Source of the DNA: an uncultured Lachnospiraceae bacterium
GTDB taxonomy: Bacteria; Bacillota; Clostridia; Lachnospirales; Lachnospiraceae
Assembly: GCA_946541955.1 (NCBI GenBank)
Contig: CAMNJZ010000013.1
Location: 1-37,736, forward strand
Reading direction: 5' to 3'
DNA length: 37,736 bases
Each line of letters opens with the position of its first letter. Within the stretch, counting starts at the first letter, position 1. The position numbers and the translations under genes were made by a program. Shown piece after piece: positions 1-37,736 of the stretch. The notes beneath the pieces are model-generated. The model saw only the letters and a list, made by a program, of their open reading frames with translations. It ran no database searches and had not been told where the DNA came from.

Positions 1-1383
1 GTTCCTGCCCATGACCAGCGTGACTGGGAATTCGCAAAGAAATTCGGCATCGATATCATCCAGGTCATCAAGGGCGGCGACATCGAGAAGGAAGCCTATA
101 CCGGCGACGGTGAGATGATCAATTCTGAATATCTCAACGGCTATACCAACAAGAAGGATTCCATCGCCCGCATGTGCGAGGAAATCGAGAAGAAGGGCAT
201 CGGCGAAGCCGGCGTGCAGTATAAGATGAAGGACTGGGCCTTCAACCGCCAGAGATACTGGGGCGAGCCTATTCCGCTGATCCACTGCCCCAAATGCGGC
301 GTCGTCGCGGTTCCCTATGAGGAGCTTCCTCTGCGCCTGCCCGAAGTCGAAGATTTCGAGCCCGGTCAGGACGGACAGTCCCCTCTGGCCAGGATCGATT
401 CCTTTGTCAACTGCACCTGCCCCAAGTGCGGCGGCGCTGCCAAGAGAGAAACAGATACCATGCCCCAGTGGGCAGGTTCCTCCTGGTATTTCCTCCGCTA
501 CTGCGATCCGCATAATGACAAGGCCTTCGCAGACTATAAGAAGCTGGAATACTGGATGCCGGTAGACTGGTACAACGGCGGCATGGAGCATGTCACAAGA
601 CACCTGCTTTATTCCCGCTTCTGGCATCATTTCCTCTATGATATCGGGGAAGTCAACACGCCTGAGCCCTATGCAAAGCGCACCGCCCAGGGTATGATCC
701 TCGGCTCTGACGGTGACAAGATGTCCAAGTCCAAGGGCAACGTGGTGGATCCTCTGGATATCGTTGACCAGTATGGCGCCGATACCCTCCGCGTCTATAT
801 CATGTTCATGGGCGAATACGGCGCAGCCGCTCCCTGGAATGACAGCTCTGTAAAGGGCTGCCGCAGATATCTGGAGAGAGTGGCCGGCCTGACCGACCTG
901 GTGGTGGACGGCGACGTTGCCGAGCTGGAAGTAGGCATCCACAAGGCCATCAAGAAGGTCTCCTCCGATATCGAGGAGCAGAAGTACAATACGGCCATTG
1001 CAGCCCTGATGTCCCTCCTCAATGATATCTACAAGGTCGGCAAGATCGGCAGAGCCCAGCTCATCGACTACATGAAGCTGCTCAGCCCCTTCGCGCCCCA
1101 TATCACAGAGGAAATGTATGAGGTACTGGGCGGCGAAGGCTTCCTGACCGTTTCCGCATGGCCTGAATATGACGAGTCCAAGACAGTGGATGCTGAGATC
1201 GAGATCGGCGTCCAGGTCAACGGCAAGGTCCGCGGCGTTGTACGCATTCCCAAGGACTGCCCCAAGGATCAGGCCCTTACGCTTGGCAAGACAGATCCCA
1301 AGATCGCCGGCTTCCTGGAAGGCAAGACCCTGGTCAAAGAGATTTATGTACCCAATAAGATTCTGAACTTTGTTGTCCGTTAA
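1..1383 (+). CDS. leuS: Leucyl-tRNA synthetase, C-terminal portion (5' end outside the window)
   Basis: Open frame 1 from base 1 (VPAHDQRDWEFAKKFGIDIIQVIKGG...). Contains DKMSKSKGNVVDP (KMSKS loop), YWGEPIPLIHCPKCG zinc/editing-proximal region, and the canonical LeuRS C-terminus VQVNGKVRG...YVPNKILNFVVR. Confidence 0.97.
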   Translation, partial: VPAHDQRDWEFAKKFGIDIIQVIKGGDIEKEAYTGDGEMINSEYLNGYTNKKDSIARMCEEIEKKGIGEAGVQYKMKDWAFNRQRYWGEPIPLIHCPKCGVVAVPYEELPLRLPEVEDFEPGQDGQSPLARIDSFVNCTCPKCGGAAKRETDTMPQWAGSSWYFLRYCDPHNDKAFADYKKLEYWMPVDWYNGGMEHVTRHLLYSRFWHHFLYDIGEVNTPEPYAKRTAQGMILGSDGDKMSKSKGNVVDPLDIVDQYGADTLRVYIMFMGEYGAAAPWNDSSVKGCRRYLERVAGLTDLVVDGDVAELEVGIHKAIKKVSSDIEEQKYNTAIAALMSLLNDIYKVGKIGRAQLIDYMKLLSPFAPHITEEMYEVLGGEGFLTVSAWPEYDESKTVDAEIEIGVQVNGKVRGVVRIPKDCPKDQALTLGKTDPKIAGFLEGKTLVKEIYVPNKILNFVVR

Positions 1384-1408
1384 CAGCGGAAACAAGGGAA
1401 ATCACTCC

Positions 1409-1440
1409 GGGCTGTCCTTCCCCTGAAGGGCAGCCCTTTG
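1409..1440 (+). terminator. Intrinsic terminator-like hairpin after leuS
   Basis: GGGCTGtCCTTC-ccct-GAAGGgCAGCCC followed by TTTG. Confidence 0.6.
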
Positions 1441-1488
1441 TATATGTATCCATGCGCCATGCCCTGCCTGCACGGCTGAGAGAAAAGT

Positions 1489-2238
1489 ATGGGAGGAGAG
1501 GGGATTTTGGAAGACCGCCTTTATCATATCGTACATGAAGAGCCCTATAATCATCTGGAATGCGAGGCTTATTGGAAGGAGAGGGAGCCGGACCGCTTCA
1601 GAGACCTGGAGGAGGCCGCGGCCCCTGCCCCTGCTGACTTTGTAAGGGAATACGGCCTGGACTGTATCCTTGCCTATCTAAGGCAGGAGGGGGAGGAGGG
1701 GGACTTTGATGAAGATACCGTCTATGGGATCTTCCGCTTTCTGGGAAGGATCTGGCGTCTTTTCAGGAGACAGGGCCCCTGCCGGAGAGAGGAAGAGGAG
1801 GCCCTTTCCTTCTGGGCCCAGGCAGGGAAGGCCCTGCGGGGGCTGGAGAGCGGCCATATGCATGTCTATGCAGCAGGGATGGCCGCCATGCTTGCCTTTC
1901 TGCAGAAAAACGGCTTCACCGACCTGGAAAAGAAGGCCTTTCTGACCCTGCTTTCAGAGACCGCCCCCTGCCTGGCAGCAAGACTGTCAGAGGATGCAAA
2001 GGGGGAAGGCCTCATGGATCTGCGGGCCCTCCTTACCGGGCACCTTTCCGTCTTTGAAACGGCCCTGCAGGTGAACGGACGCACAAGGACCAGGATTCTC
2101 CTGCCGGCCCAGGCGGACCCGGAAAGAGCCCGGGAGATGGCTGGGAAGGCCCTGGAGGAGAGCGGCTATGGCACAGAGGGCATGGAAATGCACTATGTGC
2201 CCGGCAGGATCATCAATTTCTTTTCCAGCCGTGCTTGA
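1489..2238 (+). CDS. Stand-alone paralog of the LeuRS C-terminal half (post-KMSKS helical/anticodon-binding region plus C-terminal domain), no catalytic core; alternative TTG start at 1507
   Basis: 249 aa ORF. DFVREYGLDCILAYLRQEGEEGDFDEDTVYGIFRFLGRIWRL aligns to LeuS DIVDQYGADTLRVYIMFMGEYGAAAPWNDSSVKGCRRYLERVAGL. The C-terminus LQVNGRTRTRILLP...YVPGRIINF aligns to LeuS VQVNGKVRGVVRIP...YVPNKILNF. Confidence 0.8.
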   Translation: MGGEGILEDRLYHIVHEEPYNHLECEAYWKEREPDRFRDLEEAAAPAPADFVREYGLDCILAYLRQEGEEGDFDEDTVYGIFRFLGRIWRLFRRQGPCRREEEEALSFWAQAGKALRGLESGHMHVYAAGMAAMLAFLQKNGFTDLEKKAFLTLLSETAPCLAARLSEDAKGEGLMDLRALLTGHLSVFETALQVNGRTRTRILLPAQADPERAREMAGKALEESGYGTEGMEMHYVPGRIINFFSSRA

Positions 2239-2263
2239 CATACATGTATTAAATGTATACAAT
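2235..2263 (+). promoter_or_regulatory. Sigma-A-type promoter for the GntR gene with an overlapping TGTATACA dyad
   Basis: TTGACA (2235-2240), 17 bp, TACAAT (2258-2263). Palindrome TGTATACA at 2254-2261 overlaps the -10; second palindrome ATACATGTAT at 2240-2249. Confidence 0.65.
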
Positions 2264-2348
2264 TATACATGCGTTTGATTTTCCCAGGGGCTATAGAGAG
2301 ATCAGACAACGAATATGGGGTCCGCTAAAAGCGGGGGAAAGGAAGAAA

Positions 2349-3035
2349 ATGGCTAAATATGATCTTGCCAGAGAAGTATCCGATAAATACTCTCTGCGTG
2401 GAATGGTTTTTACCAAAATCCGGGAAGACATCCTGAACGGCATATATAAGGAGCATGAAGAACTGAAGGAAGCCAAGATCGGGAAGGAGCTGGGGGTTTC
2501 CAGAACCCCGGTCCGGGAGGCCTTAAGACAGCTGGAGCTGGAGGGCCTGGTCCAGATCATTCCCAATAGGGGCGCCTTTGTGACAGGGATCTCAGCCAAG
2601 GACGTGCAGGACATCTACATGATCCGGGCAAGGCTGGAGGGCCTCTGCGCCAGATGGGCCTGCGAGCACATCACCCGGGAGCAGATGGAATCCATGGAGG
2701 AAAATGTATATCTGGCCGAGTTCCATTCTGCCAAGGGCCATATGGAGCAGCTGGCGGAGCTGGACAACCAGTTCCATCATATCCTCTATGAAGCCTGCGA
2801 TTCCAAGCTTTTAAAGCATCAGCTCCTGGATTATCACGAGTATCTTCTCCGGGTGCGCCGCAAGGCTCTGGGGACCCAGACAAGAGCGACGGTATCCATC
2901 AAGGAGCACAGGGCCATTATGGAGGCGATCCGGGCCGGCAACGCGGATCTGGCGGAACGCCTGGCCTCCGATCATATGACCAACGCTTATGGAAATCTGG
3001 TCCAGAACGGACTGTATGATATATATAAAAAATAA
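2349..3035 (+). CDS. GntR family transcriptional regulator (FadR/FCD-type); the ORF track start at 2253 is upstream of the likely start at 2349
   Basis: N-terminal w[62 protein letters not shown], then an FCD-like helical C-terminal domain with His/Asp/Arg residues. The predicted promoter lies over the 2253 start, so ATG 2349 is preferred. Confidence 0.9.
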
Positions 3036-3064
3036 AGTGTTTTGCGCACGGTAAGGAGCAATTT

Positions 3065-4276
3065 ATGAGCAAAATCACAATGAAGACCCCTATTGTAGAG
3101 ATGGACGGAGATGAAATGACCAGAGTGATCTGGCAGATCATCAAGGACGAGCTTCTTTATCCCTACATTGACCTGAAGACAGAATACTATGATCTGGGCC
3201 TGCAGCACAGAGATGAGACAGATGACCAGGTCACCATCGATGCTGCTGAAGCGACCAAGAAGTACGGCGTTGCTGTCAAATGCGCGACCATTACTCCCAA
3301 TGTGGCCAGAATGTCCGAATACAATCTGAAGAAGATGTATAAGAGCCCCAACGCCACCATCCGTGCCTCTCTGGACGGCACCGTATTCCGTGCTCCCATC
3401 CTGGTCAAGGGCATCGAGCCCTATGTCCGCTCCTGGAAAAAGCCCATCACCATGGCCCGTCATGCCTATGGCGATATCTATAAGAATTCCGAGCTCAAGA
3501 TCGATGTTCCCGGCAAGGCGGAAATCGTATTTACCGCTGAGGACGGCACCGAGACCAGAAAGACCATCTTTGATTTCAAGGGCCCCGGCATTGTCCAGGG
3601 CATCCATAACACCGATGCATCCATCGAGAACTTCGCAAGAGCCTGCTTCCAGTATGCGCTGAGCCAGAAGGAAGATCTCTGGTTCTCCTGCAAGGATACC
3701 ATCTCCAAGACCTATGACGGCAACTTCAAGGCGATCTTCCAGAGACTCTATGATGAGGAATTCAAGCCTGCCTTTGAAGAAGCTGGCATCACCTACTTCT
3801 ATACCCTGATCGATGATGCGGTCGCCCGCGTGATCCGTTCGGAAGGCGGCTTTATCTGGGCCCTGAAGAACTATGACGGCGATGTCCAGTCGGATATGTC
3901 AGCGACAGCCTTCGGCTCCCTGGCCATGATGACTTCCGTTCTGGTTTCTCCTGACGGAAACTATGAATATGAAGCAGCCCACGGAACCGTACAGAGGCAT
4001 TATTACAAGCACCTGAAGGGTGAATCCACCTCCACCAACTCCGTAGCGACCATCTTTGCCTGGTCAGGCGCCCTGCGCAAGAGAGGCGAGCTGGATGGCA
4101 TCGAGGAACTGGTCCGCTTTGCAGACGCCATGGAAAAGGCGACCCTGGATACCATCGAATCCGGAAAGATGACAGGCGACCTGGCCATGATCTCTACCCT
4201 GGACCATGTGGAAAAGCTCAGCACAGAGGGCTTCATCCAGGCCGTGAGAGAAAGACTGGATCAGCTTCTGGCTTAA
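3065..4276 (+). CDS. icd: NADP-dependent isocitrate dehydrogenase (dimeric, eukaryotic-like type)
   Basis: 403 aa beginning [76 protein letters not shown]. Confidence 0.95.
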
Positions 4277-4288
4277 GAGGCAAGAGAA

Positions 4289-4339
4289 AAAGGCAGATAC
4301 GGGAGACCAAGCTCCTGTATCTGCCTTATTATTTTTTTA
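4289..4339. terminator. Bidirectional intrinsic terminator between convergent icd and ABC-F genes
   Basis: AAGGCAGATAC-GGGAG...CTCC-TGTATCTGCCTT, followed by ATTATTTTTTT on the + side and preceded by an A-run on the other side. Confidence 0.75.
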
Positions 4340-6340
4340 AGCCTCTTCGGAAAGAGTCTCCCATTTTTCATAGAGCTCTGCCAGGGCGTTTTCAATTTCT
4401 TCCCTGCGGGCAGAGAGCTTTGTCAGAGCTTCCAGGTCAGTGCAGACCTCGGGCTTTGCCATTTCGGCGTCGAGGGAGGCGCCTTCCTCCTCCAGGGCTG
4501 CGATGGCGTCCTCACATTTTTTCAGATCGGAAGCGGCCTTGCGCAGCCTTGCCTGTTCTTCCTTCTGCTTTTTCCAGTCATCGGAGCCTGCAGAAAGGGA
4601 TTTGGCCGCCTGGGGGGCCTTTTCCATCTGCTTTTTTGCTTCCTCATAGGACAGGCCCTGCTGGCTGGCATAGGCGTCCTGTATGAGGCTCTCTTCCACC
4701 TCCTGAGACTTCTCCAGATAGAAATCATAGTTGCCCATGTACCTGTCCGGAACGGTATCCTTGCCGTTTCCGGGATAGGAGAGCATCATTTTGTCGGTCA
4801 GGGAAAGGATCCGGCTGGCCGTATGATTGATGAAATACCGGTCATGGGACACATAGAGGACGGTCCCCTCGTAGGAATTGAGGGCGTTCTCCAGGACCTC
4901 TCGGGAGGTCATGTCCAGGTGGTTCGTGGGCTCGTCCAGGATCAGGAAATTGGCCTGGGAGAGCATGAGCTTGGCCAGGGAGACCCGGCCCTTTTCACCG
5001 CCCGACAAAGACCGGATCTGCTTGAAAACGTCTTCTCCGGTAAAAAGGAAGGAGGCCAGGAGATTGCGGATCTCTGTATTGGTCATGGCCGGATAGGCGT
5101 CTGAAATTTCCTCAAATACGGTATTGTCATCATGGAGTACGTGGTGCTCCTGATCGTAGTAGCCTATGTGGACGTTGGCGCCCAGGCGGATCCTGCCTTC
5201 GTCCGGGGGCGTCAGCTCGTTAATGATCCTGAGAATGGTGGTCTTGCCGGTGCCGTTGTCGCCGATCATAGCCACATGCTCGCCCCGGCGGATCTGGAAG
5301 GAGAGGCCCTTGAAAAGCTGTTTCTGGTCAAAGGACTTGGCCAGGCCTTCGACCTCCATGACCTCCCGGCCGCTTTTGATACAGGGCTTCAGGACCAGGT
5401 GCATGTCGTCCCGGATCTCAAAGGGCTTTTCGATCCTTTCAGTTTTGGCCAGCATCTTTTCCCGGCTCTCAGCCCGTTTGATGGATTTCTCCCGGTTGAA
5501 CTGCTTGAGCTTGGCAATGACGGCCTCCTGGTGACGGATCTCCGCCTGATTGTTGAGCCAGGCCTTGCGCTGGGCCTCCCGCAGGTTTTTCTTCTGCTCG
5601 GCATAGAAGGAATAATTGCCGGGGAATACCAGGCATTTGGTATTTTCGATCTCGATGACCTTTGTGACCGTCCGGTCCAGAAAATACCGGTCATGGGATA
5701 CGATGAGGACCGTTCCCTTATAATTGGAAAGATAGGTTTCCAGCCAGCGGATGCTCCCCAGATCCAGATGGTTTGTGGGCTCATCCAGGATGATGATGGG
5801 GGGCTTTGACAAAAGCAGCTTGCCCAGGGCCACCCGGGTCTTCTGGCCGCCGGAGAGGGTGGAAATGCTCTGATCGTATTCTTCCTCAGAAAAGCCCAGG
5901 CCCCGCAGTACGCCCACGATCTCGCCCTTGTAGGAATAGCCGTTTTCCATCTCGAAGGCATGCAGGAGATCGGTATATTCGGCCATGAGGCTGACCAGGG
6001 CTTCTCCCTGCAGGGTATTCATCCGCCTTTCATCCTCTGCGATCTGGTTTTCCATGTCCAGAAGATACTGCTTGACAGACAAAAGCTCCTCATAGATGGT
6101 CCGGGTGGAATCCAGGTTCTGATTCTGGGCCAGATAGCCGAAGCCCGTGTCCCTGGCAAAGGAAACGGTGCCGGTATCGGCCTCCATTTCGCCTGTGATG
6201 ATCCGGATCAGGGTGGTCTTGCCGGCGCCGTTCATGCCCACGATGGCAGCCTTTTCCCCCTTCTCCAGATGGAAGGTGATGTCTGACAGAACGGTATGGT
6301 CTGCAAAGGCTTTGGATATATGATGACAGGATAGTATCAT
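4337..6340 (-). CDS. ABC-F family ATP-binding cassette protein (duplicated ABC domains, no transmembrane domain)
   Basis: Two Walker A motifs (GMNGAGKTT, GDNGTGKTT), two signatures (LSGGQKTR, LSGGEKGR), LDEPTNHLD twice, interdomain linker. Confidence 0.93.
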   Translation of the reverse strand: MILSCHHISKAFADHTVLSDITFHLEKGEKAAIVGMNGAGKTTLIRIITGEMEADTGTVSFARDTGFGYLAQNQNLDSTRTIYEELLSVKQYLLDMENQIAEDERRMNTLQGEALVSLMAEYTDLLHAFEMENGYSYKGEIVGVLRGLGFSEEEYDQSISTLSGGQKTRVALGKLLLSKPPIIILDEPTNHLDLGSIRWLETYLSNYKGTVLIVSHDRYFLDRTVTKVIEIENTKCLVFPGNYSFYAEQKKNLREAQRKAWLNNQAEIRHQEAVIAKLKQFNREKSIKRAESREKMLAKTERIEKPFEIRDDMHLVLKPCIKSGREVMEVEGLAKSFDQKQLFKGLSFQIRRGEHVAMIGDNGTGKTTILRIINELTPPDEGRIRLGANVHIGYYDQEHHVLHDDNTVFEEISDAYPAMTNTEIRNLLASFLFTGEDVFKQIRSLSGGEKGRVSLAKLMLSQANFLILDEPTNHLDMTSREVLENALNSYEGTVLYVSHDRYFINHTASRILSLTDKMMLSYPGNGKDTVPDRYMGNYDFYLEKSQEVEESLIQDAYASQQGLSYEEAKKQMEKAPQAAKSLSAGSDDWKKQKEEQARLRKAASDLKKCEDAIAALEEEGASLDAEMAKPEVCTDLEALTKLSARREEIENALAELYEKWETLSEEA

Positions 6341-6376
6341 GATATTTTTTCTCCATGCTGTACAAGTCTAAAGGTC

Positions 6377-6405
6377 ATCTTAAAGGACTTTGGATATTCT
6401 GTCAA
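6377..6405 (-). promoter_or_regulatory. Promoter for the ABC-F gene
   Basis: Minus strand TTGACA (6405-6400), 17 bp, TAAGAT (6382-6377). Confidence 0.5.
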
Positions 6406-6450
6406 ATGACAGCGCAGGGCGGCCATACCGGGCGGCAGAGGCCGAATCAG

Positions 6451-6479
6451 TTGCAAGTTCCCGACTTCTCCTTTATAAT
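6451..6479 (+). promoter_or_regulatory. Promoter for rex
   Basis: TTGCAA (6451-6456), 17 bp, TATAAT (6474-6479). Confidence 0.65.
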
Positions 6480-6521
6480 AAATATGTATTTTTTTTACAA
6501 AACAGGGGAGAGTGTTTAAGA

Positions 6522-7157
6522 TTGGAAACGAAGGAAATATCACAGGCTGTCATTGGCAGACTGCCCAGGTACTACCGCTATCTGGGAGAACTCGAGAAGC
6601 TGGGCATTGAGAGGGTCTCCTCCCAGGAACTCAGCGCAATGATGCACGTGACAGCATCCCAGATCCGGCAGGACTTTAATAATTTCGGCGGCTTCGGCCA
6701 GCAGGGATATGGCTATAATATCCACTATCTGCATGAGGAAATCGGCAAGATCCTGGGACTGGACCGGCATCATGACATGATCCTGATCGGTGCGGGCCAT
6801 CTGGGGTCGGCGCTGGTCAACTACATGAAATTCAGGAGCAAGGGCTTTGATTTCCGCGGGGCCTTTGATATAAGGGAGGAGCTGATCGGGAAGGAAATCG
6901 GCGGCATACCGATCTACCACATAGACTCCCTGAAGGATTATCTGGAGAACAATCATATAGACATTGCAGTCCTGACCCTTCCCAAGGGCGAGGCGCTGAA
7001 AATCTCGGAGATCCTTGCAGGCAGCAGCATCAGCGCAATCTGGAATTTTGCCCATGTGGATCTGATGATGCCCAGTCATATCCAGGTCGAAAATGTACAT
7101 CTGCAGGACAGTCTGATGAAGCTGTCCTACAGCATCAAATGTAACAGCGAATCATAG
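6522..7157 (+). CDS. rex: Redox-sensing transcriptional repressor Rex (probable TTG start at 6522; ORF track start 6390 lies upstream of the promoter)
   Basis: ISQAVIGRLPRYYRYLGELEKLGIERVSSQELSAMMHVTASQIRQDFNNFGGFGQQGYGYNI, then a Rossmann domain with GAGHLGSALVNY. Confidence 0.94.
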   Translation: METKEISQAVIGRLPRYYRYLGELEKLGIERVSSQELSAMMHVTASQIRQDFNNFGGFGQQGYGYNIHYLHEEIGKILGLDRHHDMILIGAGHLGSALVNYMKFRSKGFDFRGAFDIREELIGKEIGGIPIYHIDSLKDYLENNHIDIAVLTLPKGEALKISEILAGSSISAIWNFAHVDLMMPSHIQVENVHLQDSLMKLSYSIKCNSES

Positions 7158-7161
7158 TGAC

Positions 7162-7192
7162 AATGGCGGCACAGGTCTCTGTGCCGTCATTT
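7162..7192 (+). terminator. Hairpin, possible weak terminator, between rex and nnr
   Basis: AATGgCGGCACAG-gtct-CTGTGCCGtCATT followed by TCTT. Confidence 0.5.
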
Positions 7193-7215
7193 CTTATCAG
7201 AGGAAGGAGATCCTG

Positions 7216-8778
7216 ATGCAATATCTTCTTACAGGGGAGGAAATGACCCGGGCAGACCGCTATACGTCCGAAGGCATCGGCATTCCCTCCATCGTACTGA
7301 TGGAAAGAGCGGCCCTGTCCATGACAGAGGAGATTCTAAAGCGCTTTCCTGCGCCCCATCGGGTGACAGTTTTGGCCGGCCGGGGCAACAACGGGGCCGA
7401 TGGGATCGCTGTGGGAAGGCTCCTTCTGGACAGGGGCTGGCCTGTGACCTTTCTGCTGATGAAGGGAAAGATTTCCGAAGGCTCCAGCATGGCGGTCCAG
7501 TTGCGGATCATCGAGTCCTATGGGGCAAAGGCAGAGATCTATGAAGGAGCAAGGGACCAGATCGCCGGTACAGATCCGGAGATCCTGGTGGACGCCCTCT
7601 TTGGGACCGGCCTTGCCAGGCCCCTGGAGGGAGACTATGCCCTGGCGGTGGAGGAGGTCAACGCCCTGCATGATAAGAAGGGCCTCTTTACGGCCTCCGT
7701 GGACATCCCCTCCGGCGTATCCTCGGACGACGGATCGGTCCTTGGCTGCGCCGTAAAGAGCGATCTGACCGTCACCTTTGCCTTTTATAAAAGAGGCCAG
7801 TTTTTCTATCCTGGGGCCGCTTTGTGCGGAGAGCTTGTCAGGAAGGAGATCGGAATCACGAAAAGGTCTCTACTGCAAAGCCCCGGGCTCTTTATGTATG
7901 ATACAGAAAGGGTCAAAGACCTGCTTCCCAAAAGGGACAGGGCAGGCAACAAGGGGACCTTTGGGAAGATCCTGATTCTGGCAGGATCAGAAGGCATGTG
8001 CGGCGCCGCCATTTTGTGCGCCAGGGCCGCTTTTGCGGCAGGCGCCGGTATGGTCAGGGTCTTTACGCCAGAGGCCAACCGGGTGATCCTGCAGACGGCT
8101 CTGCCGGAGGCCATGCTGACAGCCTGCGACCCAGGTGACCCGGAAAGGCTCCGGCGCCAGCTGGAAAAGGACCTGGCCTGGGCAGACCTCTGCGCCGCAG
8201 GGCCGGGAATCGGAAGAGACGCCTATGCAAAAAATCTCCTGCAGGCCCTGTTTGAGATCCTCTCCGGGGACAGGGCCCTGATCCGGGGCCTGGTCATGGA
8301 CGCCGACGGCCTCTGGATGACAGGCTCGGACCCCAGGCTTTCTGATGCCCTGCGCGCCAGGGCCTTTCCGGAGCAGATGATCATGACGCCCCATCTGGGG
8401 GAATTTGCCCATCTGACAGGCCTGTGTATTGGGGAAGCCGGCAAAAATCGGATCGAAAGGGCCCAGGGACTTGCCAAAAGCTACAGGAGCGTCATAGTAT
8501 GTAAGGATGCAAGGACCATTGCGGCCTCCCCCGTGGAGGAGAGGATCTTCCTCAACCAGTTCGGGACAAGCGGCATGGCCACCGCCGGATCAGGGGACGT
8601 TTTGACCGGCATCTGCGCCGGCTTTCTGGCCACGGGCCTGGAGGCCTTTGAGGCCGCCTGCGCTGCGGTCAGCGCCCACGCCAGAGCCGGGGAAGCTGCG
8701 GCAGAGGTCCTTGGAGAAATCAGTATGACAGCAGGCGATATCATTTCCTACCTGCCTGCAGTTTTAAAACAGGAGTAA
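7216..8778 (+). CDS. nnr: Bifunctional NAD(P)HX epimerase / ADP-dependent NAD(P)H-hydrate dehydratase
   Basis: N-terminal YjeF domain (VLAGRGNNGADGIAVGRLL) fused to a C-terminal ribokinase-like domain (MTPHLGEFAHLTG, GTSGMATAGSGDVLTGICAGFLA). Confidence 0.94.
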   Translation: MQYLLTGEEMTRADRYTSEGIGIPSIVLMERAALSMTEEILKRFPAPHRVTVLAGRGNNGADGIAVGRLLLDRGWPVTFLLMKGKISEGSSMAVQLRIIESYGAKAEIYEGARDQIAGTDPEILVDALFGTGLARPLEGDYALAVEEVNALHDKKGLFTASVDIPSGVSSDDGSVLGCAVKSDLTVTFAFYKRGQFFYPGAALCGELVRKEIGITKRSLLQSPGLFMYDTERVKDLLPKRDRAGNKGTFGKILILAGSEGMCGAAILCARAAFAAGAGMVRVFTPEANRVILQTALPEAMLTACDPGDPERLRRQLEKDLAWADLCAAGPGIGRDAYAKNLLQALFEILSGDRALIRGLVMDADGLWMTGSDPRLSDALRARAFPEQMIMTPHLGEFAHLTGLCIGEAGKNRIERAQGLAKSYRSVIVCKDARTIAASPVEERIFLNQFGTSGMATAGSGDVLTGICAGFLATGLEAFEAACAAVSAHARAGEAAAEVLGEISMTAGDIISYLPAVLKQE

Positions 8779-8780
8779 TT

Positions 8781-9926
8781 ATGACAGACGGAACACAGAG
8801 GGTACGTGCCGAGATCGATCTGGGCGCTGTCCTTTTCAACATGGAAAGCATGCACAGGCATATAGACGAAGGAACGAAGATGATCGCGGTCATCAAGGCC
8901 AACGGATACGGACACGGCGCGGCCAGGATCGCTTCGGAGCTGGATCAGCTGGACTATGTCTGGGGCTATGCTGCGGCGACCTTTGAAGAAGCCAGGGAGA
9001 TCCGCCAGGCGGGATCCTCCAAGCCGGTCCTGATCCTGGGCCACTGCTTCCCTTACTGCTATGAGGAGCTGGCAGATCTTGCCATCCGGCCTGCGGTATT
9101 CAGAAAGGACTCCCTGGCGCAGCTCTCCCGGGCGGCCCAGGCAAAAGGGAGCCGTATCCCCATCCATATCGCTGTGGATACGGGCATGACCCGGATCGGG
9201 ATCCGGCCGGACGAGGCGGGCCTTGCCTTTGTAAGGGACTGCCTTGCTGTCCCCGGCATTGAGGTGGAAGGCATCTTTACCCACTTTGCCAGGGCGGATG
9301 AATGGGACAGGGAGGCAACGAAAGACCAGATCCGTCTCTTCACAGACTTCACAGGAAGGATCCGGGAGGAGCTTGGATATGAAATTCCCCTAAAGCACTG
9401 CTCCAACAGCGCCGGGATCATTGCCTATCCGGAGGCCAACATGGACCTGGTCCGGGCCGGGATCACCCTCTACGGCCTGTGGCCCTCGGACGAAGTGGAC
9501 AGGGACATCATTCCCTTAAAGCCCGTCATGAGCCTCAAATCCCACATCGTGTATATCAAGGACGTGCCGGCGGGATGCCGTGTCAGCTACGGCGGGACCT
9601 ATGAGACCAAAGAAGAGACCCGAATCGCCACTGTTCCTGTGGGCTATGCCGACGGCTATCCCCGTTCTCTTTCCGGAAAGGGCTATGTCCTGGTCCGGGG
9701 AAAGAAGGCCCCCATCCTGGGCCGGATCTGCATGGACCAGTGCATGATCGATGTCAGCGGCATCCCGGAGGCCAGAGAGGACGACGAGGTCACCCTGATC
9801 GGCCGTGACCAGGGGCAGGTCATTACCATGGAGGAGCTGGGAGATCTGTCGGGCAGGTTCAATTATGAGCTGGCCTGCGATATTTCCGAGAGAGTGCCCC
9901 GGATATATGTCCGGAATTTTGATTGA
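8781..9926 (+). CDS. alr: Alanine racemase
   Basis: RAEIDLGAVLFNMESM...MIAVIKANGYGHGAARIA (PLP lysine); GTYETKEETRIATVPVGYADGYPRSLS; GRICMDQCMIDV. Confidence 0.96.
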   Translation: MTDGTQRVRAEIDLGAVLFNMESMHRHIDEGTKMIAVIKANGYGHGAARIASELDQLDYVWGYAAATFEEAREIRQAGSSKPVLILGHCFPYCYEELADLAIRPAVFRKDSLAQLSRAAQAKGSRIPIHIAVDTGMTRIGIRPDEAGLAFVRDCLAVPGIEVEGIFTHFARADEWDREATKDQIRLFTDFTGRIREELGYEIPLKHCSNSAGIIAYPEANMDLVRAGITLYGLWPSDEVDRDIIPLKPVMSLKSHIVYIKDVPAGCRVSYGGTYETKEETRIATVPVGYADGYPRSLSGKGYVLVRGKKAPILGRICMDQCMIDVSGIPEAREDDEVTLIGRDQGQVITMEELGDLSGRFNYELACDISERVPRIYVRNFD

Positions 9927-9951
9927 CGCATATCAGAACGTATGTTATATT
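9923..9951 (+). promoter_or_regulatory. Promoter for the yebC-type gene
   Basis: TTGACG (9923-9928), 17 bp, TATATT (9946-9951); the alr stop TGA lies inside the -35. Confidence 0.55.
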
Positions 9952-10043
9952 TTACTGTGCGGTATTTGTCAGGAAATTCCCGACCTGCCTGCAGAGAATG
10001 AATTTTGATCAATAATTATAAAATATAGAAGGAGTTAACAGCT

Positions 10044-10781
10044 ATGTCAGGACATTCTAAATTTGCCAATATTAAACATAAAAAGGAAAAAAACGACGCT
10101 GCAAAGGGTAAGATCTTTACCGTAATCGGCCGTGAGATCGCAGTCGCCGTTAAGGAAGGCGGTTCTGACCCTGCCAACAACTTCAAGCTTGCCCAGGTCA
10201 TTGCCAAGGCCAAAGCCAACAACATGCCCAATGATACCATCGAAAGAGGCATCAAGAAGGCAGCCGGCGAACTGGGTGCGGTGGACTATCAGTACAACAC
10301 CTACGAAGGCTACGGCCCTTCCGGCATCGCCATCATCGTGGATACCCTGACAGACAACCAGAACCGTACAGCCGCCAACATCCGCAGCGCTTTTGTCAAG
10401 GGCGGCGGCAGCATCGGAACCCAGGGATGCGTGTCCTTCATGTTTGACAAAAAGGGACAGATCATCATCGACAAGGAAGAATGTGATCTGGAAGCGGACG
10501 ATCTGATGATGATCGCCCTCGATGCAGGCGCCGACGATCTGCAGGAGGAAGAGGACAGCTTTGAGATCCTGACCTCCGAAGGAGACTTTGAGGCAGTCTG
10601 CCAGGCCCTCAAGGCGGAAGGCATTCCCACAGTCTCTGCAGAAGTGACCATGATCCCTCAGAATTATGTTTCCGTTACCGATGAGAAATCCGTAAAGGGA
10701 ATCCGCAGGATCCTGGACATCCTGGATGATGATGACGACGTACAGAACGTGTATCATAACTGGGAAGAGGCGGACGACTGA
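10044..10781 (+). CDS. yebC: YebC/PmpR family DNA-binding regulator
   Basis: [40 protein letters not shown]...; [28 protein letters not shown]. Confidence 0.95.
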
Positions 10782-10829
10782 TCCCTGGATCCTATACAAT
10801 AAGTGCAGACAGGGCCCTGTCTGATTGAC

Positions 10830-10863
10830 CAAGGAGACTTCCCTGCTGGAGGTCTCCTTGTAT
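10830..10863 (+). terminator. Intrinsic terminator-like hairpin between yebC and the small acidic ORF
   Basis: CAAGGAGAC (10830-10838), loop, GTCTCCTTG (10852-10860), then TATT. Confidence 0.5.
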
Positions 10864-10890
10864 TACTATTTGCTTAACGGTGGGACAACG

Positions 10891-11091
10891 ATGGAAATGA
10901 ACAGGGAAAACAAAAACAGGGGACCCCAGGAGGGAGAGAAGATCGTTCTGCTCAGGAATCCCCTGCCTCTGCCCCGCAAAAAGGAACACATCCGTCAGGA
11001 CTTTGATTTTCCGGACCCCGAATGGAATACGGATGATCCTGACCTGGACTATGATTTACAGACAGACGATGACGATGATTTTGATCTCTGA
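10891..11091 (+). CDS. Small protein with an Asp-rich acidic C-terminus, upstream of ftsK (likely ATG 10891; track start 10825)
   Basis: MEMNRENKNRGPQEGEKIVLLRNPLPLPRKKEHIRQDFDFPDPEWNTDDPDLDYDLQTDDDDDFDL. Charge-segregated; ends 17 bp before the ftsK start. Confidence 0.6.
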   Translation: MEMNRENKNRGPQEGEKIVLLRNPLPLPRKKEHIRQDFDFPDPEWNTDDPDLDYDLQTDDDDDFDL

Positions 11092-11108
11092 GCATCGTCA
11101 GAAAGAGA

Positions 11109-13766
11109 GTGCCGATGGCTGCATCTTCCAGCTCTAAAGGAAAGAAAAAAACAAGTGCAAAGAAGGGAACCACTGCCAAAAGCAGGAAAAAGGCCGCCAA
11201 CCCGATCCTGGCCTTTCTGGGCGGAGACGATCTGCTCGTGGACGTGCTGGTCACTGTCCTGGCCGGCCTGATCATCATGATGCTCCTGTCCCTGATCGGG
11301 AAAGGGGGACTCGTGGGAAAGACCCTGCGGAATATGATGTTCGGCATCTTCGGCTTTTCAGCCTGGTTCTTCCCCTTCTTTCTGATCTTCATCCTGATTT
11401 TCGCCTTTCATGAAAAGGGAAAGAAGTTCCGGAATATCCGGATGCTCTCTTCCTGCGTCCTCTTTCTTCTCTACGGCGTTCTGTGCGAGATCCATGCAGG
11501 ATCGGCCAGGCAGCTGACGGTTTATGACGCGGATTTCCTCTATCAGACAGGCCTTAGCCAGCAAAAGGGCGGCGGCCTTCTGGGCGGCTCTGTTGCCTGG
11601 GGCCTTCTGCATGTCCTCAATACGGCCGGGACGCTGCTGGTCCTTGTGATCATTGCGGCGGTCTGCCTGATCGCCATCACCAGAAAATCTCCCATTGCCC
11701 TGGTGGGCCGGGGGGTCAACGATACCATGGAGGCCGGCCGGAACATGGTGGCCAGGGAAAAGGCCAGGAGAGAAGCCCGCAGAGCCGAGGCGGAAGAAGA
11801 GGAGGAAGAGGAAGAAGAGGAAGCGGAGCCTGTGGTAACCAACTACAGGGACTCCTACAGTGAAAAAAGAGGGACCTCGGAGACCTATTCCGGAAAGGGA
11901 GAATCCACCAGGACCTCTGTCCGGGAAAGGAAGCCTCTTGCCTCCGGCAGAGACCGCATGAGCTCCAGGACCGGCAGAGAAATGGATCTGAACGATACCG
12001 ATCTGGGCCTGGGACAGGACCCCTTCCAGCCCGGGCCGGACTTTATGGAAAAGGAAAAGCACTCCACCCCGGCAGGAGACGCCGCCGCGGTGGTGCAGGC
12101 GGCCAGAGCCGCCGGCAGAGAAAGGGCAGAGACGGCCGTGGGCCCTGCAGAGGGGAAGGCGGCAGAGAAGACCTACAGCGAATCGGAATTAAGCTCCATC
12201 ACCGTCCACAGAGCAAAGGAGGGGGACTCTGCCCCTGCGGCACCGGGCAGGAGCCCTGCCAAAAAGAAGCAGTATACCTTCCCGCCCTATGACCTTCTGG
12301 AAAAGCCCTCCAGGGAAAAGGACGCAATCACCAATAAGGAGCTGCAGGAGACCGGCAAGGAGCTGGAGAGAGTCCTGCAGGACTTTAAGGTGGATGTGAC
12401 GGTCACGGCCATCTGCCGGGGACCTTCTGTCACCCGCTTTGAGGTGCGTCCCGGCCCCCATATCACGGTCAATGCCATCAGTGCCAGGGAAAAGGATATC
12501 GCCCTCAATCTGGGAGCCAAGTCCATTCGTATGGAAGCCCCCATTCCCGGCAGACGGGCCGTAGGCATTGAGGTGCCCAATGAGGTTGTGAACGTCGTAA
12601 AGCTCCGGGAGATCCTGGAATCCGCAGAGTTCATCAATGCCAGGAGCAAGATCTCCTTTGCGGTGGGCAAGGACATCACCGGAAAAAATGTGATCAGCGA
12701 CATTGGAGACATGCCCCATCTTCTGGTGGCAGGCTCCACCGGATCAGGCAAGTCTGTTTTCCTGAATGCCCTGATCGTATCTCTTCTCTATAAGGCTTCT
12801 CCCAGTGAGGTCAAGTTCATCATGATCGACCCCAAGATGGTGGAGCTGAGTATTTACGACGGGATCCCCCACCTGCTCCTTCCGGTGGTGACCCAGCCCA
12901 AGAAGGCGGCTGCAGCCCTGCAGTGGGCCTGTGCGGAAATGGACAACCGTTACAACCGCTTTGTGGAAGCCGGCGTACGGGGCATCTCCTCCTATAATCA
13001 CCTGGTCAGGGAAAAGAAAAAGGAAGGGATCACGGATCCTGAGATGGAATATATGCCCAGGATCGTCATTATCGTAGACGAGCTGGCGGAGCTGATGGCC
13101 ACCTGCAGCAAGGAGGTGGAAACAACGATCAGCAGACTGACCGCCAAGGCCAGAGCGGCGGGCATCCATCTGGTGGTGGCGACTCAGAGGCCTTCGGTAG
13201 ACGTCATTACCGGCGTCATCAAGGCAAATATGCCCTCCAGAATCGCCTTCATGACCTCCAGCGCTGTGGACTCCAAGACCATTCTGGACCACGGCGGCGC
13301 CGAAAAGCTCCTGGGCAAGGGCGACATGCTCTTTATGACCGCCAAGCTTGGCAAGGCCATCCGTGTCCAGGGCGCCTTCCTTTCGGATGATGACGCCATC
13401 AAGGTGGCCGATTATATCAGGAAGAAGAATCCGGTCAGCCAGGATTCAGGCAGAAAGAGCGAGCAGATCCAGAAGGAGATGGACGCTCTGGAAGCAGGCG
13501 GCGAGAGCGGCGGCAAGAGTGCGGCGCCTGCGGGCGGCCGGGATCCCCTGTTTGAGAAGGCGGGCCGTTTTGTGGTCACCAGTCAGAAAGCGACCATAGG
13601 CAGGCTGCAGCGGGAGCTCCAGGTGGGCTTCAACCGGGCGGCCAGGATCATGGACCAGCTCTCGGAGGAAGGCGTTGTCAGCAGCGAAGACTCGACCAAG
13701 GCCAGAAAGGTCCTGATGACCCCGGCCCAGTTCGAGGATCTTTTAGGCAGTCTAAACGAAGCATGA
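11109..13766 (+). CDS. ftsK: FtsK/SpoIIIE family DNA translocase (GTG 11109 or ATG 11115)
   Basis: N-terminal TM segments, charged linker, LVAGSTGSGKSVFLNALIVSLLY (Walker A), IVIIVDELAELMAT, VVATQRPSVDVITGVIKANMPSRIAF, and a C-terminal gamma winged helix (ATIGRLQRELQVGFNRAARIMDQLSEEGVV). Confidence 0.96.
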   Translation: MPMAASSSSKGKKKTSAKKGTTAKSRKKAANPILAFLGGDDLLVDVLVTVLAGLIIMMLLSLIGKGGLVGKTLRNMMFGIFGFSAWFFPFFLIFILIFAFHEKGKKFRNIRMLSSCVLFLLYGVLCEIHAGSARQLTVYDADFLYQTGLSQQKGGGLLGGSVAWGLLHVLNTAGTLLVLVIIAAVCLIAITRKSPIALVGRGVNDTMEAGRNMVAREKARREARRAEAEEEEEEEEEEAEPVVTNYRDSYSEKRGTSETYSGKGESTRTSVRERKPLASGRDRMSSRTGREMDLNDTDLGLGQDPFQPGPDFMEKEKHSTPAGDAAAVVQAARAAGRERAETAVGPAEGKAAEKTYSESELSSITVHRAKEGDSAPAAPGRSPAKKKQYTFPPYDLLEKPSREKDAITNKELQETGKELERVLQDFKVDVTVTAICRGPSVTRFEVRPGPHITVNAISAREKDIALNLGAKSIRMEAPIPGRRAVGIEVPNEVVNVVKLREILESAEFINARSKISFAVGKDITGKNVISDIGDMPHLLVAGSTGSGKSVFLNALIVSLLYKASPSEVKFIMIDPKMVELSIYDGIPHLLLPVVTQPKKAAAALQWACAEMDNRYNRFVEAGVRGISSYNHLVREKKKEGITDPEMEYMPRIVIIVDELAELMATCSKEVETTISRLTAKARAAGIHLVVATQRPSVDVITGVIKANMPSRIAFMTSSAVDSKTILDHGGAEKLLGKGDMLFMTAKLGKAIRVQGAFLSDDDAIKVADYIRKKNPVSQDSGRKSEQIQKEMDALEAGGESGGKSAAPAGGRDPLFEKAGRFVVTSQKATIGRLQRELQVGFNRAARIMDQLSEEGVVSSEDSTKARKVLMTPAQFEDLLGSLNEA

Positions 13767-13779
13767 CGGGGAGGAAAAT

Positions 13780-14343
13780 ATGACGGCAATACAGGTACCG
13801 GCCCCCGATAATTCCGAGGGGATGACCCGTTTCAGAAAGTCCCGGGACACCCTGATCAATGTGGGAAGAGGGAACCTTCTGCTCTGTGCCTGGTCTGCGG
13901 TGAAATACCTGGGCCGGGTGATCATGGTCGCCCCCCGGGAGCTGGAAAACATTCTTGAAAGCGCCACCAGCCAGGAGGTCGTTGTCACAAAAGGGCAGTT
14001 GATTCTTCTGATGATCATCATGCTGGCGATCGTGGTCATTGTTACCAGCCTGCCCAGGGCCATCGTCAGCCTCTCGGCCATCGCGGAGGGGAGAGGAAAA
14101 CGAAGAGGAATCCTCTATCTGATCCTTTCGGCGGGACTGATTTTCTATGGGATCATGGAAATACTCACGCTCATCATCCAGCTGCTTCCCCCGCAGAAGG
14201 AAGATCTGGTACTGGATGTTACGATTGCGACCCTGATCATTGACGTTACCTCTGTCGTGCTGCTGGTCGAAATGCTGCGCGCAGTCTTCCAGGTCAGAAA
14301 ATACCACCGCAGTGAGAACAGCAGGGAGGCGCAGAAGGGATAA
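13780..14343 (+). CDS. Predicted integral membrane protein, unknown function
   Basis: 187 aa with hydrophobic segments LILLMIIMLAIVVIVTSL, GILYLILSAGLIFYGIMEILTLII, ATLIIDVTSVVLLVEMLRAV. Starts 13 bp after the ftsK stop. Confidence 0.7.
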   Translation: MTAIQVPAPDNSEGMTRFRKSRDTLINVGRGNLLLCAWSAVKYLGRVIMVAPRELENILESATSQEVVVTKGQLILLMIIMLAIVVIVTSLPRAIVSLSAIAEGRGKRRGILYLILSAGLIFYGIMEILTLIIQLLPPQKEDLVLDVTIATLIIDVTSVVLLVEMLRAVFQVRKYHRSENSREAQKG

Positions 14344-14345
14344 TT

Positions 14346-15515
14346 ATGCAGGTGGATTTTCACTATTATGCCACTTACTGTGCAGCCTTCATAGCAGGCT
14401 GGTCCCATGAGGAGAGCCTTTCCATCGCGGACAGCGCCCAGTTCGTGGACTGCTGTTCCAGGACGCTTCTGGACAAGGTGGGCGCGCCCACTGCGGCCGC
14501 CACGACCCAGCTGCAGCTGGAGCTGATGGAATCCGGCGCAGATCCCCTTTCTCTGCAGAATATTACAAGGATCTGGGCCTCCTTCCATTTCCTTCCCGCA
14601 AATCTCTTTGCGGAGCGGAAAAAATGCAGTAAGCAGTATCTGAATAAATACAGACTGATCTGCAATGTCAACTCTACCCTGCTGGCAGATACGGTGGAGC
14701 TGGCAAGAGGCAGGAGTCTGGAGGCTGTGGGCGTGGCCATGCACATTTTGGCCGACACCTGGGCCCACCGCTATTTTGCCGGCACCCCCTCCCTGGTCAT
14801 CAACAATACGGGCCTGGATTTTTATGAGCTGGTCCCGGACGGGGAGGGCTTTCGGGAGAGGCCGGTCCATTTCAACAACAATCCCGCCTCTCCGGATGAC
14901 CCGGAAAAGGGCCTTTATACCAACAGCCTGTACCAGTGGGATGAGAACTCCGTCATGAATCTGGGCCACGGCAGGGCGGGCCATCTACCGGATTACAGCT
15001 ACGCCCGCTACAGGTACCTGCCTGCCTGGGGAGAGTACCGGGAGATCGTCAAGGACAATCCCTCCGACTATATGTATGCCTTCCGCCAGATGGTCTATGC
15101 CCTGAAATGTCTGAGAAAGAAAGGAATCTTTTTTGAAACGGACGTTTATGATACCGAGGCGGTCCGTCCCTATGAAGACCGGATCCGGGAAATCCTGGAA
15201 AAAAGACAGCTGATCGCCAGCCAGGACTGGAAGGCCTTTGGAGAAAGCCTCTCCGGGCAGCCCATTCCGGATTTCACCACGGAGACCTGGACCCGGGAAT
15301 ACAGCGAAGCTTCCAAAGAAAACAGGGACGATACCCGCCTTGGCAGGTTCATCCTGGCGGCGCTGGCCCAGAAAAGCATGGTGACCAACCGGATCTTTAA
15401 GTCCGGCTCCCTGCTGGCGGGGATTTCCGTCAATATCGAAGAAAAGGGCTTCAAAGGAGTCCAGGTCTACAGAAAGCTCCTGAAGCTCAAGCAGGAGGAG
15501 GATGTCCATGACTAA
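14346..15515 (+). CDS. DUF6765-like protein, putative metal-dependent hydrolase-like helical domain
   Basis: MQVDFHYYATYCAAFIAGWSHEESLSIADSAQFVDCCSRTLLDK... and GVAMHILADTWAHRYFAGTPSLVINNT, with conserved-looking His/Asp residues. Family recalled from memory. Confidence 0.65.
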   Translation: MQVDFHYYATYCAAFIAGWSHEESLSIADSAQFVDCCSRTLLDKVGAPTAAATTQLQLELMESGADPLSLQNITRIWASFHFLPANLFAERKKCSKQYLNKYRLICNVNSTLLADTVELARGRSLEAVGVAMHILADTWAHRYFAGTPSLVINNTGLDFYELVPDGEGFRERPVHFNNNPASPDDPEKGLYTNSLYQWDENSVMNLGHGRAGHLPDYSYARYRYLPAWGEYREIVKDNPSDYMYAFRQMVYALKCLRKKGIFFETDVYDTEAVRPYEDRIREILEKRQLIASQDWKAFGESLSGQPIPDFTTETWTREYSEASKENRDDTRLGRFILAALAQKSMVTNRIFKSGSLLAGISVNIEEKGFKGVQVYRKLLKLKQEEDVHD

Positions 15516-16050
15516 CATGAACCGCATAAAAAACTTCCTGCAGGGGATCGGCCTGATCCTGTTCGGCCTGATCCTGTTTCTGGATCCCCGGGGCGGCCTT
15601 TCTGTTGTGATCGGTCTTCTGGGCCTTGGCCTTACCCTCCGGGGCATCAGCACCCTGTTCTATTACCGAAACATGGCAAAACACATGGTGGGCGGCCGGC
15701 TTGTGCTTTACAGAGGCCTTTTCTTTCTGGACGCCGGCATTTTTTCGTCCACCCTGGCCAATGCGCCCAGTGTCTATCTGATCGTATATATCGCGGCCAT
15801 GAACCTTTTTACCGCCCTGGTGGCCTTTCTCAGGGCCAGAGAATCCAAAAAGCTCGGATCCAGGCTCTGGATCCTCCGGACCCTCTATGGGACCGGCCTT
15901 CTGGTCATGGTATCCGTGGCCATCGTACACGGCATCTACTATCACAGAACGGATACGGCGGTCTATGTCTATGCCCTGGGCACCCTTTATTCCGCCGCCA
16001 GGAAGATCGGCAGCAGCTTCCAGAAATCTGCCATTGCCTATATTCCCTGA
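15502..16050 (+). CDS. HdeD/DUF308-like membrane protein
   Basis: 182 aa with repeated short TM hairpins: FLQGIGLILFGLILFLDPRGGLSVVIGLLGLGLTLRGISTLFYY. Overlaps the upstream stop by 14 bp. Confidence 0.6.
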   Translation: MSMTNMNRIKNFLQGIGLILFGLILFLDPRGGLSVVIGLLGLGLTLRGISTLFYYRNMAKHMVGGRLVLYRGLFFLDAGIFSSTLANAPSVYLIVYIAAMNLFTALVAFLRARESKKLGSRLWILRTLYGTGLLVMVSVAIVHGIYYHRTDTAVYVYALGTLYSAARKIGSSFQKSAIAYIP

Positions 16051-16069
16051 TCCGGGGGCGGAGAGAGAT

Positions 16070-16096
16070 GCATGTTATTTGCATGTTATTCGCATT
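16070..16096. repeat. Tandem 11-bp direct repeat GCATGTTATTY x2 plus partial third copy, upstream of nfnAB
   Basis: GCATGTTATTT (16070-16080), GCATGTTATTC (16081-16091), GCATT (16092-16096). Confidence 0.7.
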
Positions 16097-16113
16097 GGAA
16101 CGTATATAAATAC

Positions 16114-16143
16114 TTGCATTTGCGCCATAGCCTGTATTATATT
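16114..16143 (+). promoter_or_regulatory. Putative nfnAB promoter
   Basis: TTGCAT (16114-16119) with TATATT (16138-16143, 18 bp) or TATTAT (16135-16140, 15 bp). Confidence 0.4.
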
Positions 16144-16151
16144 AAATCCTG

Positions 16152-16240
16152 AATGTCAGGGACGAGCATGCCCCTGCATCGTTAGACAGACGAAGCTCCC
16201 AAAGGAGCCCGGCCGGATCCGGACACTGCAGGATCCGGGC
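16152..16240 (+). promoter_or_regulatory. Potentially structured 5' leader of nfnAB
   Basis: Successive stems: CAGGG/CCCTG; GCTCC-caaa-GGAGC; CCGGATCC (16213-16220)/GGATCCGG (16231-16238). No U-tract follows the last stem. Confidence 0.4.
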
Positions 16241-16277
16241 CTGGAATGAGTAAGCGGTGAGAAGTGAGATGTAAGAT

Positions 16278-17153
16278 ATGTTCAGAATCGAAAGAGTGGA
16301 GGCCCTGTCTTCCAACATCTATCTGATGGATGTTTATGCACCCCGTATTGCCAAGAACGCACTGCCCGGTCAGTTCCTGATCGTGCGCGTGGATGAAGAC
16401 GGCGAGCGTGTTCCTCTGACCATCTGCGACTATGATGCGGAGGCCGGCACTGTACAGATCGTATTCCAGACAGTCGGTGCGGAATCCTATCGTATGGCAC
16501 AGCTGAAGGTGGGCGATTCTTTTGCGGATTTCGTAGGTCCTCTGGGCAGGCCTTCCGATCTGTGTGAAATGCCTCTGGAGGAGCTCAAAAAGATGAAGCT
16601 CTGCTTTATCGCCGGCGGCGTCGGCACAGCCCCCGTCTATGCCCAGCTGAAATGGCTCAAGAACCAGGGCGTGACGGCGGACTGCATCCAGGGTGCCAGG
16701 AGCAAGGACATCCTGATCATGGAAGACGAGATGGCAGCGGTTTCCAACCTCTATATCTGCACGGACGACGGCAGCTATGGAATCAACGGCAACGTCTGCG
16801 TAGCCCTGCAGAAGCTCTATGACGAGGGCAAGCGCTATGACAGAGTCATCGCCATCGGCCCCATGATCATGATGAAGTTCGTCTGCCAGCTGACAAAGGA
16901 GCTGGAGATCCCCACGATCGTTTCCATGAATCCCATCATGGTAGACGGCACCGGCATGTGCGGCGCCTGCAGACTGATGGTCGGCGGCGAAGTGAAATTC
17001 GCCTGCGTCGACGGTCCCGAATTTGATGGACACAAGGTCGATTTCCCTCAGGCCATGCAGAGAATGGCTCTGTATAAGACCGAAGAAGGCAGACTGTATC
17101 TGGAAGCCAAAGAAGGTGCTTCCCACCATGGCGGCTGCGGCAGCTGCAACTGA
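16278..17153 (+). CDS. nfnA: FAD/NAD-binding subunit, NfnA type (sulfide/dihydroorotate dehydrogenase-like)
   Basis: ENG...PLTICDYDAEAGTVQIVFQTVG-type flavin-binding region, CFIAGGVGTAPVYAQLKWL, C-terminal MVDGTGMCGACRLMVGGEVKFACVDGPEFDGH Fe-S ligands. Directly upstream of the NfnB-type gene. Confidence 0.88.
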   Translation: MFRIERVEALSSNIYLMDVYAPRIAKNALPGQFLIVRVDEDGERVPLTICDYDAEAGTVQIVFQTVGAESYRMAQLKVGDSFADFVGPLGRPSDLCEMPLEELKKMKLCFIAGGVGTAPVYAQLKWLKNQGVTADCIQGARSKDILIMEDEMAAVSNLYICTDDGSYGINGNVCVALQKLYDEGKRYDRVIAIGPMIMMKFVCQLTKELEIPTIVSMNPIMVDGTGMCGACRLMVGGEVKFACVDGPEFDGHKVDFPQAMQRMALYKTEEGRLYLEAKEGASHHGGCGSCN

Positions 17154-17170
17154 GAAAGGGGATAATAAAA

Positions 17171-18565
17171 ATGGCAATGGATATGATGAAGAAGGTACCG
17201 GTCCGGGAACAGGATCCTCAGGTACGCGCCCACAATTTTGAAGAAGTATGCCTCGGCTATAATAAGGAAGAAGCGGAAGCAGAGGCTCTCCGCTGCTTAA
17301 GCTGCAAGAATCCCCGCTGCGTCGAGGGCTGCCCGGTTTCCATCAACATTCCCGGCTTTATTAATAAGGTCAAGGAAGGCGACGTGGCAGGCGCCTATGC
17401 GGTCATTTCCGAATCCTCCGCGCTGCCGGCCATCTGCGGACGCGTATGTCCTCAGGAATCCCAGTGCGAAGGCAAGTGTGTCCGCGGCATCAAGGGAGAA
17501 AGCGTCTCCATCGGCAAGCTGGAGCGTTATGTGGCGGATACAGCCCGTGAAATGGGCATCAAGCCCCAGGGCGCTTCTGAGAAGAAGGGCAAAAAGGTCG
17601 CTGTCATCGGTTCCGGCCCCTCCGGCCTGACCTGCGCAGGCGATCTGGCCAAGATGGGCTATGACGTCAAGATCTTTGAAGCCCTCCACAAGGCTGGCGG
17701 CGTTCTGGTCTATGGTATTCCTGAGTTCCGTCTTCCCAAGAAGGCAGTCGTGCAGAAGGAAATCGAAAACGTTCAGGCTCTGGGCGTTGAAATCGAAACA
17801 GACTGTGTCATCGGCAAATCCACCACCATCGATGCCCTGATGGAGGAGGAAGGCTATGACGCTGTATTCGTTGGTTCCGGCGCAGGCCTTCCCAAGTTCA
17901 TGAACATTCCCGGCGAGCAGGCCTTGGGTGTCTTTTCGGCCAATGAATATCTGACCCGTTCCAATCTGATGGGCGCCTTCTCTGAGAAGTCCCGTACTCC
18001 TATTATGCGGGCCAAGAAGGCAGTCATCGTCGGCGGCGGCAACGTTGCCATGGATGCGGCCAGGACCGCCCTGCGTCTGGGCGCTGAGGTCCATGTCGTT
18101 TACAGAAGAAGCGAAGCGGAGCTTCCTGCCAGAGCAGAAGAAGTCCACCACGCCAAGGAAGAGGGCATTATCTTTGACCTTCTGACCAACCCCGTGGAGA
18201 TCCACGCGGATGAGAAGGGCTGGGTCAAGGGAATCACCTGCATCCGTATGGAGCTGGGCGAGCCCGACGCCTCCGGCAGAAGAAGACCTGTGGAAGTACC
18301 TGGATCTGAGTTTGATATTGAATGTGACTGTGTTATTATGTCACTGGGCACTTCCCCCAACCCGCTGATCTCCTCCACCACCAAGGGACTGGAGACCAAC
18401 CGCCGCAGATGTATCGTTGCCGATGAAGGAACCGGCCAGACATCCAAGAAGGGCGTCTTTGCCGGCGGCGACGCCGTGACCGGTGCAGCGACCGTTATTC
18501 TGGCCATGGGAGCCGGTAAGGCAGCTGCCAAGGGTATTGATGAATATCTGAGCAGCGGGAACTAA
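17171..18565 (+). CDS. nfnB: NADPH-dependent glutamate synthase small-chain-like / NfnB subunit of NADH-dependent ferredoxin:NADP+ oxidoreductase
   Basis: CLSCKNPRCVEGCPVSINIPGFI and CGRVCPQESQCEGKCV Fe-S motifs; VIGSGPSGLTCAGDLAKMGYDV; AVIVGGGNVAMDAARTALRLGAEVHVVYRR; GVFAGGDAVTGAATVILAMGAGK. Confidence 0.9.
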   Translation: MAMDMMKKVPVREQDPQVRAHNFEEVCLGYNKEEAEAEALRCLSCKNPRCVEGCPVSINIPGFINKVKEGDVAGAYAVISESSALPAICGRVCPQESQCEGKCVRGIKGESVSIGKLERYVADTAREMGIKPQGASEKKGKKVAVIGSGPSGLTCAGDLAKMGYDVKIFEALHKAGGVLVYGIPEFRLPKKAVVQKEIENVQALGVEIETDCVIGKSTTIDALMEEEGYDAVFVGSGAGLPKFMNIPGEQALGVFSANEYLTRSNLMGAFSEKSRTPIMRAKKAVIVGGGNVAMDAARTALRLGAEVHVVYRRSEAELPARAEEVHHAKEEGIIFDLLTNPVEIHADEKGWVKGITCIRMELGEPDASGRRRPVEVPGSEFDIECDCVIMSLGTSPNPLISSTTKGLETNRRRCIVADEGTGQTSKKGVFAGGDAVTGAATVILAMGAGKAAAKGIDEYLSSGN

Positions 18566-18579
18566 AAGCCGCAGAAACA

Positions 18580-18620
18580 AAGGGGGGCAGAACCGGATGA
18601 CTCTGCCCCCTTTTTCTTTT
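18580..18620 (+). terminator. Intrinsic terminator after nfnB
   Basis: AAGGGGGGCAGA...TCTGCCCCCTTTTTCTTTT. Confidence 0.85.
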
Positions 18621-18658
18621 GAGATCCTGCCTGCCTCCGGGCAGGCGTAAGGAGAGCT

Positions 18659-19630
<972 letters not shown>

Positions 19631-20133
19631 GGAGAATTTTCCTTTTCCCTATGAGGAGGCTGCGGAGGCCGTATGCCGCTGCGTTCTGGATATGGAAAAA
19701 TGTCCCTATGATACGGAGATCTCCCTTCTGATCACCGGGCCAAAGGAGGTCCGGGAAATGAACCGGGATTTCAGAGGGATCGACAATACGACGGACGTCC
19801 TGTCCTTCCCCATGCTCTCCTTTGAAGAGGGGCCCTCCGACTTCTCGGGAGCAGAGGAATGGGAGGCGGACTGCTTCGATCCGGAGACAGACTGTCTTAT
19901 GCTGGGCGATATCGTCCTGAACATGGAAAGGATCAGGGAACAGGCCAGGGAATTTGGCCACAGCCTTCTTCGGGAATACGCCTTCCTGATCGCCCACAGC
20001 ATGCTTCATCTCTGCGGCTACGACCATATGACACAGGAAGAAGCGGCGCTCATGGAAGCAAAACAGGACCAGGCCCTGTCCCTGATCGGCATCGGCAGAG
20101 ACCTGGAGCTGCAGGACCAGCTGGAGAATATAT

Positions 20134-21396
20134 ATGCCTATCAGAGAAAATACAGCCAGGCCTGAGGTGCTGGTCATCGGCGCAGGCGCCTCCGGGACTG
20201 TCGCGGCCATCTGCCTGGCCCAGGCAGGACTTTCTGTGACCCTTCTGGATAAAAATGAAAGTCCCGCCAGAAAGATCCGGGTGACCGGAAACGGCAGATG
20301 CAATCTGACAAATCTCAAACAGGACCCTGCCTGCTGGTATACGGGAGGCAGGGATTTTTCCATGGAAGACCTGGGCGCCTTCGGCCCGGGAGACCTCATG
20401 GGCTTTTTTGAAGAGCGGGGCGTGCGCTTCCATGACAGAGACGGCTACGTATACCCCCGGACCGACCAGGCTTCTGCCATCGCAGACACCCTGATCGGGG
20501 AGATCCGCCGTCTGCAGATCCCCTTTTATGGAAATACAAGAGTCACCGGGATCCATGCCAAAAAAGCCCCGGGAGGGGGCTTTCAGGTCTTTGCCGGGGA
20601 CCGCAGCTTTCGAGGAGACTATGTGATCCTTGCCTGCGGCGGCATGGCCGGAGAGGCCTTTGGCTGCAGCGGAGACGGCTACAGCCTGGCCAGGTCTCTG
20701 GGACACAGCCTGGTCCCGCCGGTGCCTGCCCTGACCCCCCTGCCGGCCGATCGAAAGCGCCTGAAGGGCGCCGCCGGGGTCCGCTGCCGCGGCAGCGCAG
20801 GCGCTCTGGTGGACGGCCTTCTGATCCGAAGGGAGGAGGGAGAGCTCCAGTTTACCGAGCAGGCAGTATCCGGGATCCCGGCCTTTCAGATCAGCCGGAT
20901 CCTGACAAGAGCCCTGGAGGAGGGCAGGTCAGCAGGGGTCCTTCTGGACTTTCTGCCGGAATATGATAAGGAAGCCCTGGAGAAGGAAGCCGCCTTCCGA
21001 AGGACCCTGCCGGATTCCATGACCCTGCAGGAGGTCTTCGGGGGGCTTGTCCATCCCGGCATCCTGCGGATGGTCCTGGGAGATCTGGGACTCCAGAACG
21101 AAATGAAAAAAAGAAAAATCAGTGATGCCAGGGTCCTGGAGATCCTGGAGGGCCTCAAGGATTTCCGTCTTGCCATAGACCGTATTCCGGGCTTTGACAG
21201 GGCCCAGACGACGGCGGGCGGCGTTCCCCTGGAGGAAGTGGAAAGAGGCAGCTTCAGGTCCAGGCTCCGGGAGGGGCTCTACCTGACCGGCGAGCTCCTG
21301 GACGTGGACGGGATCTGCGGCGGCTACAACCTCCACTGGGCCATGGCCAGCGGATATCTGGCGGCGAAAAGCATCACGGAAAGAGCAGGCCTATGA
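20134..21396 (+). CDS. NAD(P)/FAD-dependent oxidoreductase, HI0933/BaiN-like
   Basis: EVLVIGAGASGTVAAICLAQAGLSVTLLDKNESPARKIRVTGNGRCNLTN; C-terminal GLYLTGELLDVDGICGGYNLHWAMASGYLAA. Confidence 0.9.
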   Translation: MPIRENTARPEVLVIGAGASGTVAAICLAQAGLSVTLLDKNESPARKIRVTGNGRCNLTNLKQDPACWYTGGRDFSMEDLGAFGPGDLMGFFEERGVRFHDRDGYVYPRTDQASAIADTLIGEIRRLQIPFYGNTRVTGIHAKKAPGGGFQVFAGDRSFRGDYVILACGGMAGEAFGCSGDGYSLARSLGHSLVPPVPALTPLPADRKRLKGAAGVRCRGSAGALVDGLLIRREEGELQFTEQAVSGIPAFQISRILTRALEEGRSAGVLLDFLPEYDKEALEKEAAFRRTLPDSMTLQEVFGGLVHPGILRMVLGDLGLQNEMKKRKISDARVLEILEGLKDFRLAIDRIPGFDRAQTTAGGVPLEEVERGSFRSRLREGLYLTGELLDVDGICGGYNLHWAMASGYLAAKSITERAGL

Positions 21397-23048
21397 TCAG
21401 AGTCACACAGCTGAAGCTCTCCTGCGGAGCGGGAGAGGAAGCGCTGCTTAAAAAGCTCATGAAGACCCTCCGGATCAAAGACAGGGCCCAGATCCTTTGC
21501 TGGAAGATCGAGAGAGTCTCCCTGGACGCCAGAAAAAAGCCGGAGCTTTACCGGATCTATACTATAGCGGTCTCTTTGTCCGGCGGCCAGAAGGCCGAAA
21601 ACGCCCTGGTCAGACGCTGCAGGGACAAAAACGTGACCAGCTTTGTGCCGGCGCCCTATCGTTTCCCTTCCCCGGGCAAAGAGCCTCTGCGGCACAGGCC
21701 CGTGGTGGTGGGGGCGGGTCCCGCCGGGCTCTTTGCCGCCCTGCTTTTGGCCCGGCACGGCTACAGGCCCATCCTCATCGAAAGAGGAAAGCCTGTGGAG
21801 GAAAGACAAAAGGATATAGAGACCTTCTGGCAGACCGGAAAGCTGGATCCCTCCTCCAATGTACAGTTCGGAGAGGGCGGCGCCGGGGCCTTTTCAGACG
21901 GCAAGCTCAATACCCTGGTGGGTGATAAGGAAGGCAGAGCCGAATATGTCCTGGAGACCTTTGTAAAAGCCGGAGGACCGCCTGAGATCCTCTATGATGC
22001 AAAGCCCCATATCGGCACGGACCGCCTGCGGGTCATCCTGCCGGCCCTGCGAAAGGAGATCCTTTCCCTGGGCGGCGATATCCGCTTTGAGACCTGCTGC
22101 ACCGGCTTTGCCATCGAGGCAGGGGCCCTGCAGGGCCTCTGTCTGAAGGACGGGACCTTCCTCCCTGCAGACCTTGTGATCTTTGCCCCCGGCCACAGCG
22201 CCAGGGACACCTTCCGGGCCATCTACGACCAGGGCATTCTTCCCCTGGAGCAGAAGAACTTCGCCGTGGGACTCAGAGTGTCCCACCCCCAGTCCCTGAT
22301 CGACAAAGGCCAGTACGGCATTTCGGACAGAAAGGTCATGAAGAGCCTGGGCCTGGAGCCGGCCGCCTACAAGCTGACGGCCAGGGCTGTATCAGGCCGG
22401 GGCGTTTATTCCTTCTGTATGTGCCCGGGCGGCTATATCGTCAATGCCTCCTCGGAGGAAGGACGCCTTGCCGTTAACGGGATGAGCTACTATGACAGAG
22501 GCTCCAGCAGGGCCAACAGCGCCATTGTCATGACCGTGGGGCCCGAGGACTTTGGCTCCGCCCATCCCCTGGCCGGCATGGAATTCCAGGAAAGACTGGA
22601 GAAAAAGGCCTACGCCCTGGGAGGCGGCAGGGTCCCCATCCAGTCCTATGAGGATTTCCGCGCCAGGGTAAAGGGAGAAGAAGGGGAAAGAGAAGAGAGG
22701 CTCCCGGATCCGGAGGCCCTCTGCATCCGGGGCGCTGCCTGCAGAGCGGATCTGACAGCGCTTTTTACAGACCAGATGAATCTGGATTTTACAGACGGCA
22801 TGTACCAGTTCGGGAAGAAGATCCATGGCTTTGACGGCCCAGACGTCTTTCTTGCCGGCGTGGAAAGCAGGACCTCTTCGCCCGTCAGGATCCCCAGAGG
22901 GAAGGATTTCTGCTCGAAGATCAAAGGGCTTTACCCCTGCGGAGAAGGAGCCGGCTATGCAGGCGGCATCATGTCGGCCGCCATGGACGGCATGAAATGC
23001 GCAGAAGCCGCAGCCAGGGCTTACTGCCCGCCCCAGTCATTGGAATAG
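21393..23048 (+). CDS. FAD-dependent dehydrogenase, COG2509-like
   Basis: PVVVGAGPAGLFAALLLARHGYRPILIERGKPVEERQKDIETFW; SNVQFGEGGAGAFSDGKLNT; GLYPCGEGAGYAGGIMSAAMDGMKCAEA. ATGA overlap with the preceding ORF. Confidence 0.88.
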   Translation: MIRVTQLKLSCGAGEEALLKKLMKTLRIKDRAQILCWKIERVSLDARKKPELYRIYTIAVSLSGGQKAENALVRRCRDKNVTSFVPAPYRFPSPGKEPLRHRPVVVGAGPAGLFAALLLARHGYRPILIERGKPVEERQKDIETFWQTGKLDPSSNVQFGEGGAGAFSDGKLNTLVGDKEGRAEYVLETFVKAGGPPEILYDAKPHIGTDRLRVILPALRKEILSLGGDIRFETCCTGFAIEAGALQGLCLKDGTFLPADLVIFAPGHSARDTFRAIYDQGILPLEQKNFAVGLRVSHPQSLIDKGQYGISDRKVMKSLGLEPAAYKLTARAVSGRGVYSFCMCPGGYIVNASSEEGRLAVNGMSYYDRGSSRANSAIVMTVGPEDFGSAHPLAGMEFQERLEKKAYALGGGRVPIQSYEDFRARVKGEEGEREERLPDPEALCIRGAACRADLTALFTDQMNLDFTDGMYQFGKKIHGFDGPDVFLAGVESRTSSPVRIPRGKDFCSKIKGLYPCGEGAGYAGGIMSAAMDGMKCAEAAARAYCPPQSLE

Positions 23049-23061
23049 AGAGGAAAAAAAG

Positions 23062-23961
23062 GTGGATTCATTTATCAGCAGAAGCGAAAAAAACAGCCTG
23101 TACAGGAAACAGCTGAAGGACCGCAGAAGGATCGTTGTCAAGGTAGGCTCCTCCTCCCTGCTTCATCCCGAGACCGGAAGGCTCAATTACTATAAGATCG
23201 ACATTCTGACCAGAGAGCTGAGCGATCTCAAGAACCAGGGCAAGGATGTGATCCTGGTGACCTCCGGGGCCACGGCAGTGGGCAGAGAAGCCCTGCTGGC
23301 AGGCAGAGACAGGCGGGAGATCGCCGATGACAGCCCCATCACCATCAAGCAGGCCTGCGCCGCCGTGGGCCAGGCAAGACTGATGATGATCTATCAGCGG
23401 TGCTTTGAGGAGTACAACCAGATCGCCGGCCAGGTCCTGATGACCAAGAACACCATTACCAACGCCCTGAGCAAGTACAATCTCCACAACACCTTCAGCG
23501 AGCTTCTGAAGCTGGGCGTGATCCCGGTGGTGAATGAAAACGACTCGGTGGCGACCTATGAATATATGGTGGGAGACAATGACACCCTGTCCGCCATGGT
23601 CGCTTCCCTGATGGAGGCGGACCTTCTGATCCTTCTTTCCGACGTGGAAGGCCTTTTTACCGATGATCCCAGGGTCAATCCCGGCGCGGGCTTTATCGAA
23701 TATGTGGAGCATCTGGACGCTGCCATGATGCAGATGGGCAAGGCCAGCAGCGGGTCCTCCTTCGGAACAGGCGGCATGTCCACCAAGCTTTCCGCCGCCT
23801 ATATCGCCAATAAGAGCGGGTGCGACATGGTCATCTGCAATGCATCGGATATGAAGGTCATCCATGACATTGTGGAGGGAGAAAATATCGGCACCATCTT
23901 CTGCGCAGACAAGGACGAGAATTTCGAACTGGCGGATTATCTGGAGGAGCATTTCGGATAA
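23062..23961 (+). CDS. proB: Glutamate 5-kinase, short form without a PUA domain (GTG start)
   Basis: RRIVVKVGSSSLLHPETGRLNYYKIDILTRELSDLKNQGKDVILVTSGATAVGREAL; VNENDSVATYEYMVGDNDTLSAMVA; GGMSTKLSAAYIANKSGCDMVI. Confidence 0.93.
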   Translation: MDSFISRSEKNSLYRKQLKDRRRIVVKVGSSSLLHPETGRLNYYKIDILTRELSDLKNQGKDVILVTSGATAVGREALLAGRDRREIADDSPITIKQACAAVGQARLMMIYQRCFEEYNQIAGQVLMTKNTITNALSKYNLHNTFSELLKLGVIPVVNENDSVATYEYMVGDNDTLSAMVASLMEADLLILLSDVEGLFTDDPRVNPGAGFIEYVEHLDAAMMQMGKASSGSSFGTGGMSTKLSAAYIANKSGCDMVICNASDMKVIHDIVEGENIGTIFCADKDENFELADYLEEHFG

Positions 23962-23982
23962 GACAGGGCCTGAAAATGAATG

Positions 23983-24020
23983 CATGAAAAAACCATCCCG
24001 GCGGGGATGGTTTTTTCATG
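23983..24020. terminator. Perfect bidirectional terminator hairpin between convergent proB and GT2-GtrA genes
   Basis: CATGAAAAAACCATCCC-GGCG-GGGATGGTTTTTTCATG (17-bp perfect arms with A6/T6). Confidence 0.9.
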
Positions 24021-25080
24021 TCCGTTTGAAGATGAAACGGTCCTGGACCTTGAAGGCTGCAAAGAAAAGAAAGCTGTCGATCAGGATCTTCAAAAGCAGG
24101 GGCCTGTTGAAGATCAGCTCCAGGAAATGGACGGAGAAGGCGGAGATCATGCACTGGACACTGGCCAGGGCCATGAACTGCCGCAGGGATTTGCGCCTGC
24201 TTTCGTTGGACCGGAAGACATACTTGCGGCTCAGGAAATAGTTGATGGTGGCTGAAACGATCCTGGCCAGGACCGTGGCCCAGATGATGGGATAGGGGAC
24301 CTGGTGGAGGATATAGGTGGTCAGGAGCCAGAAAAGGAAGAGGTCCGCCAGGGAGGCGATGAGGGATGTGGCTCCGAAGATCATCATTTTCTTCCAGATG
24401 ACCAGACTGACCAGGAGTGAATCCCAGAAGGGCCGGTAGTGCTTTTCGGCGTCGGGATTGACCGGCAGGACCGGAACGGGGATCTCCTCATAGCCCTGTT
24501 TTTCAAAGCCGATCAGAACGGCCATGTCATAGCAGTAGGTCTTTTCCTTATAGCGAAGGCAGCGCAGGACCTGGGAGTCCGGAATGCCCCGGAAGCCGCT
24601 CAGGACGTCATTCAGGTGCTTTCCGAACAGAAAACTGAAGGTGAAGCTCATGCATCTGTTGGTAAAGCGCATGCCCCGGGTGGCGCAGGGCTTTTCGAAG
24701 TCCCGGCTGCCGATGATGATCCGGCTGCGTTTTTTGTTCTTTTCCTTTGCCAGAGCGGCGGCGATCTTTACGCAGTCCCCGGGCCTGTCGCGGCCGTCGG
24801 AATTGACGATGATGACGCCGTCATATCTGCCGTGACATTTTTCCATGTAGTATTCAAATCCGGAACGCAGGGCACAGCCCTTGCCCATGTTCTGATCATG
24901 ATGCAGAATGGTATAGCCCATCTTCAGGGCCTTCTGAAACACGCCCTGCCGTTCCTGCCGGCTGCCGTCATCCACGATCACGATTCTGGTAAAGCCGTTC
25001 TGCCTGAGCTCCTCCAGATAGGGAATCATATTGTCCGGCGGATCATAGGCCGGGATCAGGATCACACATTCTCTTCCCAT
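24016..25080 (-). CDS. Family 2 glycosyltransferase fused to a GtrA-like membrane domain (likely start ATG at 25080; track start 25155)
   Basis: MGRECVILIPAYDPPDNMIPYLEELRQNGFTRIVIVDDGS...; HHDQNMGKGCALRSGFEYY; then about 4 TM segments with IVSATINYFLSRKYVFRSNE (GtrA motif). Confidence 0.9.
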   Translation of the reverse strand: MGRECVILIPAYDPPDNMIPYLEELRQNGFTRIVIVDDGSRQERQGVFQKALKMGYTILHHDQNMGKGCALRSGFEYYMEKCHGRYDGVIIVNSDGRDRPGDCVKIAAALAKEKNKKRSRIIIGSRDFEKPCATRGMRFTNRCMSFTFSFLFGKHLNDVLSGFRGIPDSQVLRCLRYKEKTYCYDMAVLIGFEKQGYEEIPVPVLPVNPDAEKHYRPFWDSLLVSLVIWKKMMIFGATSLIASLADLFLFWLLTTYILHQVPYPIIWATVLARIVSATINYFLSRKYVFRSNESRRKSLRQFMALASVQCMISAFSVHFLELIFNRPLLLKILIDSFLFFAAFKVQDRFIFKRT

Positions 25081-25235
25081 AGCAGTACCTGTTTGTCTTT
25101 TTGTTTGTAAAAGTAAAGTATATCTTATTCTTTCAGATATTGTCCCTTTTGGCAAATGAAAAGTAAAAAATTAGAAAAGATTGCATAAATGCAGGAAAAC
25201 GCCAACTCGTTTTTGGGAATATTGCACAGAGATGC

Positions 25236-25264
25236 TTAACAAAGAACTTGTGTTATGATAAAAT
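25236..25264 (+). promoter_or_regulatory. Promoter for the lactonase-family gene
   Basis: TTAACA (25236-25241), 17 bp, TAAAAT (25259-25264). Confidence 0.5.
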
Positions 25265-25323
25265 TCAATTTGTAGTAGGACCATCGGACCTGATTCTGCC
25301 GGGACAGAGAAAGGAACCAATAT

Positions 25324-26433
25324 ATGAGCGAAACAGAAAGAAAGCTGGGCTACGAATACGAGGAAGGCGCCAAATATGTGGCATATGTTTCATCCTATAC
25401 ACAGACAAAGGATCAGAAATACGGAATCCGGATCTATGACGTCGATATGGAGAAGGGCTATCTCTATGAGAAAAAGCAGGTCGAGATCACCAATTCCTCC
25501 TATGTGACAATTTCCCACAACCGGAGATTTCTCTATTCCATCACCGACCTCGGGGTGGAATCCTTCAAAATCCTGCCTGACGGCGATCTGGAATTCCTGA
25601 ACAGGGCTTCCATCAACGGCATGAGAGGCTCCCATCTTTCCACAGACTATGAAGATGAGTTCCTGTTCGTATCCGGTTATCATGACGGGAAAATCACGGT
25701 CCTGCGCCTTAATGAGGACGGATCCGTGGGCGCCATCACCGACGAGCTCTTCCTAAAGGGCCTGGGTTCCATTGCGGAGCGGAATTTCCGGCCCCATGTC
25801 CAGTGCGTCAAGATGACCCGGGACAACAAATATCTCTGCGCCGCAGACCTTGGCATGGACCATGTCAATGTCTACGCCTTGAACCACAAGACCGGCCGGA
25901 TCAAGCAGTGCGCCATCCTCCATTCGGAGCTGGAATCTGCCCCCAGGCATATGAAGTTCTCCAAGGACGGCCATTTCCTGTATGTCGTCCACGAGCTGAA
26001 GAACAAGATCGACGTCTATTTCTATTATGAAAGGGACGGGGCCCCGGATTTCGAAAAGATCCAGTCCATTTCCACCCTGGACGAGAAGAATTCCAAGGGA
26101 TCGGCAGCCAGCGCCCTGAATTTCTCGTCGGATTTCAAGTATCTGATCAGCTCCAACGCCGGCAACAATTCGGTGGTCATATACAGCATCGATCCGGACA
26201 ACGGCTTCCTCACCAAGATCCTCTGCCTGCCCATCAGCGGCGAGTATCCCAAAGATGCGGCCCTATTCCCCGACAACAGACATCTGGTTTCTCTGAACCA
26301 TGAATCCAATACCATGACCTTCTTCAGCGTCGACCTGGAAAAGGGCCTTCTGATCATGTCCGGCAAGGAGATCAGCATCCCCAAGCCCAACGTTATTATC
26401 TTCCATAAGCTGGGAGAAGAGTGCCAAAGCTGA
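25324..26433 (+). CDS. Lactonase-family seven-bladed beta-propeller protein (6-phosphogluconolactonase-like)
   Basis: Repeating blade-like segments (KYVAYVSSYTQ..., RRFLYSITDLGVESFKI..., KYLCAADLGMDHVNVYALNHKTGRI..., GHFLYVVHELKNKIDVYFY..., NRHLVSLNHESNTMTFFSVD). Confidence 0.8.
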   Translation: MSETERKLGYEYEEGAKYVAYVSSYTQTKDQKYGIRIYDVDMEKGYLYEKKQVEITNSSYVTISHNRRFLYSITDLGVESFKILPDGDLEFLNRASINGMRGSHLSTDYEDEFLFVSGYHDGKITVLRLNEDGSVGAITDELFLKGLGSIAERNFRPHVQCVKMTRDNKYLCAADLGMDHVNVYALNHKTGRIKQCAILHSELESAPRHMKFSKDGHFLYVVHELKNKIDVYFYYERDGAPDFEKIQSISTLDEKNSKGSAASALNFSSDFKYLISSNAGNNSVVIYSIDPDNGFLTKILCLPISGEYPKDAALFPDNRHLVSLNHESNTMTFFSVDLEKGLLIMSGKEISIPKPNVIIFHKLGEECQS

Positions 26434-26471
26434 GCCGGTACTGGAAACAGACGAAAAAATAGTGTATAATC

Positions 26472-26505
26472 AGCAGACTGCATTTTTCATGCAGTCTGCT
26501 TTTTA
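26472..26505 (+). terminator. Intrinsic terminator after the lactonase-family gene
   Basis: AGCAGACTGCAT-ttttc-ATGCAGTCTGCTTTTT. Confidence 0.85.
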
Positions 26506-26534
26506 AATGGACTCAGAAAGAACGAGGAAAGAAG

Positions 26535-27638
26535 ATGTCCGGATCGGATTTTGGAAAGATTTTGAAGGTCACCACCTGGGGCGAATCCCACGGGCCCGCC
26601 ATCGGGGCTGTCCTGGACGGTTTTCCTGCCGGTATGGCCCTTTGCGAGGAGGATATTCAGAAATATCTGGACAGAAGAAGACCGGGCCAGTCTGCCCTGA
26701 CCACGGCCAGAAAGGAAGCGGACAGGGTCCGGATCCTTTCGGGGGTCTTTGAGGGAAGGACCACGGGAACCCCCATTTCTCTGCTGATCGAGAATACCGA
26801 CCAGAGATCCAGGGACTACGGGGATCTGAAGGACTGCTTCCGGCCCGGCCATGCCGATTACGGTTTCTATGCAAAGTACGGCCTTCGGGATTACAGGGGC
26901 GGAGGAAGGTCCTCCGGCAGGGAAACGGCTGCCAGAGTCGCCGCCGGCGCCATAGCGGCCAAGCTCCTTAAGGAAATGGGGATCCGGGTCATGGCCTTTG
27001 CCAGATCCATCGGCCCCGTGGAGATCGAGGAGAAGAACTTCGACCCTGCCCATATTCTTCTTTCTCCTGCCGCCATGCCGGACATTCATGCGGAGGAGAG
27101 AGCCCTTTCCTATATGAAGGAATGTGTGGCCAAAGGAGATTCCTCCGGCGGCGTCATCGAATGCCGGATCTCCGGTCTGCCCGCCGGGATCGGAGACCCT
27201 GTCTTTGACAAGCTGGACGCCTGCCTGGCCAGGGCGCTGATGTCCATCGGCGCGGTCAAGGCCGTGGAGATCGGAGACGGAACGGGCGTATCCAGGGCAA
27301 GAGGATCGGAAAACAACGACGCCTTCTGCCTGGATGAGGAGGGACGGATCACGAAGAAGACCAACCATGCAGGCGGGATCCTGGGAGGCATATCCGACGG
27401 ATCCCAGGTCCTTGTCCGGGTCCATGTGAAGCCCACCCCCTCCATTTCGAGAGCCCAGGAGACTGTGGACGAGCAGGGCCGGGAGAGAGAGCTCGTCATT
27501 GGCGGCCGCCACGATCCGGTGATCGTTCCCAGAGCCGTTGTCGTAACAGAGTGTATGTGCGCACTGACCATCCTGGACCTGATGCTTTCAGGTATGACCG
27601 CCAGGGCCGACAGGGTCATTGCATTTTATAAAAAGTAA
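26535..27638 (+). CDS. aroC: Chorismate synthase
   Basis: GKILKVTTWGESHGPAIGAVLDGFPAG; RRPGQSALTTARKEADRVRILSGVFEGRTTGTPI; RPGHADYGFYAKYGLRDYRGGGRSSGRETAARVAAGAIA. Confidence 0.97.
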   Translation: MSGSDFGKILKVTTWGESHGPAIGAVLDGFPAGMALCEEDIQKYLDRRRPGQSALTTARKEADRVRILSGVFEGRTTGTPISLLIENTDQRSRDYGDLKDCFRPGHADYGFYAKYGLRDYRGGGRSSGRETAARVAAGAIAAKLLKEMGIRVMAFARSIGPVEIEEKNFDPAHILLSPAAMPDIHAEERALSYMKECVAKGDSSGGVIECRISGLPAGIGDPVFDKLDACLARALMSIGAVKAVEIGDGTGVSRARGSENNDAFCLDEEGRITKKTNHAGGILGGISDGSQVLVRVHVKPTPSISRAQETVDEQGRERELVIGGRHDPVIVPRAVVVTECMCALTILDLMLSGMTARADRVIAFYKK

Positions 27639-27650
27639 GCGAGGTTAACT

Positions 27651-28790
27651 ATGTACGAACTTCTGAAAACGGAAGGCAGGGCCAAAAGGGCCAGGGTGAC
27701 CACCGTCCACGGGGAGATCCAGACCCCGGTCTTCATGAATGTGGCCACCGTGGCTGCCATCAAGGGCGGTCTTTCAGCAGGTGACCTGCATTCCATTGAT
27801 ACCCAGGTGGCCCTCTGCAATACCTACCATCTGCATGTCAGGACCGGAGACAAGACCATCCGGAAGCTGGGCGGCCTGCACCAGTTCATGAAATGGGACA
27901 GGCCCATTCTGACGGATTCGGGCGGCTTTCAGGTCTTTTCCCTCTCAGATCTGCGCAGGATCAAGGAGGAAGGCGTCTATTTCCATTCCCATATCGACGG
28001 AGCCAAGATCTTCATGGGCCCGGAGGAGAGCATGCAGATCCAGTCCAATCTGGGATCCACCATTGCCATGGCCTTTGATGAATGTCCTCCCGCCCTGGCG
28101 GAGAGGGACTATGTGCAGAAGTCCGTGGACAGGACCACCAGGTGGCTGGAGCGGTGCAGGAAGGAAATGGACAGACTCAACAGCCTGGAGGATACCGTCA
28201 ATCCCCACCAGATGCTCTTTGGCATCAACCAGGGAGCCATCTATCACGATATCCGCAGGGAGCATGCAAAGACCATTGCCGATATGGACCTGGACGGCTA
28301 TGCCGTCGGCGGCCTGGCGGTGGGAGAGAGCCACGAGCAGATGTACTCGGTCCTGGAGGAAACCGTCCCCTATCTTCCCCAGAACAAGCCCACCTACCTG
28401 ATGGGCGTCGGCACCCCCCAGAACATCCTGGAGGGCGTAGAGCGGGGCATTGACTTCTTTGACTGCGTCTATCCCAGCCGCAACGGCCGGCACGGCAATC
28501 TCTATACCCACAGGGGAACGGTCCATATCCGCAACGCCAGATATGAGCTGGATCAGCGGCCCATCGAAGAGGGGTGCGGCTGTCCTGTCTGCAGGGCCGG
28601 CTATTCCAGAGCCTATATCCGCCATCTCATGAAGGCCCAGGAGGCCCTGGGACTGCGGATGTGCGTTATGCATAATCTTTATTTCTACAACCACCTGATG
28701 GAGGAGATCCGGGACGCCCTGGATGCAGGCCGGTTCGCCGCCTATAAAAAGGGCATGCTGGAATCCATGGAACAGGGGGAAGGAGACTGA
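27651..28790 (+). CDS. tgt: Queuine tRNA-ribosyltransferase (TGT)
   Basis: TPVFMNVATVAAIKGGLSAGDL; ILTDSGGFQVFSLSDLRRIKEEGV; GGLAVGESHEQMYSVLEETVPYLP; zinc site CGCPVC...H. Confidence 0.97.
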   Translation: MYELLKTEGRAKRARVTTVHGEIQTPVFMNVATVAAIKGGLSAGDLHSIDTQVALCNTYHLHVRTGDKTIRKLGGLHQFMKWDRPILTDSGGFQVFSLSDLRRIKEEGVYFHSHIDGAKIFMGPEESMQIQSNLGSTIAMAFDECPPALAERDYVQKSVDRTTRWLERCRKEMDRLNSLEDTVNPHQMLFGINQGAIYHDIRREHAKTIADMDLDGYAVGGLAVGESHEQMYSVLEETVPYLPQNKPTYLMGVGTPQNILEGVERGIDFFDCVYPSRNGRHGNLYTHRGTVHIRNARYELDQRPIEEGCGCPVCRAGYSRAYIRHLMKAQEALGLRMCVMHNLYFYNHLMEEIRDALDAGRFAAYKKGMLESMEQGEGD

Positions 28791-28824
28791 TGAGACGGCT
28801 TTTTCCCATGCCTGAAATGAGGTC

Positions 28825-28928
28825 TTGCAATCAAACAAAGGGTTGTTGTATTATAAGGATTGCATGACTGCAGATTGGTATACGGATAAGCAAATTTCAG
28901 TTGCAATTTTGTAAATATGCTGTATATT
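28825..28928 (+). promoter_or_regulatory. Two candidate tandem promoters upstream of yajC
   Basis: TTGCAA (28825-28830)/TATTAT (28849-28854, 18 bp) and TTGCAA (28901-28906)/TATATT (28923-28928, 16 bp). Confidence 0.45.
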
Positions 28929-28984
28929 TATTCAGTAAGTCATGATAAAAAACATGTCATGAAGATGGCGAGGAGGTTAATTTA

Positions 28985-29305
28985 ATGTCCAAGGGTTTAT
29001 TACTCACTGCAGCAGCAGGCGGCGGAACGCTTATTATGGTGATTTACATCGCTGTGATCATTGCATTCTTCTATTTCATGATCATCAGACCGCAGAGGAA
29101 GGAACAGAAAGAAAAGGCCGAGCTGATGGCGAATCTTGCAGTCGGCGACAGCGTTCTGACTACAGCCGGTTTCTATGGTGTGATCATCGATATGAGCGAA
29201 GATACAGTGATCGTTGAGTTCGGCAACAATAAGAACTGCCGTATTCCGATGCAGAAGGCTGCAATCGTACAGGTTGAAAAGCCTGAGGATGCCGAAGTGG
29301 AATAA
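28985..29305 (+). CDS. yajC: Preprotein translocase subunit YajC
   Basis: Single TM helix, then FYFMIIRPQRKEQKEKAELMANLAVGDSVLTTAGFYGVIIDMSEDTVIVEFG. Confidence 0.95.
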   Translation: MSKGLLLTAAAGGGTLIMVIYIAVIIAFFYFMIIRPQRKEQKEKAELMANLAVGDSVLTTAGFYGVIIDMSEDTVIVEFGNNKNCRIPMQKAAIVQVEKPEDAEVE

Positions 29306-29342
29306 GCACCATATCCTAGAATTCAAATAGGCAATGATAATT

Positions 29343-29378
29343 CTGCTGGCAGGCCGCAAACTTGCCAGCAGTTTTTTT
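29343..29378 (+). terminator. Intrinsic terminator abutting the leuB Shine-Dalgarno
   Basis: CTGCTGGCA (29343-29351), loop, TGCCAGCAG (29363-29371), T7, immediately followed by GGAGG (29379-29383). Confidence 0.85.
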
Positions 29379-29389
29379 GGAGGTTTACC

Positions 29390-30493
29390 ATGAATTTGAA
29401 TATAGCTGTGATCGCCGGCGACGGCATCGGCCCCGAGATCGTAGCCCAGGCCAGAAAGGTCCTGGACAGGGTCTGCGAAAAATACGGCCATACCATTACC
29501 TATAGGGATATTCTGATGGGCGGAAGCTCCATCGATGCATACGGCGTTCCGCTGACCGATGAGACCATTGAGATCGCCAGAAGCTCCGACGCCGTTCTGA
29601 TGGGCTCCATTGGAGGAGATCCCAAAACGTCTCCCTGGTACAAGCTGGATCCTTCTCTGAGACCGGAGGCCGGTCTTTTGAAGATCCGCAAGGCCCTGGG
29701 CCTCTACGCCAACCTTCGTCCCGCCTATCTGTTCCAGGAGCTGGCAGATTCCTGCCCCCTGGCAGCCAGAGAGGGCGGCAGAAAGTTCGATCTGCTCATC
29801 GTGCGTGAGCTGACCGGCGGCCTTTATTTCGGCGAGCGCTGGACCAAGGAGATCGACGGCGTACGCACCGCCCAGGACACCCTCCGCTATGATGAAAATG
29901 AGATCCGCCGCGTGGTCAGGACCGCCTTTGAGATCGCCGGAAAGCGCAGAGGCAAGGTGACCAGCGTGGACAAGGCCAATGTCCTGGATACCTCCAGACT
30001 CTGGAGAAAGATCGTGGAGGAGGTCTCCGCCGATTATCCGGAGATCACAGTGAACAGCATGTTTGTGGACAACGCCGCCATGCAGCTGGTCCTGAATCCC
30101 GAGCAGTTCGATGTGGTGGTTACCGAGAACATGTTCGGCGACATCCTTTCCGATGAAGCGGCTGAGATCACAGGCTCCATCGGCATGCTGTCCTCCGCTT
30201 CTCTTAATGAGACCAACTTTGGCCTTTATGAGCCCGCCCACGGATCTGCACCCGACATTGCAGGAAAGAACATCGCCAATCCCATCGCGACCATTCTTTC
30301 TGCCGCCATGATGCTTCGTTATACCTTCGGCCTGCAGGAGGAAGCCGACGCCATCGAAAAGGCAGTCAGACAGACCCTTTCCGACGGCTGCAGGACCATT
30401 GATATCATGCCCCGCGGAAAAGACGCAGATCTGACCGGCCTGACCGAGCAGAAATGCGATGAAATGGGCGACAGAGTCTGTGAACGGATCTGA
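29390..30493 (+). CDS. leuB: 3-isopropylmalate dehydrogenase
   Basis: [96 protein letters not shown]. Confidence 0.97.
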
Positions 30494-30548
30494 AAGCCCA
30501 TATCCCTGTAAAGACAAACATTCAGGAAAATAAGAAAGAGGTATTCAA

Positions 30549-32219
30549 ATGAAGAGTGATTCTGTAAAGAACGGCATTGGCCAGGCCCCTGCAAGAAGTC
30601 TTTTTAACGCCCTCGGCTATACCGAGGAGGAGAGAAAGCGCCCTCTGATCGGTATCGTATGTTCCTATAATGAGATCGTTCCCGGCCATATGAACCTGGA
30701 CAAGATCGCAGAAGCCGTCAAGATCGGCGTCGCCATGGCCGGCGGAACCCCCATCATGTTCCCTGCCATCGCTGTCTGCGACGGAATCGCCATGGGCCAT
30801 ATCGGTATGAAATATTCCCTGGTCACCAGAGACCTGATCGCAGATTCCACGGAATGCATGGCAAAGGCCCACGGCTTTGACGGCCTGGTCATGATCCCCA
30901 ACTGCGACAAGAACGTGCCCGGCCTTCTGATGGCTGCAGCCCGTGTCAACGTGCCCACCATCTTTGTATCCGGCGGCCCCATGCTGGCAGGCCACCTGCA
31001 CGGCAAGAAGAGAAGCCTTTCCTCCATGTTCGAGGCAGTCGGCGCTTATTCCGCCGGCACCATGAGCCTGGAAGAGGTAACAGAGTATGAGGAGAAGGTA
31101 TGCCCTACCTGCGGCTCCTGCTCCGGCATGTATACAGCCAACTCCATGAACTGCCTGACAGAGGCCATCGGCATGGGCCTTCGCGGCAACGGCACCATTC
31201 CCGCCGTCTATTCCGCCAGGATCCGTCTGGCCAAGCATGCAGGCATGCAGATCATGGATCTGGTGGAAAAGAATATCCGTCCCAGAGACATCATGACAAA
31301 GAGAGCCTTTATGAACGCCATGGCCATGGATATGGCCCTGGGCTGCTCCACCAATACCATGCTCCATCTGCCCGCCATTGCCCATGAAGCTGGCGTGGAG
31401 ATCGACATGGAAGTGGCCAACGAAGTCTCCGCCCGTACCCCCAACCTCTGCCATCTGGCCCCTGCAGGCCCCACCTACATGGAGGATCTGGACGAGGCAG
31501 GCGGCATCTATGCCGTTATGAACGAGCTGGACAAGAAGGGCCTTCTGGATCTGGATGTCATGACCTGCACCGGCAAGACCATGCGGGAAAACATCAAGGG
31601 ATGCGTCAATAAGAATCCCGAGGTCATCCGCCCCATCGAGAATCCCTACATGCCCATCGGCGGCATCGCGGTCCTCAAGGGCAACATCGCGCCTGACACC
31701 GGCATCGTAAAGAGATCCGCCGTGGTTCCGGAAATGATGGTCCACGAAGGTCCCGCCAGAGTCTTCGACTGTGAAGAGGACGCCATCAAGGCCATCCTGG
31801 GCGGCAAGATCGTGGCCGGCGACGTGGTGGTCATCCGCTACGAAGGCCCCAAGGGCGGCCCCGGCATGAGAGAGATGCTCAACCCCACCTCCGCCATCGC
31901 AGGCATGGGCCTTGGCTCCTCCGTCGCCCTGATCACCGACGGCCGTTTCTCCGGTGCTTCCCGCGGCGCCTCCATCGGCCATGTTTCTCCCGAAGCAGCA
32001 GTGGGCGGCCCCATTGCCCTGATCGAAGAGGGCGATATCATCTCCATTGATATCCCGGCCAATGCCCTGAACGTCAAGGTCTCCGACGAAGTCCTGGCTG
32101 AGAGAAGAAAGAACTGGAAGCCCAGAACGCCCGAAATCACCGATGGATATCTCTACAGATACGCCAGCCTGGTCACCTCCGGCAACCGCGGCGCCATCCT
32201 GGAGCTCCCCAAGGCCTGA
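30549..32219 (+). CDS. ilvD: Dihydroxy-acid dehydratase
   Basis: [110 protein letters not shown]. Confidence 0.97.
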
Positions 32220-32254
32220 GATCAGATTCTTAATGAAAGTAGAGGAATAATGCA

Positions 32255-33940
32255 TTGAAAATGACAGGTTCCGATATCATCGTGGAATGTCTCCTGGAAC
32301 AGGGCGTTGATACGGTCTTTGGCTATCCCGGCGGAGCCATTCTGAATGTATATGACGCTTTATATAAAAGGTCCGACGAGATCACCCACATCCTGACAAG
32401 CCATGAGCAGGGCGCTTCCCATGCGGCGGACGGATATGCCAGAGCCACCGGCAGGGTGGGCGTCTGCCTGGCCACCTCCGGCCCCGGCGCCACCAACCTG
32501 GTCACCGGCATTGCGACCGCCTACATGGATTCCATCCCCATGGTCGCCATTACCTGCAACGTTACGACTCCCCTTCTGGGCAAGGATTCCTTCCAGGAGG
32601 TGGATATCTTCGGCATCTGCCTGCCCATTACCAAGTACAGCACCATCGTCAAAGATGTCAGCACCCTGGCGGAGACCATCCGCAGGGCCTTCAAGATCGC
32701 CAGAAGCGGCAGGCCCGGTCCTGTCCTGGTGGATATTCTGAAGGATGTCACGGCGGCGGAGTATGACTTTGAAAGGGTCGTACCGGAGCAGAAGAAGATC
32801 AAGCGCAGAAAATATAACAAGTCCGATATCGAGCACGCCATCGATATGATCAAAGAAGCAAAGCGGCCCTTCATCATGGTGGGCGGCGGCGCCATCCTTT
32901 CCGGCGCCAACGGGTCTCTGACCGAGTTCATCCATAAGGTGGATGCGCCGGTCTGCGAGACGCTGATGGCCCAGGGCGCCTTTGACCAGCACGATCCCAG
33001 GTATACGGGCCTGCCCGGCATGCACGGGACCAAGGCCACCAACTTCGGCATCACCGAATGCGATCTTCTGATCGCCCTGGGCGCCAGGTTCTCCGATCGT
33101 GTTTACGGAAACGCCAAGACCTTCGCCAAAAACGCCAGGATCCTGCAGGTCGACATCGATGCTGCCGAGATCAACAAGAACGTCAAGGTGGATTTCTCCA
33201 TTGTGGGAGACCTCAAGGAGGTCCTGGAGAAGATCAACGAGGGACTTCCCAGTCTGGAGCACAGGGAATGGGTGGAGCACATTCAGGAGCTGAAGGAAAA
33301 ATATCCCCTTTCCTATGACAAGTCCGTGCTTACCTGTCCTCTGATCATGGAGACCCTGGACAGACTGACAGAGGGAAAGGCCATCATCACCACAGACGTG
33401 GGCCAGCACCAGATGTGGGCAGCCCAGTATTATACCTATTCGGAGCCCCGCACCTATCTTTCTTCCGGCGGTCTGGGGACCATGGGCTACGGCATCGGGG
33501 CGGCCATCGGCGCCCAGGTGGCCCGTCCGGACAGACAGGTCATCAACATCGGGGGCGACGGATGCTTCCGGATGAACATGAACGAACTGGCCACGGCCAG
33601 CCGTTACAACATCCCCATCATCAACATCATCATTGACAACCACGTTCTGGGAATGGTAAGACAATGGCAGACTCTGTTCTATGGCAAACGCTATTCACAG
33701 ACTGTCCTCAGAGATATGGTGGACTACTGCAAGGTCGCGGAAGGCCTTGGCTGTCTGGCCTTCAGGGTCACGACGGTCCAGGAGCTGGAGCCGGCCCTCA
33801 GGGCCGCGCTGGCCGCAGACCGGCCCGTCGTCATTGACTGTGTGATCGATGATGACGAGACAGTCTATCCCATGGTATCTCCCGGCGCCTCCATCGACCA
33901 GGCCTTCGACGCCTCTGACCTGGCAGCCGGAAGACAATAA
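32255..33940 (+). CDS. ilvB: Acetolactate synthase large subunit (TTG 32255 or ATG 32261)
   Basis: VFGYPGGAILNVYDALY; THILTSHEQGASHAADGYARATGRVGVCLATSGPGATNLVTGIATAY; NIGGDGCFRMNMNELATASRYNIPIINIIIDNHVLGMVRQWQ (TPP motif). Confidence 0.96.
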   Translation: MKMTGSDIIVECLLEQGVDTVFGYPGGAILNVYDALYKRSDEITHILTSHEQGASHAADGYARATGRVGVCLATSGPGATNLVTGIATAYMDSIPMVAITCNVTTPLLGKDSFQEVDIFGICLPITKYSTIVKDVSTLAETIRRAFKIARSGRPGPVLVDILKDVTAAEYDFERVVPEQKKIKRRKYNKSDIEHAIDMIKEAKRPFIMVGGGAILSGANGSLTEFIHKVDAPVCETLMAQGAFDQHDPRYTGLPGMHGTKATNFGITECDLLIALGARFSDRVYGNAKTFAKNARILQVDIDAAEINKNVKVDFSIVGDLKEVLEKINEGLPSLEHREWVEHIQELKEKYPLSYDKSVLTCPLIMETLDRLTEGKAIITTDVGQHQMWAAQYYTYSEPRTYLSSGGLGTMGYGIGAAIGAQVARPDRQVINIGGDGCFRMNMNELATASRYNIPIINIIIDNHVLGMVRQWQTLFYGKRYSQTVLRDMVDYCKVAEGLGCLAFRVTTVQELEPALRAALAADRPVVIDCVIDDDETVYPMVSPGASIDQAFDASDLAAGRQ

Positions 33941-34048
33941 GTACAGCATAAAAATCTTGTATTGGCACTTTCAGAATGGGGTCTGAAAGACGGGGCTGAA
34001 ACATATCCAGCATGAAATAAGGATGCACTCATCCAAGGAGGAACAAAA

Positions 34049-35137
34049 ATGGCACGTGTTTACAACTTTTCGGCAGGACCGGCTATGCTTCCCGTGGAAG
34101 TATTACAGGAAGCCGCAGATGAAATGCTTGACTACCAGGGCAGCGGCATGTCTGTCATGGAGATGAGCCACCGCGGCAAGATCTTCGACGGCATCATCAA
34201 GGAAGCGGAAGCAGATCTGCGCGACCTGCTTCAGATCCCCGACAATTACAAGGTCCTTTTCCTGCAGGGCGGAGCCTGGACACAGTTCGCCGCTGTCCCC
34301 ATGAATCTGATGAAGCATGGAAAGGCCGCCTATATCGTGACCGGCCAGTGGGCCAAGAAGGCATGGCAGGAAGCCGGCAAATACGGCGAGGCCGTCAAGG
34401 TCGCTTCTTCCGAAGACAAGACCTTCTCCTATATCCCGGACTGCTCTGATCTGGACATTCCCGAGGATGCCGATTATGTCTATATCTGTGAGAACAACAC
34501 CATTTACGGCACCAAGTTCCATACCCTGCCCAATACCAAGGGCAAGGATCTGGTGGCGGATGTTTCCTCCTGCTTCCTGTCTGAACCCATGGATGTTTCC
34601 AAGTATGCCGTGATCTACGGCGGCGTTCAGAAGAACATCGGCCCCGCAGGCGTCGTGATCGCCATTATCCGTGAGGATCTGATCACAGACGACGTCCTGG
34701 AAGGCACCCCCACCATGCTCAAGTGGAAGACCCAGGCTGACAACGACTCCCTCTTCAATACACCGCCCGCCTATGGCATCTATATCTGCGGCAAGGTCTT
34801 CAAGTGGCTGAAAAAGCAGGGCGGCCTGGCAGCGGTGAAGGAACGCAATGAGAAGAAGGCAGCCCTTCTTTACGATTTCCTGGACCAGAGCAGGCTCTTC
34901 AAGGGAACAGTCCGCAAGGAAGACCGGTCCCTGATGAATGTTCCTTTCATTATCGGCGACAAGGAACTGGAAGCCCTCTTTGTCAAGGAAGCTGAAAAAG
35001 CCGGCCTTGTATCCCTCAAGGGCCACAGAAGCGTCGGCGGCATGCGGGCCAGCATCTACAACGCCATGCCTTATGAAGGCGTCGAGGCCCTGGTTGCCTT
35101 TATGAAGGAATTCGAGGCGGCTCATCCTGCCGAATAA
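34049..35137 (+). CDS. serC: Phosphoserine aminotransferase
   Basis: RVYNFSAGPAMLPVEVLQEAADEMLDYQGSGMSVMEMSHRGKIFDGI; ADVSSCFLSEPMDVSKYAVIYGGVQKNIGPAGVVIAII. Confidence 0.97.
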   Translation: MARVYNFSAGPAMLPVEVLQEAADEMLDYQGSGMSVMEMSHRGKIFDGIIKEAEADLRDLLQIPDNYKVLFLQGGAWTQFAAVPMNLMKHGKAAYIVTGQWAKKAWQEAGKYGEAVKVASSEDKTFSYIPDCSDLDIPEDADYVYICENNTIYGTKFHTLPNTKGKDLVADVSSCFLSEPMDVSKYAVIYGGVQKNIGPAGVVIAIIREDLITDDVLEGTPTMLKWKTQADNDSLFNTPPAYGIYICGKVFKWLKKQGGLAAVKERNEKKAALLYDFLDQSRLFKGTVRKEDRSLMNVPFIIGDKELEALFVKEAEKAGLVSLKGHRSVGGMRASIYNAMPYEGVEALVAFMKEFEAAHPAE

Positions 35138-35160
35138 ATTTTTACGGAGTAACGAAACAG

Positions 35161-36324
35161 ATGTTTAAATATCATTGCCTCAACAACATTTCAAAGGCCG
35201 GCCTTGGCAGGTTTTCCGCCCTTTATGAGGAAACGGACGATGTAAACGAAGCCCAGGGCATCCTGGTCAGATCTGCCAAAATGCATGACATGGAGTTTTC
35301 CGACAATCTCCTGGCCATCGCAAGGGCAGGCGCCGGCGTCAACAACATTCCGCTGGACAAATGTGCCGAGAAGGGTATTGTGGTCTTCAATACCCCCGGC
35401 GCCAACGCCAACGCCGTCAAGGAGCTGGTCTTTACCGGCATGCTTCTGGCCTCCCGCGACATCGTGGAGGGCGTTGACTGGGTCCGCAGCAACTGGAAGA
35501 ATCCTGACATTGCCAAGGCGGCCGAAAAGGAAAAGAAGCAGTTTGCCGGAACCGAGATCCGCGGCAAAAAGCTGGGCATCATCGGCCTGGGAGCCATCGG
35601 CGTCCGCGTGGCCAATGCGGCCATCGATCTGGGCATGGAGGTCTACGGCTACGATCCCTATGTTTCCGTAGACGCAGCTTGGAACCTGAACCGGTCCGTC
35701 AAGCATGTCAACATCGTAGAGGAGATCTATCAGATCTCTGATATCATTACCATCCATGTGCCCCTTTTGCCCTCCACAAAGGGGATGATCAGCGAACAGG
35801 CCATCGAGCATATGCGCCAGGGCGTGATCATCATCAATATGGCCAGGGACAGCCTCTGCGATGAGAAGGCCATCATCGAGGCCATCGAGAACGGCAGGGT
35901 CAGACGCTATGTGTCTGATTTCCCCAATGCCACCGTAGCCGGCAAGCCCGGCTGCATCACCACGCCCCATCTGGGTGCTTCTACGGCAGAGTCCGAGGAC
36001 AAATGTGCCAGGATGGCGGTGGAAGAGCTGCAGAACTATATCGAAAACGGAAATATCGTGAATTCCGTCAACTATCCCGACTGCAACATGGGAATCTGCC
36101 ATACGCCTGGCCGCGTGGCGATTTTTCACGCCAACAAGACCGGCATGCTGACCCAGTTTACGGCCATTTTCGGCAACACGGATATCAACATCGCGGAGCT
36201 CTTCAACAAGGCCAAAGGGGAAGTCGCCTATACCATGATGGACCTGGATGGGGAAATCCATCCTGAGATCGTGGAGAAGCTGGAGGCCATCGACGGCGTA
36301 TTCCGCGTTCGTGTCATTAAATAG
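35161..36324 (+). CDS. serA: D-3-phosphoglycerate dehydrogenase with C-terminal ACT domain
   Basis: KKLGIIGLGAIGVRVANAAIDLGMEVYGYDPYVS; MARDSLCDEKAIIEAIENGRVRRYVSDFP; C-terminal GMLTQFTAIFGNTDINIAELFNKAKGEVAYTMMDLDGEIHPEIVEKLEAIDGVFRVRVI. Confidence 0.95.
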   Translation: MFKYHCLNNISKAGLGRFSALYEETDDVNEAQGILVRSAKMHDMEFSDNLLAIARAGAGVNNIPLDKCAEKGIVVFNTPGANANAVKELVFTGMLLASRDIVEGVDWVRSNWKNPDIAKAAEKEKKQFAGTEIRGKKLGIIGLGAIGVRVANAAIDLGMEVYGYDPYVSVDAAWNLNRSVKHVNIVEEIYQISDIITIHVPLLPSTKGMISEQAIEHMRQGVIIINMARDSLCDEKAIIEAIENGRVRRYVSDFPNATVAGKPGCITTPHLGASTAESEDKCARMAVEELQNYIENGNIVNSVNYPDCNMGICHTPGRVAIFHANKTGMLTQFTAIFGNTDINIAELFNKAKGEVAYTMMDLDGEIHPEIVEKLEAIDGVFRVRVIK

Positions 36325-36339
36325 AGAGGTTTATACTGT

Positions 36340-37578
36340 ATGGCCATTATCAGACCATTTGAGGCATACCGGCCGGCTGCGGGACTGGAGGACCAGATCG
36401 CAGCCCTCCCCTATGACGTCTACAGCAGGGCGGAAGCCTGTGCCGTGGTCAGGGACCGTCCCCTTTCTTTTCTGAAGATCGACAGGGCCGAGACCCAGTT
36501 TCCGGACGAGGTCGGGACCTATGAGGACTGTGTCTACGAAAAAGCAAGGGATCTGCTGCAGGAGGAAATTGCCTGCGGCCATCTGGTCAAGGACCCGGCG
36601 CCCTCTTTTTATATCTATGCCCAGTCCATGAACGGCAGGACCCAGATCGGTCTGGTAGCCTGCGCCTCCATCGATGATTATGAAAAGGGCGTGATCAAGC
36701 GGCATGAAAATACCCGGGTGGACAAGGAAATCGACAGGATCCGCCACGTGGATACCTGCAACGCCCAGACCGGTCCCATTTTTCTCTGCTACCGGAACCA
36801 TCCTGAGATCGACAGGATCGTAGCCGAGCAGACAAGGGAGCTGCCGGACTGTGATTTCATATCCGACGGCAATGTCCGCAACCGGGTATGGACCATCAGC
36901 GACCCCGCCCTGACAAAGAAGATCAGCGAGGCCTTTGCCCAGATCGATTCCGTCTACATTGCTGACGGCCACCACAGATGCGCTTCGGCGGTCAAGGTGG
37001 GACAAAAGAGAAGGGAGATGCATCCTGACTATACGGGAGAAGAGGAATTCAATTTCTTCCTGTCCGTGCTCTTTCCCCAGGACCAGCTGATGATCATGGA
37101 CTACAACCGGGTGGTGAAGACCCTGGGAGCCTATAGCAGCGAGGACTTCCTGAAGGCCTGCAGCAAGGTGGCCGGGATCGCCCCCTGCGGGAAGGAACAG
37201 GTCCATCCCTCTGCCAAGTCGGAGATCGGCATGTATCTGGACGGCCAGTGGTACAGGATGATCATCCGGTCCCAGTATCGGAAAAAGGATCCGGTGGAGG
37301 GTCTGGACGTATCCATCCTCCAGGACAACATTCTGGGGCCCCTTCTGGGGATCGAGGATCCCAAATCAGATCCCAGGATCGAATTTGTCGGCGGGATCCG
37401 GGGCCTTGGCGAGCTGGAAAGCAGGGTCGACAAAAACGGAGGCGCCGCCTTCGCCATGTATCCCACTTCCATCGGGGAGCTTTTTGACGTGGCCGACGCC
37501 GGCAGGCTCATGCCTCCCAAATCCACCTGGTTCGAGCCCAAGCTCCTGAGCGGGCTTTTCATCCACGCCCTGGGATAG
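36340..37578 (+). CDS. DUF1015 family protein, serCA-associated, function unknown
   Basis: IIRPFEAYRPAAGLEDQIAALPYDVYSRAEACAVVRDRPLSFLKIDRAE; KRHENTRVDKEIDR; VYIADGHHRCASAVKVGQKRREMHP; GEEEFNFFLSVLFPQDQLMIMDYNRVVK. Confidence 0.88.
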   Translation: MAIIRPFEAYRPAAGLEDQIAALPYDVYSRAEACAVVRDRPLSFLKIDRAETQFPDEVGTYEDCVYEKARDLLQEEIACGHLVKDPAPSFYIYAQSMNGRTQIGLVACASIDDYEKGVIKRHENTRVDKEIDRIRHVDTCNAQTGPIFLCYRNHPEIDRIVAEQTRELPDCDFISDGNVRNRVWTISDPALTKKISEAFAQIDSVYIADGHHRCASAVKVGQKRREMHPDYTGEEEFNFFLSVLFPQDQLMIMDYNRVVKTLGAYSSEDFLKACSKVAGIAPCGKEQVHPSAKSEIGMYLDGQWYRMIIRSQYRKKDPVEGLDVSILQDNILGPLLGIEDPKSDPRIEFVGGIRGLGELESRVDKNGGAAFAMYPTSIGELFDVADAGRLMPPKSTWFEPKLLSGLFIHALG

Positions 37579-37588
37579 GAAATACTGC

Positions 37589-37617
37589 TTGCCAAATGAA
37601 AAAATAATGATTATAAT
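37589..37617 (+). promoter_or_regulatory. Promoter for the tRNA-Thr transcript
   Basis: TTGCCA (37589-37594), 17 bp, TATAAT (37612-37617). Confidence 0.6.
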
Positions 37618-37684
37618 AACAGTCGTCTGCAGCAATATGGCTGCAGACGGCTGACCGAATCGGAAGGCCGGAATTGGGGAATAT

Positions 37685-37736
37685 GCTGGAATAGCGCAGT
37701 CGGTAGCGCAACTGATTCGTAATCAGTAGGTCGAGG
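37685..37736 (+). tRNA. tRNA-Thr (anticodon CGT), 3' part outside the window
   Basis: GCTGGAA TA GCGC-AGTCGGTA-GCGC A ACTGA-TTCGTAA-TCAGT AGGTC GAGG...: acceptor 5' strand, D arm, anticodon arm with loop TTCGTAA, variable loop, start of T arm. Confidence 0.92.

Follow-up and report, generated by a model that had tools for sequence, protein, structure and literature searches.

The window, the whole stretch of 37,736 nucleotides analysed here, carries six genes on the forward strand in the order leuB-ilvD-ilvB-serC-serA-DUF1015, which form an apparent operon starting at leuB (Table 1). The genes are separated by 15–108 bp (35–108 bp in the upstream part with leuB, ilvD and ilvB). A sequence-only reading of this DNA had described a serC-serA-DUF1015 operon in which DUF1015 starts 15 bp after serA. 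The trio and the 15-bp spacing are there, but the operon is longer, running from leuB through ilvD and ilvB into the trio. The same reading held that the window has serC and serA and lacks a phosphoserine phosphatase gene, and our scan of the window ORFs agrees, with no gene of this type among them. The serA assignment rests on the domains listed; its best NCBIfam match, TIGR01327, reaches 253 bits and stays under the cut-off of 454.

Table 1 Features of the leu-ilv-ser unit and its flanks in window coordinates
Feature	Position	Strand	Evidence or remark
Terminator-like hairpin	29343–29371		strong, 11 pairs, T7; just 5′ of leuB; consensus scan only
leuB, 3-isopropylmalate dehydrogenase	29390–30493	+	PF00180, 442 bits; apparent operon start
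ilvD, dihydroxy-acid dehydratase	30549–32219	+	PF00920 / PF24877
ilvB, acetolactate synthase large subunit type	32255–33940	+	three TPP enzyme domains
serC, phosphoserine aminotransferase	34049–35137	+	NF003764, 554 bits; TIGR01364, 515 bits (cut-off 443.6)
serA, 3-phosphoglycerate dehydrogenase, 387-aa type	35161–36324	+	PF02826, PF00389, PF22629; C-terminal ACT-like region
DUF1015 gene	36340–37578	+	single ORF, 412 aa; PF06245 (COG4198); putative SerK/SbnI fold
H122-E123 codons	36703–36708	+	invariant; aligned with SerK H29-E30
ADGHHR codons, residues 208–213	36961–36978	+	invariant; aligned with SerK VDGHHR 68–73
MPPKSTWFEPK codons, residues 391–401	37510–37542	+	C-terminal, outside the Pfam domain; aligned with SerK YSPKTT 218–223
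tRNA gene, 5′ part	37685–37736		truncated at window end; Rfam, 38.5 bits

The gap between yajC and leuB is short, and the hairpin in it could either terminate yajC or attenuate the leu-ilv-ser operon. The same consensus scan places a promoter-like site directly 3′ of DUF1015, where the truncated tRNA gene also lies. The genome to which the window belongs is a 2.24-Mb assembly that is 85% complete.

The DUF1015 protein matches PF06245 over its full length (371 bits, profile positions 1–325 of 325, gathering cut-off 25.8). This is the sole domain found, with no DNA-binding domain detected by Pfam, and no NCBIfam profile, the SerB profile TIGR00338 included, matches the protein. A DGHHR-type motif occupies residues 205–217, VYIADGHHRCASA. 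Across 43 close homologues and 17 very diverse ones, ADGHHR and H122-E123 do not vary, and in 17 DUF1015 proteins that are 20–63% identical to the window protein, the motif residues aligned with SerK are among the few invariant positions. Incidentally, a divergent branch (L038:3588-4907 and L047:6297-7649) scores over the Pfam cut-off while having no DGHHR and ending C-terminally in LPRKTFSMGEAEEKR(F/Y)Y; judging from these sequences, its active site has probably been lost or changed and its function is probably different.

Relation of DUF1015 to free serine kinases

An AlphaFold model of the window protein, built from an alignment of 43 genuine homologues, has a pLDDT of 95.5 and a pTM of 0.91. 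When this model was compared with 350,542 PDB chains by Foldseek, nine matches were significant, with nothing among them but free serine kinases and a SerK orthologue from Pyrococcus: Tk-SerK (5x0b, 5x0e, 5x0g, 5x0j and 5x0k), the Pyrococcus orthologue (1vk1) and SbnI (5uje, 5ujd and 6nr6). Their E-values range from 1.3e-6 to 4.2e-5 with a probability of 1.00, and the tenth-ranked match has an E-value of 0.02 and a probability of 0.10. The TM-scores by target length are moderate (0.49–0.55), as expected because DUF1015 carries large insertions.

Profile-profile comparison of DUF1015 with SerK gives P-values of 1.3e-5 and 2.9e-7 in two comparisons. With 69 sequences, hhalign produces one collinear alignment of DUF1015 residues 116–403 with SerK residues 23–234 (P = 3.6e-5), as against P = 0.33 for a reversed SerK control. 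This alignment pairs H122-E123 with H29-E30, ADGHHR 208–213 with VDGHHR 68–73, and PPKSTW 392–397 with SPKTTR 219–224, the columns around and right after HE being weakly aligned. The SerK sequence used was checked against the PDB, where it matched 1vk1 and the 5x0 entries. Sequence searches of the PDB with the protein (phmmer) or its profile (hmmsearch) returned no SerK match and no true homologue, and the homology is visible only by profile-profile and structure comparison. Mutant SerK chains in the PDB, E30A and E30Q, put that glutamate in the KPHE motif; on the strength of these entries, we take E30 to be a catalytic residue.

The sequence-only reading had likened the DGHHR motif to SerK-like folds, and the Foldseek matches and the collinear alignment turn this resemblance into real homology. 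It had also suggested comparing an AlphaFold model with SerK and SbnI, and by the nine matches above the predicted fold is not an unrelated one. Both the predicted structure and the profiles make this bacterial protein kin to the free serine kinases SerK and SbnI.

With the archaeal, ADP-dependent SerK (TK0378), DUF1015 would share the fold and the collinear HE, DGHHR and PKTT/PKST motifs at an identity of ~23% over aligned columns. DUF1015 is longer (412 versus 242 residues), has insertions and an additional region at its N terminus, and HE is separated from DGHHR by 86 residues rather than 39. serA and an aminotransferase gene adjoin serK in Desulfurococcales as they adjoin DUF1015, whereas several DUF1015 members, unlike SerK, belong to anabolic operons or operons led by serine T-boxes. 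SbnI, the serine kinase of staphyloferrin B synthesis, is a significant structural match but differs in belonging to a siderophore cluster without serC-serA linkage. Through SerK, DUF1015 shares the superfamily of the ParB-CTPase fold, although unlike ParB it has neither an HTH nor the ParB dimerization domain. A ParB partition protein was considered and rejected, since DUF1015 has no ParB domain and no ParB chain is among the significant structure matches.

Neighbourhoods, leaders and phosphatases across genomes

Gene neighbourhoods were sampled at 80 DUF1015 loci from GTDB genomes. At least 45 of these 80 unrelated loci carry serA as one of the closest genes, the order serC-serA-DUF1015 being common, and the adjacency is therefore not due to chance. 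In 13 of 14 further loci from independent genomes, the order is aminotransferase-serA-DUF1015. The longer order ilvD-ilvB-serC-serA-DUF1015 is kept in other Lachnospiraceae, and the trio also occurs in other clostridia, Bacteroides finegoldii, a megaplasmid of Enterococcus gilvus and Listeria monocytogenes.

The partners come in three sets: a 387-aa SerA goes with SerC1, a 306-aa SerA with a PhnW/BhcA-like aminotransferase of class V, and a full-length PGDH of 531–558 aa with a class V aminotransferase, the DUF1015 of this last set being only 21–24% identical to the window protein. Trios are thus formed even where SerC and SerA are not orthologous; DUF1015 keeps its place when the partners are exchanged, which is strong evidence for a common pathway. 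The link of DUF1015 to serC-serA is ancient and repeated. Many class II DUF1015 genes and a large share of the close homologues stand alone beside unrelated genes; their neighbours (glgB, mscS, radical-SAM methylthiotransferases and others) were considered for a functional theme, and none emerged. The co-occurrence of DUF1015 with SerC1 is modest (odds ratio 3.3, p = 3e-5), since other aminotransferases are in use in many genomes, and DUF1015 is absent from 23 of 75 SerC1 genomes.

In one operon of the subfamily with 21–24% identity, a gene for a Cof-type HAD phosphatase (L040:5846-6643, minus strand) follows aminotransferase-PGDH-DUF1015. Weak matches to the SerB profile at the corresponding positions of G153 and G205 suggest that this phosphatase is kept in the genus of L040. 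It is a rival candidate for the phosphoserine phosphatase.

Serine T-box operons are turned on at low serine. Among 47 loci scanned with Rfam, a T-box leader lies directly 5′ of the trio in just three, those of Clostridium magnum (L106), Clostridium sp. cel8 (L115) and Lutispora (L127), and none was found in the remaining scanned loci or in the window. The specifier is UCC (Ser) in all three (GAA-UCC-A, GAA-UCC-G and UUA-UCC-A), and UCC is also the predicted Ser specifier in Clostridium acetobutylicum and C. tetani (PMC8002221). The serine UCC T-box marks these three clostridial trios as probably biosynthetic. In L106:3275-3720 and L127:3464-3810, the serine T-box is followed on its 3′ side by a second segment that resembles a T-box antiterminator/terminator (GGGTGGCAMCRCGR...TCGTCCC), still 5′ of the aminotransferase gene; part of the leader may have been duplicated. 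Glycine riboswitches have been reported upstream of COG4198 genes in some Firmicutes (PMC2211319), and our scans of the window and of the 47 loci gave none.

Canonical SerB (TIGR00338) scores over its cut-off in none of 250 genomes of the phylum, as against 7 of 14 controls. SerB being missing throughout the phylum sample with or without DUF1015, the lack of it does not set DUF1015 genomes apart. Among 18 named carriers of the operon or of DUF1015, SerB is likewise absent (0/18 over cut-off) and ThrH is present in four. These carriers include a whole L. monocytogenes chromosome. Two records labelled as Listeria plasmids, NZ_CP030101.1 (2.9 Mb) and NZ_LR134400.1 (594 kb), look chromosomal, and the former was treated here as a chromosome. 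Three control genomes have DUF1015, two of them together with canonical SerB (Bacteroides ihuae and Methanosarcina acetivorans) and one without it (Thermotoga maritima).

A ThrH gene is present in the window's own genome, unlinked to the operon (G000 contig C102:4434-5030, minus strand; the same as locus L133:2932-3591), with 292 bits for NF010109 (cut-off 133) and 232 bits for TIGR02137 (cut-off 223). NF010109 is named bifunctional phosphoserine phosphatase/homoserine phosphotransferase. ThrH is a known family of phosphoserine phosphatases of the HAD type; the gene here, which does not lie beside serC-serA, probably supplies or shares this step in the window's genome. It might also serve threonine synthesis there, the homoserine kinase ThrB having only a weak match in this 85% complete assembly (C33:8117-8752, 58 bits, cut-off 168).

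In the phylum sample, ThrH is found in 5 of the 250 genomes, namely four of the same family and one other of the same class. Among 60 Lachnospiraceae, ThrH occurs in 27 and DUF1015 in 48; 25 have both, 2 ThrH only, 23 DUF1015 only and 10 neither (Fisher p = 0.049), so the two are not mutually exclusive. Neither ThrH nor SerB over cut-off is found in 119 of the 123 DUF1015 genomes of the phylum sample, by a census of these two families.

These counts change what the sequence-only reading had drawn from a lack of serB. Its statement is right about the operon and about canonical SerB; on another contig, however, a ThrH-type phosphatase is encoded, so that the missing SerB leaves no gap to fill in this organism. 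The phylogenetic profile it had proposed of DUF1015 versus serB yields the uniform absence of SerB across the phylum sample on one side, and coexistence in Bacteroides and Methanosarcina on the other. An obligate one-for-one replacement of SerB by DUF1015 is ruled out generally by coexistence with SerB and ThrH, and the case for a missing phosphatase therefore rests on the genomes without SerB or ThrH.

Possible roles at the serine/phosphoserine node

To our knowledge, the characterised relatives with the SerK fold and motif bind free serine or phosphoserine and nucleotide. Because of this, and because the catalytic motifs are kept and the partner enzymes make or use phosphoserine, DUF1015 is placed at the serine/phosphoserine node. 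Judging from sequence and model, serine or phosphoserine is its probable substrate, and it would be the third enzyme of a 3-phosphoglycerate–serine module made up of the aminotransferase, SerA and DUF1015.

As the leading reading, we propose that in the Firmicutes operons DUF1015 would run biosynthetically, from O-phosphoserine to serine. The DGHHR loop would hold the phosphate group of phosphoserine, and the proton on the seryl oxygen would be handled by Glu123, which is invariant. Running the kinase backwards onto ADP or AMP is thermodynamically unfavourable, transfer to a nucleotide being strongly uphill; therefore, a serine-forming DUF1015 would have to hydrolyse phosphoserine, i.e. perform SerK chemistry with water as the acceptor. 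In the window's organism it would act beside ThrH rather than as the sole phosphatase. SerB would hold the same pathway position with an unrelated (HAD) fold and unrelated motifs. Binding of phosphoserine, catalysis and the direction towards serine are what we infer. The serine T-boxes, the leu/ilv setting in the window and the missing third step count for the synthetic direction. Against it count the coexistence with SerB and ThrH, the SerC1 genomes that lack DUF1015, the small share of loci with T-boxes, the Cof-type HAD phosphatase in one subfamily operon and the YsaA-like and PspA-like phosphatases that might do the step instead; moreover, we know of no characterised enzyme with the fold and motif of DUF1015 that is not a kinase. 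We put the probability of a SerK-fold enzyme converting phosphoserine to serine at about 0.45. That the family as a whole turned the free-serine-kinase fold to this use, and so provides the missing third step in many SerB-less Firmicutes, we suggest more tentatively.

The main rival is a true free serine kinase that makes phosphoserine from serine and ADP or ATP, with SerC and SerA reversed, so that the trio would channel serine, or glycine by way of GlyA, into 3-phosphoglycerate; such a route has been proposed for SerK in Thermococcales. Free serine kinases are the only match for the fold and catalytic motifs, and serK itself adjoins dehydrogenase and aminotransferase genes in Desulfurococcales (PMC5120207). 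In T. kodakarensis, SerK occurs together with a SerB homologue (PMC5120207), which fits the occurrence of DUF1015 with SerB or ThrH. Even the reported COG4198 glycine riboswitch could fit glycine/serine assimilation, although its absence from all 47 scanned loci tells against this. A kinase is, however, hard to reconcile with T-boxes that respond to low serine and with the place of the window gene in a leu/ilv/ser biosynthetic operon, and it would create a futile cycle where ThrH is present. On balance, we consider it unlikely but a serious contender.

Coexistence with true phosphatases could also mean that DUF1015 is a non-catalytic or bifunctional regulator, which binds serine or phosphoserine together with nucleotide and tunes SerA/SerC or gene expression in the manner of SbnI or the ParB-fold switches. 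Ligand-gated switches do occur in the ParB-CTPase fold, and a DUF1015-type protein was in a 50-protein nucleotide-binding test set and is absent from the binders of the main text (PMC12704722). Nonetheless, the residues aligned with the catalytic and phosphate sites of SerK are invariant down to ~20% identity, beyond a regulator's needs, and Pfam shows no domain with which to bind DNA, making this reading improbable. Lastly, the many solitary members beside glgB, mscS and the like would be explained if the serine-gene link were historical and the substrate another small phosphorylated compound. We regard this as very improbable, given the repeated pairing with non-orthologous SerC and SerA and the lack of any other recurrent, functionally related partner at the loci sampled.

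Published background and meaning

A literature search for the function of DUF1015 found no published assignment. In a 2025 survey, a ‘DU1015’ protein figures among the proteins of the ParB-CTPase fold picked for testing, and the main text gives no result for it (PMC12704722). The fold link is thus partly published and the function is not, and the SerK paper did not find clear bacterial homologues. New here are the specific kinship to free serine kinases predicted by model and profiles, the conservation of the catalytic motifs, and the tie to the serC-serA module and to serine T-boxes.

In 450 gut Firmicutes genomes, SerA and SerC are present and no known SerB is (PMC9026213), and Clostridium perfringens grows without serine while its SerB candidates are low-confidence only (PMC7311316). 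For the last step of serine synthesis, which seems absent from many Firmicutes, DUF1015 is a good candidate: a putative serine-kinase-like active site, encoded in a serine operon, is a candidate for the missing phosphatase step in gut Firmicutes. Should DUF1015 prove to be a kinase, phosphorylation of free serine would be widespread among bacteria, and the textbook serC-serA operon might operate in the opposite direction.
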